Shown here: piece after piece, positions 1 through 64,000 of the stretch
How positions within the stretch are numbered: position 1 is the first letter of the stretch
Layout: the number at the start of each line of letters is the position of its first letter
Assembly (NCBI RefSeq): GCF_001427105.1
Contig: NZ_LMGI01000003.1
Location: 164,618 to 228,617 of the forward strand
DNA length: 64,000 nt
Direction: 5' to 3'
Source of the DNA: Sphingopyxis sp. Root154
GTDB taxonomy: Bacteria; Pseudomonadota; Alphaproteobacteria; Sphingomonadales; Sphingomonadaceae
The notes under the pieces: generated by a model
Databases searched by the model: none
Told to the model about the DNA's origin: nothing
Seen by the model: only the letters and a program-made list of their open reading frames with translations
Position numbers and translations under genes: made by a program

Positions 1-924
1 TCGCCGATGGAAGACGTCAAGCTACGCGCATCGTATAGCCACACGATCACGCGTCCCGACTATGCCAGTATGCAGGGCGGACGCACGATCGATACGCTGT
101 TCCGCGTCGGTGGCGGCACGGGTGCCCAGGGCAACCCCGGACTGATCCCCTATAAATCGAAGAATATCGATCTGTCGGCGGAGTGGTATTACGGGCGCGA
201 CAGCTACATATCGGTGGGATATTTCCACAAGGATGTGAGCAATTTCATATCGTCGACGCGCATCGATACCAATGCATTCGGGCTCACCACGCCCATCGGC
301 GGGCCGCGCTGGAATGCTGCGATAGCGGCACTTGGACCTAACGCAACGGTGGCGCAAATCCGCCAGGAGATCATCACGCGGTTCCCCGATACGGTCACCG
401 GCAATATCATCAACGCCGCGCCGGGCGACCCGCTGGTCAATTTCGAGATCACGACACCGATCAACAGCGATCAGAAGGCATCGATCAACGGCTGGGAGTT
501 CGCACTCCAGCACAGCTTCTGGGACACGGGTTTCGGCGTGATCCTGAACTATACGATCGTCAACGGCGACGCGACGTACGACAATACGCAGCCATCGTCG
601 GTGCCGCAGTTCGCGCTGACCGGGCTCAGCGACAGCGCCAACGCGGTCGCCTTCTATGACAAGAACGGGCTCCAGGCGCGTGTCGCGTGGAACTGGCGCG
701 ATGAATTTCTCTCGGGAACGGGTCCCAACCCTTTCTATACAGAGGAATATTGGCAGATCGACGCGAGCGCGAGCTATGAGTTCATTCCGGGCTTCACGGC
801 ATTCGTCGAGGCGATCAACCTGACCGGCGAGGGGCGCCGCGGGCATCTTCGTCACAAGAACAACGTCAACTTCGTGCAGCCGGGCTTCGCCCGCTACGCG
901 GCAGGGGTCAGGTTCAGCTTCTAA
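1..924 (+). CDS. TonB-dependent receptor, C-terminal part
   Basis: The reading frame is open from the first base, so this is the last ~307 residues of a longer outer-membrane receptor whose plug and first barrel strands lie outside the window. The visible part has alternating aromatic/polar barrel strands (for example a strand with YISVGYFHKDV) and ends in F-S-F, the terminal Phe expected of an outer-membrane beta-barrel. Its position before halogenase, SapC and GH16 genes suggests uptake of glucan oligosaccharides. The family call is firm; the ligand is inferred from neighbours. Confidence 0.88.
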   Translation, partial: SPMEDVKLRASYSHTITRPDYASMQGGRTIDTLFRVGGGTGAQGNPGLIPYKSKNIDLSAEWYYGRDSYISVGYFHKDVSNFISSTRIDTNAFGLTTPIGGPRWNAAIAALGPNATVAQIRQEIITRFPDTVTGNIINAAPGDPLVNFEITTPINSDQKASINGWEFALQHSFWDTGFGVILNYTIVNGDATYDNTQPSSVPQFALTGLSDSANAVAFYDKNGLQARVAWNWRDEFLSGTGPNPFYTEEYWQIDASASYEFIPGFTAFVEAINLTGEGRRGHLRHKNNVNFVQPGFARYAAGVRFSF

Positions 925-961
925 GGTGGATGGGGCCACTTCCGCCGGGTCGCAGGCAAGA

Positions 962-991
962 GGGTCACGCCTTTTCGGGCGTGGCTCTTTT
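962..991 (+). terminator. Rho-independent terminator after the TonB receptor
   Basis: The arms CACGCC and GGCGTG enclose a T-rich loop, extend outward with wobble pairs and are followed by CTCTTTT. The hairpin lies 38 bases after the receptor stop and before the halogenase gene, so it may end or attenuate receptor transcription. Confidence 0.7.
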
Positions 992-1030
992 ACGTGACGG
1001 CAGCGGCAAGCTGGCTTAGGATCGACGGCA

Positions 1031-2560
1031 ATGAATAGCGCGATCGAGAGGGTTGTCATCGTGGGCGGCGGCACCGCCGGCTGGCTCGCGGCTTGCCTTC
1101 TCGCCAGCGCGCGCCGCGCCGTAAAGCTCGACGTCACGCTGATCGAGGCGCCCGACATCCCGACGATCGGAGTCGGCGAGGGAACCTGGCCGACGATGCG
1201 CGCGACGCTGTCGGCGATCGGGATCGCCGAGGCCGAATTTCTTTCCGCCTGCGACGGATCGTTCAAGCAGGGATCGCGGTTCGACGGCTGGGTGACCGGC
1301 GCCGAGGGCGACCGATATCTGCACCCGTTCACGTCGCCGCCCGCCGCACCGACCGCCGAGTTGCTCGCGGCCTGGCGGGCGGGGGCGCCCGACCTGCCGT
1401 TTGCGGCGGCGATGACCGCGCAGGCGCATGTCTGTGCATCCGACCTCGCGCCGCGCCAGCGCGCGATGCCCGACTATCAGGGTGCGGCGAATTACGCCTA
1501 TCACCTCGACGCCGGCAAGTTTGCGGCGCTGCTTGCGATGCATGCGGTCCGGCGGCTCGGCGTGCGCCACATATCGGACCATGTCGTCGATGTGGTGCGC
1601 GACGATGAGGGCGGCATCGCATCGGTCGCGACGCGCCAGAACGGCGATATTGCGGGCGACCTGTTCATCGACTGCAGCGGGCACGCATCGCTGCTGATTG
1701 GCGAGCATCTTGGCGTCGAGTGGATCGATCGCGGCGATGTCCTGTTCAACGACCGTGCGCTCGCGGCGCAGGTTCCGGTTGCGCCCGGCAGCCCGATTGC
1801 GTCGCAGACGGTGTCAACCGCACACGCCGCAGGCTGGATCTGGGATATCGGATTGCCGGGACGCCGCGGTATCGGCTGCGTCTATGCCAGCCGCTTCATG
1901 GACGACGATACGGCGGAGGCGACCTTGCGCGCGTATATTGCGCGCGCGCTGCCCGATGCGCCCGACGTCCCGGCGCGGCGGTTGAGCTTTCCGACCGGGC
2001 ATCGCGCGCGCTTCTGGCAGGGCAATTGCGTCGCCGTCGGCCTGTCGGCGGGGTTCATCGAACCGTTGGAGGCGTCGGCGATCGTGATGATCGAATTGTC
2101 GCTGAAGGCGCTCATCGACAATTTCCCGGCCCGCCGTGCGGCGATGCCGATCCACGCCGATCGCTTCAACGAGCTGTTCCGCTATCGCTGGGACCGCATC
2201 GTCGAGTTCCTCAAGCTCCACTATGCGCTGAGCCGACGCGAGGAGCCCTATTGGCTTGCGCAGCGCGACCCCGCGCACATGCCGCCGCGCCTGACGGAGA
2301 TGCTGCAATTGTGGCGCGACCAGCCGCCGTCGGCATGGGATTTCCCGCGCGTCGACGAGATTTTCTCCGCCGAAAGCCACCAATATATCCTCTATGGCAT
2401 GGGCTATCCGGTGCCCGCCGATCTGCCATCGGGCGAGAAGGCAGCCGCTTTGCTTGCCGAGAACCGGCAGCGCGCTCGCGCGCTCGCCGCGGCGCTGCCC
2501 GCCAATCGCGACTATCTCGACGCCCTCGCGCCCGGTGCCCATAGCGCCGCAGCGCGATAG
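1031..2560 (+). CDS. Flavin-dependent halogenase (tryptophan halogenase family) 1
   Basis: 509 residues, the usual length for FADH2-dependent halogenases, which make hypohalous acid at the flavin and pass it through a tunnel to a catalytic lysine. The FAD motif GGGTAGW is at residues 12-18, the lysine expected in the tunnel is Lys79 (GSFKQGS), and the conserved E-P-L-E is near residue 344. The family signature W-x-W-x-I-P reads W-I-W-D-I-G here (269-274), so its proline is replaced. It opens a chain of closely spaced genes (SapC, JmjC, second halogenase, GH16). The native substrate is unknown; related proteins in sugar loci are often annotated only as tryptophan halogenase, and free tryptophan is not a safe guess. 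Confidence 0.85.
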
Positions 2561-2572
2561 GAAAGGAATTTG

Positions 2573-3292
2573 ATGACCCGCCACGCCGTCCTCGACAACA
2601 AGACCCACCGCGACCTGCGCATAAGGACCGACGCGGGGGCGGAGCTGGGCGACGACATCATGGCGACGCTCACGGTGCCGAGCGAATTCCGGCGCGTGCA
2701 GGCGTATTTTCCGATCCTGTTTCGCCGCGAAACCGGGCGCGAGGATTTCTCCGCGCTGGCGATGTTCGGTTTCCAGAATGGCGAGAATCTGTTCCTCGAC
2801 GGCGACCGCTGGGACGCGCACTATCGTCCGCTGTCGGTCGCGATCCAGCCTTTCCTGATCGGGCGCCCGGCGAACGGCGACGGTCCCGGTCAGGTTCATA
2901 TCGACACGGGCCATCCGCGGATTGCTGCCGCGAGCGAGGGTGTTCGGCTGTTCGACGCGGACGGCAACGCGACGCCTTATCTCGACGAGATCGTCGAGCG
3001 GCTCGGCGACCTCGACGATGGCTATCGCGAAAGCGCCGCTTTCTATGACGCGTTGCTGGCCTATGATCTGCTCGAACCCTTCAGTCTCGAAGTGACGCTC
3101 GACGATGGATCGATCCATTCGCTCGTCGGCTTCCACATCATCGACGAGGCAAAGCTGCGCGCGCTCGATGGTGAGGCGCTCGGCGCGCTCCATGTGGCGG
3201 GGCACCTGATGCCGATGTTCATGGCGCTCGCCTCGCTGTCGCAACTGTCAGTACTCGTTGCGCGGAAGAACCGCAGGCTGGGCCGTGGCTGA
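2573..3292 (+). CDS. SapC family protein
   Basis: 239 residues, matching the SapC family (N-terminal pattern HRDLRI, then a long FPILF-containing core). SapC-like proteins are named after a Campylobacter S-layer secretion gene, but their biochemical role is unknown. No signal peptide is visible, so it is probably cytoplasmic. I chose ATG 2573, with GAAAGGAA just upstream, over the in-frame TTG three bases earlier. It begins 12 bases after halogenase 1 and overlaps the next gene. SapC genes recur beside halogenase and TonB receptor genes in sphingomonads and Caulobacter relatives. Confidence 0.8.
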   Translation: MTRHAVLDNKTHRDLRIRTDAGAELGDDIMATLTVPSEFRRVQAYFPILFRRETGREDFSALAMFGFQNGENLFLDGDRWDAHYRPLSVAIQPFLIGRPANGDGPGQVHIDTGHPRIAAASEGVRLFDADGNATPYLDEIVERLGDLDDGYRESAAFYDALLAYDLLEPFSLEVTLDDGSIHSLVGFHIIDEAKLRALDGEALGALHVAGHLMPMFMALASLSQLSVLVARKNRRLGRG

Positions 3293-4316
3293 AGCCGACG
3301 CCCCGATTTACAACCGCTTGGCCCCGGTGGCCGAGCGCGAATGGAATAAGGGGACGGGGCTCGACGCGTTGCTGGAAGGCGCGCGCGAGCCCTTTGTCCT
3401 TCGCGGCCTCGCCGCCGACTGGCCGCTGGTCGAAGCGGGTAAGCGTTCCGCCCGGGATGCGCGGCGCTATCTGCTCGATCGCGCGCGCGATCGTCCGTTC
3501 AAAGTGTCGATCGGTCCGCCGGGCCACGACGGGCGCCTGTTCTACGATGCGGAAATGGAGATGAATTTCCGCATCGGGACCGGCAAGCTCGCCGACATCT
3601 TCGCGGGAATCGACAAGGCCGAGGAGCTGGGCGAAAGCCGCACCGTCTATCTCGCGTCGATCGATATCCCGTCGCATTTCGACGGGCTGGACGAAGCGAA
3701 CAGGATCGATCTGGGCGACCGCGATCCGCTGAAGAGCATATGGATCGGCACGCGCACCCAGATCGCGGCGCACAACGACTTTCCCGACAATCTCGCCTGC
3801 TGCACCGTGGGTCGCCGCCGCTTCACGCTGTTCCCGCCGCACCAGTTTCGCAACCTCTATCTGGGGCCGATCGACAACACCCCCGCGGGCCGCGTCGTCA
3901 GCATGGTCGATTTCGATGCGCCCGATCTGGCCGCGCACCCGCGCTTCGTCGATGCAATGGCCGAAGCGCAGACGGTCGAGCTTGAGCCCGGCGATGCGAT
4001 CTTCATTCCGTCGATGTGGTGGCACCATGTCAAGGGGCTCGAAGGCTTCAACATATTGGTCAATTACTGGTGGCGCCGGACGCCGGCTTGGCTCGGCCAG
4101 CCGCAGGCGGCGCTGCACCATGCGATCCTCGCGATCCGTGACCTGCCGCCCGAGGACAAGGCGATCTGGCGCGCGCAATTCGACCATTATGTTTTCGACA
4201 ACGATGACCGCGTCACCGACCATATTCCCGAAACCGCGCGCAGCATCCTCGCCCCGCTTACGTCCGAGACGGCGGGCCGGTTGCGCGCCTTCCTGCTGAG
4301 GGCTTTGAGTAAATGA
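3285..4316 (+). CDS. Cupin/JmjC-like Fe(II)/2-oxoglutarate oxygenase
   Basis: 343 residues of the cupin_8 (JmjC-like) family, whose characterised members hydroxylate protein side chains or small molecules. The metal motif is visible: His163-x-Asp165 in AAHNDF and the distal His in WWHHVKG (247/248). The start is taken as GTG 3285, overlapping the SapC stop by eight bases; a longer TTG start at 3258 is possible but less likely. It ends in an ATGA overlap with the second halogenase, so the two are probably co-translated. The substrate is unknown. Confidence 0.8.
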   Translation: MAEADAPIYNRLAPVAEREWNKGTGLDALLEGAREPFVLRGLAADWPLVEAGKRSARDARRYLLDRARDRPFKVSIGPPGHDGRLFYDAEMEMNFRIGTGKLADIFAGIDKAEELGESRTVYLASIDIPSHFDGLDEANRIDLGDRDPLKSIWIGTRTQIAAHNDFPDNLACCTVGRRRFTLFPPHQFRNLYLGPIDNTPAGRVVSMVDFDAPDLAAHPRFVDAMAEAQTVELEPGDAIFIPSMWWHHVKGLEGFNILVNYWWRRTPAWLGQPQAALHHAILAIRDLPPEDKAIWRAQFDHYVFDNDDRVTDHIPETARSILAPLTSETAGRLRAFLLRALSK

Positions 4317-5809
4317 GCGACAAGAAACCTGTCCGTGTCGTTATCGCGGGCGGCGGAACCGCCGGCTGGATGATGGCGGCTGCGATCGCGCGCACGATGG
4401 GCCAGACGGTCGACCTGACGCTCGTCGAATCCGAACAGATCGGGACGATCGGTGTGGGGGAGTCCACCATTCCGCCGCTCGTCAATTTCAACCGCATCCT
4501 CGGCATCCCCGAGCCCGAATTCATGCGCGCGACACAGGCGACCTTCAAGCTCGGCATCCTGTTCGACAATTGGAAGCATGACGGCGACAGCTATTTCCAC
4601 AGCTTTGGCCTCTCCGGAAAGGATCACTGGTCGGCGGGTTTCCAGCATTTCTGGCTCAACGCGCGCGAACGTGGGCACGAACAGCCGTACAGCGATTATT
4701 GCCTCGAACTCGTCGCGGGGATGGAGGGCAAATTCGCGCACCTGCCCGAAGACCGGATGAACTATGCCTATCATGTCGATGCGACGCTTTACGGGCGCTT
4801 CCTGCGCAAGCTCGCCGAGGCCGACGGCTGCAAGCGCCTCGAAGGCAAGATTGCGCGCGTCGAACTCGACGGCGAAAGCGGTGATATCGCGGCGCTGCAT
4901 CTCGATGGCGACCGGCGGGTCGAGGGTGACATGTTCGTCGACTGCACCGGCTTTCGCGGGCTGCTGATCGACGGCGCGCTGCATGCGGGGTTCGAGGACT
5001 GGAGTCACTGGCTGCCCAACGACAGCGCGATCGCCGTGCAGTCGAAGCATCTTCGCGCGCCGCAACCCTATACGCAGGCGATCGCGCACGATGCGGGTTG
5101 GCAATGGCGCATCCCGCTGCAGCATCGTATGGGCGCGGGCATCGTCTATTCGAGCGGCTATCTGTCTCGCGACGCGGCCTATGACCGGCTGATGAGCAGC
5201 GTTGGCGAGCCGCTGATCGAACCCTTCGACATCAAGTTCAAGGGCGGCGTGCGGCGGAAACAATGGTTCCGCAATTGCGTCGCCGTCGGGCTCGCGGGGG
5301 GCTTTGTCGAGCCGCTCGAGGCGACGACGGTGCACCTGATCCAGCGCGCGGTGCTGCGTTTCATCCGCATGATGCCCAACGGGCGCGTCAGCGAGCGCGA
5401 TGCCGCCGAGTTCAACGACCAGCAACGCGTCGATATCGAGCAGATCCGCGACTTCGTGGTGCTGCATTACAAGGCGACGAACCGCCGCGACAGCCCGTTC
5501 TGGCGCCATGTCGCCAACATGCCGGTTCCGGACTCGCTGCAGCAAAAGATCGAACTATTCCGCGAAACCGGCCGTGTGTTCCGCAAATATGAGGAGTTGT
5601 TCGCCGAGAATAGCTGGGTGCAGGTGATGATGGGGCAGGGGATCGAGCCGCAAAGCTATCATCCCATCGCCGAAAAGCTGCGTGACGATGAGGTCGAACG
5701 GCTGTTCCAGTCGATCCGCGACAATATTGCCCAGACCGTCGCGACGCTGCCCGAGCATCACGCCTATGTCGCGCGTTATTGCGGGGCGGACGTGCCGCAG
5801 CCTGCATGA
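4313..5809 (+). CDS. Flavin-dependent halogenase (tryptophan halogenase family) 2
   Basis: 498 residues. The FAD motif GGGTAGW is at 13-19, the catalytic-lysine equivalent is Lys79 (ATFKLGI), and the signature W-Q-W-R-I-P is intact at 263-268, unlike in the first halogenase. FVEPLE carries the conserved Glu. It overlaps the upstream oxygenase and the downstream GH16 gene by ATGA each. The two halogenases are clearly diverged, so this is not a recent tandem duplication. A flavin reductase is not encoded in the block and must come from elsewhere. Confidence 0.88.
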   Translation: MSDKKPVRVVIAGGGTAGWMMAAAIARTMGQTVDLTLVESEQIGTIGVGESTIPPLVNFNRILGIPEPEFMRATQATFKLGILFDNWKHDGDSYFHSFGLSGKDHWSAGFQHFWLNARERGHEQPYSDYCLELVAGMEGKFAHLPEDRMNYAYHVDATLYGRFLRKLAEADGCKRLEGKIARVELDGESGDIAALHLDGDRRVEGDMFVDCTGFRGLLIDGALHAGFEDWSHWLPNDSAIAVQSKHLRAPQPYTQAIAHDAGWQWRIPLQHRMGAGIVYSSGYLSRDAAYDRLMSSVGEPLIEPFDIKFKGGVRRKQWFRNCVAVGLAGGFVEPLEATTVHLIQRAVLRFIRMMPNGRVSERDAAEFNDQQRVDIEQIRDFVVLHYKATNRRDSPFWRHVANMPVPDSLQQKIELFRETGRVFRKYEELFAENSWVQVMMGQGIEPQSYHPIAEKLRDDEVERLFQSIRDNIAQTVATLPEHHAYVARYCGADVPQPA

Positions 5810-6753
5810 TCCGCACCGCGGCGGTCCTGATGCTGGCGGGCGCGTTCGGCGGCAGCGCGGCGGCGCAAGAGCTCGCCGAAGGCGGCTGGCGGCTCGCCTG
5901 GTCGGACGAGTTCGACGGTACGGCGATCGACCGCGGAAAATGGGATTTCGACGTCGATTGCTGGGGCGGCGGCAACAACGAGCGGCAATGCTACACCGAC
6001 AAGCGCCGCAATGCCGCGATTAAGGGCGGCAAGCTGATCATCACGGCCCGCAAGGAGAAAGCGACGGGGCTGGCTTTTCCGCTGGCGCAGCGCGGCGAAG
6101 CCGGCAAAGCGAACGCACAGGCGACGCGCGAGTTTACCTCCGCGCGCCTCGTCACGCGCGGCAAGGCGGCGTGGACCTATGGCAAGATCGAAGTGCGCGC
6201 CAAACTGCCGCAGGGGCAGGGGACATGGCCCGCGATCTGGATGCTGCCCGAGGACGGCCATTACGGCACCTGGGCTGCTTCGGGCGAGATCGACATATTG
6301 GAGGCAGTGAACCTCGGCGTGCGCTGCGACACGTGCGAAGGCGGGATCGAGAACCGCATTCTCGGCACGCTGCATTTCGGCGGCCAGTGGCCGGACAACA
6401 AGCATAAGGGCGATGAGACCGCGCTCCCGGCGCCGCTCGACGGTTTTCATGTCTTCGGCATCGTTTGGGAAAAGGGCAGGATCGTCTGGACGGTCGACGG
6501 CAAGCCTTACGCAACGCGTGTCGCGAGCGAGTGGTCGACGAGCGGTTCGCGCGATACCGCAGCGCCGTTCGACCGCCCTTTTCACCTGATCCTGAACCTT
6601 GCGGTCGGCGGCGGGCTCGCCGAAGACCGCGGGCTGAAGGGAGTGGATGAAAGCGGCTACCCGAAAATTATGGAAATAGATTGGGTTCGCGTATGGCAAT
6701 GCGGGGACGATGGCGTTAGCGCTTGCGGCAGTACGGGGGATCAAGAAAGATAA
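5806..6753 (+). CDS. Secreted GH16 endo-beta-glucanase (laminarinase-like)
   Basis: 315 residues with a signal peptide (hydrophobic stretch, then GGSAAA-Q). The GH16 catalytic motif E-I-D-I-L-E is at 161-166, with nucleophile Glu161 and acid/base Glu166; GGGNNERQCYT and YGKIEVRAKLP are typical of the beta-1,3-glucanase branch. It would cut laminarin-like beta-1,3 or mixed-linkage glucans outside or in the periplasm. I preferred ATG 5806, overlapping the halogenase stop as ATGA, over a start nine codons earlier because the signal peptide then begins correctly. The stop shares a base with the lacI start. Confidence 0.9.
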   Translation: MIRTAAVLMLAGAFGGSAAAQELAEGGWRLAWSDEFDGTAIDRGKWDFDVDCWGGGNNERQCYTDKRRNAAIKGGKLIITARKEKATGLAFPLAQRGEAGKANAQATREFTSARLVTRGKAAWTYGKIEVRAKLPQGQGTWPAIWMLPEDGHYGTWAASGEIDILEAVNLGVRCDTCEGGIENRILGTLHFGGQWPDNKHKGDETALPAPLDGFHVFGIVWEKGRIVWTVDGKPYATRVASEWSTSGSRDTAAPFDRPFHLILNLAVGGGLAEDRGLKGVDESGYPKIMEIDWVRVWQCGDDGVSACGSTGDQER

Positions 6754-7817
6754 TGGGGCGTCGGCGGCAGTCGGTTACGATCAAGCATGTTGCGGCCGAC
6801 GCGGGCGTGTCGCTGCAGACGGTGAGCCGCGTCATCAACAACGAGCCCAATGTCCGGCCCGAGATGAAGGAACGGGTGCAGGCGTCGATCGACAAGCTCG
6901 GTTATGTTCCCTCGATCGCGGCGCAGCGGATGAGCGGGTCGCGCTCCTATCTGATCCTCGCGATCAACGACCGCGAGCGCACGATCGCCGACTGGCAGGG
7001 GCGGCAGGGGGTCGACTGGGTCGACCAGATGCTGCTCGGCGGGATGCTGAAATGCGCGGAATATGGCTATCGGATGATCTTCGAGCTGGTCGACACGCAC
7101 AATGATCATGTCGAACGCGAACTGCGCGCGGCGATCGCGGCGCTGCAACCCGACGGGGTGATCCTGACCCCGCCGCATTCGGACAATCCACTGATCGTCG
7201 GCCTGCTCGACCAGCAGAAGATTCCGTTCGCGCGCATCGGTTCGCGCGGCGGCGCGGCGGGGATCGCGCTGACGATGGACGACGAGGGATCGGCGCGGCG
7301 TGCGACGCGGCACCTGATCGACCTCGGCCACCAGCGCATCGGGTTCATTCCGGGCTCGCCCGAATATAGCCTCAGCCGCTGGCGCATCGACGGCTGGAAA
7401 GGCGAAATGGAGGCGGCGGGGCTTGCCACCGACGGGCTGCTTGCCGAGGGCGATTTCACCTATGCGTCGGGTGCCGCCGCGGCGCGGCACCTGCTGGGCG
7501 GCGCCAATCCGCCGACGGCGATCATCGCGAGCAGCGACCAGATGGCGCTCGCGACGCTGGAGGTCGCGCGCGACCTTGGCATCGATGTGCCTCGGCAATT
7601 GTCGATCGTCAGTTTCGACAACACACCGGTGGTGCGCTTTACCCAGCCGGCGCTGACCGCGGTCGATCAGCCGGTCGCCGAAACCGCGTCGCGCGCGGTC
7701 GAACTGATCATCGCGGCGCAACGCGGGGCGCCGCGCCCGACGGAACCGACGCGCGTGCAGGGCGGCCTCGTCCAGCGCGGATCGACCGCAGCGCCGCCTG
7801 TCGCCGTCCATGGCTGA
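6753..7817 (+). CDS. LacI-family transcriptional regulator
   Basis: 354 residues. An N-terminal LacI helix-turn-helix (TIKHVAADAGVSLQTVSRVI) and hinge are followed by a periplasmic-binding-protein-like sugar domain with the usual IIASSDQMA and SIVSFDNTP segments. ATG 6753 shares its A with the GH16 stop (TAATG) and has AAGAAAGA upstream. It probably represses this glucan locus and responds to a glucose oligosaccharide; a LacI-type palindrome stands before the GH3 gene at 9059. It overlaps the downstream MFS gene by eight bases. Confidence 0.9.
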   Translation: MGRRRQSVTIKHVAADAGVSLQTVSRVINNEPNVRPEMKERVQASIDKLGYVPSIAAQRMSGSRSYLILAINDRERTIADWQGRQGVDWVDQMLLGGMLKCAEYGYRMIFELVDTHNDHVERELRAAIAALQPDGVILTPPHSDNPLIVGLLDQQKIPFARIGSRGGAAGIALTMDDEGSARRATRHLIDLGHQRIGFIPGSPEYSLSRWRIDGWKGEMEAAGLATDGLLAEGDFTYASGAAAARHLLGGANPPTAIIASSDQMALATLEVARDLGIDVPRQLSIVSFDNTPVVRFTQPALTAVDQPVAETASRAVELIIAAQRGAPRPTEPTRVQGGLVQRGSTAAPPVAVHG

Positions 7818-9003
7818 CGCCGGGACCCCGCGCCGCCAGTCTCTTATTTTCCTTCTGCTTTATGCGCTCGCGTCGGCGGGCGGGGCGATCGCCTATGTTC
7901 CCTTCCTGACGATCTGGCTGCCCGGGCGCATGACCCAGCTGGCGGGGACCGCCGACGTGCAGACGCTGGGATATGTCACCTTTTTCGGCGCCGTCGCGGC
8001 GAGCGCGGGCGGTATCGGTTTCGGCTGGCTCAGCGATGTAACGCGCAATCGGCGCGGCTGGATATTGGCGGGGCTGGTCCTGACGATCGCCTTGCTGCTG
8101 GTTGTTCCGCTGGCGCACGATATCTGGTCGCTCGTTGCGATCATCGTCGCCTGGCAACTCACGCTGAACATGATGCTCGGGCCACTCGCGGCATGGGCGG
8201 GCGACCTCGTTCCCGACGAGCAAAAGGGGCTGCTCGGCGGACTGCTCGCCTTTTCGCCGGCGCTCGGCGGCTGGTCGGGATGGCTCGTCACCTGGCCGGG
8301 GCTGGTGTCGGCGGAGCAGCGGCTGGTGGTCATTGCGCTGCTGGTGGCGAGCGCCGTCCTGCCGGTGCTGCTGCTTGGCCGTCCGCGCGCGTTCCCCGAT
8401 CTCACCGCGCCGCCCCCGGCACGCGTTGCCGGCGAGCGGCGGCGGCCGACCGGCCCGGCGGTGCGGATGTGGCTGGCGCGCCTGCTCGTCCAGATCGCCG
8501 AGGCGGCGCTGTTCGCCTATCTCTATTTCTGGTTCCGCTCGATCGATCCCGGCATGCACGACAATGAAAAGGCGCGATTGTTCGGCATGGCGCTGACGAT
8601 CGCGATCCCGATCGCGCTGGCGAGCGGCCGCTTGGCGGACCGCAACGACCGACCCTTTGTACCGCTCGTCGTCGCCGCAGCGGTGTCGAGCCTCGGAATG
8701 GTCGGCATGGCATTGGCGACAGGGCTCGACGCGGCGAAGGCGAGCTACCTCGTCTTCGGTATCGCGTCGACGGTGTTCCTGTCGCTCCATAGCAGCCAGA
8801 CGCTGCGCATCCTGCCGCGGTCGGACCGGCGCGGGCGCGACCTTGGCATCTTCAACCTGACCAATACCGTGCCGTCGCTGATCATGCCATGGCTGACGAT
8901 CTCGCTCGTCCCGGGTTTCGGTTTCGACGCGCTTTTCCTGTTGCTCGCGACGCTCTCCGCGATCGCGGTGCTGCTGCTCGCGACGATGCCGCGGCTGCGC
9001 TGA
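7810..9003 (+). CDS. MFS transporter (sugar type)
   Basis: 397 residues with about 12 hydrophobic segments and the cytoplasmic loop motif GFGWLSDVTRNRRG between helices 2 and 3, typical of the major facilitator superfamily. It follows the regulator with an eight-base overlap, so it is translated from the same message as the glucanase genes. It probably imports glucose or short gluco-oligosaccharides across the inner membrane. The substrate is inferred only from context. Confidence 0.85.
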   Translation: MADAGTPRRQSLIFLLLYALASAGGAIAYVPFLTIWLPGRMTQLAGTADVQTLGYVTFFGAVAASAGGIGFGWLSDVTRNRRGWILAGLVLTIALLLVVPLAHDIWSLVAIIVAWQLTLNMMLGPLAAWAGDLVPDEQKGLLGGLLAFSPALGGWSGWLVTWPGLVSAEQRLVVIALLVASAVLPVLLLGRPRAFPDLTAPPPARVAGERRRPTGPAVRMWLARLLVQIAEAALFAYLYFWFRSIDPGMHDNEKARLFGMALTIAIPIALASGRLADRNDRPFVPLVVAAAVSSLGMVGMALATGLDAAKASYLVFGIASTVFLSLHSSQTLRILPRSDRRGRDLGIFNLTNTVPSLIMPWLTISLVPGFGFDALFLLLATLSAIAVLLLATMPRLR

Positions 9004-9058
9004 TATAGCCCAAAAACAGAGCGCTTGCTTTCATCCACCCACTATGCGAAGTGAATAT

Positions 9059-9072
9059 TGATAACGTTCACA
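9059..9072. promoter_or_regulatory. LacI-type operator upstream of the GH3 gene
   Basis: TGATAACGTTCACA holds the palindrome TG-N2-AACGTT-N2-CA centred on CG. That is the layout of LacI-family operators with a central CG, including the xyl-type box TGGTAGCGCTAACA known from xanthomonads. It lies 20 bases upstream of the GH3 start codon and 1.2 kb downstream of the locus's own LacI gene, which is the natural candidate to bind it. Confidence 0.55.
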
Positions 9073-9092
9073 TACGAGGAATGGGAGAGACG

Positions 9093-11576
9093 ATGCGCCG
9101 ACAGGCATTGGGTATGGCGACCGCGCTGCTGCTGGCAGGAACGGCAACTGCGACCGCACAAACCACGGGAACCGAAGCGGCCAAGGTCCATCCCAAACTG
9201 TGGCCCGCGGCCAAAAGCCCCGCCGCGATCTCCGATCCCCAGACCGAAGCGCGGATCGACGCGCTGATAAAGAAGATGACGGTCGAGCAAAAGGTCGGCC
9301 AGCTGGTGCAGGCCGACATCAGCACGATCACGCCCAAGGATCTCGAAACCTATCCGCTCGGCTCGATCCTCGCCGGGGGTAACAGCGGCCCCAATGGCAA
9401 CGAACGCTCGACCGCCGCCGACTGGGCAAAGCTGGTCGGCGATTTCCGCGCGGTGTCGTTGCGTCCGCAGGCGAACGGCGTCGCGATCCCGATCATCTTT
9501 GGCGTCGATGCCGTCCACGGCCATAACAATATCCCCGGCGCAACGCTGTTCCCGCACAATATCGGTCTAGGCGCCGCGCGCGATCCCGAGCTGATTCAGC
9601 GGATCGGCGCGGTTACTGCCGCCGAAATCGCGGGCAGCGGGATCGAGTGGACCTTCGCGCCGACGCTGGCGGTGCCGCAGGACCTGCGCTGGGGGCGGAG
9701 CTATGAAGGCTATACCTCCGATACCAAGCTGATCGCCGAATATGCCAAGGCGATGGTGGTGGGGCTGCAGGGGCCGCTGGTCGCGGGCAAGACGGTCGAC
9801 GGCACGCATGTCGCGGCAACCGCCAAGCATTTCCTCGCCGACGGCGGGACGTTCGAAGGCAAGGACCAGGGCGATGCCAAGGTCGATGAAAAGGAACTGA
9901 TCGCCAAGCACGCCATGGGTTACCCGGCTGCGATCGATGCCGGCGCGCTGACCGTGATGGCGAGCTTCTCAAGCTGGCAGGGTGTGAAACATCACGGCAA
10001 CAAGGGGCTGCTGACCGACGCGCTCAAGGATAAGATGGGCTTTGCGGGCTTCGTCGTCGGCGACTGGAACGGGCATGGGCAGGTTGCGGGATGCAGCGTC
10101 GCCGATTGCGCGCAGTCGATCAACGCCGGGCTCGACATGTTTATGGCGCCCGACAGCTGGAAGGGATTGTACGACAGCACGCTGAAACATGCCAAGGACG
10201 GTACGATATCGGCGGCGCGGCTCGACGATGCGGTGCGGCGTATCCTGCGCGTCAAATACAAGCTCGGCCTGTTCCCCGAAGGCCATGTCGACCGCAGCGT
10301 GGTGAAAGCGGTCGGCACGCCCGAGCATCTGGCGATTGCGCGCGAAGCGGTCGCCAAGTCGCTCGTTCTGCTGAAGAATAACGGCAGCGTGCTGCCGATC
10401 AAACCCGGCGCACGCGTGCTCGTCACCGGCCCCGCCGCCGACAGCATGGCGATCCAGTCGGGCGGCTGGACAATCAGCTGGCAGGGAACCGACGTCACCC
10501 ACGCCGACTTCCCGAACGGTCAGACGATCTGGGAAGCGCTGAACAAGTCGGTGCGCGATTCGGGCGGCGTCGCGACGCTGTCCGACGGCGGCGTGTATAA
10601 GGAAAAACCAGACGTCGCGATCGTCGTGTTCGGCGAGGCGCCCTATGCGGAATTCCAGGGTGACGTCGCGACGCTCGACTATCAGCCGTCGGAGGCGACC
10701 GACCTCGCGACGCTCAAGAAGCTGAAGGCCGCGGGCATTCCCGTGGTCGCGCTGTTCCTGTCGGGACGGCCGATGTTCACCAACCCCGAAATCAACGCCG
10801 CCGACGCGTTCGTCGCGGGCTGGCTGCCGGGGTCGCAGGGCGCCGGCGTCGCCGACGTGCTCGTCGCGGGCAAGGACGGCAAGACACCGCGCGCCTTCAC
10901 CGGCACTTTGCCCTTCGCCTGGCCCGCCGATGCGCGGTCGCCGGTCGAAAAGCCGCAGTTCGCGGTTGGCTATGGCCTGAAATATGGCGCCAGCACGACC
11001 GTCCCGCAGCTGTCCGAGGAATTGGGCGTCGACATTGCGGCAGCGCTGAACGTCGAGAACTTCTTCTCGGGCGGCCGCGCGCGCGCGCCGTGGGTGCTGA
11101 CGATCACCGACGCGGGCGGATCGCGCCCGGTGGAATCGCCGCCCGTATCGAGCCCCGGCGGGTTGATCGCCGCGCGTTCGGTCGATGTGCGGGCGCAGGA
11201 GGATGGCAAGTCCTTCGTCTGGACGGGCCCCGCCGCGCTGCACCTCAGCGGCCCCTATGCGGACCTGTCGCGCCAGCTCAACAACAGCTTCGCGCTCCGC
11301 GTCGACTGGCGGGTCGATGCGATCGGCAGCGCCCCCGTCACTCTCGCGCTCGGTGGCAAGGCGTTCGACATCTCGGCCGCGGTCAAGGCGGCGTCAAAGG
11401 GGCAGGTGTCGACGATCAAGGTGCCGCTCCGCTGCTTCGCTGACGCGGGCGCCAATCTGCGGCAGGTCGACTATGCCGTCTCGATCCAGAGCAACAAGGG
11501 CTTCGCCGCGACACTGCTGAATACGAATGTGGAAGCGGTTGGGGAGAATCTGCCTTGCCCGCCCGCGGTAAAGTGA
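9093..11576 (+). CDS. GH3 beta-glucosidase, exported
   Basis: 827 residues. A signal peptide (ALLLAGTATATA) leads into a GH3 N-terminal barrel with KHFLADGGT, the nucleophile segment GFVVGDWNG, and the second alpha/beta sandwich domain (VLVTGPAAD). The C-terminal ~180 residues fit the ExoP-type extension found on many glucan-degrading GH3 enzymes. It would release glucose from beta-glucan oligosaccharides made by the GH16 enzyme, in the periplasm. I chose ATG 9093, with GGGAGAG upstream, over a GTG 14 codons earlier that overlaps the operator. Confidence 0.92.
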   Translation: MRRQALGMATALLLAGTATATAQTTGTEAAKVHPKLWPAAKSPAAISDPQTEARIDALIKKMTVEQKVGQLVQADISTITPKDLETYPLGSILAGGNSGPNGNERSTAADWAKLVGDFRAVSLRPQANGVAIPIIFGVDAVHGHNNIPGATLFPHNIGLGAARDPELIQRIGAVTAAEIAGSGIEWTFAPTLAVPQDLRWGRSYEGYTSDTKLIAEYAKAMVVGLQGPLVAGKTVDGTHVAATAKHFLADGGTFEGKDQGDAKVDEKELIAKHAMGYPAAIDAGALTVMASFSSWQGVKHHGNKGLLTDALKDKMGFAGFVVGDWNGHGQVAGCSVADCAQSINAGLDMFMAPDSWKGLYDSTLKHAKDGTISAARLDDAVRRILRVKYKLGLFPEGHVDRSVVKAVGTPEHLAIAREAVAKSLVLLKNNGSVLPIKPGARVLVTGPAADSMAIQSGGWTISWQGTDVTHADFPNGQTIWEALNKSVRDSGGVATLSDGGVYKEKPDVAIVVFGEAPYAEFQGDVATLDYQPSEATDLATLKKLKAAGIPVVALFLSGRPMFTNPEINAADAFVAGWLPGSQGAGVADVLVAGKDGKTPRAFTGTLPFAWPADARSPVEKPQFAVGYGLKYGASTTVPQLSEELGVDIAAALNVENFFSGGRARAPWVLTITDAGGSRPVESPPVSSPGGLIAARSVDVRAQEDGKSFVWTGPAALHLSGPYADLSRQLNNSFALRVDWRVDAIGSAPVTLALGGKAFDISAAVKAASKGQVSTIKVPLRCFADAGANLRQVDYAVSIQSNKGFAATLLNTNVEAVGENLPCPPAVK

Positions 11577-11624
11577 CAAGACCAGTATCCGGGTTAGCCT
11601 GAGACAAGGCAAGGGAGAGAGATA

Positions 11625-12917
11625 ATGGCATTAGCGCCGAACGTCGCGACGAACGCGGTCGAACAGCCAGGCAAGGGCGGTAACAGCACGCGCGTGGTGC
11701 TGATACTCGCCTTCGCGGTGTTTTTCCTGCTGGGCGGGGTAACCAACATCAACGACTTGCTGGTCGGTAAGTTCAAGCCGATGTTCCACCTGACGCATGC
11801 GCAGGCGAACCTGGTGCAGATGGCGTTTTTCATCGCCTATGGCGCCTTTTCGATCCCCGCCGGCATTATCATGTCGAAACTCGGCTATATCCGCACTTTC
11901 GTGCTCGGGTTCATCATCGTGGCGGCGGCCGCCTTCCTCTTCATCCCGGCTTCGGCCGCGGCCTCCTACCCCGGCTTCCTCGCGGCGCTCTTTTGCATCG
12001 GCGCGGGGATCACGGTTCTGCAAGTGGCGATGAATCCGGTGATCACGACGCTGGGGCCGGTCGAGACCTCGCACAGCCGGCTGACCTTTGCGCAGGCGTT
12101 CAATTCGATCGGGGTGTTCCTGATGGTCTATGGCGGCGCGACCTTCCTGCTCGGCGATGAACAGCCGATCGACGCCGAGACCGCGAGCGAGGCGCAAATT
12201 CAAGCCTATCGCGTCGCTGAGGGCGCGTCGATCGGCACCGCTTATATGTGGCTCGGGGTGCTGATGCTGGTGATCGCGGCGGTGTTCTGGATGTATCGGT
12301 CGGCGATCGATCACGCCAAAGCCGACGATGTGAAGCTCGAGGGCACCTGGGGCTTGCTGACCCACAACCGCCGCGTCCAGTTCGGCGCGCTGTGCATCTT
12401 CGTCTATGTCGGCGCCGAAGTGGCGATCGGTTCGAACCTGATGGCCTATCTGGCTGAGCCGAGCGTGATGGGGCTGGGGCTCCAGGCGGCGGGCAAGCTG
12501 GTTGCGATGTACTGGCTGGGCGCACTGGTCGGTCGGTTGCTCGGCGGTTTTATCCTGCGACTGGCGAAACCCGGACGCGTGCTCGCGACCTTTGCGGCTG
12601 GCGCGATTTCGCTGATCATTCTGTCGGCGGTGACGACGGGCGCGCTGTCGGGCTGGGCGCTGATTCTGGTCGGCTTCTGCAACTCGCTGATGTTCCCGAC
12701 GATCTTCAGCCTCGCGACCGAGGGGCTGGGCGAACGGACGCCGCAGGGGTCGGGCATCATGTGCACCGCGATCATCGGCGGGGCGATCGTCCCATTCCTG
12801 TTCGGAACGGTGGCCGATCTCAGCGGCGACATCCGGCTCGCGCTGACGGTCCCGCTGATCTGCTATGCGATCATCGCGAGCTTCGGGCTGTGGGCGGCGC
12901 GTCCGGCGACCGCGTAA
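11625..12917 (+). CDS. FHS-family sugar/H+ symporter (glucose/galactose/fucose type)
   Basis: 430 residues, about 12 membrane segments. FFLLGGVTNINDLLVGKFK and QMAFFIAYGAFSIPAG are signatures of the FucP/GluP branch of the major facilitator superfamily. A strong ribosome site (AAGGGAGAGAG) precedes ATG 11625. Standing 48 bases after the GH3 gene, it probably takes up the glucose that enzyme releases and shares its promoter. It is distinct from the MFS gene at 7810, so the locus has two inner-membrane importers. Confidence 0.88.
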   Translation: MALAPNVATNAVEQPGKGGNSTRVVLILAFAVFFLLGGVTNINDLLVGKFKPMFHLTHAQANLVQMAFFIAYGAFSIPAGIIMSKLGYIRTFVLGFIIVAAAAFLFIPASAAASYPGFLAALFCIGAGITVLQVAMNPVITTLGPVETSHSRLTFAQAFNSIGVFLMVYGGATFLLGDEQPIDAETASEAQIQAYRVAEGASIGTAYMWLGVLMLVIAAVFWMYRSAIDHAKADDVKLEGTWGLLTHNRRVQFGALCIFVYVGAEVAIGSNLMAYLAEPSVMGLGLQAAGKLVAMYWLGALVGRLLGGFILRLAKPGRVLATFAAGAISLIILSAVTTGALSGWALILVGFCNSLMFPTIFSLATEGLGERTPQGSGIMCTAIIGGAIVPFLFGTVADLSGDIRLALTVPLICYAIIASFGLWAARPATA

Positions 12918-12940
12918 CGGTCGAGCGGTGCCGTTGACGA

Positions 12941-12984
12941 ATAAAACCGCGGGCGATCGCGCGCTGGTGCGCAATCGCCCGCGG
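12941..12984 (-). terminator. Strong terminator for the GGDEF gene
   Basis: The arms CCGCGGGCGAT and ATCGCCCGCGG flank an inner GCGC pairing. Read on the minus strand the hairpin is followed by TTTTAT, so it ends the leftward GGDEF transcript. It lies between convergent genes and may also slow the rightward FHS transcript. Confidence 0.8.
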
Positions 12985-13015
12985 CCTCCCGCCCCCTCGC
13001 GGGAATGCCCGAAAA

Positions 13016-14137
13016 TCAGGCCGGATCGGCGATTTCGATCCGGTTTCGTCCGCCGGCCTTGGCCTCGTAGAGCGCGGCGTCGGCGGCCTTGAGTGCGGCG
13101 CGCGTGTCGCCATAGCCAAAGACATCGGCCACCCCGCCCGAGAAGGTGATCTGGCCAAAGGGCTCGTCGGTCTTGCGGTTGATCAGGCGCCGGTCGGCAA
13201 GCGCCTCGCGCGCGTCGTCGAGCTTCTCGGCCGCCTGCGACGGGGTCAGGCCGCGGAACAGCATGACGAACTCTTCGCCGCCGTGGCGCGCGACATGGCA
13301 ATGATCGTTCGAGATCCGCGCCAGCGTGTCGGCGATCGCCTTGATGACGCGGTCGCCCGCGTCATGGCCGTGGATGTCGTTGACCTTCTTGAACTCGTCG
13401 ATGTCGCAAAAGGCGACGCTGAGCGGTTCGCACACCGCGCGCGCTTCCTTGTGGTGCCGGTCGAGCAGGTTTTCGAACGCCCGGCGGTTGGGCAGGCCGG
13501 TCAGATAATCGACCTCGGCATCGCGCTTGGCGCGTTCGAGGCTCCTGCGTAGTGCTTTCGCCTCATCCTCGCTCTTGCGCATGTCGTCCTCGGCCTTGCG
13601 CGTGCGGTCGAGCATGACCTTGGCAAGGTCGGCGAGATTCGAGACGATACGCCCGGTTTTCTGCAATTGTTCGAGGTCGATGACATGCTGTTCGAGTTCG
13701 GTGCCATAGTCGCTGGTGACGGTGCGGGCTTCTTTGGTGTTCGCGTGGAAGGATTCGAGATTGGTTTCAAGCCGGGTCATCAGGCGGTCGAGATCGGCGC
13801 GGTCGGGAAGGCCGATGTCCTGTTCGCCAAGCTCGTCGAGCCAATTCTGATTGATGCCGGCCGCCGATTGCGCCTGCGCGATCACCTGCCGCGCGAGCCG
13901 GGGATTGCGGCCCGAAAAGGCGCTGTGCGCGAGCAGCAGATTGGCGGGCGACACGTCGAGATCATTGTCGACGAGGAAGGAGGTGATCGAGGCGGCGAGT
14001 TCATATCGCGCCTGCCGCACAAGGTCGAACGGGGGCGCATGGCCGCCTTCGGAGGGAGCGCCGCGCGATTGGCGAAGCCCCAGCCAACCCAGGAACCGTC
14101 CTACCGGTTCGTTCGATTGTGTCGCTTTGGTGGTCAT
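13016..14137 (-). CDS. GGDEF-domain diguanylate cyclase
   Basis: 373 residues. The N-terminal ~170 residues have no recognised domain; a helical, coiled-coil-like stretch (around 170-205) leads to a C-terminal GGDEF domain beginning DYLTGLPNRRAF with the active-site form GGEEF near residue 295. It should make cyclic di-GMP in the cytoplasm, since no membrane segment is seen. The four residues at the inhibitory I-site position read N-D-H-C, not R-x-x-D, so product inhibition by that route is not expected. Confidence 0.9.
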   Translation of the reverse strand: MTTKATQSNEPVGRFLGWLGLRQSRGAPSEGGHAPPFDLVRQARYELAASITSFLVDNDLDVSPANLLLAHSAFSGRNPRLARQVIAQAQSAAGINQNWLDELGEQDIGLPDRADLDRLMTRLETNLESFHANTKEARTVTSDYGTELEQHVIDLEQLQKTGRIVSNLADLAKVMLDRTRKAEDDMRKSEDEAKALRRSLERAKRDAEVDYLTGLPNRRAFENLLDRHHKEARAVCEPLSVAFCDIDEFKKVNDIHGHDAGDRVIKAIADTLARISNDHCHVARHGGEEFVMLFRGLTPSQAAEKLDDAREALADRRLINRKTDEPFGQITFSGGVADVFGYGDTRAALKAADAALYEAKAGGRNRIEIADPA

Positions 14138-14351
14138 GCGATATTTAACGAGCGCGAAGGGAAAGATTTAAGGCCGATTGGCGCCGGAGAAGGCATATTC
14201 TCGGGCGGAATTGGTCCGGTTCGGAGCGATCGGCTCAATCCAACCGGCAAATCAGGGGCTTAACCGAAAGTTCCGCATGAACGATTGCACGAACGGGATA
14301 TTCTCTGGCACTGAGCATATGCGTTCGACCAGAAGTTGAAGGAGCCGATCG

Positions 14352-15710
14352 TTGCTGGGCTGGATATTCTTCCAACGGGATCTCGATCCGGCCCTGCCGG
14401 AGGTCCCCGAAATCCTGCGGTTTCAGGAGACCGCGGCGGCGCGCGGGATCGAACTGCACGTCCTGAAACCCCATAATTTCGATATCGTCGCGGCGCCGGT
14501 CGAGGGCTGGTCGGTGCATTATGAAGGCCATTCGCTGGCCCGGCCCGACTTCATTCTGTGCCGGACGGGCGCCGAGACCGACTATTTCACGCTCGCGGTG
14601 CTCCGCCATTTCGAACGCCGCGGCGTGCGCCTCATCAATGGCCCCGAAGCCATCGACCTCGTCGCCGACAAACTCCACACGATGCAGCGGCTCGCGCGCG
14701 CTGGCCTGCCCATTCCGGCGACGATCCTCGGCAAATTCCCCATCGGGGTCGACATCGTCGAGGAGGAGTTGGGCTTTCCGCTGATCGTCAAGACGCTGCG
14801 CGGTACGCGCGGCACCGGCGTCCTCAAATGCGAGGATCGCACCCAGTTCGAAGATCTGGCGGGGCTGCTCGAAAGCGCCGACGCCAAGGCCGATTTCCTG
14901 TTTCAGCATTATGTGCGGTCCAGCCACGGACGCGACGTGCGCGTGCTCGTGATCGGCGGCCGCGTGATCGCCGCGATGGAGCGGCGCTCGCCTGCGGGCC
15001 ATTTCAAATCCAATGTTTCGCTCGGCGGCGTCGGTATTGCCCATACCCCGACGGGCGAAATGGCCGACCTTGCCGCGCGCGCCGCCGACACGCTGGGGCT
15101 GGAGGTCGCCGGGATCGATATCCTGTTCGACAATGAGGGATACCGGATCTGCGAGGCGAACAGCGCCCCGGGGTTCCAGGGGCTGGAGCGCGCGTGCAGC
15201 ATCGATGTACCGGGCGCGATCTTCGACTGGATCGAGGCGAGCCACGAGGTGCAGGACCGGCCGATCAAGGCGGTGACCGGCGAGGCGCTGATCGACCTGG
15301 TGTTCGGCGGCCGGCTCAGCCTGCGCGCGGTCGGCGACCGGCTCGAGGAACCGCGCGCCTTTGCCCGCGCGGTCGGTGTCCGGCTGGTCGGCGCGGGCGT
15401 GGGATCGGTGCTGTCGTCGCTGACTCCGGGGCGGCGGGCGGCGCCGCACAGTCCGGTCGCGCGCCGCCTCGAAGCGCTGCGCGCCGATGCGCGCGGCGTC
15501 CCGCTCGCGGTTGCCACCGATATCGATCAGGAACAGATTTTTCTGACCGTGCTCGGCGTGTCGATCTGGGCCGCGGTGCTGCCCTGGCTCGCGGGCGGCG
15601 AACCGCTCTTTGCCGGGGCGCTGTCATTGATTGCGCTCTGCTTCCCCGCCGTTTTCCTCTTCACGCGCCGGACTCCGAAAACCGCGCGCCGGCGGCCCGT
15701 CGTGCAATGA
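14352..15710 (+). CDS. ATP-grasp ligase (RimK-like) with C-terminal membrane segments
   Basis: 452 residues. Residues ~1-300 match RimK-type ATP-grasp enzymes, which join an amino acid such as glutamate to a carboxylate: KTLRGTRGTGV is the nucleotide-binding loop and CEANSAPGFQGLE the metal-binding end. The following ~150 residues are an extension with two hydrophobic segments (ILFLTVLGVSIWAAVLPWLA region and a second near 425), absent from classical RimK. The start is TTG 14352, supported by AAGGAG eight bases upstream. It overlaps the TauE/SafE gene by ATGA. The acceptor is unknown. Confidence 0.8.
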   Translation: MLGWIFFQRDLDPALPEVPEILRFQETAAARGIELHVLKPHNFDIVAAPVEGWSVHYEGHSLARPDFILCRTGAETDYFTLAVLRHFERRGVRLINGPEAIDLVADKLHTMQRLARAGLPIPATILGKFPIGVDIVEEELGFPLIVKTLRGTRGTGVLKCEDRTQFEDLAGLLESADAKADFLFQHYVRSSHGRDVRVLVIGGRVIAAMERRSPAGHFKSNVSLGGVGIAHTPTGEMADLAARAADTLGLEVAGIDILFDNEGYRICEANSAPGFQGLERACSIDVPGAIFDWIEASHEVQDRPIKAVTGEALIDLVFGGRLSLRAVGDRLEEPRAFARAVGVRLVGAGVGSVLSSLTPGRRAAPHSPVARRLEALRADARGVPLAVATDIDQEQIFLTVLGVSIWAAVLPWLAGGEPLFAGALSLIALCFPAVFLFTRRTPKTARRRPVVQ

Positions 15711-16498
15711 CGATATTCGACGGGCTGACGCTCTGGGCACTGCTGCCCTTCATCTTCGTGGGATTTGCGGCGCAGTTGATCGACAGCGCGCTCGGCATGG
15801 CGTTCGGCGTCATCGGCACCGCGCTGTTGCTCGTGCTGGGCTTGCCGCCGGTGTCTGCTTCGGCGGCGGTGCATGTCGCCGAAAGCTTCACCGGCGGCGT
15901 GTCGGGACTGGCGCATGCGATGCAGCGCAACGTCGACTGGCGGCTGTTCCGTCGTCTTGTCGTCCCGGGGATAGTCGGCGGGCTGATCGGCGTATGGATT
16001 TTGACCAATATCGACAACAGCATCGCGCGGCCCGTCGTGCTCGCCTATCTCGGCGCGGTCGGCATCTATCTGCTGTGGCGCGGCGCGCGGCGCCCGCAAA
16101 CCTATCGCAGCATCAAGTTCGTCGGGCCGCTCGGGCTGATCGGCGGGATCGCCGATGGATCGGGCGGCGGCGGGTGGGGGCCGATCGTCAGCGCCAATCT
16201 GCTCGCGCAGGGCGCCGAGCCGCGCACCGTCATTGGCACGGTGAACGCGTCCGAATTCTTCGTCACCGTGACGATCGCGGCGGGGTTCATCGGCACGATG
16301 GGCTGGCAAAGCTTCAGCACCGCGGCGATCGGTCTGTTGATCGGCGGCGTCATTGCCGCGCCGATCGGGGCGTATCTGGTCCGCCGCCTGCGCGCCGACT
16401 GGCTGGTCGGCGCCGCGGGCGTGTTGCTGCTGCTCGCCAGCGCCTATGGCTTCATCGCGCTGATGTTCGACCCGGTGCCTTCGTTCCGCGGGTTCTAG
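15707..16498 (+). CDS. TauE/SafE family membrane exporter
   Basis: 263 residues, about seven to eight hydrophobic segments, with duplicated TauE/SafE-type halves (GFAAQLIDSALGMAFGVIGT and GGIADGSGGGGWGPI). The family is linked to export of sulfite, sulfoacetate and other organic anions. ATG 15707 forms an ATGA overlap with the ligase stop, so the two are probably translated together and the transporter may handle a product or substrate of that ligase. Its stop TAG shares the palindrome CTAG with the stop of the convergent peptidase gene. Confidence 0.85.
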   Translation: MTIFDGLTLWALLPFIFVGFAAQLIDSALGMAFGVIGTALLLVLGLPPVSASAAVHVAESFTGGVSGLAHAMQRNVDWRLFRRLVVPGIVGGLIGVWILTNIDNSIARPVVLAYLGAVGIYLLWRGARRPQTYRSIKFVGPLGLIGGIADGSGGGGWGPIVSANLLAQGAEPRTVIGTVNASEFFVTVTIAAGFIGTMGWQSFSTAAIGLLIGGVIAAPIGAYLVRRLRADWLVGAAGVLLLLASAYGFIALMFDPVPSFRGF

Positions 16499-18663
16499 AC
16501 GCAGTGCATCGCAAAGGCCCAGAACAGCGCTTTCTGCCGATATTCGCTTTTCAGGTCGCCGCTGCCCTGATGGCCGCTATCCATATCGGTGTGCAGAAGC
16601 GCGGGGTTGCCGCTCGTCGAGCGGCGCCGCACTTCGGCGACGAGCTTGGCGGGCTCCCAATAGGCGACGCGGTCGTCCTTGAGCCCCGCGGTGCAAAGCA
16701 GGGGCGGATAGGCGGTCGCCCGGACATTCTCATAGGGTGAGATCGAGGCGATATAGTCATAGGCTTTGGGGTCGGCGAGCGGATCGCCCCAGTCGGGACG
16801 GAACAGCGGCACGAGCGGATGCGCGCCGTCGCTCATTGTGTTGAGCATGTCGACGAACGGCACCTGCGCGATCACGCCGCCCCACAAGGTCGGGGCGATG
16901 TTCATGCTCGCGCCGACGAGCAACCCGCCCGCCGACAGGCCGTAAGCGACCACCTTGCCCTTTGACGTATAGCCCTCGGCCGCGAGATGTTCGGCGCAGG
17001 CGATGAAATCGGTGAAACTGTTGCGCTTGGTGAACTTGCGCCCGCCGAGGAACCAGCGGCGACCCTTTTCAGACCCGCCGCGCACATGCGCGATGGCATA
17101 ACGCCAGCCGCGGTCGACGAGCGCGAGCGCGGGGATCGAAAATTCGGGGTCGCTCGGCACACCGTACGAGCCATAGCCATATTGGAGCAGCGGCGCCTTG
17201 CCGTCCTTTGGCGCTCCGCGGCGCGAGAGCAGCGTGATCGGCACCATTTCACCGTCGGGGGCGGGGGCGAACAGGCGTTCGACCTCATAATCGTCGGGGT
17301 CGAAACTGGCGACCGCCTGTTGCTGGACGACATTCTGCTTGCCGCTGACCAGATCGATGCGGATCCACCGGCGCGGCGATTTGGGCGACTGGTGGACGAT
17401 CATCACCGACGATGCGCCATAGCTTTGCTCGGACGGCAGTTCGATCGCATAGGCGGGATCGTCGAAGGCAACCGCCCGTTCCGATCCGTCGGGGCGCAGG
17501 ATGACGAGCCGGTGGAGGCCATCGACGCGTTCGAGGCGCACCAGCGCATTCTTGAACGGCAGGATTTGGAGGATCGGCGTTCCGGCGCGGTGCGGGGCGA
17601 GCACCCCGAGCGTCCGAAAATTCTTCGAGTCGAGACGCAGCAGCGCCATGTCGAATGCATCATCGGCATCGGTGAGCGCGATCAGCCCGCCGTTCCACTC
17701 GTCGATGTCGTAGAGCACGCCCGTCTTGCGCGGCCAGACGATGGCGGGGGCGGCGGTTTCGTCGGCCGCGGATACCAGCCGCACTTCGGCGGTCTCGGGG
17801 CCGGCGAGGGTCAGCGCGATGAAGCCGTCGGCGGCCGTGCGCTTCACCTGCATGAAGATCGCCGGGTCCCTTTCCTCATAGACGAGGTCGGTGATCTTGC
17901 CGTCGACCGAGGTGCGATAGAGCCGCGTCGGGCGGTTGCGCGCATCGCGCCAGATCCAGAACAGCCAGCGCGACGAGGGCGCGAAGGCGAGCCCGCCATA
18001 GCCATAGGCATCTTTGTCGACGATCGTGCGAATTTCGCCACTCTGATTGTCGCGAATGACAATGCGGTGGCGGTCGTTGCCGATCACGTCCTCGGCCCAG
18101 GCGAAATAGCGGTGGTCGGGGCTCGGCTGGTGCCCGGTGCTGCGGAAATAGGGCTGGCCCTTGGCGCGCGCCGCCTCGTCGACGAGCTGCTCGGGCTTTC
18201 CGCCCTTCCTGCTCCGCGTGTAGATCGCATGCGCCGCGCCCGCGGGCCGGGCCGATCCATAGTCCCAGCCGTCCTTTTCGAGCGCGGGGGCTGCCATGTC
18301 GCCCGATGCGCGGGCCAGCATCGCGTCGAGCAGCTTCGCGCGCTCGCCGGCCAGCGGCGCAAGGATCGCGTCGGCATAGTCGTTTTCGGCCTTCAGCATC
18401 GTGCCGACGGCCTCGGGCAAATTATCGCGCGACCGCTCACCATTGGCGGGGATGAACTTCATCCAGCTATAGGCATCGTCGCGCCGGCGGCCCAATTGAT
18501 CGATCACATGCGAGATACGCGGCGATTGCGGCGGCGCGATTTTGGGCCAGCGCCCGGTGCCGCCCTGATCCAGCGCCCATGCCGCGCGATTTCCCAGCAG
18601 GAGTGCGGCCATCGCGGCGCTCCCCATAAACGCGCGCCGACCCTTGTTCTCGATATTCTGCAT
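16495..18663 (-). CDS. S9A prolyl oligopeptidase/oligopeptidase B-like, Tat-exported
   Basis: 722 residues. The N-terminus GRRAFMGSAAMAALLLG is a twin-arginine signal followed by A-W-A, so the enzyme is probably folded before export to the periplasm. A beta-propeller region precedes the hydrolase domain; the serine is in YGLSAGG (about residue 573), with the S9A pattern HVRGGSEKGRRW before it and the C-terminal SGHQGS carrying the His. It would cut short peptides. It is divergent from a TonB receptor 257 bases away, a layout suggesting uptake and use of peptides. Confidence 0.9.
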   Translation of the reverse strand: MQNIENKGRRAFMGSAAMAALLLGNRAAWALDQGGTGRWPKIAPPQSPRISHVIDQLGRRRDDAYSWMKFIPANGERSRDNLPEAVGTMLKAENDYADAILAPLAGERAKLLDAMLARASGDMAAPALEKDGWDYGSARPAGAAHAIYTRSRKGGKPEQLVDEAARAKGQPYFRSTGHQPSPDHRYFAWAEDVIGNDRHRIVIRDNQSGEIRTIVDKDAYGYGGLAFAPSSRWLFWIWRDARNRPTRLYRTSVDGKITDLVYEERDPAIFMQVKRTAADGFIALTLAGPETAEVRLVSAADETAAPAIVWPRKTGVLYDIDEWNGGLIALTDADDAFDMALLRLDSKNFRTLGVLAPHRAGTPILQILPFKNALVRLERVDGLHRLVILRPDGSERAVAFDDPAYAIELPSEQSYGASSVMIVHQSPKSPRRWIRIDLVSGKQNVVQQQAVASFDPDDYEVERLFAPAPDGEMVPITLLSRRGAPKDGKAPLLQYGYGSYGVPSDPEFSIPALALVDRGWRYAIAHVRGGSEKGRRWFLGGRKFTKRNSFTDFIACAEHLAAEGYTSKGKVVAYGLSAGGLLVGASMNIAPTLWGGVIAQVPFVDMLNTMSDGAHPLVPLFRPDWGDPLADPKAYDYIASISPYENVRATAYPPLLCTAGLKDDRVAYWEPAKLVAEVRRRSTSGNPALLHTDMDSGHQGSGDLKSEYRQKALFWAFAMHCV

Positions 18664-18920
18664 GCGACCCTCTCTCGCCCGGTGGGGATGTCGCGTCCAG
18701 TGTATGTCGCGCCGGTTGGCGTACTGCGCCGATCAGGCCGCCCAATCCATCGATTGGGCAAATTGGCCGCAAGCCCTCACGAAACCGTGCTTTCCTCAGC
18801 AAAGCTGCTGGCCCGATACGGCTGGAAACTGGCCCGACCATCGCCGCCACGCCAATTTCGCATGATAGCTTGAGCATCGGATCTTCTTACCAACAGGCAA
18901 TATCAATAAGGGAGGCAAAA

Positions 18921-21113
18921 ATGGGCTTTGCATCGATCAGGCGGGTCGCCGCATGTGGCATCTCGATCCTGGCGCTGGGACACGCATCGGGCGCGCTGGC
19001 GCAGGAAGCCGACGATACCGAGATCGTCGTCACCGCTGCGAAGCGCGAACAGTCGGTGCGCGACGTCAGCGGTTCGGTGTCGGCGGTCAACGAGGCGACG
19101 CTGCAAAAGCTCAATGCCCAGAGCCTCTCCGATTATATCACGCGCGTCCCCGGCGTCATCTTCAACGATTACCAGCCGGGCGTTTCCGAAGTCGTGATCC
19201 GCGGCGTCGCGTCGTCGACCTATCATGAGGCGAACCAGGCGACGACGGGCTATTATCTCAACGAAGTTCCGCTGATCGAACCCGGCTTCCCGCTCGTGAT
19301 CCCCGACGTCGACAGCTTCGATATCAGCCGCGTCGAGGTGCTGCGCGGGCCGCAGGGCACGCTCTTCGGCTCCTCGTCGCTCGGCGGCGCGATCAACTAT
19401 GTCGTGAACGAGGCCGATCCCGCGCGCTTCGATGCGGGGTTCGAAGGCGGCGTTTCGACGACCAAGCGCGCAGGCGAAGCGAGCTATGCGGTCAAGGCGA
19501 TGGTCAATGTGCCGATCGCGACCGACAAGCTCGCCGTCCGCCTCGTCGCGCTCCAGCGCTACGACGCCGGCTATCTCGACAACACTCTGCTCGGCGAGAA
19601 GGGCAGCAACGACCTTCGCGTACGCGGCCTGCGCGGTTCGATCGTCTTCACTCCGACCGAGACGACGCGCGTCTCAGCGCTCAGCATGTATCAGGAATAT
19701 GATCTCGACGATCAGACCTATGTGATCTTCGGTCCGCCCAAGACCTTCGAACGCGCCACTAACGTTGCCGAATATCAGGACACGCAGTTCATGATGCACA
19801 GCCTGCGGATCGAGCAGGATCTGGGCTTTGCGACGCTGACCGCGGTCGGCAGCTATACCGAGAAAAAGGCCGACCTGGCGTTCGACAATTCGATCTTTGG
19901 CGGCAACGACCCGCGGACCGACACCCCCGAACTCGCGAGCGGCAAGGGCAAGTCGAAGACCGAATATGGCGAGCTGCGGCTCGCGTCACCCGACGGCGGG
20001 CGTTTCCGCTGGCTGCTTGGCGTCAACTATACGCGGCTGCGGTCGAACAACACCGACGGCACCTTTATCGAAGGCATCTCCGACTATATCGACGCCAATC
20101 CGGGCGAGTTCGGCGGGCGGCCGGGGAGCGAACTGGCCCCCGACGATCTGGCATCGCGGACGGTCAGCAGCAACCGCGTCACCGAAAAGGCAGTTTTCGG
20201 CGAAGCGTCGTTCGCCATCGTCGACACGCTGACGCTGACGCTAGGCGGGCGCCTGTTCGAATATCGCACGGCGCCGCGGCTGCAATATCTGCCGAACTCC
20301 GACCTGATCCCGCCCTTCGACTATGCGCCGGAGACGAGCAAGGATTCGGATTTCATCCCGAAGGCGTCGCTGACGTGGAAGCCGTCGAAGGACTTCATGA
20401 TCTATGGCCTCTATTCCGAAGGGTTCCGCATCGGTGGCCTCAATGTCTATTCGCTCGCGACCGCGGGGCTGCCGCTGACGTTCGAAAGCGACACGACGAA
20501 GAATTATGAAATCGGGACGCGCTTCGACCTGATCGACCGGACGCTGAGCGTCGACCTCACGGCCTATCATATCGATTGGGGCAATATTCAGGCCCGCCTG
20601 TTCACGCCCGGCGATTTCCGCGCTTACACGGTAAACGGCGGCGGAGCGGACATCGACGGCGTCGAAATCAGCCTGAACCTGCGCCCGACGCGCAATCTCA
20701 GCTTCACCTCGAACATCGCGTACAACGATGCGCGGCTGTCGTCGCTCTTGCCCGACAGCTTCGCGCCGGGCGGCGGTTATGCGAAGGGAACACGCCTGCC
20801 GGGCGCGTCCGAATGGACGCTGTCGAACTCGCTCGACCTGAGCTTCCCCGACATGTCACTGAAGCCGCGCTTCGGGATCGCACACCGCTATCTGTCGAGC
20901 GCACCCGTCGATTTCGCCGGGGCGCTCGACAAGGGCGACTTCCATCTCGTCGATCTCAACGCGTCGGTGACGGTGAGCGATCGGATCGAACTCAGCCTCT
21001 TCGCGAAGAATCTGTTCAATCAATATGGCATTTTAAACGCGCCCTTCGCTTTCGCGGGCTCGGTCGCGCGGCCGCGCACGCTGGGCGCGAGCGTGCGGTT
21101 CAGCCTGAACTGA
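18921..21113 (+). CDS. TonB-dependent receptor, complete
   Basis: 730 residues. The signal peptide ends after ASGALA; a TonB box-like EIVVTA follows at about residue 34, then the plug domain (NAQSLSDYITRVPGV, VEVLRGPQGTLFGSSSLGG) and a barrel ending SVRFSLN. The start ATG 18921 has AAGGGAGG upstream, better than the longer frame open from 18870. Standing divergent from an exported S9A peptidase, it may import peptides or another ligand; the ligand cannot be read from the sequence. Confidence 0.92.
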   Translation: MGFASIRRVAACGISILALGHASGALAQEADDTEIVVTAAKREQSVRDVSGSVSAVNEATLQKLNAQSLSDYITRVPGVIFNDYQPGVSEVVIRGVASSTYHEANQATTGYYLNEVPLIEPGFPLVIPDVDSFDISRVEVLRGPQGTLFGSSSLGGAINYVVNEADPARFDAGFEGGVSTTKRAGEASYAVKAMVNVPIATDKLAVRLVALQRYDAGYLDNTLLGEKGSNDLRVRGLRGSIVFTPTETTRVSALSMYQEYDLDDQTYVIFGPPKTFERATNVAEYQDTQFMMHSLRIEQDLGFATLTAVGSYTEKKADLAFDNSIFGGNDPRTDTPELASGKGKSKTEYGELRLASPDGGRFRWLLGVNYTRLRSNNTDGTFIEGISDYIDANPGEFGGRPGSELAPDDLASRTVSSNRVTEKAVFGEASFAIVDTLTLTLGGRLFEYRTAPRLQYLPNSDLIPPFDYAPETSKDSDFIPKASLTWKPSKDFMIYGLYSEGFRIGGLNVYSLATAGLPLTFESDTTKNYEIGTRFDLIDRTLSVDLTAYHIDWGNIQARLFTPGDFRAYTVNGGGADIDGVEISLNLRPTRNLSFTSNIAYNDARLSSLLPDSFAPGGGYAKGTRLPGASEWTLSNSLDLSFPDMSLKPRFGIAHRYLSSAPVDFAGALDKGDFHLVDLNASVTVSDRIELSLFAKNLFNQYGILNAPFAFAGSVARPRTLGASVRFSLN

Positions 21114-21122
21114 GATGAGAAA

Positions 21123-21154
21123 GGGCCGCACCGCTCGGTCGAGCGGGGCGGCCC
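21123..21154. terminator. Bidirectional terminator between convergent genes
   Basis: GGGCCGC and CCGCTC pair with GAGCGG and GCGGCCC around a GGTC loop, giving a 13-bp stem with small mismatches. T-rich sequence follows on the plus strand and AAAG-rich sequence precedes it. It lies between the receptor stop and the convergent amidohydrolase gene. Confidence 0.75.
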
Positions 21155-21164
21155 ATTTGTGTCT

Positions 21165-22172
21165 TCAGAAACCCGAGAGAAAAGCGGCGACGTTCTTGCC
21201 CAGGTCGCCGACGGCATAGCCGCCCTCCATCACGATCAGCGTCGGGATGCCGAGTGCGGCGATGCGTCCCGCCAGCTGGGCATAATCCTCACGCTCGAGC
21301 GCGAAGCTCGAAATCGGGTCGCTGCTGTGCGTATCGGCGCCGAACGAGACGACGAGGAATTTCGCTCCCCAATCCGAAATGGCCGTCAGCGCGGTGTCGA
21401 GCGCGGGCGCATAGCTTGGCCCGTCGGTGCCGCGGGGCAGCGGGAGGTTGAGCGTAGCTCCTTCGCCCGCACCTTCGCCGGCCTCGTCGGCATGCCCCCA
21501 GTAAAAGGGGTAGTCGGTGCGTGGGTCCGCGTGGATCGAGGCGAAGAAGATGTCGGGATCTTCGTAGAAGATGTCCTGCGTCCCGTTGCCATGATGATAG
21601 TCGATGTCGAGCACCGCGACCGGCCCTAGGCGGCGGTTATGCGCCTCGCGCGCTGCAATCGCCGCGTTGTTGAGGTAGCAATAGCCGCCCATATAGTCGC
21701 GTCCGGCATGATGGCCCGGCGGGCGGCACAGCGCGAAGGCATGCGCATCGCCGCTCGTGGAAAGATGATCGAGCGCGGTCAGTGCGCCCTGCGCCGACCA
21801 ATAGGCCGATTCCCACGTCCCTGCCGCGATCGGCGTCCCGGCGTCATAGCTGTACGCGCCCAGATCGGCGTCGATGCGGCCGAAAGCGAGCGGCCGGCGG
21901 CGCCTGACCGGGAAGGTATAGCCGATCGCATCGCCATTGCGTCCTGCCGCCACCCAGTCGCGGTGCGCGCGTTCGAGGAAAGCGAGATAGTCGGCGTCAT
22001 GCACGGCGAGCAGCGGCGCCATGCCGAAGTCGCGCACCGGTTGCCAATCGCTGAATTGTTCGACGATCGATCGCGGGCGCTCGATATTTTCGGCATAGGG
22101 CACCCAGTCGCCATTGTGCAGTTCGCGCAACGGCGCATGGGCGGTCTGGCGATCGTCGAAGAAAAGCTTCAC
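21165..22172 (-). CDS. Histone deacetylase-fold amidohydrolase (acetylpolyamine amidohydrolase-like)
   Basis: 335 residues. Zinc hydrolase motifs are clear: RPPGHHAG and DIDYHHGNGTQ, plus SFGADTHSSDP and EGGYA. Bacterial members of this fold deacetylate acetylpolyamines or other acetylated small molecules; the YYxG-like segment DYMGGYCYLNN fits. I chose GTG 22172, whose GTGA overlaps the stop of the upstream gene and has GGAAGGA before it, over an ATG six codons upstream. It is last in a three-gene leftward operon with a PaiB-like protein and an alpha/beta hydrolase. Confidence 0.85.
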   Translation of the reverse strand: MKLFFDDRQTAHAPLRELHNGDWVPYAENIERPRSIVEQFSDWQPVRDFGMAPLLAVHDADYLAFLERAHRDWVAAGRNGDAIGYTFPVRRRRPLAFGRIDADLGAYSYDAGTPIAAGTWESAYWSAQGALTALDHLSTSGDAHAFALCRPPGHHAGRDYMGGYCYLNNAAIAAREAHNRRLGPVAVLDIDYHHGNGTQDIFYEDPDIFFASIHADPRTDYPFYWGHADEAGEGAGEGATLNLPLPRGTDGPSYAPALDTALTAISDWGAKFLVVSFGADTHSSDPISSFALEREDYAQLAGRIAALGIPTLIVMEGGYAVGDLGKNVAAFLSGF

Positions 22173-22741
22173 CTTTGTCCTTCCATCCATTTCGCGAGCG
22201 TCCGGTCGCTATGGCCCGCGACGATCTCGGCAAAGCCCTCGGCGCTCTCATCCTGCCCGAGCTTGAAGCTGTATTCGGCCGAGCGGACGTGCGCGCGAAA
22301 GCCGATGATCTGGTCGAGCATCTTTTCATAGCGCGCGCCGAGGCTCGCTGTCGACCAGGCGCCGCCTTCCATCTTCGCGACAAGCTGCTCGATCGCATCG
22401 CGCGTTTCATCGCCGACGAACTCGATCTCGACAGTGAAGCGCAATACCGCATAATTCCACGTGGGCGCCCAGTCGGGCTTCGACAACAGCGTCGTCGGAA
22501 CATAGCCCGACGGCCCGTTGAACAGGATCAGGCCGCGCGGGTCGGCGCGGAAATCGGTGACAAGCACATTACGCAGCGCACAATGGCCGAACAGCGCGAT
22601 CACCGCGCCCTCATCGTCCACCTCGGCGATCAGCGGCAGCGGGCTGGCATGGAAGGCGCCCGATATCACCCAGGCGAGCGGATATTCGGCGATCAGTCGC
22701 GCGATGTCGGCGGGGCCGCGCGGCGTGTAAAGGTCGGTCAT
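22169..22741 (-). CDS. PaiB-like FMN-binding protein
   Basis: 190 residues. FNGPSGYVPTTLLSK and APTWNYAV match the PaiB/FMN-binding split-barrel family, named after a Bacillus subtilis negative regulator linked to polyamine acetylation. There is no DNA-binding domain visible, so regulation in the classical sense is doubtful; a flavin or heme enzyme role is as likely. It is coupled by 4-nt overlaps to the hydrolase before it and the amidohydrolase after it. Confidence 0.82.
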   Translation of the reverse strand: MTDLYTPRGPADIARLIAEYPLAWVISGAFHASPLPLIAEVDDEGAVIALFGHCALRNVLVTDFRADPRGLILFNGPSGYVPTTLLSKPDWAPTWNYAVLRFTVEIEFVGDETRDAIEQLVAKMEGGAWSTASLGARYEKMLDQIIGFRAHVRSAEYSFKLGQDESAEGFAEIVAGHSDRTLAKWMEGQR

Positions 22742-23700
22742 GCCCCGACGATATCACGGATCCACGCCGCCTGCTCGTCGAGCGCGCGGCCCGCGAGGGG
22801 GGCGATCGATACCGCCTCCAGAAAGCTGTGCGTTGCGCCCTGATAAGTGACCGCGCGCGTCGGCACGCCGGCCGCCTCGAGCTTGCGTGCAAAAGCGTCG
22901 TTGCAATCGGCCAATATGTCGCATTCGGCGATGGCGAGGAAAGCCGCAGGCAAGCCGGTCAGGTCGGCGCGCAGCGGCGCGACCAAAGGATCGGCAAGCT
23001 GCTCAGGACCATCGACATACGCCGCCCAAAACGCGTCCATCTCGTCGGCTTCGAGTGAATAGTCGGTGCCGAAGCGGGCATAGCTCGGGGTGCATTCGGG
23101 CGCGAAGGCGCCATAGTTGAGCAGCATCGCAGCCGGCAACGGACGGCCGCACTGGCGCTGCAACAGGCATGCCGCAACCGACAGATTGGCGCCCGCAGAA
23201 TCGCCGCCGATCAGTACGCGTGTCGCATCGAGGTTCAGCGCATCCGCTTGGGCCTCGATCCAGTCGAGCGCCGCTGCGCATTCCTCCAGCGCAACCGGAA
23301 ACTTGCTTTCGGGCGACAGGCTGTAATCGATGCCGAGCACGGCGATGCCCGCGCGCGCGGCATATTCGCGCATCAGCCGGTCGTGCGTGTCGATGCTGAA
23401 CAGCGTCCAGCCGCCGCCATGGATATAGAGCATGACCGGCAGCGTCGCATCGGCAACCGGGCGATGGAGCCGCAGACGGACGCCGCCCATGTCCATTTCG
23501 TGGCTCTCCGCCATTATCGGGCCACCCTCGCGCCACGGCCGGCGCACGCGTTCGGCGACCGCACGGCGGGCTGACATGCTCGCGCCTGCCGGTGCGCCAT
23601 GTTCGACGTATGAAGCGTTGATCGCGTCGACAAAGCGCCGGATATCGGGGTCGGCCATGTCGTCCTGCATGGCGCTCAAGCCCTTTGACATATTTGGCAT
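22738..23700 (-). CDS. Alpha/beta hydrolase, hormone-sensitive lipase family
   Basis: Up to 320 residues. The oxyanion motif HGGGW, nucleophile motif GGDSAGANLSV and C-terminal GATHSFLEA with the catalytic His identify the HSL (family IV) esterases. It should hydrolyse small esters in the cytoplasm. The start is uncertain: ATGs at 23700, 23691, 23670 and 23658 are all in frame and GAGAGGAT lies just before the first. The first gene of the leftward operon, it faces an AraC-type regulator across a 166-bp gap. Confidence 0.85.
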   Translation of the reverse strand: MPNMSKGLSAMQDDMADPDIRRFVDAINASYVEHGAPAGASMSARRAVAERVRRPWREGGPIMAESHEMDMGGVRLRLHRPVADATLPVMLYIHGGGWTLFSIDTHDRLMREYAARAGIAVLGIDYSLSPESKFPVALEECAAALDWIEAQADALNLDATRVLIGGDSAGANLSVAACLLQRQCGRPLPAAMLLNYGAFAPECTPSYARFGTDYSLEADEMDAFWAAYVDGPEQLADPLVAPLRADLTGLPAAFLAIAECDILADCNDAFARKLEAAGVPTRAVTYQGATHSFLEAVSIAPLAGRALDEQAAWIRDIVGA

Positions 23701-23785
23701 ATCCTCTCGAAACGATCCTTGATCGTCTGATAGCGTTTGCGCGGCGGCCTCTATCGCCCAATCGGGCCAATCACCGCACCGGACA

Positions 23786-23816
23786 GGCCAGTGGGCGCAT
23801 CGTCGCTGGCCAGTGG
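23786..23816. promoter_or_regulatory. 22-bp-spaced direct repeat, candidate AraC operator
   Basis: GGCCAGTGG occurs at 23786-23794 and again at 23808-23816 in the same orientation, 22 bases apart, about two helical turns. AraC-family dimers bind such direct half-sites. The pair lies between the divergent hydrolase operon and the AraC gene, so it could control both. Confidence 0.4.
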
Positions 23817-23866
23817 CGCGCGCGGCCTATATTGTGTATTTGTCCAAGACTTGCGAGGATCGGGCC

Positions 23867-24625
23867 ATGAAGCATAGTGTCGATGTTCTGACGAACGACC
23901 GCCCGCTCATTGCGCTGCAGGATGAATATCCTGCCGGCTTCATCGATCCGATGCACAGTCACGATCATATCCAGATCCTCTACGCCTCGTCGGGGGTCAT
24001 GTCGGTCCGCACGCCCGAAACGAGCTTCGTGATCCCGCCGCAACGCGCGGTATGGCTGCCCGCGGGGACACGTCACGAGGTCGCGTGCCGTGGCCCGGTG
24101 TCGCTCCGCACGCTGTACCTGCCGTGCCGGGGCGTTGAGACGGGGCAGGAATGCCGCGTTTTCGAAGTGTCGAACCTCGTCAAATCGCTGATCCTCGAGG
24201 TCGTCGACTTCCCCGCGCTCTACGACGTCGATGGGCGCGAGGGGCGGATCATCACGCTGTTACTCTATGAAATCGGGCGCATGCCGAACGCGCCCTACCA
24301 GGTGTCGATGCCGTCGAACCCGCGCCTGCTTCGAGTCTGCAACGCGATCATCGCCGACCCGTCGGACCCGCGCGATATCGACGACTGGGCGGCGCTTGCA
24401 GCGATGGGGCGGCGGACCTTCACGCGCAGCTTCAAGCTGGAAACGGGAATGGGGCTCGCCGTATGGCGGCAGCAGGTCCGGTTGATGGAGGCGCTTTCGA
24501 TGCTCGCCGCGGGCGCATCGATCACGCAGGTGACCTATGACGTCGGCTACGACAGCCCCAGCGGGTTCGCCGCGATGTTCCGGCGCGCCTTCGGCGTGCC
24601 GCCGAGCCAGTATCTGAAGCACTGA
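23867..24625 (+). CDS. AraC-family transcriptional regulator with N-terminal cupin domain
   Basis: 252 residues. The N-terminal cupin part (HSHDHIQILYASSG) would bind a small ligand; the C-terminal ~100 residues hold two helix-turn-helix motifs, including ALAAMGRRTFTRSFK and a second ending in VGYDSPSGFAAMFRRAFG. ATG 23867 has GAGGATC upstream. It is divergent from the hydrolase/PaiB/amidohydrolase operon and probably controls it. The ligand is unknown. Confidence 0.9.
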   Translation: MKHSVDVLTNDRPLIALQDEYPAGFIDPMHSHDHIQILYASSGVMSVRTPETSFVIPPQRAVWLPAGTRHEVACRGPVSLRTLYLPCRGVETGQECRVFEVSNLVKSLILEVVDFPALYDVDGREGRIITLLLYEIGRMPNAPYQVSMPSNPRLLRVCNAIIADPSDPRDIDDWAALAAMGRRTFTRSFKLETGMGLAVWRQQVRLMEALSMLAAGASITQVTYDVGYDSPSGFAAMFRRAFGVPPSQYLKH

Positions 24626-24657
24626 CGCCGCGGTCGGGCCGCGCTGCCGCCGCGGCG

Positions 24658-25137
24658 CTAGTCGCCGCGCCCGCGCCCCTCGGTCGTCCGCGCCCATTCG
24701 GCGAGGTCGCCGTGCCGTTTGATCGTCTTGAGACACACGACGGTCTTCAGCCGCTGCACGCCGGGTAGTTTCGAGAGATTGTGGCGCAACAGCTCGTCGA
24801 GATGGTCGGCAGAGCGCGAGAAGATTTTGAGCAGATAGTCACTCTCGCCCGCGGTGGTGTGGCATTCGACGACCGCGGGATGCGCGAGCACCGCGGCCTC
24901 GAAATCGGAGTGCGCATCGAAGCGAATCTGGACCTCGACGAAGCTCTGCACCGCGAGGCCGATCGCGATCGGATCAATTCGCGCCGCATAGCCTTCGATC
25001 ACGCCGCTTTCCTCCAGGTTTTTCACTCGCGACCAACAGGGCGATTTGGAGAGGCCAACCTGCTCGCCGAGTTCGGCAAAAGACTGCCGGCCGTCGCGTT
25101 CGAGCGCGGCGACGATTTTCCAGTCGAGCTTGTCCAT
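24658..25137 (-). CDS. Lrp/AsnC-family regulator, probably of the kynurenine operon
   Basis: 159 residues. An N-terminal winged helix (SFAELGEQVGLSKSPCWSRV) is followed by the RAM ligand domain (ESDYLLKIFSRSADHLDELL). It is divergent from the eight-gene aromatic amino acid operon across 187 bases. In Pseudomonas an Lrp-type protein, KynR, controls the kyn genes in response to kynurenine, so this protein probably does the same here, with kynurenine or a hydroxylated derivative as ligand. AGGACGGAACGC precedes the ATG. Confidence 0.88.
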   Translation of the reverse strand: MDKLDWKIVAALERDGRQSFAELGEQVGLSKSPCWSRVKNLEESGVIEGYAARIDPIAIGLAVQSFVEVQIRFDAHSDFEAAVLAHPAVVECHTTAGESDYLLKIFSRSADHLDELLRHNLSKLPGVQRLKTVVCLKTIKRHGDLAEWARTTEGRGRGD

Positions 25138-25204
25138 GCGTTCCGTCCTGAATCGGGTTTATGCGAGAATGGGGCCGCCTTATTCTAAACCTGAGAACAA
25201 ATTC

Positions 25205-25226
25205 CTGCAAATATGATTGTTGGCAG
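25205..25226. promoter_or_regulatory. Candidate Lrp-type operator
   Basis: An imperfect, AT-rich palindrome starts CTGC at 25205 and ends GCAG at 25226, inside the gap between the Lrp gene and the operon. Seven of eleven half-site positions are symmetric. The AT-rich centre in otherwise GC-rich DNA is typical of Lrp-family sites. Confidence 0.35.
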
Positions 25227-25324
25227 AACGAACGGCGATTTTCCGTAGGCGGTCGACGCGAAATCCGCACAATGTTCGCGCGGCCCCGGGCTATCACTTG
25301 CGCCGAAGGTTTGGAGAGAGACCG

Positions 25325-26197
25325 ATGGCCGCGACACATATATTCGACGCACCGCCCGAAGGTGTCGCGGCCAATTGGACAATGCCGCAGAACTGGGCCG
25401 CCTTCACCGCCGGGCAGCACGAAACCTGGCGGACCTTGTTCGATCAGCAGTCGGCGGCGCTCGATGGCTATGCCTGCCGGTCGTTCCTCGATGGCCTCGA
25501 CATTCTTCGACAGCTGAAACCTGGCGTTCCCGATTTCGCCGAGCTTAACGCGCTGCTGAAGCCGGCGTCGGGGTGGGAAGTCGTCGCGGTGCCCGGCTGG
25601 ATTCCGAATCAGCCCTTCTTCGAGCATCTGGCGAACCGGCGCTTCCCTGCCGCCAATTTCGTCCGCCCGCCCGAGCAGATCGCCTACAGCGAAGAGCCCG
25701 ATATGTTTCACGACATTTTCGGCCATATCCCGATGCTCACCGATCCCGCTTTTTCGGACTTTCTGGTGGCTTATGGTCAGGCGGGACTGCGCGCCGAAAA
25801 GCTAGGGGCATCGGACTATCTCGGGCGGCTCTGGCTTTATACGGTCGAGTTCGGTCTTGTGGTCGAGGACGGCGAACTGCGCGCCTTTGGCGGCGGCCTG
25901 ATGTCGAGTTTCGCCGAGGCGTTGTCGGCGCTGACCTCGCCCGAACCACGTCGCATCTGGCTCGATATTGAGCGGGTGATGCGGACACGATATAATTTCG
26001 ACGAATTCCAGCAGACCTACTTCGTCGTCGCGGGGTTCGGGGAGTTGCTGCGCGCGACCGAGGAAACCGACTTCGCGGACGTCTATCGCAAGATCGCGGG
26101 CGATCCGGCGCTTGAGCCGGGAGATGCCTATCCGGGCGATTTGACCTATGAAGGGCGTCTGTCGGCCGCGCCGGCGAGCGGAGAGGCGTTCCTATGA
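25325..26197 (+). CDS. Pterin-dependent aromatic amino acid hydroxylase (phenylalanine 4-hydroxylase family; possible tryptophan 5-hydroxylase)
   Basis: 290 residues, the length of bacterial phenylalanine hydroxylases. Iron ligands are visible: His129 and His134 in DMFHDIFGHIP and Glu175 in YTVEFG. The position four before this Glu is Trp in phenylalanine and tyrosine hydroxylases and Phe in animal tryptophan hydroxylases; here it is Leu171. That opens the pocket and, with kynA-kynB-kynU directly downstream, suggests tryptophan rather than phenylalanine as substrate. No pterin dehydratase (phhB) is present in the window. ATG 25325 follows GGAGAGAG; the open frame to 25217 is ignored. ATGA overlap with kynA. 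Family certain, substrate inferred. Confidence 0.88.
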   Translation: MAATHIFDAPPEGVAANWTMPQNWAAFTAGQHETWRTLFDQQSAALDGYACRSFLDGLDILRQLKPGVPDFAELNALLKPASGWEVVAVPGWIPNQPFFEHLANRRFPAANFVRPPEQIAYSEEPDMFHDIFGHIPMLTDPAFSDFLVAYGQAGLRAEKLGASDYLGRLWLYTVEFGLVVEDGELRAFGGGLMSSFAEALSALTSPEPRRIWLDIERVMRTRYNFDEFQQTYFVVAGFGELLRATEETDFADVYRKIAGDPALEPGDAYPGDLTYEGRLSAAPASGEAFL

Positions 26198-27099
26198 TCA
26201 GGCAGACGAGCGATGGCGGCACCGATATCTTCGAGACCGAGATCGACGGTGAGACGATCCAGTGGGACAATGGCCTGACCTATGCGCGGCATTTGCAGAC
26301 GGCGCAGCTGCTCTCGGCACAGGTGCCGGTGTCGGACAAGCCCGACGAGATGCTGTTCATCATCATGCATCAGACGATGGAGCTGTGGATCAAGCTGGTG
26401 TTGCACGAGGCGCGCCTCGTCCACGACGCGATCAAGGCCGACGGGCTCGAGATCGCGGGCAAGGGGCTCGACCGGATCGCAACGATCCAGCGGCACATGA
26501 TCCACAGCTGGGAGGTGCTCGCGACGCTGACCCCGCATGATTTCCTGACCTTCCGCGGCTTCCTGCGCCGCGCGTCGGGGTTCCAGTCGCAGCAATATCG
26601 CGAGCTTGAATATCTGCTTGGAAACAAGCGCGAGGATATGATGATCGTTCACAAGGACGATCCGCAAGCGACTGAAAGGCTGCGCGCCGCGTTCGAGGCG
26701 CCGTCGCTCTACGACGAGCTGCTCCGACTGCTCGCGCGGCGCGGTTTCGATATCCCTGCCGATCATCTGGAACGCGACTGGACGAAGCCCTATGCGGCGT
26801 CGGAGACGGTCGAGGATGCCTGGCTGAAAATCTACACCGACGTCGACGCGCATTGGGACCTCTACACGCTGGCCGAGAAGATCACCGCGCTCGAATATTA
26901 TTTCCAGGAATGGCGCTTCAAGCACATGAAGACGGTTGCGCGCGTGATCGGGCACAAGCCCGGCACTGGCGGCTCGTCGGGGGTCAATTATCTGGTGAAG
27001 GCGCTGGACCTGAGCTTCTTTCCCGAACTCTGGTCGATGCGCACGCGGATGGCGGCCCCGCGCGAGGGCGGCGATTATGCCGAAGGGAAGAGCGCATGA
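26194..27099 (+). CDS. kynA: Tryptophan 2,3-dioxygenase
   Basis: 301 residues. The family blocks MHQTMELWIK (active-site His59), SGFQSQQYRELE, and the heme-binding region RFKHMKTVARVIG followed by GTGGSSG are all intact. The heme enzyme opens the indole ring of tryptophan to N-formylkynurenine in the cytoplasm. It is coupled by ATGA overlaps to the hydroxylase before and kynB after. If the upstream enzyme hydroxylates tryptophan, this one would have to accept 5-hydroxytryptophan; the sequence does not settle that. Confidence 0.95.
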   Translation: MIRQTSDGGTDIFETEIDGETIQWDNGLTYARHLQTAQLLSAQVPVSDKPDEMLFIIMHQTMELWIKLVLHEARLVHDAIKADGLEIAGKGLDRIATIQRHMIHSWEVLATLTPHDFLTFRGFLRRASGFQSQQYRELEYLLGNKREDMMIVHKDDPQATERLRAAFEAPSLYDELLRLLARRGFDIPADHLERDWTKPYAASETVEDAWLKIYTDVDAHWDLYTLAEKITALEYYFQEWRFKHMKTVARVIGHKPGTGGSSGVNYLVKALDLSFFPELWSMRTRMAAPREGGDYAEGKSA

Positions 27100-27725
27100 G
27101 CCGGATCTGGGACATTTCGCAGCCGCTCCACGCCGCGGTGCCGGTGTGGCCGGGCGAGCCGGCCTTCGCGCTCCACAACCATGCGGTGATCGGCGAAGGC
27201 TGCCCGGTCAATGTCGGCGGCATGTTCACGCCGCTGCATGCCGGGACGCATGGCGATGCGCCGCTGCATTATGCCAATGACGGCGCCTCGTCGGCCGACT
27301 GCGATCTCGATGCGTATATCGGATCGTGCGTACTACTCGACGTCCGTCACGCGCGCGGCCGCGTCGAGATCGCAGACATCGATTGGGATGCCATAGAAGG
27401 CGGCGAGCGCGTGCTGCTGCGCACCTATGAGCATTTCCCGCATGACCAATGGGACTCGGACTTCACTGCGATCGCAAGCGACGTGATCGCGCGGCTTGGG
27501 TCCATGGGCGTGCGGCTGATCGGCACCGATGCCGCGTCGCTCGATCCCGAACAGTCGAAGACGCTCGACGCGCATCAGGCGGTCAAGGCGGCGGATATGC
27601 GGATATTGGAAGGCCTCGTGCTCGATGACGTGCCGCCCGGCCGGTACGAACTTGTCGCGCTGCCGCTCCGTATCGTCGGCGCCGACGCCAGCCCGGTGCG
27701 CGCTATCCTGAGGGAAATCGCATGA
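27096..27725 (+). CDS. kynB: Kynurenine formamidase (cyclase-like)
   Basis: 209 residues. The metal-binding pattern H-x3-H-x-D-x3-H is visible as HAGTHGDAPLH (His48, His52, Asp54, His58), and the start WDISQPL is characteristic of bacterial KynB. It removes formate from N-formylkynurenine. ATG 27096 overlaps the kynA stop and the stop overlaps the kynU start, both as ATGA. Confidence 0.95.
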   Translation: MSRIWDISQPLHAAVPVWPGEPAFALHNHAVIGEGCPVNVGGMFTPLHAGTHGDAPLHYANDGASSADCDLDAYIGSCVLLDVRHARGRVEIADIDWDAIEGGERVLLRTYEHFPHDQWDSDFTAIASDVIARLGSMGVRLIGTDAASLDPEQSKTLDAHQAVKAADMRILEGLVLDDVPPGRYELVALPLRIVGADASPVRAILREIA

Positions 27726-28963
27726 CCGACACGATACTTGCCACCGATGTGTCGGCGCTTGATGCCGGCGATCCGCTGGCGCCTTTTCGCGATCGATTCC
27801 ATTTGCGCGAAGGGCTAATCTATCTCGACGGCAATTCGCTGGGTGCGCTGCCGAAGGCGACGGGTGACCGGCTCGCCGAGGTTGTGGGAAGCGAATGGGG
27901 CGAGGGGCTGATCACGTCATGGCTCGGTGCCGAATGGTCGACCGCGCCGCGGCGCGTCGGTGACAAGATCGGCCGACTGATCGGCGCTAACCCCGGCGAG
28001 ATTGTCGCGACCGATTCGACTTCGGTGAATATCTTCAAGGCGTTGACCGCCGCACTTTCGTTGCGGCGTGAACGGGCGGTGATCCTGTCCGAAGCGACGA
28101 ATTTCCCGACCGACGTCTATATGATGCAGGGCATCGAGGCCTTTTCGGGCGGACGCGTCAAGGCGGTCACGGTTGCGCCCGACGCGGTCATCGAGGCGCT
28201 GAACGACGATGTCGCGGTGCTGTTGCTGACGCAGGTTCACTATAAGTCGGGCCGCGTGCGCGACATGGCGGGAATCACGCAGCGCGCGCACGAGGTCGGC
28301 GCGCTCGTCGTCTGGGATCTGAGCCACAGCGCGGGCGCGATCCCTGTCGACCTCAACGGCGCGAACGCCGATTTCGCGATCGGTTGCGGATACAAGTTCC
28401 TCAATGGCGGCCCCGGCGCACCCGCCTATTTGTTCGCTGCGGCGCGGCATCATGCAGCGACGCCGGTGCTGTCGGGCTGGTTCGGGCACGCGCGGCCGTT
28501 CGCCTTCGAGGAGGATTACGACCCGGCCGCCGGGATCGAGCGCTTCCAGTGCGGCACACCGCCCGTGCTCGGCCTGTCGGCGCTCGAGGTGGGCGTCGAC
28601 CTCATGCTCGAAGCTGACATGGCCGAAATCCGGCGCAAGTCGCTCGCCCTCGGCGACCTTTTCATCGAGCAGATGCGGCCGCTGTGCGACACCTACGGCT
28701 TCGAACTGATCAGCACGCAAAGCCATGCTGAGCGCGGCAGCCAAGTCGCCTACGCGCACCCGCAGGGATACCAGATCGTGCAGGCGCTCAAGGAATATGA
28801 CGTCATCGCCGATTTCCGCGCGCCCGATATCTTGCGCTTCGGGCTGACGCCGCTTTACCTGCGCTATCGCGACATCGTCGAAACCATCGAGCGGCTCGAC
28901 AAGGTCTGCGCGACGCGCGCGTGGGACAAGCCGCAATATCATGAGCGGGCGGCGGTGACATGA
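27722..28963 (+). CDS. kynU: Kynureninase
   Basis: 413 residues, full length. The PLP lysine lies in GCGYKFLNGGPGAPAYL, and YLDGNSLGALP near the N-terminus is the family signature. It cleaves kynurenine to anthranilate and alanine; with a 5-hydroxylated substrate it would give 5-hydroxyanthranilate. The operon holds no anthranilate 1,2-dioxygenase or anthranilate-CoA ligase, which makes the fate of plain anthranilate unclear and supports a hydroxylated route. ATGA overlaps on both sides. Confidence 0.95.
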   Translation: MTDTILATDVSALDAGDPLAPFRDRFHLREGLIYLDGNSLGALPKATGDRLAEVVGSEWGEGLITSWLGAEWSTAPRRVGDKIGRLIGANPGEIVATDSTSVNIFKALTAALSLRRERAVILSEATNFPTDVYMMQGIEAFSGGRVKAVTVAPDAVIEALNDDVAVLLLTQVHYKSGRVRDMAGITQRAHEVGALVVWDLSHSAGAIPVDLNGANADFAIGCGYKFLNGGPGAPAYLFAAARHHAATPVLSGWFGHARPFAFEEDYDPAAGIERFQCGTPPVLGLSALEVGVDLMLEADMAEIRRKSLALGDLFIEQMRPLCDTYGFELISTQSHAERGSQVAYAHPQGYQIVQALKEYDVIADFRAPDILRFGLTPLYLRYRDIVETIERLDKVCATRAWDKPQYHERAAVT

Positions 28964-29973
28964 GCGACGTGTCGTTACCCTTCCTGCCGAAGTCGCGCGT
29001 CGCTGCGGTGCAGGCCGCGCCGGTCTTCCTCGACACCGCCCGCACGGTCGACAAGGCGTGCGCGCTGATCGCCGAGGCCGCCGGCAACGGCGCGCAGCTC
29101 GTCGCCTTCCCCGAAGTGTTCGTGTCCGCCTATCCCTATTGGAACTGGCTAATGACGCCGATCGAGGGTGCCGAATGGCACGAGCGCCTCTATCGTGCGT
29201 CGCTCCTGATCGACGGGCCCGAGGTCGCGGCGCTGTGCAACGCCGCCCGCGATCATGGCTGCACCGTCGTCATCGGCATCAACGAACGCGATCCGGTGAG
29301 CATCGGGACGCTTTATAACACCAACCTGATCATCGGCGCCGACGGTACACTGCTCGGGCGGCATCGCAAGCTGGTGCCGACGTGGGCCGAGAAGCTCACA
29401 TGGGCGGGCGGCGATGGCAGCTCGATCCGCGTCTACGACACGCCGGTCGGGCCGCTCGGCACGCTCGCGTGCGGCGAGAATACGAACACGCTCGCGCGCT
29501 TTGCGCTGCTGTCGCAGGGTGAGCTCGTCCACGTCGCCAATTATATTGCGCTGCCCGTCGCGCCCGCGTCGTACAATATGGCCGAGGCGATCAAGATCCG
29601 CGCGACCGCGCACAGCTTCGAGGGCAAGGTGTTCACGATCGTCGCCTGCTCGGCGGTGAGCCCCGAAATCATCGACGCAATGAGCGCCGACCGGCCGCAG
29701 AACCGCGAGCTGCTGTCGCGGCCGAACAGCGCCTTTTCGGGCGTCATCGACCCGCACGGCAATCTGGTGGGCGAGGCGCTGATCGACAATGAGGGCATCG
29801 TCTATGCCGAGATCGACCTTGGCGAGTGCATCCGGCCCAAGCTGATGCACGACATCATCGGCGGATATAACCGCTTCGACATCTTCAACCTGACGGTCGA
29901 CCGGACTCCCCGCGCGTCGGCCCTGTTTGTCGACGAGCCGCAGCCCGTCGATTCCGACGAGGAGATGCCATAA
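28960..29973 (+). CDS. Nitrilase-superfamily C-N hydrolase
   Basis: 337 residues with the Glu-Lys-Cys triad: Glu52 (FPEVF), Lys137 (HRKLVPT) and Cys171 (LACGENTN). Overall it resembles the nitrilase branch, though the Cys is followed by Gly where classical nitrilases have Trp. Members hydrolyse nitriles or amides. In this operon an amide is the plausible substrate: cleaving 5-hydroxyanthranilate beside its amino group would leave a carboxamide, and this enzyme could release the ammonia. Indole-3-acetonitrile hydrolysis is the main alternative. It overlaps kynU (ATGA) and shares one base with the next start (TAATG). Confidence 0.85.
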   Translation: MSDVSLPFLPKSRVAAVQAAPVFLDTARTVDKACALIAEAAGNGAQLVAFPEVFVSAYPYWNWLMTPIEGAEWHERLYRASLLIDGPEVAALCNAARDHGCTVVIGINERDPVSIGTLYNTNLIIGADGTLLGRHRKLVPTWAEKLTWAGGDGSSIRVYDTPVGPLGTLACGENTNTLARFALLSQGELVHVANYIALPVAPASYNMAEAIKIRATAHSFEGKVFTIVACSAVSPEIIDAMSADRPQNRELLSRPNSAFSGVIDPHGNLVGEALIDNEGIVYAEIDLGECIRPKLMHDIIGGYNRFDIFNLTVDRTPRASALFVDEPQPVDSDEEMP

Positions 29974-31112
29974 TGGCAGGCAATAGCACGATCATCGACC
30001 CGCGCGACGATGTGCTCGGCCGCGCGCGCGTCACCGACACGCCCGAGCTTGAAGCCTTTTATCAAGAGCTTGCGGCGCGCAATGCCGGCGCGTTCTGGAA
30101 ACGCGCCAATGCGATCGAGCCGTGGGAACCCGAGACGCGCTATCGCCCGACGCTCTGGCGCTATGCGGAGATGCGCGACATGTGCCTGCGCGCGCTCGAT
30201 CTGGTGAAGCCCGAGGAGGCGGGACGCCGCGTCGTGACGCTGCTCAACGACAGCGATGCGGGGCGCGAGAATGTTGCGGTCTGCGGCTGGCTGTTCAGCG
30301 GGATGCAGGCGATGCGCCCCGGCGAGATCACCCCCGCGCACCGCCACACCGCGTCGGCGCACCGCTTCATCATGGAGGGGAAGGGCGCCTATACCGTCGT
30401 CGACGGGCACCACATCACGCTTGGTGCCAATGATTATGTGCTGACCCCGAACGGCGCCTGGCACGATCATGGCGTCGTCGCCGGGGGCGAAGTCTCGATC
30501 TGGCAGGACGGGCTCGACATTCCGCTGATGAACAGCCTCGAGACCAATTTCTACGCGGTCTACGACCAACCCGCGCAAACCGCTGCCTTTCCTGCGGACG
30601 ACCTGCCGCTGAGCTATGGCGGCGCGGGGCTGCGGCCCGAGGGCGTGCCGGCGTGGGAGAAGCCCTATTCGCCGGTGATGGTCTATCGCTGGGAGCCTAC
30701 GCGCGACGCGCTGTGGAACCTCGCCAAAGTGTCCGACGGCACGCCGTTCGACGGGCATATGGTGCGTTATTCGAACCCGCTGACCGGCGGCTGGGCGCTC
30801 CAGACGATGGGCGCGCATATGCAGATGCTCAAACCCGGCTTCCGCGGCAAGGCGCACCGCCATACCGGCAATGTCGTCTATAATGTCGCGAGCGGGCGCG
30901 GCTATTCGATCATCGGCGGCGAGCGCTTCGACTGGGGCACGCACGACATTTTCTGTGTCCCCGCATGGATGTGGCACGAGCATGTCAATCTCGATCCTTC
31001 CGATGAGGCGTTTCTCTTCTCTTTCAACGATTTCCCCGTGATGGAGGCGCTCGGCGTCCGGATCGAGGAAGCCCTCCAGGAAAATGACGGACATCAAACA
31101 TGCGCTTCGTGA
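29973..31112 (+). CDS. Gentisate 1,2-dioxygenase-like bicupin ring-cleavage enzyme
   Basis: 379 residues, two cupin domains. The first carries the iron ligands in PAHRHTASAHRFIMEG (His123, His125) and AWHDHG (His164/166); the second has AHRHTGNVVYN. Gentisate dioxygenases cut the ring between the carboxyl-bearing and hydroxyl-bearing carbons; relatives act on 5-aminosalicylate or similar para-substituted compounds. Placed after kynureninase, 5-hydroxyanthranilate is the likely substrate, which has OH and NH2 para to each other. It overlaps the next gene by 13 bases. Family firm, substrate inferred. Confidence 0.85.
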   Translation: MAGNSTIIDPRDDVLGRARVTDTPELEAFYQELAARNAGAFWKRANAIEPWEPETRYRPTLWRYAEMRDMCLRALDLVKPEEAGRRVVTLLNDSDAGRENVAVCGWLFSGMQAMRPGEITPAHRHTASAHRFIMEGKGAYTVVDGHHITLGANDYVLTPNGAWHDHGVVAGGEVSIWQDGLDIPLMNSLETNFYAVYDQPAQTAAFPADDLPLSYGGAGLRPEGVPAWEKPYSPVMVYRWEPTRDALWNLAKVSDGTPFDGHMVRYSNPLTGGWALQTMGAHMQMLKPGFRGKAHRHTGNVVYNVASGRGYSIIGGERFDWGTHDIFCVPAWMWHEHVNLDPSDEAFLFSFNDFPVMEALGVRIEEALQENDGHQTCAS

Positions 31113-32008
31113 CATATCGCACGGTCGAGACCGAACCGCGGCTCGGCCTTCTCCACGACGGGCTCGTGATCGACGTCGAATATTTCGGCGATGCGATCGG
31201 CAATGACCTGCCCTCGACGATGCTCGATTTCATCGATCTTGGTCCGATCCCTCTGCGTTTCCTGCAGGAAGCCGTCGCAGCGGCGACCACCGCCGACCTG
31301 ATCGGCACGTCGCTGCCTCAGGGTAATGTCACCTTGCTCGCGCCGATCCCGCGGCCGCGCAAGAATATCTTCGGAATCGGTCTCAACTATACCGAGCATG
31401 TCGCTGAATCGGCGCGTTCGCTCGACACATCGAACGAGCTGCCGCAGCAGCCGGTGATCTTTTCGAAGCCGCCGACCGCGGTCGTCGCGTGGAATGATCC
31501 GATCCGTCACAATGCGAAGGTGACGCAGCAGCTCGACTGGGAAACCGAACTGGCGGTGATCATCGGCAGCACCGCGCGCCATGTCGCCGAGGGTGATGCG
31601 CTGCACCATGTGTTCGGCTATACCGTGATCAACGACGTGTCGGCGCGCGATTGCCGCCGCGCGGGGCAGTGGATCGTCTCGAAGGGGCAGGACAGCTTCG
31701 CCCCGATGGGGCCGTGCATCGTCACCGCCGACGAGATTGGCGATCCGCACAATCTCAATATCCTGACGCATGTGAACGGCGTCGAAAAGCAGAACAGCAA
31801 TACGCGCTTCATGCTGTTCAACGTACCCCAGCTGATCGCGGATATTTCGAGCGTGATGACGCTCGAACCCGGCGACATCATCGCGACCGGAACGCCCGCG
31901 GGGGTCGGCGCGGGCCGTGATCCGCAGGAGTTCATGTGGCCGGGCGACGTCGTCGAATGCACCGTCGAGGGCATCGGCACGCTGCGCAACCCGATTATTG
32001 CAGTCTGA
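31100..32008 (+). CDS. Fumarylacetoacetate hydrolase-family protein (acylpyruvate hydrolase)
   Basis: 302 residues. NIFGIGLNYTEH, the metal-site segment DWETELAVIIG and GDIIATGTPAGVG are the FAH-family landmarks. Such enzymes split the C-C bond of acylpyruvates. Next to a gentisate-type dioxygenase it would hydrolyse the ring-cleavage product directly. No glutathione-dependent maleylpyruvate isomerase is in the operon, and a maleate isomerase follows, so hydrolysis of the cis product to pyruvate plus maleate or maleamate is expected. Confidence 0.88.
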   Translation: MRFVTYRTVETEPRLGLLHDGLVIDVEYFGDAIGNDLPSTMLDFIDLGPIPLRFLQEAVAAATTADLIGTSLPQGNVTLLAPIPRPRKNIFGIGLNYTEHVAESARSLDTSNELPQQPVIFSKPPTAVVAWNDPIRHNAKVTQQLDWETELAVIIGSTARHVAEGDALHHVFGYTVINDVSARDCRRAGQWIVSKGQDSFAPMGPCIVTADEIGDPHNLNILTHVNGVEKQNSNTRFMLFNVPQLIADISSVMTLEPGDIIATGTPAGVGAGRDPQEFMWPGDVVECTVEGIGTLRNPIIAV

Positions 32009-32018
32009 GGCGTCCAGG

Positions 32019-32771
32019 ATGACACGCCCCATCCGCATCGGGCAAATCGTGCCCAGTTCGAACGTCACGATGGAGACCGAGATTCCCGCGCTGCTCCGCG
32101 CGCGCGAGGCGATCGCGTCCGAACGCTTTACCTTCCACTCGTCGCGGATGCGGATGAAGAAGGTGACGAAGGAGGAACTCGCGGCGATGGACGCCGATTC
32201 CGACCGCTGCGCGCTCGAACTGTCCGACGCCGCGGTCGATGTGCTCGGCTATGCCTGCCTCGTTGCGATCATGAGCATGGGTGAGGGCTATCACCGGGTG
32301 TCGGAGGCGCGGCTGCATCAGCGGACGGTCGAGAATGGCCGTGCCGCGCCCGTCGTCACCAGCGCCGGCGCGCTGATCGAGGGGCTGGCGGCGCTGAAGG
32401 CCAAGCGCATCGCGCTCGTCGCGCCTTATATGAAGCCGCTGACGCAGATGGTCGTTTCCTACATTCAGAATGAAGGTATCGAGGTAAGCGACTGGCTGGC
32501 GCTCGAAATTCCCGACAATCTGGAGGTCGCGGCGCAGGATCCTGCGAAGCTGCTCGAGCATTACAAAAGGCTCGACCTGACCGGAATCGACGCGTTCGTC
32601 CTTTCCGCCTGCGTCCAGATGCCCTCGCTGCCGTCGGTGCAGAAGATCGAGGATGCGATCGGCTTGCCCGTGGTGTCGGCGGCGATCTGCACGGCGCACC
32701 AGATGCTTACGCGGCTTGGGCTGTCGACCGAAGTTCCGGGCGCCGGGGCTTTGCTGTCCGGCCGCTATTGA
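32019..32771 (+). CDS. Maleate cis-trans isomerase
   Basis: 250 residues. The N-terminus RIGQIVPSSNVTMETEIPA and the two cysteines Cys80 (GYACLVAIM) and Cys198 (LSACVQMPSLP) match maleate isomerase of the Asp/Glu racemase superfamily (NicE in nicotinate breakdown), which turns maleate into fumarate without cofactor. Its presence says the operon ends in maleate. Start ATG 32019 lies ten bases after the hydrolase stop. The end overlaps the convergent symporter gene by seven bases, so little space is left for a terminator. Confidence 0.9.
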   Translation: MTRPIRIGQIVPSSNVTMETEIPALLRAREAIASERFTFHSSRMRMKKVTKEELAAMDADSDRCALELSDAAVDVLGYACLVAIMSMGEGYHRVSEARLHQRTVENGRAAPVVTSAGALIEGLAALKAKRIALVAPYMKPLTQMVVSYIQNEGIEVSDWLALEIPDNLEVAAQDPAKLLEHYKRLDLTGIDAFVLSACVQMPSLPSVQKIEDAIGLPVVSAAICTAHQMLTRLGLSTEVPGAGALLSGRY

Positions 32772-34021
32772 TCGGCGGTGGTGGGCGGTGCAATTGCCGC
32801 CGCCGCGGCGACATCGTGCGTCACATTGGCGACGGTGCGGACCATGTCGGGGATAACGTCGATCGCGAGCAGAATCGGCAAGAGTTCGATCGGTGCGCCA
32901 ATTGCGATCGCGGTTGGCGCGACCGACGCATAGAAGCTGATCTGCCCCGGCATCCCGAGAATCGCGAGTGACGACAGCACCGCGAGCGGCAAGGCAACGG
33001 CCAGCTGTAACGGCGAGACTTCGATCCCCGCCATCCACGCGAGCGCCAACGCCATCATCACAGTGTTCGACGGCGCGGTGATCTTGAAGGTCGCGACCGC
33101 CATCGGCAGGATGGCGGCGGCATTACGCTCCTCGATGCCGATGCGCTCGGCGCTCACCATCATCGCCGGCAGCGTGGCGATCGACGATTGGGTGCTCGCC
33201 GCGATGGCCTGCGCAGGAGCCATAGCGCGAGCAAAACGTCCGAGCGGGATGCCGCCGGAAAAGCGCGCGATAGTATAGCCGAGGACGATCAGCACCAGCG
33301 TCACCGATATCGAGATCGCGAGATATTGGGCGAGGATGGCGAGCACCGCTGTCCCGACGGTGGCGCCGATCGCCAGCGCGAGCGCGAAAATGCCGATCGG
33401 CGCGACGCGGAGCACCCAGCCGACGACGACGATCATCGCGTCGGCAAGCCCGCGCAGCGGCTGGAGCACCGCTTCCGCACGGTCGCGGTCGATCTTGCCA
33501 ACGGCAAGGCCGAGTATGAGCGCGAAGATGACGAGCGGCAGGACCGCGCCTTCGGCGGCCGACGCGACGACATTGGTCGGGATCATCGCGCGCATCGTTT
33601 CGGCTGCGCCGGGGACCGCCGGTGCAGGCGGGGCGGGGAAGAGGCTGCGCAGCGCGGCGATATCGGCGGGCGCAATCGTGACGGCGCCGAGCAGTGGCGG
33701 GACCATCAGGGCGCCGATGACCGCCGAGACGATCAACAGGCCGATCAGCACCAGCGGCAGGCGCCGCCCGAGGCGCGCGGCTTCGTGATGGTCGCCCATG
33801 CCAAGGCTGGAGACGCCGGTCGCGACGAGCGCGAAGATCAGCGGGACGATCGTCATGCGCAGCCCGTCGAGCCAGATACCGCCGACCAGTTGCGCGGCCT
33901 CGACCAGCGGCGACGATGCCGCGATGAAGGTGCCAATCGTGAAGCCGAGGATCAGCGCGACGATCATCCAGCCCGATCCGGGCATGCGCGTGGCCCAGGC
34001 CCGTGCGCGCGAAATTACCAT
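32765..34021 (-). CDS. Dicarboxylate/amino acid:cation symporter (DAACS family)
   Basis: 418 residues with about eight hydrophobic segments and hairpin motifs of the GltP/DctA family: STQSSIATLPAM (serine-rich reentrant loop) and APSNTVMMALAL (degenerate NMDGT motif). It imports acidic or neutral amino acids or C4-dicarboxylates with Na+ or H+. It is convergent with the catabolic operon, not part of it, and follows ssuB by 80 bases. Transport of tryptophan-pathway acids such as maleate or fumarate is possible but unproven. Start ATG 34021, with AGGGGG upstream; the longer frame into ssuB is spurious. Confidence 0.85.
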   Translation of the reverse strand: MVISRARAWATRMPGSGWMIVALILGFTIGTFIAASSPLVEAAQLVGGIWLDGLRMTIVPLIFALVATGVSSLGMGDHHEAARLGRRLPLVLIGLLIVSAVIGALMVPPLLGAVTIAPADIAALRSLFPAPPAPAVPGAAETMRAMIPTNVVASAAEGAVLPLVIFALILGLAVGKIDRDRAEAVLQPLRGLADAMIVVVGWVLRVAPIGIFALALAIGATVGTAVLAILAQYLAISISVTLVLIVLGYTIARFSGGIPLGRFARAMAPAQAIAASTQSSIATLPAMMVSAERIGIEERNAAAILPMAVATFKITAPSNTVMMALALAWMAGIEVSPLQLAVALPLAVLSSLAILGMPGQISFYASVAPTAIAIGAPIELLPILLAIDVIPDMVRTVANVTHDVAAAAAIAPPTTADQ

Positions 34022-34038
34022 GAGTCGAAATCCCCCTG

Positions 34039-34066
34039 ACCCCAGCATGCCGATGCATGCCGGGGT
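34039..34066 (-). other. Hairpin between ssuB and the symporter gene
   Basis: ACCCC-A-GCATGC and GCATGC-C-GGGGT pair around CGAT, an 11-bp stem with one mismatch. No T-run follows on the minus strand, so it is more likely an attenuator, processing site or mRNA stabiliser than a simple terminator. Confidence 0.5.
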
Positions 34067-34101
34067 GGTCAAAGCCTTTGCTGTGGTCCGATTGCGGGGC
34101 G

Positions 34102-34872
34102 CTAATGCGCCTGCGGTACGCCCAGTTCGGCGAGCAACGTATCGCGCAGCGCGTCGAATTCCTCGCCGCCCGCACGGCGCGGGTGCGGCAAGCGGACGCG
34201 CGTGTCGTACCCGATCCGCCCTTCTTTCAGCACAAGAATGCGGTCGGCGAGCAGGATCGCTTCCTCGACATCGTGCGTGACGAGCAGCGTTGCGGGACCA
34301 TGCGCCTGACACAGCTCGCCGATCAGCCGCTGCATCTTGAGCCGCGTCAGCGCGTCGAGCGCCGCGAAAGGCTCGTCGAGCAGCAGCAGCCGCGGTTCGC
34401 GCACCAGCGCGCGCGCGAGCGCCGCACGCTGCGCCTCGCCGCCCGACAGCGTCGCGGGCCAGGCATCGGTGCGATGATCGAGCCCGACCTCGGCGAGCGC
34501 CGCGATGGCGCGCTCGCGCGACGCGTCCTTGCCCGACAGGCCGATGACGACATTCTTCCACACGCTCTTCGACTGCACGAGCCGCGGTTCCTGGAACACC
34601 ACGGTGCGCGCCTCGGGCACCCACGCTTCGCCGCCATCGGGGGCGTCGAGCCCGGCGAGAATGCGCAGCAGCGTCGTCTTGCCGCTGCCCGACGCGCCGA
34701 GCAGCGCGACGAATTCGCCACTGTGGATCGTGAGGTTCAGGCTGTCGAGGACGCTATTGCCGGTAAAGCTGCGGCTGACGTCGCTGACCTCGACCGCGAC
34801 CGGGCGGTGCGAGAAATCGGGGACGGCGACGCGTTCGGCGGCGGCGAAATCGATCGAAAGGACGGCGGTCAT
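34102..34872 (-). CDS. ssuB: ABC transporter ATP-binding protein, sulfonate/nitrate/taurine type
   Basis: 256 residues. Walker A GASGSGKT, signature LSGGEAQ, Walker B LLLLDEP and the H-loop THD are all intact. Closest in kind to SsuB/TauB. ATG 34872 has GGAG upstream and stands 11 bases after the permease stop. With the permease, the binding lipoprotein and the TauD-like dioxygenase it forms a leftward operon for organosulfur uptake and desulfonation. Confidence 0.9.
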   Translation of the reverse strand: MTAVLSIDFAAAERVAVPDFSHRPVAVEVSDVSRSFTGNSVLDSLNLTIHSGEFVALLGASGSGKTTLLRILAGLDAPDGGEAWVPEARTVVFQEPRLVQSKSVWKNVVIGLSGKDASRERAIAALAEVGLDHRTDAWPATLSGGEAQRAALARALVREPRLLLLDEPFAALDALTRLKMQRLIGELCQAHGPATLLVTHDVEEAILLADRILVLKEGRIGYDTRVRLPHPRRAGGEEFDALRDTLLAELGVPQAH

Positions 34873-34883
34873 CGATAAATCTC

Positions 34884-35729
34884 CTATCGGATGGCGACAC
34901 CCGCGCGCCACGGCATGAAAAGCCGTTCGAGCGAACGGACGATCAGGTCGGCGCCGAGGCCGAGCACGGCGTAGATGGCGATGCAGATCAGGATGACGTC
35001 GACCTGCTGGTACATTTGCGCGCTGTTGAGCAGGTAACCGAGCCCCGCCGAGGCGTTGATCTGCTCGGCGGCGATCAGCACGAGCACCGAGACGCCGAGC
35101 GCGAAACGCAGCCCGGTAAAGATCTGCGGCAATGCGAGCGGCAGCACGACTTCGAGGATCAGGCGGCGCCCGCCGAGCCCGAAGCTGCGCATCGCCTCGA
35201 TCACCTTGCGATCGACGTTGCGCACCCCGGCATAGGTGTTGAGATACATCGGGAACATCGTGGCAAGCGCGATGAGCAGCAGCTTCGGCGCCTCGCCGAT
35301 CCCGAACCAGACGATGAAGAGCGGGACGAGCGCGAGGAAGGGGATGGTGCGCAGCATCTGGAGCAGCGCGTCGAACAGTTCCTCACCAAGCTTCGACAGG
35401 CCCGCGATCGTGCCGAGGATCAGCCCGAAGATGATGCCGATTGTGCCGCCGACGAGCGCGCGCGTGAGCGAGGTCGCAATCTGCGACGCGAGCGCCTGTT
35501 CGGTCCAGAGTTGCTGCCATCCCGCAACGAGCCCGGCGGGCGAGGGGAGGATCGACGGATCGATCCACCCCGCGCTGGTCGAGATCGCCCACAGCGCGAC
35601 GATGATCAGCGGCCCGGTCGCGCGACGTACGAATGAGAAGCGCTCCGACCGGTTGCCTGTTTTGCGGACGACCGGCTGGACGAGCCGTCCGGGGTCGCCC
35701 GCGAGCGCGATCGGCGTCGGCGCGTTCAT
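34884..35729 (-). CDS. ssuC: ABC transporter permease, sulfonate type
   Basis: 281 residues, about six membrane segments, with the BPD transporter loop EAMRSFGLGGRRLILEVVLP (the EAA motif region). It overlaps the binding-protein stop by ATGA. It would form the inner-membrane channel driven by the ATPase encoded just downstream. Confidence 0.9.
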   Translation of the reverse strand: MNAPTPIALAGDPGRLVQPVVRKTGNRSERFSFVRRATGPLIIVALWAISTSAGWIDPSILPSPAGLVAGWQQLWTEQALASQIATSLTRALVGGTIGIIFGLILGTIAGLSKLGEELFDALLQMLRTIPFLALVPLFIVWFGIGEAPKLLLIALATMFPMYLNTYAGVRNVDRKVIEAMRSFGLGGRRLILEVVLPLALPQIFTGLRFALGVSVLVLIAAEQINASAGLGYLLNSAQMYQQVDVILICIAIYAVLGLGADLIVRSLERLFMPWRAGVAIR

Positions 35730-36709
35730 TTCGCCACCTCCTGCGCGGCGACGATGTCGTCGTAACGCTTGTCGAAAATCGCCGCGACATTGAGCTTCTT
35801 GCGGATCAGCCCTTCCTTGAAGAACAGATCGGCCTCGTCCTGATGCGCCGCGATGATCGCATCGCTGATCGGCGCATAGCTGGCGGGCGCGCGCGTGATG
35901 ATCTTTTCCGCGATCGCCGCATCAACATTATAACGTTTGGCGAGCGCGGGCGCGGCTTTGGCCGGATTTTCGCGCTGCCAGCGCGTCGCCCGCGCCGCGC
36001 GTGCCACGAGATCGCCGATTGCCTTCGCTTTCACCGGATCGGCGAGCGCGGCGTCGGATGCGACGAGGTAGAAGAAGCCGGGCGTGTTGGGCGGCGCGCC
36101 GCTGGCCAGCACGCGCACCTTCCCGGCGTCGAGCGCCTGCGTCAGATAGGGCTCGCCGATCGTGATCGCGTCGGCCGATCCCTTGTCGAGCAGCCCGGTG
36201 CCGAAACCCGTCGCCTGCACCGGCTTGATGTCCTTGAGCGACAGCCCCTGCTTGTCGAGCAGCCGCGCGACGAAATAATGGAGCACCGTGCCCTTCATGA
36301 AGGATACCGACTTGCCCTTGAGGTCGGCGACGCTGCGGATCGGGGAATCGGGTTTGACGACGAGCGCATAGGGCGAGCCGCCGCCGTCGACCGTCTTGCT
36401 CACCGCGACGACCTTCACCGGGCTGCCCGCGGCCTGCGCGAAGATCAGCGGCGTTTCGGCCATCCAGCCGACATCGAGCGATCCGCCCGTCTGCGCGGCG
36501 ATGATCGGCGGTCCGCCGACGAAATTGGCCCATTCGATCGTGTAACCGGTCGGCGCGCCTTCGCCCGACACGTCGAGCGACGATTTGAGCGCGTGGAGCT
36601 GGTCGCCGATCTTGATCGTCGTGCCACTGTCCGACGCGCCGCCGCACGCCGCAAGCGACAGGAAGGCGCCGGCGACGAGCGTGCGGAGGGGCGTGAGGGA
36701 GAGTTTCAT
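35726..36709 (-). CDS. ssuA: Sulfonate-type substrate-binding lipoprotein
   Basis: 327 residues. The N-terminus ends in the lipobox LAAC followed by GG, so it is anchored to the outer face of the inner membrane or in the periplasm. The rest matches SsuA/NMT1-type binding proteins (WMAETPLIFAQAAGSPVKVV; KGKSVSFMKGT). The ligand, an alkanesulfonate, taurine or sulfate ester, is inferred from the TauD neighbour. Confidence 0.88.
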   Translation of the reverse strand: MKLSLTPLRTLVAGAFLSLAACGGASDSGTTIKIGDQLHALKSSLDVSGEGAPTGYTIEWANFVGGPPIIAAQTGGSLDVGWMAETPLIFAQAAGSPVKVVAVSKTVDGGGSPYALVVKPDSPIRSVADLKGKSVSFMKGTVLHYFVARLLDKQGLSLKDIKPVQATGFGTGLLDKGSADAITIGEPYLTQALDAGKVRVLASGAPPNTPGFFYLVASDAALADPVKAKAIGDLVARAARATRWQRENPAKAAPALAKRYNVDAAIAEKIITRAPASYAPISDAIIAAHQDEADLFFKEGLIRKKLNVAAIFDKRYDDIVAAQEVAK

Positions 36710-36723
36710 CTGCTGAATTCAGA

Positions 36724-37596
36724 TCAGGCGTTCGGGCCGACCGGGCGGTCGCCGACGATCGTTACGCGCTCCATGTGGCGCGCCTCGCTATAGTCGGGGA
36801 CGGCATAATGCTGCGTCGCGCGATTGTCCCAGAAGGCGATCGAGCCGGGCTGCCAGCTCCACCGCACCTGGAATTCGGGGCGCTTGACCTGATCGAACAG
36901 CCGCGCGAGCAGCGCCTTGCTCTCATCCTCGGGCAACCCGACGATGTACCGTGTGAACACCGAATTGACGTAGAGAACCTTCTCGCCGGTCTCGGGGTGG
37001 ACGCGTACGACGGGATGCTCGACCGGTGGGAAACTGGCGCGTAGCGCGTCCTTCTTTTCCTCGGTGTCGAGGAACTGGATGAAGATGCTCGGGTCGTGGA
37101 TCGCGGTCAGACCGTCGATCCGTGCCTTTGTTTCCTCGTCGAGCGTTTCATAAGCGGCGACGGCGTTGGCGAACACGGTGTCGCCGCCCAGCGACGGCGA
37201 CACGCGCTGGATCAGGATCGACGCCGCCGAAGGCTCGGTGCGGAAGGTCGTGTCGGCATGCCAGTTGCTGTCGGTCGACTGGCGATATTTGCCCTTTAGC
37301 TCTTGCGAGATCAGCGGCAGGATCTGCGGATAGTCGGGCAGCGAAAAGACCGGATGCTCCTCGAGATCGCCGAACGCCGCGCCCAGCGCGATATGCTGTT
37401 CGCGCGTCAGATTCTGGTCGCGGAAAAAGAGCACCTTGTGCTGGAGCAGCGCTGCGCGCAGCGCGTCATAGGTCGGGCGGTCGAGCGGCCGCGCGAGGTC
37501 GATGCCACTGATCTGTGCACCGAGGCTCGGCTGTAGCGGCGTGATGTCGAAGAGTTTGATGGCGGTTTCGCTATGTTCGAGCGTCTGGACGGTCAT
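36724..37596 (-). CDS. TauD/TfdA-family 2-oxoglutarate dioxygenase
   Basis: 290 residues. The Fe ligands are visible in SNWHADTTF (H-x-D) and the distal His in TQHYAVPDY; the 2-oxoglutarate-binding Arg is in ARHMERVTIVGDR. Enzymes of this type oxidise taurine, alkanesulfonates or alkyl sulfates to free sulfite or sulfate. First gene of the leftward organosulfur operon. I chose ATG 37596, preceded by AAGGA, over an upstream in-frame start 17 codons earlier. Confidence 0.88.
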   Translation of the reverse strand: MTVQTLEHSETAIKLFDITPLQPSLGAQISGIDLARPLDRPTYDALRAALLQHKVLFFRDQNLTREQHIALGAAFGDLEEHPVFSLPDYPQILPLISQELKGKYRQSTDSNWHADTTFRTEPSAASILIQRVSPSLGGDTVFANAVAAYETLDEETKARIDGLTAIHDPSIFIQFLDTEEKKDALRASFPPVEHPVVRVHPETGEKVLYVNSVFTRYIVGLPEDESKALLARLFDQVKRPEFQVRWSWQPGSIAFWDNRATQHYAVPDYSEARHMERVTIVGDRPVGPNA

Positions 37597-38258
37597 GTCA
37601 AAATCCTTGTCGATTGGGATCGCAGCGCGAAGCGCGCGGCGATGCATCGGCGAACCGCCACGCGGCGCCGGAAAAACGGGTTCGGGTCAGGAAAGCGCCC
37701 GGCTCGGACGCGGGTCGCTATCGCGGTGGGGAGTATTGCATCGTATCACCTCATCGAATGAGGGGAACACGATACCTGGCGCTGTCGCCTGAGCATCGCG
37801 CGCTTTAGCTGTTGGTAACGCGGAGCAAGCTGCTTCCCGGTCAAAAGCCGCGGATCCCGAAAAAAACGCCTCGCCGGTCGGGATCAAGCCGGCAACTCAA
37901 CTTGATCGGTAGAGTTGGCGGCGTCAAGCGTAGTTTCGCTTTCATGCTGCAAAGCACCGCTCAGTTCGACCGGGCCGTCGCGTCGGCGCGAATGGATTTG
38001 CCGAACCGGACATTTTAGCCCTTAATCCGGGCGTGCTCGCACCGTAAATTGTGTAAAATACGAAAGCTTCGCTATCGAACGACCAGCCGGGCTGCACGCT
38101 TTCGCATTTTCTGATCGACGTGACGTTAACTATATTCTGCACTATGATTGAATTATAAGCTTAATTCAAGTAATGCGATGTCGTGGGGATTGTGTATTTT
38201 GCAGTATAGACAGGAAGTTATGCTTCCCATTCTCTGCTGCTTCGATAAGGTAGATAAC
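37597..38258. other. 660-bp intergenic region between divergent tauD-like and PilZ genes
   Basis: I see no gene here. The right half (about 38030-38220) is markedly AT-rich for this genome. A perfect short hairpin, CCTCAT-CGA-ATGAGG at 37749-37763, is flanked by GTATC and GATAC. The region should hold both divergent promoters; a small RNA cannot be excluded. Two possible PilZ start codons lie at its right edge. Confidence 0.5.
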
Positions 38259-38873
38259 ATGAACCAACGTCGCCTCTCCGATCCGGTTAAGGAGCAGGAA
38301 AGCGGGGGCGATCGTCGTGGTGGCGACCGCTATCGCACCGTCTGGCGGATTGCCAAGGTGATACGCAATGGCGATGCGGGCTTGTGGCGGGTGCGTAATA
38401 TTTCCGACAAGGGCATGATGCTGGCGGCCGACGTTCCGATCGGGGTCGGCGAAAAGCTGGAGATCGCGCTTTCGGATACGGTTGTGATCCGCGGCGAAGT
38501 CGTCTGGTCCGACGCGGGCCGGTGCGGCGTGGCGTTCGACAAGGAAGTCGATGTCGCCGACGTGCTCAAGCAATTGGCGGCCGAACAACGCGCCACCGGC
38601 TATCGGCAGCCGCGCCTGCCCGTGAGCACGCAGGCGCAGGCGGTCACCGACGACGGCACCACCGGCATCGAACTGGTCGACCTGTCGCAGAATGGCGCCG
38701 GTTTCATCCACGACGGCCATCTGGAAGTCGGCAAGGAACTCGACCTGATACTCGCGGGCGGGGTCAAGCGCCGAGCGATCGTTCGCTGGTCGCGTGCGGG
38801 CCGCGGCGGCCTGTGGCTGACGCAGCCGCTCGATCGCGCCGACCTCGAAAGCATCCGCCGCTTCGAAAGCTGA
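38259..38873 (+). CDS. Protein with two PilZ domains
   Basis: 204 residues. A first PilZ domain begins with the arginine-rich DRRGGDRYRTVWR and has the loop NISDKGMML; a second has DLSQNGAGFIHDG but a weaker arginine motif. PilZ domains bind cyclic di-GMP and affect motility, surface polysaccharide or cell-cycle proteins. ATG 38259 follows AAGG; an alternative ATG at 38220 (with AGGAAG) would add 13 residues. The GGDEF protein at 13016 could supply its ligand, but they are not linked. Confidence 0.82.
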   Translation: MNQRRLSDPVKEQESGGDRRGGDRYRTVWRIAKVIRNGDAGLWRVRNISDKGMMLAADVPIGVGEKLEIALSDTVVIRGEVVWSDAGRCGVAFDKEVDVADVLKQLAAEQRATGYRQPRLPVSTQAQAVTDDGTTGIELVDLSQNGAGFIHDGHLEVGKELDLILAGGVKRRAIVRWSRAGRGGLWLTQPLDRADLESIRRFES

Positions 38874-38888
38874 CCTCAGGTCCTGACC

Positions 38889-39530
38889 CTAGCGGTTGCG
38901 GGCGATCTTTGCCCAGGGGTTGAGGTCGGGTTCGGCGATCTTCATCAGCGTGTTGCGGTCGCGATGGAGGAAGGGCTCGTCGCGGCCTTTCACCATCAGC
39001 GTCGTGTCGGACACATAGCTCCACGACCCGTCATCGTGAAAATCGACCGTCAGCTGATAGGCGTCGGTCCGAAAGGCGAGATCGAGGAAGCTGGTCGAGC
39101 AGATCCCATATTCGGTCTCGCCGCGCGTCGCTTTGACGACGAGCCGCTTGGCATCGGGCTCGGCGTGTCCCGACGCAATCGCGATCTGCCCGCGCGGGAT
39201 CGCCAGCGTCTGAAGGATCAGACCGGTCGCGGCTTCATAGAGCCAGTAACCGACCTGATCGTGGAAGGCGATGTCCTCTTCGGGCGTGTTGACGTGCAGA
39301 TGATAGCGCAGCCCATAGAATAGCTGCGGGCCATTAGCCTGCGGGTCGATCGGCTGCATCTCGATCCGCTCATAATATTGGCGCGTCTCGGGGCCGTCGG
39401 CCTTGGGGTTGATATCGACCCCGCGCTGCCCCTCCCAGATGCCGGCCAGGCGGCGGAGCGGGCCGAGATTGGCGAGCGTCTCGGGATCGACATCCTCAGG
39501 CTCGGTGAAAATATCGTCGGGTAATTCCAT
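38889..39530 (-). CDS. Nitrobindin-like (FABP/heme-binding beta-barrel) protein
   Basis: 213 residues. The early GIWEGQRGVDINP resembles the G-x-W-x-G motif of the nitrobindin/FABP-like DUF1794 family, with many alternating beta-strand residues after it. Characterised relatives bind heme. No signal peptide, so cytoplasmic. It follows aguB by 18 bases on the same strand and may be co-transcribed with the agmatine genes. The function is unknown. Confidence 0.6.
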   Translation of the reverse strand: MELPDDIFTEPEDVDPETLANLGPLRRLAGIWEGQRGVDINPKADGPETRQYYERIEMQPIDPQANGPQLFYGLRYHLHVNTPEEDIAFHDQVGYWLYEAATGLILQTLAIPRGQIAIASGHAEPDAKRLVVKATRGETEYGICSTSFLDLAFRTDAYQLTVDFHDDGSWSYVSDTTLMVKGRDEPFLHRDRNTLMKIAEPDLNPWAKIARNR

Positions 39531-39548
39531 GTTTCGCCCCAATTTTTA

Positions 39549-40400
39549 TTAGATATCCTCGACGAGCCGCCCGTAGAGCTGCGGCCGGCGGTCGCGGAAG
39601 AAGCCCATGCCGGCGCGGTGCTTCGCCGCGCGGTCGAGGTCGATCGTCGCGACCAGCACGCCGGTTTCGCTGGCGCCATATTCTTGGCCAAGGTCGCCCC
39701 ATTCGTCGCTGATGAAGCTGTGGCCATAGAAGTTCGCGTCGCCCTCGGTCCCGATGCGGTTCGCGGCGATCACCGGCATGCAGTTCGACACCGCATGGCC
39801 TTGCATCGCGCGGCGCCACATGCGGCTGGTGTCGAGGTCGGCGTCATAGGGCTCGCTGCCGATCGCGGTCGGATAGAAGAGCAATTCGGCGCCCATCAGC
39901 GCCATCGCGCGCGCGCATTCGGGATACCATTGATCCCAGCAGACACCGACGCCGATGCGGGTGCCAAAGACGTCCCAGACCTTGAAGCCCGTATTGCCGG
40001 GGCGGAAATAATATTTTTCCTCATAGCCGGGGCCGTCGGGAATGTGGCTCTTGCGGTACGTGCCCATGATCGCCCCGTCGGGACCGATCATCGCGAGCGT
40101 GTTGTAATAATGCGGCCCGTCCTTCTCGAAATAGCTCGTCGGGATCGCGACCTTCAGCTTCGCGGCGAGCGCCTGCATGGCCACGACGCTCGGATGCTCG
40201 GCGGTGGGACGCGCGGTAGCGAACAATTCCTCATCCTCGACCTGGCAGAAATAGGGGCCTTCAAAGAGTTCGGGGGGCAGAATGATCTGCGCGCCCTTGG
40301 TCGCCGCTTCCTCGACGAGCGCCGTGACAGCGTCGATATTAGGCTGAACGGGGCCGGGCAGGGGGAGTTGCAGCGCGGCGACGGTGATGGTGCGGGTCAT
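39549..40400 (-). CDS. aguB: N-carbamoylputrescine amidase
   Basis: 283 residues of the nitrilase superfamily: Glu in LPPELFEGPYF, Lys in YRKSHIPDGPGYEEKYYF, Cys in VGVCWDQWYPE. This is the AguB branch, which turns N-carbamoylputrescine into putrescine, CO2 and ammonia. It follows aguA on the same strand, completing the two-step route from agmatine. The start is set at ATG 40400; no good ribosome site is seen before it. Confidence 0.92.
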   Translation of the reverse strand: MTRTITVAALQLPLPGPVQPNIDAVTALVEEAATKGAQIILPPELFEGPYFCQVEDEELFATARPTAEHPSVVAMQALAAKLKVAIPTSYFEKDGPHYYNTLAMIGPDGAIMGTYRKSHIPDGPGYEEKYYFRPGNTGFKVWDVFGTRIGVGVCWDQWYPECARAMALMGAELLFYPTAIGSEPYDADLDTSRMWRRAMQGHAVSNCMPVIAANRIGTEGDANFYGHSFISDEWGDLGQEYGASETGVLVATIDLDRAAKHRAGMGFFRDRRPQLYGRLVEDI

Positions 40401-40465
40401 GGGCCGGATATAAGCGAGCCTGCGCATCTTGCCAGAGTAAAAGCCTGGCATTCCATTTCACGTCA

Positions 40466-40483
40466 TCCCGGCCTTCGCCGGGA
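40466..40483. repeat. REP-like palindrome between aguA and aguB
   Basis: TCCCGGC and GCCGGGA pair around CTTC, preceded by CGTCA. This looks like a unit of the dispersed palindromes (CGTCATCCCGGC type) common between genes in sphingomonads. Only one copy is visible in the window. Confidence 0.4.
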
Positions 40484-40498
40484 CACGATTGGAGAAAG

Positions 40499-41482
40499 CT
40501 AGCTCGGAAGCTGCTGGCTCGAGCAATGGAAGCTGCCGCCGCCGACGATGATCCCGCGGGCGGGCACACCGACCGCGCGGCGATCGGGGAAGAGCGCGGC
40601 GAGGGTGTCGACCGCAGCGATGTCATTGGCGACGCCATAGGTGGGCACCACGACGACGCTGTTGCCGACGTAGAAGTTCATATAGCTCGCCGCCGCGACC
40701 TCGCCGTCGATCTCGATACGGCCGGGCGAGGGCAGGTCGACGATCTCGACCCCGCCGAACGCGGCGGTGCGCGCGCGGGCGTCGGCATAGATATGCGCGT
40801 TGGGATCGGTCTCGCCTGCCGGGACCGGAAGCGCGAGGCGCCCTTCGCCGACGAAGCGCGCCAGATTGTCGACATGGCCGTCCGTGTGATCGCCGACGAG
40901 GCCATTTCCCAGCCACAGCAGCCGGTCGATGCCGAGCGACTGGCGGAGCCGCACCGCAATATCCTCACGCGTCAGCGTGGGATTGCGGTTCGTATTGAGC
41001 AGGCATTCTTCGGTGGTGACGCAAAGGCCCGTGCCGTCGACGTCGATCCCGCCGCCCTCGAGCACCCAGTCCTGATCGTCGACCGGCAGGCCCGATCCGG
41101 CGGCCAGCGCCGCGCCAACTTCCTGATCGCCCGGCATGACGAACTTCTCGCCCCACCAGTTGAATTCGAAATTGCGCGCGCGGCGTGCCGCGCCCGTACC
41201 GGCGATGATCGGCCCGGTGTCGCGCAGCCAGATGTCGCCCAAGGGCTGGATCAGGATGCGCACGCCCGGATCGACGAGCGCGGCGGCGATATCCGCCTGC
41301 CGCGCGTCGTTGACCACCAGCCGCACCTCTTCGCCGCGGCCGCCGTCATGGACGGCGTTGGCGAAGGCGGCGACGTCGCGCCGTCCTTCATCGATCGCAC
41401 CTGCCCATTCCTCGGCGAGGTGCGGGAAACCGATCCAGACGGCGTCGTGCGGCGCCCATTCGGCAGGCATTTTCAGCGTCAT
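40499..41482 (-). CDS. aguA: Agmatine deiminase
   Basis: 327 residues. The guanidino-modifying fold is shown by GDIWLRDTGP, the His in GDHTDGHVDNLARF and the C-terminal catalytic Cys in GGGSFHCSSQQ. It converts agmatine to N-carbamoylputrescine. It follows the M28 peptidase gene by 19 bases, so the leftward unit may run peptidase-aguA-aguB-nitrobindin. Confidence 0.93.
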   Translation of the reverse strand: MTLKMPAEWAPHDAVWIGFPHLAEEWAGAIDEGRRDVAAFANAVHDGGRGEEVRLVVNDARQADIAAALVDPGVRILIQPLGDIWLRDTGPIIAGTGAARRARNFEFNWWGEKFVMPGDQEVGAALAAGSGLPVDDQDWVLEGGGIDVDGTGLCVTTEECLLNTNRNPTLTREDIAVRLRQSLGIDRLLWLGNGLVGDHTDGHVDNLARFVGEGRLALPVPAGETDPNAHIYADARARTAAFGGVEIVDLPSPGRIEIDGEVAAASYMNFYVGNSVVVVPTYGVANDIAAVDTLAALFPDRRAVGVPARGIIVGGGSFHCSSQQLPS

Positions 41483-41501
41483 GGGCGCGCGCTCTTTCCG
41501 C

Positions 41502-43184
41502 TTACTTTGCGGGACGCGACTTGTCGCGGGCGGCGCGGAATTCGTCGCCCTTGTTCCAGTTCGGCCATGCGTCGGTCATCGCGAGCATGCGGCCCGCGGC
41601 ATAGTAAAGGCGCAGGTCGGACATCATGCCGCCCCAGTTGGTGATCGCCTCATATTCGTCGCCGGGCGCGTGATAGCGGTTCTTTTCATAGTCTTCCGCG
41701 GCCTTCTTGCCGGCCTCGACGCCGCCTTCGACCAGATCGTCGCCGCTGCCGAAGTTGAACATCGGCACGCCGAGCTTGGCGAAGCTGAAGTGATCCGAAC
41801 GATAATAGAAGCCCTTTTCCGGCGTCGGTTCGTCCTTGATCACGCGCTTTTCCATCTGGGCGAGCTTGGCGACATAGGCATCGAGTTCCGACTTGCCGCG
41901 GCCGACGACAACGATGTCCTTCGCCGGGCCGATCGCGTTCAATGCGTCCATGTTCACGCCGCCGACGGTCTGCGCGAGCGGGAAGACCGGGTTTTCGGCG
42001 TAGAATTTCGAACCGAGCAGGCCCGATTCCTCGCCGGTGACCGACAGGAATACGATGCTGCGATCGGGGGCGCCCGCCTTGTGGAACGCCTGCGCCAGCG
42101 TCACGAGACCCGCGATGCCGCTCGCATTGTCGACCGCGCCGTTGCAGATGTCGTCGCCGGCAACGGGTGTGCAGCGGCCGAGGTGATCCCAATGGCCGGT
42201 GTAGAGCACATATTCGTCGGGACGCTTCGCGCCCGGCAGCACGCCGATGACGTTGCGCGACATCTTCTTTGAAATCGCGTTGTCGAAGCCGAAGTTCGCC
42301 TTCACGCCGGTCAGCGCGACGGGCTTGAAGCCCTTCTTGCCCGCGTCGGCGCGCAGCTTGTCGAAATCCTGTCCGGCGCTCGCGAAGAGTTCCTTTGCCT
42401 TCGGAAGCTGGATCCAGCCGTTGGCGAGCGTTTCCTTCGCCCCGCCGTCCTTGGTTTCAGCAAGGTAATTCGCGCCGGTGTTGCTCGATTCGACGACGTT
42501 CCAGCCATAGGCGGCGGGCTCGGTGTCGTGGACGATCAGCACCGCCGCGGCGCCCTGCCGCGCCGCTTCCTCATATTTGTACGACCAGCGGCCATAATAG
42601 GTCATCGCGCGGCCGTTGAATTCGCCCTGGGCTTCCTTGGTCTGCCAGTCGGGATCGTTGACGAGGACGACGACGGTCTTCCCCTTCACGTCGAGTCCGG
42701 CATAGTCGTTCCAGCCCTTTTCGGGGGCGTTGATGCCATAGCCGACGAAGACGACGTCGCTGTCCTTGACCGCGGTCTTGGGCTGGACGCGATAGCTGAA
42801 CGCGACATAATCCTTCGCATATTGCGCGGTGACCGGCGTCTTGCCGCCGGTGAAGTTCAGCGGCGTCGCATTCTTCGCGGTGATTTCGACCAGTGGCACG
42901 TCCTGCGTCCACTTGCCGTTGTTGCCGGGCTTCAGCCCCGCTTCCTGATATTTCTTGATGATATAGGCGACGGTCTTTTCCTCGCCCGGGGTGCCGGGGG
43001 CGCGGCCTTCATAGGCGTCCGACGACAATTCCTTCGTCACTTCCTGAAGCGTCGCGAGCGACAGTTCGGGAATCTGGACGTCGGGAATGGCGGTGGCCGA
43101 CGTCGCGGCCTTGTCGGATGTGTTGCACGCGGCAACGGTCAAAAGGACCGCGGCGGCCGCGGCGGCTCTGGGGAAGCGAAGCAT
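41502..43184 (-). CDS. M28-family zinc metallopeptidase, lipoprotein
   Basis: 560 residues. The lipobox TVAAC-N gives a lipid-anchored, exported protein. Zinc ligands and the catalytic Glu are visible: YTGHWDHLG, GAVDNASG, TGEESGLLGS, GVNMDALNA and YHAPGDEY. A PA-like insert lies between the N-terminal region and the peptidase core. It probably trims peptides as an aminopeptidase in the periplasm. I chose ATG 43184 because AAGGA lies eight bases upstream. It is divergent from an S9-type peptidase homologue. Confidence 0.9.
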   Translation of the reverse strand: MLRFPRAAAAAAVLLTVAACNTSDKAATSATAIPDVQIPELSLATLQEVTKELSSDAYEGRAPGTPGEEKTVAYIIKKYQEAGLKPGNNGKWTQDVPLVEITAKNATPLNFTGGKTPVTAQYAKDYVAFSYRVQPKTAVKDSDVVFVGYGINAPEKGWNDYAGLDVKGKTVVVLVNDPDWQTKEAQGEFNGRAMTYYGRWSYKYEEAARQGAAAVLIVHDTEPAAYGWNVVESSNTGANYLAETKDGGAKETLANGWIQLPKAKELFASAGQDFDKLRADAGKKGFKPVALTGVKANFGFDNAISKKMSRNVIGVLPGAKRPDEYVLYTGHWDHLGRCTPVAGDDICNGAVDNASGIAGLVTLAQAFHKAGAPDRSIVFLSVTGEESGLLGSKFYAENPVFPLAQTVGGVNMDALNAIGPAKDIVVVGRGKSELDAYVAKLAQMEKRVIKDEPTPEKGFYYRSDHFSFAKLGVPMFNFGSGDDLVEGGVEAGKKAAEDYEKNRYHAPGDEYEAITNWGGMMSDLRLYYAAGRMLAMTDAWPNWNKGDEFRAARDKSRPAK

Positions 43185-43365
43185 GGAAAATGTCCTTGGA
43201 AGTTTCATTTGCGACGACCGGGCTTGTGCCAGCCGGGGCGCAACGATGCAAGGTTGTCGGTCCCCGGATTGCCGATCGATGCGCATTACAAATGCAATTG
43301 CAAAAGAACTTGAAAAGGCGCCATTAACTGGCATTCCGATATATGAATCCAGAACGGGGGCGGGG

Positions 43366-45345
43366 ATGAATTTCGGGAAAATGGCGTTTTTCAGCCTGTC
43401 GGCGATGGCGTTGTTGGCGGCTATGGTGCCTGTATCCGGCGGGGCGCAGGAAGCCGACAATGCCGCGCGGTTTGGAGCGCTTGAATCCATCGCTGGCATC
43501 AGCCTGTCTCCGGACGGCAGGCAATTAGCCTATATCGAAAATGCCGCGGGCGGAAAGCGTCGCTTGTTCGTTGTCGATACGACCGAAGGAGCGAAGCCAC
43601 GCGCAATTCTGTCTAGCGGAAGCACAGATAGCAGACTCAGCTGGTGCAATTGGGTGACCAACGCGCGATTGACCTGTAAAACGCATGCACGGGTAAACTA
43701 CGCTGGCGATATATATGGCGCGAGCAGCGTGATCGCGATCGATTCCGATGGTGGCAATCTGCTTACGCTCAGCAACAAGCGGAACGACCGTAGCCTCTAT
43801 ACTGACCTGCGCGGGGGCTCCATCATCGACCGGGCACCATCCGATGACGGCTCGGTGCTGATGACGCGCAGCTATGTACCTGAAACTGATATCGGTACGA
43901 ATATCACCAAACGTCTCGCGGGGCTTGGCGTGGATGTTGTTGACACTGTGACGGGATTGAGCCGGCGCGTGGAGAATCCGGCACCCAATGCAACGGGATA
44001 TATATCGGATGGTTATGGGCGGGTACGAATCATGGAAACGGCGCCGCCGGCCGGCGCCACCGGACAATATGATCCGATCACCCGCTATTACTTCCGACCG
44101 CAGGAGGGGGGAGATTGGCGCCCGCTGACCCAGCTCGAACCCGTAAGCCGCGACGGTTTCCAGCCGGCTATTGTCGATGCCGCCACGAATCGTGTCTACG
44201 GTTTCAAAAAGATCAACGGTCGCACTGGGGTCGCGGCGATGGCGCTCGACGGAACGGGGGATCTGACCACCATCTTCGCCCGGCCCGACGTTGACGTCGA
44301 CGAGATGCTTCCGATTGGCCCACACTATCGCTTGGCAGGCGTCGCCTTCGTCACGGACCGGCGGCAATCGGTGATGGTCGACAAGGGAGTCGCGGCGATG
44401 TCCGAATCTCTGTCGAAGGCGCTGGGCGGTCGGCAAGTGGTATTCGTCGATGAATCGATGGACGAAAGCCACTACCTCATCCTTGCGACGTCCAATGTCG
44501 ATCCCGGCACCTATTATCTGTTCAACGCCCGGACGAAGGAGCTTCGGCCCCTTTTGATGTTCCGTGAAAAGCTGGCTGGCGTGGCCTTATCGGCCGTCAA
44601 GATGGTCACATATCCGGCCGCGGACGGGACGCCGATTTCCGCCTATTTGACCCTTCCGCCGGGGCGTACAGATGCAAAGGGATTGCCGGCGATCGTAATG
44701 CCGAACGGCAGCGCCAATAACCGGGACGAATGGGGATTTGACTGGCTTGCGCAATATTTCGCGCAATCGGGCTACGCGGTGCTGCAGCCCAATTTTCGTG
44801 GCTCGTCGGGCTATAGCAGCCAGCAATGGTTTTTGAAGGATGGCTTCCGGTCGTGGCGAGCTGCGCTCGGCGATGTCGCCGATGGCGGACGTTGGCTGGC
44901 GGCCGAGGGGGCTGACGCCCAGAAGCTGTCGCTCGTTGGCTGGTCCTTTGGCGGCTATGCCGCGTTGCAGACGGGAGTGCTCGCGCCGGACCTGTTCAAA
45001 GCAATCGTCACGATCGCACCGGTGACTGACCTTGCGCGATTGAAGGAATTTGCCGCCGACTATGGCCGTTCGCGAACGGCCCAACTGTATATCGGTTCGG
45101 GGCCGCATATTCGCGAGGGTTCGCCTGCGCAGAATGCCGGCGCGATCAACGCACCCGTACTGATATTCCACGGCACGATGGATCAATATGTCAATATCGA
45201 GCAATCGCGTGTCATGCGCGGAGCCCTCAAAGGAAAGGGCAAGAGCGTGGAACTGGTCGAATATCCAGACGTCGGAAACAATCTGGAAAGCAGCGAAGCC
45301 CGCACGGACATGTTGCGGCGGATTTCGGCTTTCCTGCCGCACTGA
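43366..45345 (+). CDS. S9-family peptidase homologue lacking the catalytic His
   Basis: 659 residues: signal peptide (ending SGGAQ), degenerate propeller region, and an S9 hydrolase domain. The Ser motif GWSFGG (about 527) and Asp segment HGTMDQYVN are present. In relatives the C-terminal motif is of the form D-H-x-L before S-x-x-R-T; here it reads G-N-N-L-E-S-S-E-A-R-T, so the catalytic His is Asn638 (codon AAC at 45277). It may be an inactive, binding-only protein. Codon use is less GC-biased than in neighbours. The frame is open upstream, but ATG 43366 fits the signal peptide. Confidence 0.82.
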   Translation: MNFGKMAFFSLSAMALLAAMVPVSGGAQEADNAARFGALESIAGISLSPDGRQLAYIENAAGGKRRLFVVDTTEGAKPRAILSSGSTDSRLSWCNWVTNARLTCKTHARVNYAGDIYGASSVIAIDSDGGNLLTLSNKRNDRSLYTDLRGGSIIDRAPSDDGSVLMTRSYVPETDIGTNITKRLAGLGVDVVDTVTGLSRRVENPAPNATGYISDGYGRVRIMETAPPAGATGQYDPITRYYFRPQEGGDWRPLTQLEPVSRDGFQPAIVDAATNRVYGFKKINGRTGVAAMALDGTGDLTTIFARPDVDVDEMLPIGPHYRLAGVAFVTDRRQSVMVDKGVAAMSESLSKALGGRQVVFVDESMDESHYLILATSNVDPGTYYLFNARTKELRPLLMFREKLAGVALSAVKMVTYPAADGTPISAYLTLPPGRTDAKGLPAIVMPNGSANNRDEWGFDWLAQYFAQSGYAVLQPNFRGSSGYSSQQWFLKDGFRSWRAALGDVADGGRWLAAEGADAQKLSLVGWSFGGYAALQTGVLAPDLFKAIVTIAPVTDLARLKEFAADYGRSRTAQLYIGSGPHIREGSPAQNAGAINAPVLIFHGTMDQYVNIEQSRVMRGALKGKGKSVELVEYPDVGNNLESSEARTDMLRRISAFLPH

Positions 45346-45350
45346 AACGA

Positions 45351-45382
45351 AAAGGGGCGGCCCGTCGCCGGACCGCCCCTTT
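45351..45382. terminator. Bidirectional terminator between the S9 homologue and rpsD
   Basis: AAAGGGGCGG-CCCG and CGG-CCGCCCCTTT pair around TCGC, with A-rich flank left and T-run right, so it can end transcripts from both directions. Both convergent genes stop within 25 bases of it. Confidence 0.85.
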
Positions 45383-45402
45383 GAATTCGATAGCGAACTC
45401 GA

Positions 45403-46014
45403 TCAGCGCGAATAGAATTCGACGACCAGGTTCGGCTCCATCTTCACCGGATAGGGCACTTCGTCGAGCGTCGGGACGCGGACGTAGGTCGCCTTGGTGC
45501 CGTCGACCGACAGATATTCAGGCAGGTCGCGCTCGGGCAGGCTCTGCGCTTCGGCGACCAGCGCCATTTCCTGCGCCTTCTTGCCAAGGGTGACTTCGTC
45601 GCCCGGCTTCACGAGGCGGCTCGCGACGTTGCACTTCACGCCGTTCACATAGACGTGACCGTGGCTGACAAGCTGGCGTGCCGAGAAGATCGTCGGTGTG
45701 AACTTCGAGCGGTAGACGACGGCGTCGAGGCGGCGCTCGAGCAGGCCGATCAGGTTCTGGCCGGTGTCGCCCTTCATGCGCGACGCTTCGAAATAGTTCT
45801 TCTTGAACTGCTTCTCGGTGATGTCGCCGTAATAGCCCTTCAGCTTCTGCTTTGCGCGGAGCTGGATGCCGAAGTCCGACATCTTGCCCTTGCGGCGCTG
45901 ACCGTGCTGGCCGGGGCCATATTCGCGGCGGTTGACCGGGCTCTTCGGGCGACCCCAGATATTTTCACCCATCCGGCGGTCGAGTTTATACTTGGCGCTC
46001 TGGCGCTTCGACAT
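45403..46014 (-). CDS. rpsD: 30S ribosomal protein S4
   Basis: 203 residues, the standard length. The conserved [20 protein letters not shown] start and the S4 RNA-binding domain ([30 protein letters not shown]) are intact. It binds 16S rRNA early in 30S assembly. The gene stands alone, not in a ribosomal protein operon, as is common in alphaproteobacteria. GGAGACGACAT precedes ATG. Confidence 0.98.
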
Positions 46015-46215
46015 ATGTCGTCTCCAACTTGCTGTGTGCCGAAGGATTTCGGCGGTTCCCGGGTCGCACCATATGGGCAGATGCCATATGCGACCGCCGC
46101 TTCACCGGGGTGCGGGGTCCATTGCGAAGGCGCGCGGTTAGACGGGGAGGGGTGCAAAGTCAAGCGCCCAAGGCCCGGCTCGACAGAATGGAAAAAGCCG
46201 TTAAAGGCAGCGCGC

Positions 46216-46530
46216 ATGACGTCCGCGAAAATTCCCGAACAGTGCGAAACGATGATCGAGGTCCGCGCCGGGGTCGACCAGGTCGACCGCGAACTCGTCG
46301 CGCTGCTCGTCCGCCGCTTCAGCTATATGGATGCCGCTGCGCGCATCAAGACCGACCGCGGCACCGTTCGCGATGAGGCGCGCAAGGCGCAGGTGCTCGA
46401 CAATGTCGCACGCGAGGCCGAAGCCGCCGGGCTCCAGCCCGAGCGGCTTCGAGCGGTGTGGAACGAGCTGGTCGAACAATCGATCGCTTATGAGGCGGTC
46501 CAGTGGGATCGCCTGCGCGCCGACCGCTGA
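46216..46530 (+). CDS. AroQ-type chorismate mutase-like protein (1)
   Basis: 104 residues, a helical AroQ-class domain: RAGVDQVDRELVALLVRR, then a Lys and Gln-Ser-containing C-terminal helix. The length and the pattern resemble small monofunctional chorismate mutases and PchB-type isochorismate-pyruvate lyases, so the reaction is uncertain. ATG 46216 is preferred over the long upstream-open frame, which is antisense to rpsD. Another start at codon 13 is possible. A second, different AroQ protein is encoded at 62962. Confidence 0.8.
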   Translation: MTSAKIPEQCETMIEVRAGVDQVDRELVALLVRRFSYMDAAARIKTDRGTVRDEARKAQVLDNVAREAEAAGLQPERLRAVWNELVEQSIAYEAVQWDRLRADR

Positions 46531-46653
46531 CCGCTTGCGAGCGAGAATAGCGCAGACCGCCACGCTGGCAAGACGTCGCAGACGGTCCGGCATCGCGCGG
46601 CCATCGGCTGCGATGCCGCCGTGTATCATTGCGATCTCGGGTAATCTGGCCGA

Positions 46654-46890
46654 TCAGCGCGTGCCAGCGCCGCCATTCATCCGGACATCGTTCCCAACGT
46701 CCTGCGGTTGGGCGTCCCATTGTTCCTGCGTCTTGCAGGTGCGGCCCTTCAGGCGCGAGCCGGTGTTTACATCGGAGCGGCAGATTTTCTTCGGCCTGGT
46801 CGGTTTGGCGGTGGCGGTGGTCGGCGCAGGTGCATCGGCCGCCGCGGGGGCAGCGGCAGAAAACGCGAGGGAAAGAACGAGAGTGAGCAT
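46654..46890 (-). CDS. Small secreted protein with conserved Cys pair
   Basis: 78 residues. A signal peptide (LTLVLSLAFSAAAPAAADA) is followed by a Pro/Thr-rich linker and KKICRSDVNTGSRLKGRTCKT, a cysteine-pair pattern I recognise from many small periplasmic proteins of sphingomonads with no assigned role. ATG 46890 has GGAG seven bases upstream. It follows trmJ by 25 bases on the same strand and may be the last gene of that operon. Confidence 0.7.
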   Translation of the reverse strand: MLTLVLSLAFSAAAPAAADAPAPTTATAKPTRPKKICRSDVNTGSRLKGRTCKTQEQWDAQPQDVGNDVRMNGGAGTR

Positions 46891-46915
46891 AATGGTCTCC
46901 AAGGTCGATTCCCCG

Positions 46916-47641
46916 TTATCGTGACCGGGGCGTCCTGCCAAGTGCCGTGACGATGCCGTGCATCATCCTGATATCATTGTGCGACCACCCCGTCTTGGTC
47001 AGCGCGGTGCGCAAGGTGCGCAGCGTTGCCTCGGTGCGCTCGGGCGGCACGAAATAGCCGCTCGCGTCGAGATCACGCGTGAGATGCTGGATAAATTCTT
47101 CCAGTTCGGCGTGCGGCGCCGGCGGGTCGAGCGGCACCTCGGGCGGGCTCGCCAGCGCGATGCCCTTCGACCATTCATAGGCGAGCAGGATGACCGCCTG
47201 CGCGAGATTGAGCGACGCGAATTCGGGGTTGATCGGTACCGTCACGATATTGTGCGCGAGCGCGACATCGTCGGTTTCGAGCCCCGAGCGTTCGGCACCG
47301 AAGACATAGGCCGATCGGCCCGCACTCGCATGAACCTCGCGCGCCGCCGCTTCGGGGGTCAGCACGGGCTTCATCACGCCGCGCTTGCGCACCGTAGTGG
47401 CATAGATGGTGGTGCAGTCGGCGACAGCATCCGCGAGGCTGTCGAACACTTTCGCCTCGGCGAGCACGATGTCAGCGCCCGCCGATGCCGGGCCGGCGTA
47501 GGGATTGGGCCAGCCGTCGCGCGGGGTGACGAGGCGGAGCTCGGTCAGCCCGAAATTGAGCATCGCGCGCGCCGCCTTGCCGATATTCTCACCAAGCTGC
47601 GGACGGACGAGGACGATGACGGGGGGCGGGGCCGCGCTCAA
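46916..47641 (-). CDS. trmJ: tRNA/rRNA methyltransferase of the TrmJ (SPOUT) type
   Basis: 241 residues. [19 protein letters not shown] and [18 protein letters not shown] plus [16 protein letters not shown] are the SpoU/TrmJ motifs for 2'-O-methylation with SAM; in other bacteria TrmJ acts on position 32 of tRNAs. The start is TTG 47641, overlapping the nrdR stop as TTGA; no ATG is available nearby. Confidence 0.88.
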
Positions 47642-48102
47642 TTTTTATGCGCTGCTTCGGTGACCGAGGACGCGAATTCCTCAAAGTCCCTGGCTTCGGT
47701 AAATTCGCGGTAGACGCTGGCGAAGCGGATATAGGCGACGCTGTCGAAGCCCTTCAGCGCCTCCATCACCATGCCGCCGATCTGCTGCGCCTGCACTTCG
47801 CTCTCGCCCGAGGTTTCGAGTTGGCGCTGGATGCCCGACACCAGTCGTTCGATACGCGCACCGTCGATCGGACGCTTGCGGCACGCGATCTGGATGCTGC
47901 GCATCAATTTCTCGCGATCGAAGGGTTCGCGGCGGCCATCGGCCTTGGTGACCCCGACTTCGCGAAGCTGGATGCGTTCAAAGGTCGTGAAGCGCGCGCC
48001 GCAATCCTCGCACTGGCGACGGCGGCGAATCGCGGCGCCGTCCTCGGTCGGACGGCTGTCCTTCACCTGACTGTCTTCATGGCCGCAATAGGGGCAGCGC
48101 AT
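47638..48102 (-). CDS. nrdR: Transcriptional regulator NrdR
   Basis: 154 residues. A zinc ribbon ([17 protein letters not shown], then CEDCGARF) is followed by an ATP-cone domain. NrdR represses ribonucleotide reductase genes according to the ATP/dATP level. It sits in the rpiB-glyA-nrdR-trmJ order, three bases after the small membrane-protein gene. nrdR next to glyA is a common bacterial arrangement linking nucleotide and one-carbon metabolism. Confidence 0.97.
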
Positions 48103-48105
48103 GGG

Positions 48106-48324
48106 TTAGCGTTTCACCCGCGTGTAAAGTGCGATCGCGGCCCCGGCCAGCAGGCCGACGGGCCACGACACGACCGGCAGCACCGCGCCCGCGATCGCGC
48201 CGACGACGCCGCCGGTCAGCACGGGGCGGGTCGAGGGATGGGCCATGCCTTGCTTGCCCATCGCCTTGACCTCTTCGATCGAGAGTTCGACCAGCGTCGG
48301 TTCCTCGGGGTGCTGCCGTGCCAT
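48106..48324 (-). CDS. Small hypothetical membrane protein in the glyA-nrdR operon
   Basis: 72 residues. The N-terminal half is acidic and soluble (EEPTLVELSIEEVKAMGKQG); the C-terminal half has two hydrophobic segments rich in Gly, Ala and Val ending TRVKR. I do not recognise it. It starts four bases after glyA and ends three bases before nrdR, so it is very likely real and co-transcribed. Confidence 0.7.
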   Translation of the reverse strand: MARQHPEEPTLVELSIEEVKAMGKQGMAHPSTRPVLTGGVVGAIAGAVLPVVSWPVGLLAGAAIALYTRVKR

Positions 48325-48328
48325 CGCC

Positions 48329-49636
48329 TTATCCCTGATAGATGGGGAAGCGTTCGCACAGTGTGCGGACGCGGCCCCGGACGTTCGCTTCGACATCGGC
48401 GTCGCCATGCTCGCCCTTGTCGCGCAGTGCCTCGAGCACATCGGCGACCATATCGCCGATTTCCTCGAACTCGGCGATGCCGAAGCCGCGCGTCGTGCCG
48501 GCGGGCGATCCGACGCGGATGCCGCTGGTCTTGACCGGGGGCAGCGGATCGAAGGGGATGCCGTTCTTATTGCAGGTGATCGCGCTGCGTTCGAGCGCTT
48601 CGTCGGCATCGCGGCCGGTGACGCCGAGCGGGCGGAGGTCGATCAGCGCAAGGTGCGTATCGGTGCCGCCCGCGACGACGTCGGCGCCGCGCGCTTTCAG
48701 CCGGCCGGCCAGCGCCTGTGCATTGGCGACGGTCGCCTTCGCATAGTCCTTGAACTCGGGACGCAGCGCTTCGCCGAACGCCACGGCCTTCGCGGCGATG
48801 ACATGCATCAGCGGGCCGCCCTGCAGCCCCGGGAAGACCGCCGAGTTGATCCGCTTGGCGATCGCCTCGTCATTGGTCAGGATCATGCCGCCGCGCGGAC
48901 CGCGCAGCGTCTTGTGCGTCGTCGTCGTGACGACATGCGCATGTTCCATCGGCGAGGGGTGGACGCCGCCGGCGACGAGGCCCGCGAAATGCGCCATGTC
49001 GACCATCAGCAGCGCGCCGACATCGTCGGCGATCTTACGGAAGCGCGCGAAATCGAGCGTGCGCGGATAGGCCGAGCCGCCCGCGATGATCAGCGCGGGG
49101 CGATGTTCCTTGGCCAGCGCCTCGACCTGGTCGAAATCGACGAGATGGTCGTCGGCGCGCACGCCGTACTGAACCGCGTTGAACCATTTGCCCGACATCG
49201 CGGGCGGGGCGCCGTGGGTCAGGTGACCGCCGGCGTCGAGGCTCATGCCGAGGATCGTCGCGCCGGGCTTGGTCAGCGCCAGCATTACCGCGCCGTTCGC
49301 CTGCGCGCCCGAGTGCGGCTGGACGTTCGCATAGCCGCAATCGAAGAGCTGCTTGGCGCGGTCGATCGCGAGGGTTTCGACCTCGTCCGACGGGGCGCAG
49401 CCCTGATAATAGCGGCGGCCGGGATAGCCCTCGGCATATTTGTTGGTGAAGACGCTGCCCTGTGCTTCGAGCACGGCCTTCGAGACGATATTCTCCGACG
49501 CGATCAGCTCGATCTGATACTGCTCGCGTTCGAGCTCATGCTTCATCGCCGCCGCGACCGCAGGATCGACGGTGCCGACGCCGTCGGTGAAATAGCCGGC
49601 CGACTTGATGGGCTTGGCGAGCGTGTCTGTGGTCAT
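48329..49636 (-). CDS. glyA: Serine hydroxymethyltransferase
   Basis: 435 residues. The PLP-lysine segment [15 protein letters not shown] and [15 protein letters not shown] are typical. It interconverts serine and glycine with tetrahydrofolate and feeds one-carbon units to purine, thymidylate and methionine synthesis. It overlaps rpiB by ATGA. Confidence 0.98.
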
Positions 49637-50085
49637 CGGCTGGTCTCCAGTTGGGGCGGATTGGAAAGCTTGTCGACGCGGCGCGCGTGGCGGTCGCCGG
49701 CAAAATCGGTGGTCAGGAACGCATCGAGGCAGGCTTTGGCCATGTCGATGCCGGTCAGACGCGCGCCCATTGCGATGACGTTCGCGTCATTATGCTCGCG
49801 CGACAGTTTCGCCGACAGCGGCTCGGATACGAGCGCGCAGCGTGCGGCGGGGTTGCGGTTGACCGAAATCGATATCCCGATGCCCGACCCGCACAGCGCA
49901 ACGCCGCGTTCCGCGCGGCCGTCGGCGATGGCTTCGGCGAGCTTGTAGCCGTAATCGGGATAGTCGACGCTGTCGGGGCCGTTGGTGCCGAGATCCTCGA
50001 CTTCGTGACCGGCTTCGCGAAGCCAGTCGGCGAGAGCGGCTTTCAGCTCCCAGGCGGCGTGGTCAGAGGCTATTGCAATGCGCAT
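49633..50085 (-). CDS. rpiB: Ribose 5-phosphate isomerase B
   Basis: 150 residues. [10 protein letters not shown] at the N-terminus, the active-site CGSGIGISI and [12 protein letters not shown] identify RpiB, which interconverts ribose 5-phosphate and ribulose 5-phosphate. First gene of the leftward operon rpiB-glyA-small gene-nrdR-trmJ. Confidence 0.97.
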
Positions 50086-50197
50086 GATGCGGCTCCCGCG
50101 GGGCGATAGGGAATCGATGAGCGCCCTTTAGGCGAAGCCGCGCGGATTGGCCATAAGCGAGGTGGCAAATTTGTGACGGCGCCGATAAAGCCGCCCT

Positions 50198-50362
50198 ATG
50201 TCCGACACGATCATGTCCATCCTGATGCTGACCGGCGTCCTTTTGACCGGCGGCGCAGCCTATGTCTTTCGCAAGGGCGACCGCCGCCGTGCGCTGCTGA
50301 TGCTCGTCGCGGCGCTGGTGATGTTCGCGAATGTCGCGATCTGGCTGGTGCCGGTAAAATAA
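50198..50362 (+). CDS. Small two-helix membrane protein
   Basis: 54 residues: MSDTIMSILMLTGVLLTGGA begins a first hydrophobic helix, a charged loop RKGDRRR follows, then a second helix (LLMLVAALVMFANVAIWLV) and a short tail. Two membrane helices joined by a basic turn place the loop inside by the positive-inside rule. I do not recognise a function. Divergent from rpiB. No strong ribosome site is visible, so the call rests on the membrane pattern and codon bias. Confidence 0.6.
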   Translation: MSDTIMSILMLTGVLLTGGAAYVFRKGDRRRALLMLVAALVMFANVAIWLVPVK

Positions 50363-50398
50363 CCCTCCCCATCGCGTCGCGACAGGGAGGATCGTTCG

Positions 50399-51055
50399 TC
50401 AGCGGATCGGCGAATCGGGCGCGAGCCGCATATCCAGATAGTTGTCGAGCGACTTCATCAACTGGTCGAGCTCATGCTCGAAGAAATGGTTCGCGCGCGG
50501 GATCTCGTCGTGATGGATCGTGATGCCCTTTTGGGTGCGCAGCTTGTCGACCAGCTTCTGCACCGCGCTCGGCGGCACGATCTCGTCCTGCCCACCCGCG
50601 ACGATGATGCCCGACGAGGGGCAGGGCGCGAGGAAGCTGAAGTCGTACATGTTCGCAGGCGGCGCGACCGACAGGAAGCCGCGGATCTCGGGGCGGCGCA
50701 TCAGAAGCTGCATGCCGATCCACGCCCCGAAGCTGAAGCCCGCGATCCACGTCGTCTGCGCTTCGGGATGGATCGACTGGACCCAGTCGAGCGCCGACGC
50801 GGCATCGCTCAGCTCGCCGATGCCGTTGTCGAACGTGCCCTGACTGCGACCGACGCCGCGGAAGTTGAAGCGCAGCACCGCGAAACCGCGCGCGACGAAG
50901 CTCTTGTACATCGCCTGCGTGATGCGGTCGTTCATCGTGCCGCCGCCCTGCGGATGCGGGTGGAGGATCAGCGCGACCGGCGCGCGCGGGCGCGGCGGAG
51001 GCGAGAAACGGCCTTCGATGCGGCCTTCGGGGCCGGGGAAAATCACGTCGGGCAT
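50399..51055 (-). CDS. Alpha/beta hydrolase (dienelactone hydrolase-like family)
   Basis: 218 residues. HPHPQGGGTMND, FNFRGVGRSQG and GFSFGAWIGMQ (nucleophile Ser) with the late ANHFFEHEL His match a conserved proteobacterial alpha/beta hydrolase group annotated only broadly. Probably cytoplasmic. ATG 51055 has AGAGG eight bases upstream; the much longer open frame is not used. Divergent from the cysteine desulfurase gene. Substrate unknown. Confidence 0.82.
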   Translation of the reverse strand: MPDVIFPGPEGRIEGRFSPPPRPRAPVALILHPHPQGGGTMNDRITQAMYKSFVARGFAVLRFNFRGVGRSQGTFDNGIGELSDAASALDWVQSIHPEAQTTWIAGFSFGAWIGMQLLMRRPEIRGFLSVAPPANMYDFSFLAPCPSSGIIVAGGQDEIVPPSAVQKLVDKLRTQKGITIHHDEIPRANHFFEHELDQLMKSLDNYLDMRLAPDSPIR

Positions 51056-51161
51056 GGGAGCACCTCTTATCTTTTTGTGGCTGGCCGCCGAATCGCCGGG
51101 CTGGCAGGGTGGCGGAGCGAAGATGGCGCCTATATAGAAATTGCGTAGCATGTTGCAACTT

Positions 51162-51178
51162 TTGCGAATCGCTCGCAA
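51162..51178. promoter_or_regulatory. Inverted repeat upstream of the cysteine desulfurase gene
   Basis: TTGCGA-ATCGC-TCGCAA is a perfect six-base inverted repeat with a five-base spacer, ending 18 bases before the desulfurase start, in the gap between divergent genes. It could be an operator; the regulator is unknown. Confidence 0.38.
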
Positions 51179-51196
51179 TAAGGATCTGTTCGCCGG

Positions 51197-52288
51197 ATGA
51201 TTTACCTCGATTACCAAGCCACGACGCCGCTCGCTCCCGAGGCGCGCGAGGCGATGCTGCGCTGGCTGGCGGGAGCCGGTGAGGGCGATGGTTTCGCGAA
51301 CCCGTCGAGCACGCACAAGGGCGGACGCGCCGCCGCGGCGGCGGTCGAGGTCGCGCGCGATCAGGTCGCAGCACTTCTGCCGAAGGGCGGGCGGGTCTTC
51401 TTCACTTCGGGCGCCACCGAGGCGCTCAACTGGGCGTTGCTGCGCGGCGCCGAGGCCAAGCCGGGCGGGGTCGCGGGGCTCAGCATCGAACATGCGGCTT
51501 CGCTGCAATGCCTTGAACGGCTGAATGCCAACATCCTGCCCGTCGATGGCGAAGGACTGGCCTTGCCGCCCGACGATGTGTCCATCCCCGAAAACGGCAT
51601 CGTCGCGGTGATGCTGGTGAACAACGAGGTCGGGACGATCCAGCCGGTCGCCGATTTCGCCGCCGCCGCGCATGCGAAGAACAGCCTGCTGCTCTGCGAC
51701 GCGGTGCAGGGCTATGGCCGCGTCGCGATTCCCGAGGGTGCCGATCTGATCGCGATCTCGGCGCACAAGATCCACGGGCCGAAGGGTATCGGCGCGCTCT
51801 GGGTGAAGGACGGCGTCGACCTGCCGCCGCTGATGTTCGGCGGCGCGCAGGAACAGGGGATGCGCTCGGGCACCGTCTCGCCCGCACTCTGCGCCGGTTT
51901 CGGTGCTGCTGCGGCGCTCGCGGCCGAACGCTTCGACGCCGATGCAAGACATGTCGAACGCATCTGGTCGCTCGCACTCGATCTGCTCCCCGAATGGACG
52001 ATCAATGGCGATGCGAACCACCGCTACCACGGCAACCTCAACGTTCGTCGCGAAGGCGTGAATGGCCTCCGCCTGATGTCCGACGCCCGCGAAATCGCCT
52101 TTTCGCTCGGCAGCGCGTGCGGCAGCGGGTCAGGCAAGGTCAGCCATGTGCTGCGCGCGATGGGCGTCAGCGAAGCCGACGCGCGCGCCTCGATCCGCCT
52201 CGGCTGGGGCCGCTACACCAGCGAGCAGGACCTGCGCGACGGCCTCACCGCCATCAAGGACGCCGCGCGATTGCAGGGCGTGAACTGA
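51197..52288 (+). CDS. Cysteine desulfurase (NifS/IscS-like)
   Basis: 363 residues. It starts MIYLDYQATTPLAPEA, with the PLP-lysine motif SAHKIHGPKGIGALW and the active-site Cys loop SLGSACGSGSGKVS. It takes sulfur from cysteine for Fe-S clusters or thiolation. It is shorter than E. coli IscS (about 400 residues). It is linked by TGATG to a 2Fe-2S ferredoxin gene, so an iron-sulfur role is likely; no iscU or suf genes are in the window. Confidence 0.9.
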   Translation: MIYLDYQATTPLAPEAREAMLRWLAGAGEGDGFANPSSTHKGGRAAAAAVEVARDQVAALLPKGGRVFFTSGATEALNWALLRGAEAKPGGVAGLSIEHAASLQCLERLNANILPVDGEGLALPPDDVSIPENGIVAVMLVNNEVGTIQPVADFAAAAHAKNSLLLCDAVQGYGRVAIPEGADLIAISAHKIHGPKGIGALWVKDGVDLPPLMFGGAQEQGMRSGTVSPALCAGFGAAAALAAERFDADARHVERIWSLALDLLPEWTINGDANHRYHGNLNVRREGVNGLRLMSDAREIAFSLGSACGSGSGKVSHVLRAMGVSEADARASIRLGWGRYTSEQDLRDGLTAIKDAARLQGVN

Positions 52289-52623
52289 TGCACGTCACCT
52301 TCATCCACGCCGACGGCAAGGCGCGTACCGAGGCAGAGGCCGAGCCGGGTTCGATCCTGCTCGACGTTGCGCAGGCGCATATGATGCCGCTCGAAGGCAC
52401 GTGCGAGGGTCAGATGGCCTGCTCGACCTGCCATGTGATCGTCGCGAAAGAGGACTTCGGCCGCCTGCCGCCCGCGAGCGAGATGGAAGAGGATATGCTC
52501 GATCTCGCCGCCGGGGTGCGGCGAACGAGCCGGCTTGCGTGCCAGATCGTGCTGACAGCGGAACTCGACGGGCTGACGGTGCATATCCCTGCCGAGAGCC
52601 GCAACATGCAGGGACCGCGATGA
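52288..52623 (+). CDS. 2Fe-2S ferredoxin, adrenodoxin/ISC type
   Basis: 111 residues. The cluster ligands are CEGQMACSTC (C-x5-C-x2-C) and a fourth Cys in RLACQI. This is the adrenodoxin-like branch that serves Fe-S assembly or P450 systems. ATG 52288 overlaps the desulfurase stop; the end overlaps the beta-lactamase start. Confidence 0.92.
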   Translation: MHVTFIHADGKARTEAEAEPGSILLDVAQAHMMPLEGTCEGQMACSTCHVIVAKEDFGRLPPASEMEEDMLDLAAGVRRTSRLACQIVLTAELDGLTVHIPAESRNMQGPR

Positions 52624-53498
52624 TGAGAATGATCCTCTCAGCCGTCGTGCTGCTGGCCACGTCCGCGTGCGTGACGTCGCCCCGCGAACCGACGGGCGAT
52701 TCGGTGATCCTCGCCAGGGCGGTGACGGCCATCGAACAACGCAGCGGCGGCCGGCTGGGCGTCGCGGTGACCGATGCGCGCGGCGCGCTGCTGTTCGGCC
52801 ACCGTGCCGACGAGCGGTTCGCGATGTGCTCGACTTTCAAGCTGTTGCTCGCGGGTCAGGTGCTCGCAAAGGCGGCCCATGGCGTGTCGCTGCGCACGCC
52901 GCTTCGGTTTGTGCGCGCCGACCTGGTGGCCTATTCTCCCGGCACCGACAAGCTGCTCGGTCCGAACGGGCGGGGCGAACAGCAGCTCGGCTTCGCGGCC
53001 AAGGACGCGGTGGTGCTGAGCGACAATAGCGCCGCCAACCTGATTCTCGCGCATATCGGAGGCCCAGCGGCGTTCACCGCGGAGATTCACCGGCGCGGCG
53101 ATCAGGTCACGCGGCTCGACCGCAACGAGCCGACGCTCAATGAAAATGCCCCCGGCGACGTGCGCGACACGACCAGCCCGGCAGCGATGGTGAAAAGCGC
53201 GGCGGGCTATATCTATGGAGATTGGCTCACCGCCGGGCACCGCGATACGCTACGCGGCTGGCTGATCGAGAGCGAGACCGGTCTGGGGCGCATCCGCGGC
53301 GGGCTGCCGCAGGGCTGGCTCGCCGGCGACAAGACGGGAACGTGCGGCACCGCCTATAATGACGTCGCCTTCGCCGAAGAACCGGGTGGCGCGAAATATA
53401 TGATCGCGGTCTATCTCGACCGGCCTGCGGTGAAGGGCGATGATGCCAACGCGGTGATCGCCGACGTCGCGCGGGCGGTGGTGCAGGACCTGCCGTAG
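52620..53498 (+). CDS. Class A beta-lactamase
   Basis: 292 residues with an export signal ending near Cys17 (weak lipobox). All class A motifs are present: S-T-F-K (Ser71), S-D-N (134-136), E-P-T-L-N with Glu170 and Asn174, and K-T-G (238-240). Cys70 just before the serine and Cys242 in KTGTCG match the Cys69-Cys238 disulfide found in class A carbapenemases, though that disulfide alone does not prove carbapenem hydrolysis. ATG 52620 overlaps the ferredoxin stop by ATGA, an unusual place for a resistance gene. It is chromosomal in appearance, without mobile elements nearby. Confidence 0.93.
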   Translation: MMRMILSAVVLLATSACVTSPREPTGDSVILARAVTAIEQRSGGRLGVAVTDARGALLFGHRADERFAMCSTFKLLLAGQVLAKAAHGVSLRTPLRFVRADLVAYSPGTDKLLGPNGRGEQQLGFAAKDAVVLSDNSAANLILAHIGGPAAFTAEIHRRGDQVTRLDRNEPTLNENAPGDVRDTTSPAAMVKSAAGYIYGDWLTAGHRDTLRGWLIESETGLGRIRGGLPQGWLAGDKTGTCGTAYNDVAFAEEPGGAKYMIAVYLDRPAVKGDDANAVIADVARAVVQDLP

Positions 53499-53538
53499 CC
53501 GCCCTTGCATTTCGGCTCCGTCCCCGCCATAAGCGCCG

Positions 53539-53631
53539 CGGGAGTCGGGCGGACGCAGTCTTCGCCAACCCGGTCAGGTCCGGAAGGAAGCAGCCGCAAC
53601 GAATTCGCTGCGGGTCGTTCCGGCTCCCACC
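53539..53631 (+). ncRNA. ffs: Signal recognition particle RNA, small bacterial (4.5S) type
   Basis: The universal apical sequence GGTCAGGTCCGGAAGGAAGC at 53572-53591 is present, and the ends GGGAGTCGG and CCGGCTCCC pair to close a roughly 90-base hairpin. It binds Ffh and targets nascent membrane proteins. Ends are approximate. It lies just upstream of dnaX, an order also known from other bacteria. Confidence 0.93.
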
Positions 53632-53677
53632 CATTTCCCCCTTCGACAAGACCGCGGCGCGCCCCTAAGACGGGGCC

Positions 53678-55396
53678 ATGAGCGATTCCGCCGATGACGA
53701 AACCCCGATGCTGGGAATGGACCTGCCCGAGACGGCGCCGCAGCCATCGAGCGGCCCGTACCGCGTCCTTGCCCGCAAATATCGCCCGCAAACTTTCGCC
53801 GAGCTGATCGGGCAGGATGCGATGGTGCGCACGCTGGGCAATGCGATTGCGCGCGACCGGCTCGCGCATGCATTCCTGATGACCGGCGTGCGCGGGGTCG
53901 GCAAGACCTCGACCGCGCGCCTGATCGCGAAGGCATTGAACTGCATCGGCCCCGACGGGCAGGGCGGGCCGACGATCGATCCGTGCGGTGTGTGCGAGCC
54001 CTGCCGTGCGATCACCGAGGGCCGCCATATCGATGTGATCGAAATGGATGCCGCGTCGAACACCGGCGTCGACGATGTGCGCGAGATTATCGAGGCGGTG
54101 CGCTACGCCGCGGTGTCGGCGCGCTACAAGATCTACATCATCGACGAAGTGCACATGCTGTCGCGTAACGCCTTCAATGCGCTCCTGAAAACGCTCGAAG
54201 AGCCGCCGCCGCACGTCAAATTCCTGTTCGCGACGACCGAGGTGAACAAGGTGCCGGTGACGGTGCTGTCGCGCTGCCAGCGCTTCGACCTGCGCCGCAT
54301 CACCCCCGACATGCTCTTCGCGCATTTCAGTTCGATCCTGCAGAAAGAGGGCGTCGAGGCCGAGGCGCCCGCGATCTGGCTGATCGCCAACGCCGCCGAA
54401 GGGTCGGTGCGCGACGGCCTGTCGATCCTCGATCAGGCGATCGCGCATGCCGATCTCGATGGCGGCGGGATGATTAGTGCCGATCAGGTGCGCGTGATGC
54501 TGGGCCTCTCGGACCGTTCGTCGATCGCGCAGTTGATGGCGATGGTCCTCGAAGGCGACCCGGGCGGCGCGATCGACCTCGCGCGGGCGCAATATGCGCT
54601 CGGAATCGAGCCGGTCGCGATGGTGCGCGGGCTCATGGACCTGACGCACGCGATCACGCTCGCCAAAGTGTCGCGCCACGACGACCCCGCGCTGGCCGAG
54701 GCTGACCGCGAACGCATCGGCGACTGGGGGCAAAAGCTCGGTTTTGCGCCGCTCAACCGGCTGTGGCAGTTGCTCCTCAAGGGGCATGACGAGGTGCTGC
54801 GCGCGAACAATCCGCTCGAGCATCTCGAAATGTTGCTGCTCCGCGTGATTTACGCCGCGTCGATGCCCGACCCGGGCGAACTCGCTAAACTGCTCGAAAA
54901 GGGCGGCGTTCCGACGATGCCGCTCGCCGCGCCGACTGCGCCTGCAACGCAAGAAAGCATGACGGCCGAACCGGTGGCTGTCACGGAAGCGCCAGCAATC
55001 GCGAGCGCGGATTCGCCTGCCTCGGCGCTTACCGTCTCACAGATCCATCAGCTCCTCGAAAGCACGGGAAATCATCGGCTTGCGGTCGATGTCTACGATC
55101 ATCTGCGAATCATCGAACTCGAACCGGGCAGCATCGTTTTCGCGCCGGTTCGCGCGCTCGGCGCGTCGTTCGCGCGCGATCTGGGCGACGCGCTGCTCGC
55201 GCAGACCGGCAGCCGTTGGCAGGTGCGGGAAGGCGAGGGCGAAGGACGGCCGAGCCTTGGCCAAATCCGCGCCGCAACACTCGCCGATAATGACGCGCGA
55301 ATCCGCGAGCTGCCGGTGGTGAAGGCCGCCCTGGCCGCTTTTCCCGACGCGAAACTTGAAGAGACCGCCGACAATCGCCATAAGTCCAACCCATGA
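53678..55396 (+). CDS. dnaX: DNA polymerase III subunit gamma/tau
   Basis: 572 residues. Walker A GVRGVGKTS, the zinc-binding Cys set (C in NCIG, CGVCEPC), DEVHMLS and the SRC motif LSRCQRFDLRR define the clamp-loader ATPase; a Pro/Ala/Thr-rich linker near 415-445 leads to the tau C-terminal region. It overlaps ybaB by ATGA, the usual dnaX-ybaB pair. Confidence 0.96.
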   Translation: MSDSADDETPMLGMDLPETAPQPSSGPYRVLARKYRPQTFAELIGQDAMVRTLGNAIARDRLAHAFLMTGVRGVGKTSTARLIAKALNCIGPDGQGGPTIDPCGVCEPCRAITEGRHIDVIEMDAASNTGVDDVREIIEAVRYAAVSARYKIYIIDEVHMLSRNAFNALLKTLEEPPPHVKFLFATTEVNKVPVTVLSRCQRFDLRRITPDMLFAHFSSILQKEGVEAEAPAIWLIANAAEGSVRDGLSILDQAIAHADLDGGGMISADQVRVMLGLSDRSSIAQLMAMVLEGDPGGAIDLARAQYALGIEPVAMVRGLMDLTHAITLAKVSRHDDPALAEADRERIGDWGQKLGFAPLNRLWQLLLKGHDEVLRANNPLEHLEMLLLRVIYAASMPDPGELAKLLEKGGVPTMPLAAPTAPATQESMTAEPVAVTEAPAIASADSPASALTVSQIHQLLESTGNHRLAVDVYDHLRIIELEPGSIVFAPVRALGASFARDLGDALLAQTGSRWQVREGEGEGRPSLGQIRAATLADNDARIRELPVVKAALAAFPDAKLEETADNRHKSNP

Positions 55397-55728
55397 AATC
55401 GATCGAAGAAATGATGAAGGCGGCGCAGGAAGCGGCCGCCACGGTGCAGGCGCAGATGCAGGAGGCGCAGGCGAAGCTCGACAGCGTCGAAGTCGAAGGC
55501 GTCTCGGGCGGCGGTCTGGTGCGGATTCGCGCGAGCGCCAAGGGCCGCATCAAGCAAATCTCGATCGACGACAGCCTGATCGTTCCGTCGGACAAGCAGA
55601 TGCTCGAAGATTTACTCGCCGCCGCGTTCAACGACGCGCGCGAAAAGGCCGATGCGGCGAGCAACGAAGAAATGGGCAAGATGACGAGCGGCCTGCCGCT
55701 CCCCCCGGGCTTCAAGCTGCCATTTTGA
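55393..55728 (+). CDS. ybaB: YbaB/EbfC nucleoid-associated protein
   Basis: 111 residues, full length: helical N-terminus rich in Gln/Ala (AAQEAAATVQAQMQEAQ), beta core GLVRIRASAKGRIKQISID, and LPPGFKLPF at the end. It binds DNA as a dimer. Co-translated with dnaX. Confidence 0.95.
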   Translation: MKSIEEMMKAAQEAAATVQAQMQEAQAKLDSVEVEGVSGGGLVRIRASAKGRIKQISIDDSLIVPSDKQMLEDLLAAAFNDAREKADAASNEEMGKMTSGLPLPPGFKLPF

Positions 55729-55761
55729 GCCAGCTTTGCCCCGCTGTTCAGCGCAGCGACA

Positions 55762-55791
55762 TTGAATGCGTGCCAAGTTACGCCATATTAG
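55762..55791 (+). promoter_or_regulatory. Candidate promoter for lon
   Basis: TTGAAT and TATTAG are separated by 18 bases and lie about 60 bases upstream of the lon start, after the ybaB stop. Heat-shock sigma control is plausible for lon but the spacing suits a housekeeping-type promoter. Confidence 0.38.
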
Positions 55792-55851
55792 CGAAGAACC
55801 ACCTATAAGAAGGGCGGTGCGCCCGGTCGCGGGGCCCGTCCAGGAGCCGTA

Positions 55852-58248
55852 ATGACGCAATCTTATCCTCTTCTTCCGCTTCGTGACATCGTCGTTTTCC
55901 CGCACATGATCGTGCCGCTCTTTGTCGGCCGCGACCGTTCGGTCGCCGCGCTCGAAGCCGCGATGGAATCCGACAAGGAAATCTTCCTCGTCGCGCAGCT
56001 CGATCCGGGCGAGGACGACCCGCAGCGCGACGATCTGTACGACGTCGGCGTGATCGCCACCGTGCTCCAGCTGCTGAAGCTGCCCGACGGCACCGTCCGC
56101 GTGCTCGTCGAGGGCAAGGAACGCGCGAAGCTGCTCGCGCTTACCAACGAAGACAAGGCCGTGATGGCGAGCGTGAAGCCGGTCGGCGACACGATCGACG
56201 ACAGCGTCGACACCGCCGCACTGATGCGCTCGGTGGTCGATCAGTTCGAAAATTACGCCAAGCTCAACAAGAAGATGCCCGCCGAAACCGCGGTGCAGCT
56301 GTCGCAGATCGAGGATGCCTCGCGCCTCGCCGATTCGGTCGCGGGCAACCTCAATATCAAGGTCTCCGACAAGCAGGCGTTGCTCGTCGAGGACGCGCCG
56401 TCGAAGCGGCTCGAAATGGTCTTCGCCTTCATGGAAGGCGAGCTTGGCGTGTTGCAGGTCGAAAAGAAGATCCGTGGCCGCGTGAAGCGCCAGATGGAAA
56501 AGAGCCAGCGCGAATATTATCTCAACGAACAGTTGAAGGCGATCCAGCGCGAGCTTGGCAACGACAATGGCGAGGGCGGCGACGACCTCGCCGAGCTGCA
56601 GCTCAAGATCGACAGCCTCAAAATGTCGAAGGAGGCCAAGGCCAAGGCGCAGGCCGAAATGAAAAAGCTGCGTGCGATGGCGCCGATGTCGGCCGAAGCG
56701 ACCGTTGTGCGCAACTATCTCGACACGCTGATCGGGCTGCCGTGGGGCAAGAAGTCGAAGCTCAAGAAGGATATCGCTAAGGCGCAGGAGGTCCTCGATG
56801 ACGACCATTATGCGCTTGAAAAGGTCAAGGACCGGATCGTCGAATATCTCGCGGTCCAGGCGCGCACCAACAAGCTGAAAGGCCCGATCCTGTGCCTCGT
56901 CGGCCCTCCGGGCGTCGGCAAGACCAGTCTCGGCAAGTCGATCGCCAAGGCGACCGGGCGCGAGTTCATTCGCCAGTCGCTGGGCGGCGTGCGCGACGAG
57001 GCCGAAATCCGCGGCCACCGCCGCACCTATATCGGCTCACTGCCGGGCAAGATCGTGACGAACCTCAAAAAGGCCGGCACGATGAACCCGCTGTTCCTGC
57101 TCGACGAGATCGACAAGCTCGGCCAGGATTTCCGCGGCGATCCGGCTTCGGCGCTGCTCGAGGTGCTCGACCCCGAACAGAATGGCAAGTTCCAGGATCA
57201 TTATCTGGAAGTCGACGTCGACCTCAGCGACATCATGTTCGTCACCACCGCGAACTCGCTGAACCTGCCGCAGGCGCTGCTCGATCGCATGGAAATCATT
57301 CGCCTCGAAGGTTACACCGAGGACGAGAAGGTGGAGATCGCGAAGCTTCACCTGATCGCGAAGCAGGTCGAAGCGCACGGGCTGAAGGCTGGCGAATTCG
57401 AGCTGACCGACGAAGGGCTGCGCGACCTGATCCGCTATTACACCCGCGAAGCGGGCGTGCGTACGCTCGAGCGCGAGATCGCGCGTCTCGCACGCAAGGC
57501 GCTGCGCCGCATTCTTGAAGGCAAGGCGGAAAGCGTCACTGTGACGCCAGACAATCTCTCCGAATTCGCGGGCGTGCGGAAGTTCCGCCACGGCATGGGC
57601 GATCTGGAGGACCAGGTCGGCGCTGTCACGGGACTGGCATGGACTGAGGTCGGCGGCGAATTGCTGACGATCGAAGCCGTCACCGCATCGGGCAAGGGGC
57701 AGGTCCGCACCACCGGCAAGCTCGGCGAAGTGATGACCGAATCGGTGCAGGCGGCGCTGTCGTTCGTGAAAGCGCGCGCGCCGGCCTATGGCATCAAGCC
57801 CAGCCTGTTCGCGCGCAAGGACATCCATATCCACTTGCCCGAAGGCGCGGTGCCAAAGGACGGCCCGTCGGCCGGCGTCGGTATGGTGACCGCGATGATT
57901 TCGACGCTGACCGGGATCGCGGTGCGCCGCGATGTCGCGATGACCGGCGAAGTCACGCTGCGCGGGCGTGTTCTCGCGATCGGCGGGCTCAAGGAAAAGC
58001 TGCTCGCCGCTCTTCGTGGTGGCATCAAGACCGTGCTGATCCCCGAAGAGAATGAGAAAGACCTCGTTGAAATCCCGGCGAATATCACGACCGGATTGAA
58101 GATCATCCCGGTCAGTCACGTCGACGAAGTGCTCGCCGTGGCCTTGGTTTCGCCGGTCGTTCCGATCGAATGGACCGAGGCCGACGAGCTTGCCGCGTCG
58201 CCCCCGGTTCACTCGGGCACCGACCCCGAAACGACGATTCGGCACTGA
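55852..58248 (+). CDS. lon: ATP-dependent protease Lon
   Basis: 798 residues. An N-terminal substrate domain ([20 protein letters not shown]), AAA+ Walker [10 protein letters not shown] near residue 352 and Walker [11 protein letters not shown], and the protease domain with catalytic Ser in [10 protein letters not shown] and the Lys in [13 protein letters not shown] region. It degrades damaged and regulatory proteins in the cytoplasm. AGGAGCC precedes ATG. It is followed by the HU gene, a common order. Confidence 0.98.
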
Positions 58249-58271
58249 GTCATCGCCGCTTGACGGCAATT

Positions 58272-58324
58272 CGCCCCAAATTCGTCGCAAAATCGACGTT
58301 TTGGGGCGTTTTGCGCCCTTTTTT
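58272..58324 (+). terminator. Terminator region between lon and the HU gene
   Basis: Two mutually exclusive hairpins can form. One pairs CGCCCCAAA (58272-58280) with TTTGGGGCG (58300-58308), with CGTCG/CGACG inside. The other pairs GGGCG with CGCCC at 58304-58318 and is followed by six T, the classical terminator form. Confidence 0.75.
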
Positions 58325-58327
58325 GCT

Positions 58328-58357
58328 TTGACAAGGCGGGGTTAAACATCGTTAGTG
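58328..58357 (+). promoter_or_regulatory. Candidate promoter for the HU gene
   Basis: A consensus TTGACA box at 58328 is followed 17-18 bases later by a weak GTTAGTG -10 region, about 65 bases before the HU start codon. Confidence 0.4.
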
Positions 58358-58420
58358 ACGCGCCATGGCTTCGGGCCATGAGAATCATTAAACCAACCAT
58401 ATTGCAGGGGTTCCTTAGGC

Positions 58421-58693
58421 ATGAACAAACAAGACCTGATCGCCGCCGTCGCTGACTCGAGCGGCCTGACCAAGGGTGACGCGAGCAAAGCGGTTGAAGC
58501 CGTGTTCGACGCGATCACCGGTTCGCTGAAGAAGGGCGGCGAAGTCCGTCTCGTTGGCTTCGGCACCTTCGCAGTCAGCAAGCGCAAGGCATCGACCGGC
58601 CGCAACCCGCGCACCGGCGAAACGATGACCATCGCGGCGTCGAACCAGCCGAAGTTCAAGGCCGGCAAGGCCCTCAAGGACGCCGTCAACTAA
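58421..58693 (+). CDS. hupB: DNA-binding protein HU
   Basis: 90 residues, the standard length. MNKQDLIAAVADSSGL at the start and the DNA-binding arm GRNPRTGETMTIAA are intact. It compacts and bends DNA. The gene is preceded by its own candidate promoter and followed by a strong terminator, so it is probably expressed alone at high level. Confidence 0.97.
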   Translation: MNKQDLIAAVADSSGLTKGDASKAVEAVFDAITGSLKKGGEVRLVGFGTFAVSKRKASTGRNPRTGETMTIAASNQPKFKAGKALKDAVN

Positions 58694-58722
58694 GTTGACA
58701 GGCACCTTCTGGTGAAACCATC

Positions 58723-58753
58723 TCGGGCCGTGGCGCAAGCTGCGGCCCGATTT
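58723..58753 (+). terminator. Terminator after the HU gene
   Basis: TCGGGCCG (58723-58730) and CGGCCCGA (58743-58750) form a perfect 8-bp stem followed by TTTGT, 30 bases after the HU stop. Confidence 0.85.
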
Positions 58754-58877
58754 GTATCTGCCCGATGGGATCCATGCGGTTTGTGCGTGAAGATTGAGCA
58801 AATGCCCGTTGCAATCACCGTCGCAGCGGCTATGGACGTCCAGCTTTCGGACGCCGGGCCATCGGTCCGCCCCGATC

Positions 58878-58952
58878 GGGCGCGTAGCTCAGCGGTAGAG
58901 CACACCCTTCACACGGGTGGGGTCACAGGTTCAATCCCTGTCGCGCCCACCA
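58878..58952 (+). tRNA. tRNA-Val (CAC anticodon)
   Basis: 75 bases with an encoded CCA end. Acceptor arms GGGCGCG and CGCGCCC pair fully; D-arm AGCTCAGCGGTAGAGC, anticodon stem CACCC/GGGTG with loop TTCACAC (anticodon CAC), and T-loop GGTTCAATCC are all present. Confidence 0.96.
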
Positions 58953-59039
58953 TGGCTTCTCGGCCATGGCGGAAACCGAAACCGGAGCTGACCCGGCCAT
59001 TCATCGCCTATTCAATGCTGTCGCGTTAGAGAAACGGCC

Positions 59040-59348
59040 ATGATCCGTACATTGACCCTCTCCCTCATCTCCGCGCTGCTATTGTCGGCAGGCGCGCCTG
59101 CGGCTGCCCGCGGTAATCGTGACCAGGACAATCTGCGCGAAGCGGCGGCACAGGGACAGGTCATTCCGCTCAACAAGCTGATCGCCGACGTCCGTTCGCG
59201 CCCGCCGTATAGCGAGATGACCTATCTCGGCGGCCCGCAGTTCGATGCGGGGCGGATGATCTATGCCCTGAAATTCATGGACGGCAATCAGGTGGTGGTC
59301 GTCTATGTCGATGCCCGCACCGGCCGGATCGTGGGACGCAAACCCTGA
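59040..59348 (+). CDS. Periplasmic PepSY-like small protein
   Basis: 102 residues. A signal peptide (ALLLSAGAPAAA-R) is followed by a short domain with the PepSY-like pattern ending VVVYVDARTGRIVG. It is 115 bases upstream of a response regulator/kinase pair, an arrangement seen where such proteins modulate the sensor. Function unproven. Confidence 0.75.
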   Translation: MIRTLTLSLISALLLSAGAPAAARGNRDQDNLREAAAQGQVIPLNKLIADVRSRPPYSEMTYLGGPQFDAGRMIYALKFMDGNQVVVVYVDARTGRIVGRKP

Positions 59349-59358
59349 CATTTCACTA

Positions 59359-59406
59359 GTCCGAATGTTTCGTCGCAACGAGATTTTGCGATGATCGTTC
59401 GGACTT
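59359..59406. repeat. Long interrupted palindrome upstream of the response regulator gene
   Basis: AGTCCGAA at 59359 pairs with TTCGGACT at 59399; inside, TCGTCGCAA (59371) pairs with TTGCGATGA (59387) around a 7-base loop. This gives an extended stem-loop between the PepSY gene and the response regulator gene, with no T-run after it. Confidence 0.55.
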
Positions 59407-59463
59407 GATACACAGTCGAAACATGCGGCCGGGCTGCCCGGTGCGCAACGGAAAGGCGCCTGA

Positions 59464-60126
59464 ATGCGGATTTTGATTGTCGAAGACGAACCCACGCTGG
59501 GCCCGCAGCTGAAGGCGACGCTGGAGGGAGCCGGCTATGCCGTCGATCTCGCGACCGATGGCGAGGATGGCCATTTTCTTGGCTCGACCGAAAATTACGA
59601 CGCGGCGATCCTCGACCTCGGTCTGCCCGAAATCGACGGGCTCACCGTGCTCGACCGCTGGCGCCGTGAAAAGCGTAACTTCCCGGTGCTCGTCCTGACC
59701 GCGCGCGATAGCTGGTCGGACAAGGTGGCGGGGCTCGACGCGGGCGCCGATGACTATCTCGCCAAGCCGTTCCAGACCGAAGAGCTGATCGCCCGCCTGC
59801 GTGCGCTGATCCGCCGCGCCGCGGGCAATGCTTCGAGCGAGCTGATCGCGGGCGCCGTTCGCCTCGACACCCGTTCGGGCCGCGTCACGCTCGCGGGCGA
59901 ACCGGTCAAGCTGACCGCGCAGGAATATAAATTGCTGTCGTATCTGCTGCATCACAAGGGCAAGGTCGTGTCGCGCACCGAGCTGATCGAACATATCTAC
60001 GATCAGGATTTCGACCGCGATTCGAACACGATCGAGGTGTTCGTGACGCGCATCCGCAAGAAATTGGGTGCCGACATCATCACGACGATCCGCGGCCTCG
60101 GCTATCAGCTCGACGATCCGCAGTAA
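59464..60126 (+). CDS. OmpR-family response regulator (FeuP/PhoP-like)
   Basis: 220 residues. Receiver domain with the phosphoacceptor Asp51 (ILDLGLPEIDG) and KPF, then a winged-helix DNA-binding domain (RTELIEHIYDQDFDRDSNTIEVF). The sequence style, including WSDKVAGLDAGADDY, resembles FeuP of rhizobia. It is three bases before the kinase gene. Confidence 0.92.
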   Translation: MRILIVEDEPTLGPQLKATLEGAGYAVDLATDGEDGHFLGSTENYDAAILDLGLPEIDGLTVLDRWRREKRNFPVLVLTARDSWSDKVAGLDAGADDYLAKPFQTEELIARLRALIRRAAGNASSELIAGAVRLDTRSGRVTLAGEPVKLTAQEYKLLSYLLHHKGKVVSRTELIEHIYDQDFDRDSNTIEVFVTRIRKKLGADIITTIRGLGYQLDDPQ

Positions 60127-60129
60127 GCC

Positions 60130-61536
60130 GTGAGCGAGGCCGACGTCGCCCCGGCGGTCGTAGAGGACCCGGACGCGGCGGAAAAACCGGCGGCGCTGAC
60201 CAGCCGCATCACAGGCTCGCTCGCGCGGCGCATGATCGCGATCGCGGCGCTGTGGATTTCGGTGCTGCTGATCGGCGGCGGCTTTGCGCTCGATCGCGTG
60301 CTGACCGGTGCGATCACGCGCAACTTCGATTCGAGCCTCGAATATGTGCTGATCGCGATGATCCGCTCGTCGGAGATCGGTCCCGATGGCGAAGTGCGGC
60401 TGGTCGAGCCGCTCGGCGATCAGCGCTTCCTCGAACCTTATAGCGGCCTTTATTGGCAGATCAGCGGCGGCAATCAGGAGCCCTATCGTTCGCGTTCCTT
60501 ATGGGAACGCTCGCTGAAGGCGCCGACGCCGCATGTCGACAACCAGATCCACACGTACGACAGCAACCAGTTTCCCGATGAGGAACTGCGCGTGCTCGAG
60601 CGCAATGTCATCCTGCCCGGCAGCCAGACCAACTGGCGGTTCCAGATTGCCCAGTCGCGCGAAGCGCTCGACACCCAGAATCGTGCGGTGCGCGCGACGC
60701 TGATTCCCAGCCTGGCGCTGCTCGGCCTCGGCCTCATCATCCTCGCCGCGCTCCAGACCTTTTACGGCCTGTGGCCGCTGCGCCACATTCGCCGCGCGAT
60801 CGCGGCAATGCGCGGCGGGCAGAACCGCCGCGTCGATGCGCCTTTGCCGCTCGAGGTGCAGCCGATGGTCGACGAACTCAACGCGCTGCTCGCGCATAAC
60901 GAAAAACAGGCCGAGGAGGCGCGGCTGCACGCTGGCAATCTCGCACATGCGCTGAAAACCCCGCTGACCGTGCTCGTGAACAGCGCGACGAGCTCGGATA
61001 CGGAACTCGCTGACACCGTGCGGCGCGAGGCGGCGACGATGCAGCGGCAGGTCGACCACCACCTCGCCCGCGCGCGCGCGGTCGGACGGCGCGGCGCGGC
61101 GCAGGCGCGCGCGACCGTTTGGGACAGCGTGAACAGCGTGTCGCGGGCGGTCGCCGCGCTCTATCCCGACGCACGGCTCGATGCGGCCGGCGACAAGACC
61201 GTCGTCGTGCGGGTCGAGCGGCAGGATCTGGACGAACTGGTCGGCAATTTGCTCGAAAACGCGGCCAAATATGGCGGTGGCAGTGTCTTTGTTACCGTCG
61301 GCCGCGAAGGCGGGATGGCGGAAATCCTGATCGAGGACGATGGCGCTGGAATCTCGCCCGACGACCGCGACCGCGTCGTCGACCGCGGCGTTCGCCTCGA
61401 CAGCGGCAAACCGGGGACGGGGCTGGGACTCGCGATCGTGCGCGACGTCGCCGAAATCTATGGCGGCAGCATCGCACTCGAGGAGAGCGAGGATCTCGGC
61501 GGATTGCTCGTGCGGCTGAGGCTACCGGCGGGTTAA
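60130..61536 (+). CDS. Sensor histidine kinase (FeuQ/PhoQ-like)
   Basis: 468 residues. Two membrane helices (around 40-60 and 190-210) enclose a periplasmic sensor region; a HAMP-like linker leads to the H-box AHALKTPLTVL with His273 and an ATPase domain (NLLENAAKYGG, GTGLGLAIVRDVAE). GTG 60130 is the only suitable start after the regulator. Its stop lies in TTAA, shared with the stop of the convergent gene. Confidence 0.9.
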   Translation: MSEADVAPAVVEDPDAAEKPAALTSRITGSLARRMIAIAALWISVLLIGGGFALDRVLTGAITRNFDSSLEYVLIAMIRSSEIGPDGEVRLVEPLGDQRFLEPYSGLYWQISGGNQEPYRSRSLWERSLKAPTPHVDNQIHTYDSNQFPDEELRVLERNVILPGSQTNWRFQIAQSREALDTQNRAVRATLIPSLALLGLGLIILAALQTFYGLWPLRHIRRAIAAMRGGQNRRVDAPLPLEVQPMVDELNALLAHNEKQAEEARLHAGNLAHALKTPLTVLVNSATSSDTELADTVRREAATMQRQVDHHLARARAVGRRGAAQARATVWDSVNSVSRAVAALYPDARLDAAGDKTVVVRVERQDLDELVGNLLENAAKYGGGSVFVTVGREGGMAEILIEDDGAGISPDDRDRVVDRGVRLDSGKPGTGLGLAIVRDVAEIYGGSIALEESEDLGGLLVRLRLPAG

Positions 61537-62273
61537 GGCTCCGAAACCGCTTCGGCCGATTGTTCGGTTGCGGCGGGGTCTTCGGGGGGCTCGCCGAAAT
61601 GGGCAAGCCTGGCCAATGGTGGCTTCCTTGCCATCGCTTTGGCGAACGCGATCAGCGCGCCACGCGAATTAATGCTGCAATAATCGGTCCGCCAGATGTC
61701 CATTTGCAGACCCGTGCGCCTGGCGGACAACGGGCATTCCCTCTGCAAGACGTCGAAGGACTTGATGATCTCCTCTGCGGGCGTGCGTGCCAGAAGCAAA
61801 TAGTCGCTGCCGGGTCGCGTGCCCGATTGAAGAACCCATAATTCGAGCGGTTTGCCGCCGCGTTTCGTATCGCCGATGTGGACGAAGAAGGAGTAGCGGT
61901 AGGCGCTGCGGTCCAGATGGTCCCGATCATGAGCGCTTCGTTCGACGATCGCGCAGTGGAAAACGCCATAGTTGGTCAGCCGCATCCATTCGGGTTCGGC
62001 GTCAGCGTCGGCTGCCTGTTGGATCGTCCAGTCGCCATAGGCGATGCGGCTGAGGCAGCCAAAGTCATCGCCGTCGGTGAAGTTGTACGGTTGAATGTCA
62101 TCGCCAAAACCCCAGAGCGGGGTGTCAGCGTGCACAAGGTCCGAACGCGGTTCGAGGGCTTCGTCATCGCGTGCGGCGGCGAGACCAGGGCAGACCAGCA
62201 GCGCGGCGGCAAGGATAAGCCCAAAGCGATTGATCGTACCGTGGGGGGGCGGCCGTTCGCCAGGACCAATCAC
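61533..62273 (-). CDS. Hypothetical exported protein
   Basis: Up to 246 residues. A hydrophobic segment (FGLILAAALLVCPGLAAA) near the N-terminus looks like a signal peptide; the mature part is acidic, with four conserved-looking Cys (DFGCLSR, VFHCAIV, QRECPLS, DYCSINS) that could form two disulfides. I do not recognise a family. The start is GTG 62273, overlapping the GST stop as GTGA. Confidence 0.72.
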   Translation of the reverse strand: MIGPGERPPPHGTINRFGLILAAALLVCPGLAAARDDEALEPRSDLVHADTPLWGFGDDIQPYNFTDGDDFGCLSRIAYGDWTIQQAADADAEPEWMRLTNYGVFHCAIVERSAHDRDHLDRSAYRYSFFVHIGDTKRGGKPLELWVLQSGTRPGSDYLLLARTPAEEIIKSFDVLQRECPLSARRTGLQMDIWRTDYCSINSRGALIAFAKAMARKPPLARLAHFGEPPEDPAATEQSAEAVSEP

Positions 62274-62965
62274 GTCGCGGTGACTGCCAGCCCGCGTTGT
62301 ACACCCGGCCGCGCGAGACCGGCCTCGAGCCAGCGCTGGACATGCGCAAAGCGGTCGAAGCCAACGATCTCGCGCGCTTCGTAAAAGCCGATCAGGTTAC
62401 GCACCCAGCCGAGCAGCGAGATGTCGGCGATGCTGTAATCGGCGCCCATCACCCATTCGCGCGTCGCCAACCTTTCGTCGAGCACCCCGAGCAGGCGCGC
62501 CGATTCAGCCGCGTAGCGGTCGCGCGGGCGCTTGTCCTCATATTCGCGGCCGGCGAATTTGTGGAAAAAGCCGAGCTGGCCGAACATCGGTCCGACGCCG
62601 CCCATCTGCCACATCACCCACTGGATCGTTTCGTAGCGCGTTGCCGGGTCGGCCGAAAGAAACTGCCCGCTCTTGTCGGCGAGATAGATCAGGATCGCGC
62701 CCGATTCGAACAGCGCGAGCGGCTTTCCGCCCGGGCCTTGCGGATCGTAGATCGCCGGGATCTTGCCATTGGGATTGAGTGCGAGGAAGGCCGGATCATG
62801 GCTCTCGTTCGCCATGATGTCGATCCGGTGCGGTTCATAAGGAAGGCCGGTTTCCTCGAGCATGATGCCCGCCTTCACCCCGTTCGGCGTCGGCGCGGAG
62901 AAAAGCTGGATCCGGTCGGGGTGCTGCGCCCGCCAGCGGGCGAAGATCGGATGGCCCGGGCTCAC
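62270..62965 (-). CDS. Glutathione S-transferase-like protein (YfcG/Ure2-like)
   Basis: 231 residues. FSAPTPNGVKAGIMLEETG is the thioredoxin-fold start typical of the nu-class YfcG/YghU group, whose members reduce disulfides such as organic peroxides or disulfide bonds with glutathione; ESGAILIYLADK follows, then a helical domain. GTG 62965 overlaps the chorismate mutase stop as GTGA, so the long upstream-open frame is not used. Confidence 0.87.
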   Translation of the reverse strand: MSPGHPIFARWRAQHPDRIQLFSAPTPNGVKAGIMLEETGLPYEPHRIDIMANESHDPAFLALNPNGKIPAIYDPQGPGGKPLALFESGAILIYLADKSGQFLSADPATRYETIQWVMWQMGGVGPMFGQLGFFHKFAGREYEDKRPRDRYAAESARLLGVLDERLATREWVMGADYSIADISLLGWVRNLIGFYEAREIVGFDRFAHVQRWLEAGLARPGVQRGLAVTAT

Positions 62966-63249
62966 GCGCTTTGTTCCCGCTTGGCTTGCTGGTGATGGCG
63001 GATCACTTCGTCGATGATGAAGCGCAGGAATTTCTCGGTGAAATCGGGATCGAGGTCGGCATCGCGGGCCAGTTCGCGCAACCGTTCGATCTGGCGTTCC
63101 TCGCGGCCGGGGTCGGCGGGAGGCAGGCCCTCGCGCGCCTTGAGCTCGCCGACCGCCTTGGTCACCTTGAACCGTTCGGCGAGCATATAGACGAGCGCTG
63201 CGTCGATATTGTCGATGCTCTGGCGATAGCGGCTCAGTTGGTCGTCCAT
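62962..63249 (-). CDS. AroQ-type chorismate mutase (2)
   Basis: 95 residues. RYRQSIDNIDAALVYMLAERFKVT and VGELKAREGLPPADPGRE carry the Arg and Lys contacts of AroQ chorismate mutases, which turn chorismate into prephenate on the way to Phe and Tyr. It is the better candidate for the housekeeping enzyme than the protein at 46216. AGAGAGGAAT lies upstream of ATG 63249. First in a leftward unit with the GST and the exported protein. Confidence 0.9.
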   Translation of the reverse strand: MDDQLSRYRQSIDNIDAALVYMLAERFKVTKAVGELKAREGLPPADPGREERQIERLRELARDADLDPDFTEKFLRFIIDEVIRHHQQAKREQSA

Positions 63250-63357
63250 GGGTGCGCGATTCCTCTCTTCTCCGGCACGCTTGGCACCGGCGAGGGGGCA
63301 GTGGCAAGCCGAAAGTCGTTGCAAAATCGTGACTGCGGCGCCAAGGCTCGCCGCGTT

Positions 63358-64000
63358 ATGACTGCGGAAATCCATCAGCTCCACGGCGACCGGCCGCCCT
63401 CGCTCGACCCGATGATGGCGCTTGTCGCCGCCGATATGAACGAGGTGAATTCGGTCATTCTCGACCGGATGCAGTCCGAAGTGCCGCTGATCCCCGAACT
63501 CGCCGGTCACCTGATCGCGGGCGGCGGCAAGCGCATGCGGCCGATGCTGACGCTCGCGTGCGGCAAGCTGCTCGATTATCCGGGGCGCCGCCACTGCAAG
63601 CTCGCCGCGGCGGTCGAGTTCATCCACACCGCAACCTTGCTCCACGACGATGTCGTCGACAAATCGGACCTGCGCCGCGGGCGCAAGACCGCGAACCTCA
63701 TCTGGGGCAACAGCGCCTCGGTGCTCGTCGGCGACTTCCTGTTCAGCCGCGCGTTCGAGGTGATGGTCGAGGACGGCTCGCTAAAGGTGCTCAAGATCCT
63801 CAGCCGGGCATCGGCGGTGATCGCGGAGGGCGAGGTCAACCAGCTCTCCGCACAGCGCCGGATCGAAACGAGCGAGGATCAGTATCTCGCGATCATCAAC
63901 GCCAAGACCGCCGAGCTGTTCGCCGCGGCGTGCAAGATCGCCGCGGTGGTCGCCGAGCGCGACGAGGCGACCGAAGCCGCGCTCGACGCCTATGGCCGCA
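63358..64000 (+). CDS. Polyprenyl diphosphate synthase, N-terminal part
   Basis: 214 residues before the window ends. GGGKRMRPML and the first Asp-rich motif LLHDDVVDKSDLRRG, with its downstream Arg pair, identify a trans-isoprenyl diphosphate synthase, probably the octa- or decaprenyl enzyme (IspB type) for ubiquinone side chains. The second Asp-rich motif lies beyond the end. ATG 63358 is followed by good coding sequence and is divergent from the chorismate mutase gene. Confidence 0.9.
   Translation, partial: MTAEIHQLHGDRPPSLDPMMALVAADMNEVNSVILDRMQSEVPLIPELAGHLIAGGGKRMRPMLTLACGKLLDYPGRRHCKLAAAVEFIHTATLLHDDVVDKSDLRRGRKTANLIWGNSASVLVGDFLFSRAFEVMVEDGSLKVLKILSRASAVIAEGEVNQLSAQRRIETSEDQYLAIINAKTAELFAAACKIAAVVAERDEATEAALDAYGR

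Follow-up and report, generated by a model that had tools for sequence, protein, structure and literature searches.

Several described systems resemble parts of the locus analysed here. In the bacterial kynurenine pathway with its anthranilate branch, KynA, KynB and KynU carry out ring opening, deformylation and side-chain cleavage in this order. The gentisate pathway combines gentisate 1,2-dioxygenase with a maleylpyruvate hydrolase of the FAH family. The nicotinate (nic) pathway ends with the conversion of maleamate via maleate to fumarate; NicF is a maleamate amidase of the isochorismatase family and NicE a maleate isomerase. In the routes with 2-aminobenzoyl-CoA monooxygenase/reductase and salicylyl-CoA 5-hydroxylase, aromatic acyl-CoA is hydroxylated at the 5-position. 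For Nocardia opaca, a secondary route of anthranilate degradation via 5-hydroxyanthranilate and gentisate is mentioned, in that passage without named genes (Cain 1968, in PMC4539516).

The analysed window comprises 64,000 nt of contig NZ_LMGI01000003.1 of Sphingopyxis sp. Root154, a bacterium of soil and water. Eight collinear genes in the order AAH-KynA-KynB-KynU-NIT-GDO-FAH-MI are located on the + strand at positions 25325-32771. All eight open reading frames start with ATG and all frames are open. Their coordinates, strands and spacings confirmed the layout in one direction given in the preliminary description. The junctions are -4, -4, -4, -4, -1, -13 and +10 nt in order. Hence, the described overlaps of 4 to 13 nt were found except for NIT/GDO with 1 nt, and the single gap of 10 nt was correct. 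Profile matches (Biopterin_H, CN_hydrolase, cupin, FAA_hydrolase, Amdase) indicated the protein families. The genes and their neighbours are:

24658..25137, - strand, Lrp/AsnC-family regulator (NCBIfam Lrp-like, 101 of 233 bits, below cut-off), divergent from the operon
25325..26197, + strand, AAH, biopterin-dependent aromatic amino acid hydroxylase (290 aa; PF00351), by its pocket residues a predicted tryptophan 5-hydroxylase
26194..27099, + strand, KynA, tryptophan 2,3-dioxygenase family (301 aa; TIGR03036 below cut-off)
27096..27725, + strand, KynB, kynurenine formamidase (209 aa; TIGR03035 above cut-off)
27722..28963, + strand, KynU, kynureninase (413 aa; TIGR01814 above cut-off)
28960..29973, + strand, NIT, nitrilase-superfamily hydrolase with CGEN motif (337 aa; CN_hydrolase), predicted maleamate (or maleamoylpyruvate) amidase
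29973..31112, + strand, GDO, bicupin gentisate-dioxygenase-like protein (379 aa; closest solved 3bu7), predicted 5-hydroxyanthranilate 1,2-dioxygenase
31100..32008, + strand, FAH-family hydrolase (302 aa; FAA_hydrolase), predicted to convert maleamoyl- or maleylpyruvate to pyruvate and a C4 acid
32019..32771, + strand, MI, maleate cis-trans isomerase (250 aa; closest solved 4fq7)
32765..34096, - strand, SDF-family (dicarboxylate) symporter (PF00375), convergent neighbour of uncertain membership in the system

The same eight-gene order had been proposed as a search pattern for other genomes. Of 20 other loci that combine AAH with kynurenine genes, 14 show all eight genes in the same order and on a single strand, and the grouping is thus not due to chance. 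Four of the 20 (L058, L059, L060, L090) carry AAH nearby, but on the opposite strand. Of the remaining two, the contig of L070 stops within GDO and L064 is without a match to MI. Linkage was counted in 80 loci of the dioxygenase clade, 54 with and 26 without NIT. Many loci belong to close relatives, so that locus counts are not independent.

The operon probably encodes a complete aerobic tryptophan pathway, which starts with hydroxylation and leads via 5-hydroxyanthranilate to fumarate. Judged from the observed gene content, conservation, residue changes and linkage, AAH would hydroxylate tryptophan at C5 to 5-hydroxytryptophan, KynA would open its indole ring and KynB would remove formate. 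KynU would then split 5-hydroxykynurenine into alanine and 5-hydroxyanthranilate. Cleavage between the carboxyl- and the amino-bearing carbons by GDO would give an amide, maleamoylpyruvate. FAH and NIT, in either order, would set free pyruvate and ammonia, so that maleate remains for conversion to fumarate by MI. This reading, already put forward in the preliminary description, was supported by a fitting gene for each step, the pocket changes of AAH, the linkage of NIT and MI, and a module apparently fed by CoA-dependent enzymes elsewhere. Compared with the kynurenine pathway, the same three enzyme families are used, but a pterin-dependent hydroxylase is added, the KynA pocket is changed and the predicted outlet is 5-hydroxyanthranilate instead of anthranilate/catechol or 3-hydroxyanthranilate. 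5-Hydroxyanthranilate is shared with the route mentioned for N. opaca, which continues to gentisate, whereas direct cleavage is predicted here.

AAH matched the Biopterin_H domain with 136.4 bits, which assigns it to the biopterin-dependent hydroxylases. H129, H134 and E175 align with the iron-ligand sites and presumably bind the iron. The protein passed the phenylalanine 4-monooxygenase model TIGR01267 (280.6 bits, cut-off 264.75) and reached 102.8 of 705.5 bits with the tryptophan 5-hydroxylase model TIGR01270. Its pocket is not that of phenylalanine hydroxylases, because W92 and L171 replace L101 and W180 of the Chromobacterium enzyme (CvPAH). According to frame-true alignments, W180 is changed to Leu and L101 to Trp, Val or Phe in all 23 kynurenine-linked AAHs read (the window, the 20 loci, L036 and L184), whereas Leu and Trp are kept in 34/34 other homologues read. 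Increased tryptophan hydroxylation after saturation mutagenesis at the L101 and W180 sites is described for C. violaceum PAH in a passage of PMC7796270, and W179F variants of the Xanthomonas and Cupriavidus enzymes are mentioned for 5-hydroxytryptophan production in one of PMC9509612. Since AAH is changed at both residues known to govern tryptophan use, it is predicted to be a tryptophan 5-hydroxylase. An ordinary phenylalanine hydroxylase is also encoded in this genome (G000:C1:1171624), and the operon AAH is its paralogue. Pterin-4a-carbinolamine dehydratase is encoded there, too.

The score with TIGR01267 would also suit two unrelated pathways, i.e. a phenylalanine hydroxylase with ordinary Kyn genes leading to anthranilate, beside a gentisate or other ring-cleavage module. 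Of the 54 loci with NIT, 29 carry the module without the KynA/KynU pair, which points in the same direction. Nevertheless, this explanation is scarcely credible: an anthranilate outlet is absent from the operon, the AAH pocket differs from the 34 other homologues, and all loci with both KynA and KynU (25 of 80) carry NIT, together with AAH in 20 and with a sulfatase-family gene in the other five.

For the hydroxylate-first pathway, the kynurenine enzymes were compared with the respective models. KynB (242.7 bits, cut-off 223.05) and KynU (290.5 bits, cut-off 246.4; closest solved relative 1qz9) scored above them, whereas KynA remained below TIGR03036 with 356.8 of 390.7 bits. KynA and KynU are each the sole match found in the genome. 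In KynA, H, M, F and A replace Y27, S58, Y113 and S123 of XcTDO, and the positions H55 and R117 are kept. Activity of KynA towards 5-hydroxytryptophan is predicted. Known tryptophan 2,3-dioxygenases are described as poor with this compound, which counts against a pathway starting with hydroxylation. The pocket was rejected as proof of a 5-hydroxy substrate, since it occurs without operon-type AAH or module in G149, G127 and G091, where only an ordinary-type AAH and no dioxygenase match were found; it is kept as supporting evidence. Its diagnostic value is lowered by A123 in one of 21 ordinary KynAs and by F113 and A123 in human TDO. Use of KynU to indicate 5-hydroxy specificity was rejected: its sole informative position, W64, is kept and presumably acts against 3-hydroxykynurenine, but says nothing on C5.

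The operon-type KynA in genomes without operon-type AAH would be in line with a later hydroxylation, where KynA forms N-formylkynurenine from tryptophan, AAH hydroxylates kynurenine, itself an amino acid, at C5 and the later steps are the same. The changed AAH pocket is compatible with this order, as it suggests only some substrate other than phenylalanine. On the other hand, H27 of KynA is common to the sulfatase-linked loci, whose genomes (MAGs, perhaps incomplete) are without an AAH match, and the KynA of L071, a very distant one, has it as well. Both fit a substrate hydroxylated before KynA, and later hydroxylation is regarded as unlikely.

For ring cleavage, 5-hydroxyanthranilate is the likeliest substrate of the module, as far as can be judged from sequence. 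GDO stayed below the gentisate 1,2-dioxygenase model TIGR02272 (295.2 of 442.1 bits), and its clade was split from four outside-clade dioxygenases in the tree. Its closest solved relative, 3bu7 (534 bits), was deposited and cited as gentisate 1,2-dioxygenase, which counts against this substrate. The 3BU7 gene of Ruegeria pomeroyi itself is located in a cluster of the lower-module type. In L090, the dioxygenase between NIT and FAH belongs to another clade, which also holds the contig-1 copy of this genome; a replacement in the same slot is expected if both lineages cleave one compound. The name of 3bu7 and the route proposed for N. opaca in the cited passage of PMC4539516 would agree with deamination of 5-hydroxyanthranilate to gentisate, an ordinary gentisate dioxygenase and the usual maleylpyruvate route. 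However, profile searches found no known aryl-amine hydrolase family among the operon genes, and the Glu-Lys-Glu-Cys residues of NIT are a set for nitriles and amides, not aromatic amines. Together with the low model score and separate clade of GDO, this makes cleavage via gentisate very improbable.

Direct cleavage to an amide would require an amidase, for which NIT is the candidate. It belongs to the nitrilase superfamily (CN_hydrolase PF00795, 139.6 bits; E52, K137, E144, C171), but not to the Nit6803-type nitrilases (TIGR04048, 228 of 502.6 bits). Instead of the nitrilase motif C-W-E, C-G-E-N was read at the catalytic Cys in 58 of 59 homologous rows, one being ambiguous. NIT is predicted to be a maleamate or maleamoylpyruvate amidase; its closest solved relatives are nitrilases rather than amidases, which counts against this role. 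The bicupin dioxygenase and FAH hydrolase are common to the gentisate pathway, from which the operon type differs by the amidase-like gene, the dioxygenase clade and the predicted amide product. FAH, with maleylpyruvate hydrolase 6jvv as a solved but not the closest relative (123 bits), is predicted to split maleamoyl- or maleylpyruvate. MI was identified by its closest solved relative, maleate cis-trans isomerase 4fq7 (338 bits, 248 residues, E 2e-100). Both contain the motifs GYACLVA and SACVQMPS, whose Cys residues we take to be catalytic. The end of the nic pathway would be shared, but with an amidase candidate outside the isochorismatase family.

The lower four enzymes probably form a portable 5-hydroxyanthranilate module that is fed differently in other bacteria. 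MI was present in 43/54 NIT-bearing loci and in 0/26 without NIT, and a NIT homologue was found in 0/16 gentisate-dioxygenase-like loci outside the clade. Operons routinely keeping the dioxygenase without the hydroxylase had been named as evidence against the pathway. They were found in part, in five of the 25 Kyn loci, all five with a sulfatase-family gene. These genes score below every NCBIfam cut-off; a regular-expression search gave the sulfatase motif as CSPTR in L065 and CGPSR in L071. Elsewhere the module adjoins a CoA ligase, an enzyme of the salicylyl-CoA 5-hydroxylase family and a thioesterase. The salicylyl/2-aminobenzoyl-CoA 5-hydroxylase with the thioesterase is predicted to be another way to 5-hydroxyanthranilate. 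According to a passage of PMC3534580, 2-aminobenzoyl-CoA monooxygenase/reductase forms 5-hydroxyanthraniloyl-CoA under NADH limitation. Unlike the operon, these routes are CoA-dependent and act after ring opening, and the CoA-dependent 5-hydroxylase was absent from all 25 loci with KynA and KynU. G003 carries KynABU with ordinary pocket, CoA ligase and 5-hydroxylase together on a single contig, and the module stands by itself on a second contig. This was counted for the pathway; AAH-KynABU without the module in G061 counts against it. The ring-cleavage module extends beyond the tryptophan route and is not specific to it, and other bacteria seem to reach it by other ways.

The expected absence of anthranilate routes from the genome held only for one part. 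Anthranilate 1,2-dioxygenase was not found above cut-off, nor in the control genomes, and the same applies to 3-hydroxyanthranilate dioxygenase. The absence of anthranilate-CoA genes was rejected, as two near-full-length CoA 5-hydroxylase homologues (55-56% identity) are present, one of them adjoining a second module copy.

On balance, we lean towards 5-hydroxyanthranilate as a widespread, unrecognised hub with one module on at least three upstream routes; in that case, 3BU7 would serve the R. pomeroyi cell as a 5-hydroxyanthranilate dioxygenase. The module would comprise amide-forming ring cleavage, FAH hydrolase, CGEN-type amidase and maleate isomerase. It would be supplied by tryptophan 5-hydroxylase with Kyn enzymes, by sulfatase-released 5-hydroxyindoles with Kyn enzymes, and by CoA-dependent 5-hydroxylation of indole-derived anthranilate. 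Among the matches listed in open-licence PubMed Central, no description of a tryptophan pathway of this kind was found, and terms for a maleamoylpyruvate or 5-hydroxyanthranilate dioxygenase did not occur there in the spellings tried. If true, bacteria possess a hydroxylate-first tryptophan pathway with an amide-making ring cleavage and a new amidase class. The 'gentisate dioxygenases' of this group, among them one whose crystal structure is solved, would be re-assigned, and the use of 5-hydroxyindoles and anthranilate by many marine and soil bacterial clusters would be explained. Furthermore, AAH would represent natural, small bacterial-type tryptophan 5-hydroxylases, which are wanted for 5-hydroxytryptophan and serotonin production; current enzymes for 5-hydroxytryptophan are engineered at the same two residues that seem to be naturally altered in AAH.

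Sites resembling promoters or terminators did not clearly outnumber those in shuffled sequences, and an Rfam search of the operon gave no match. The divergent Lrp/AsnC-family protein is likely the regulator of the operon. An Lrp homologue adjoins the AAH/Kyn genes in 19 of the 20 AAH and kynurenine loci (missing in L062), and the SDF symporter beside the operon is kept in four of them.

Eight open reading frames, each starting with ATG, were read in the operon, with junctions of -4, -4, -4, -4, -1, -13 and +10 nt in gene order; the closely packed genes of one direction were thus borne out. Families were assigned with Pfam (5/8 proteins), NCBIfam and searches against solved structures.

Upstream of the operon, divergent: Lrp-type regulator
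25325-32771, + strand: operon for biopterin-dependent hydroxylase (AAH), kynurenine enzymes KynA, KynB and KynU, nitrilase-superfamily protein (NIT), gentisate-dioxygenase-like protein (GDO), FAH-family hydrolase (FAH) and maleate isomerase (MI)
Downstream of the operon, convergent: SDF symporter
53537-53634: bacterial small SRP RNA
58878-58952: tRNA-Val gene

The genome has 4.73 Mb on 5 contigs (99.99% complete), and the closest named loci among the matches listed belong to Sphingopyxis (GDO identity 96-97%). Judged from sequence, the tryptophan pathway via 5-hydroxyanthranilate proposed in the preliminary description is quite probably the best explanation; added here are the breadth of the module NIT-GDO-FAH-MI, two changed AAH residues, sulfatase and CoA alternatives, and exceptions. 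The predicted pathway would add a new form to kynurenine-type catabolism. As far as literature searches reach, the ring-cleavage and amidase activities would, if confirmed, be new enzyme functions. Excerpts describe 5-hydroxyanthranilate as intermediate of a secondary route to gentisate (PMC4539516) and as engineered precursor (PMC9509612).

Two Biopterin_H genes were found in the genome, the operon AAH and an ordinary copy on contig 1 (55% identity). In the HMMER alignment to the PAH of C. violaceum, W92 and L171 of the operon AAH occupy the sites L101 and W180. These sites were saturated to gain tryptophan hydroxylation, according to an excerpt of PMC7796270; part of PMC9509612 reports W179F in Xanthomonas and Cupriavidus enzymes. 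The residue pair was W/L, F/L or V/L in 23/23 kynurenine-linked AAHs (window; 20 loci L047-L064, L070, L090; L036; L184) and L/W in all 34 other homologues read (29 from one alignment, the genome's own PAH and four further), the ordinary AAHs being a sample of 30 loci out of 146 matching genomes. H, H and E, which we take to be the iron ligands, stand at their positions in 34/34 rows of the alignment containing the 29 ordinary copies. The altered pocket suggests a substrate probably other than Phe; that it is Trp we infer from the neighbouring genes. Genome G061 carries Lrp-AAH-KynA-KynB-KynU with operon-type residues (L184); despite this set, no GDO match was found in that genome.

KynA and KynU have one match each in the genome. 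The best score for 3-hydroxyanthranilate 3,4-dioxygenase was 23.2 against a cut-off of 145.95 bits, and none of 14 control genomes passes this cut-off or that for anthranilate 1,2-dioxygenase, so that both negatives come without positive control. The predicted absence of antABC and anthranilate-CoA genes apparently held for anthranilate 1,2-dioxygenase (166.4, cut-off 671.9), but a predicted CoA 5-hydroxylase (salicylyl/2-aminobenzoyl-CoA type) is encoded on contig 1.

At pocket positions numbered after Xanthomonas TDO, KynA has H27, M58, F113 and A123 in 20/20 loci with AAH and module and in 4/4 gammaproteobacterial loci with sulfatase and module; the very distant KynA of the Rhodobacteraceae locus L071 has H/L/F/A. 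Y27 and Y113 were found in 21/21 other KynAs read from the order of the Sphingopyxis genome (L149-L169). As counter-evidence, H/M/F/A was also read in L185-L187, from three genomes that have neither operon-type AAH nor module, in L184, where only AAH is present, and in L188, where only the sulfatase is. Most H-type KynAs share one ancestry, since a quick tree groups them, minus L071, on a single branch (SH-aLRT 86); with L071 they form one side of a branch with support 52. L071, whose branch is very long, is the sole candidate for a second origin. In locus L188 (genome G066), KynA and KynU lie together with a sulfatase-family gene, a CoA ligase and a Na symporter, and the module is absent. In L096 a TDO-family protein (554-1420, 37% identical) with Thr at the His55 position lies immediately ahead of NIT-GDO-FAH and may use another indole.

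MI closely resembles maleate cis-trans isomerase (4fq7, 338 bits); therefore the last step of the pathway was taken to be conversion of maleate to fumarate. In NIT the catalytic residues of its superfamily are conserved, with C-G-E-N replacing the nitrilase C-W-E. The motif was present in 58/59 NIT rows (remaining one ambiguous; two genomes counted twice), and C-W-E in all 12 other nitrilase matches read. Neighbourhoods were counted for the best 80 of at least 565 relatives from at least 594 stretches of a genome-contig scan, with identity thresholds for gene presence chosen after a first look. Among these best 80, NIT occurred in 54 and MI in 43/54 loci with NIT versus 0/26 others; for the 68 with at least 4 kb on both flanks, the values were 42/50 and 0/18. 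No NIT homologue was found within 12-20 kb of 16 gentisate-dioxygenase-like loci of the same order outside the clade (34-41% identical).

Residues 24-124 (101 residues) of 3BU7, the solved 'gentisate dioxygenase' of Ruegeria pomeroyi, are unchanged in the megaplasmid module protein of this species, by which 3BU7 is evidently the module GDO. According to an excerpt of PMC4019311, gentisate-type enzymes cleave C1-C2, with chelation via the carboxylate and adjacent hydroxyl thought likely. With a 2-amino substrate, the C2 carbon would end as amide, and NIT could act ahead of or after FAH. Since 5-hydroxyanthranilate is not a substrate of 5-nitrosalicylate dioxygenase (PMC10306065, in part), activity on it cannot be assumed across the superfamily.

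A different lower set of GDO, FAH and another nitrilase (C-W-E-N, 34-38% identical to NIT) was observed in L102, L104, L105, L106, L114-L116, L118 and L039-L041, often with a protein whose relatives in plasmid records bear the name flavin reductase. It has no MI match and perhaps leads to another pathway end.

KynA plus KynU were found in 25 of the best 80 loci, NIT in 25/25 and the CoA 5-hydroxylase in 0/25. The expected linkage of AAH with Kyn genes and GDO applies to 20 of these 25; the other five have a sulfatase-family gene instead, and none has neither. These five are four related gammaproteobacterial MAGs, with sulfatase (CSPTR motif in L065) and neurotransmitter-type Na symporter, and one Rhodobacteraceae, whose different sulfatase-family gene (CGPSR) forms a contiguous run with the KynA and KynU of that locus. 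The five genomes gave no match to AAH, though the MAGs among them may be incomplete. Because the sulfatase-family proteins are under every one of their NCBIfam cut-offs, 5-hydroxyindole sulfate esters are only a guess as substrate.

Modules of Vibrio, Grimontia, Flavobacterium and Cytophagaceae occur with CoA ligase, thioesterase and 'salicylyl-CoA 5-hydroxylase/oxidoreductase', those of Ruegeria, Sagittula, Shinella and Caballeronia with indolepyruvate-oxidoreductase-like genes, thioesterase and MarR regulators. Among the 54 NIT loci of the best 80, 5-hydroxylase was found in 9, oxidoreductase in 13 and both in two; several have no upstream gene of those searched for. A 2-aminobenzoyl-CoA monooxygenase/reductase reportedly yields 5-hydroxyanthraniloyl-CoA under limiting NADH (excerpt of PMC3534580); therefore the CoA route with thioesterase could also end at 5-hydroxyanthranilate. 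We propose that the oxidoreductase may convert isatinate-type keto acids from indoleacetate to (hydroxy)anthraniloyl-CoA; indoleacetate breakdown via isatin to anthranilate is described in part of PMC9613470. In genome G003 the module stands alone, and a different contig carries KynABU with an ordinary KynA pocket alongside 5-hydroxylase and CoA ligase, an arrangement that would fit late hydroxylation with unchanged KynA. In the Kyn/AAH operon of L090 the dioxygenase between NIT and FAH comes from another clade, that of the Sphingopyxis contig-1 copy (87% identical); apparently two dioxygenase lineages serve the same slot.

Sulfatase/phosphatase-family genes lie near the module in L127 (R. pomeroyi megaplasmid; CxPSR motif, aminotransferase and aldehyde dehydrogenase also nearby), L074, L076, L080 and L129; catabolism of serotonin or 5-hydroxyindole (esters) is possible. 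Contig 1 of the Sphingopyxis genome carries a second NIT-GDO-FAH-MI module (L033, L231), adjoining CoA 5-hydroxylase, thioesterase and oxidoreductase genes of the indolepyruvate-oxidoreductase-like type. This cluster, which also holds Rieske oxygenase, isochorismatase, SDR, amine oxidase, ALDH and MFS genes, looks like one for degradation of indole compounds.
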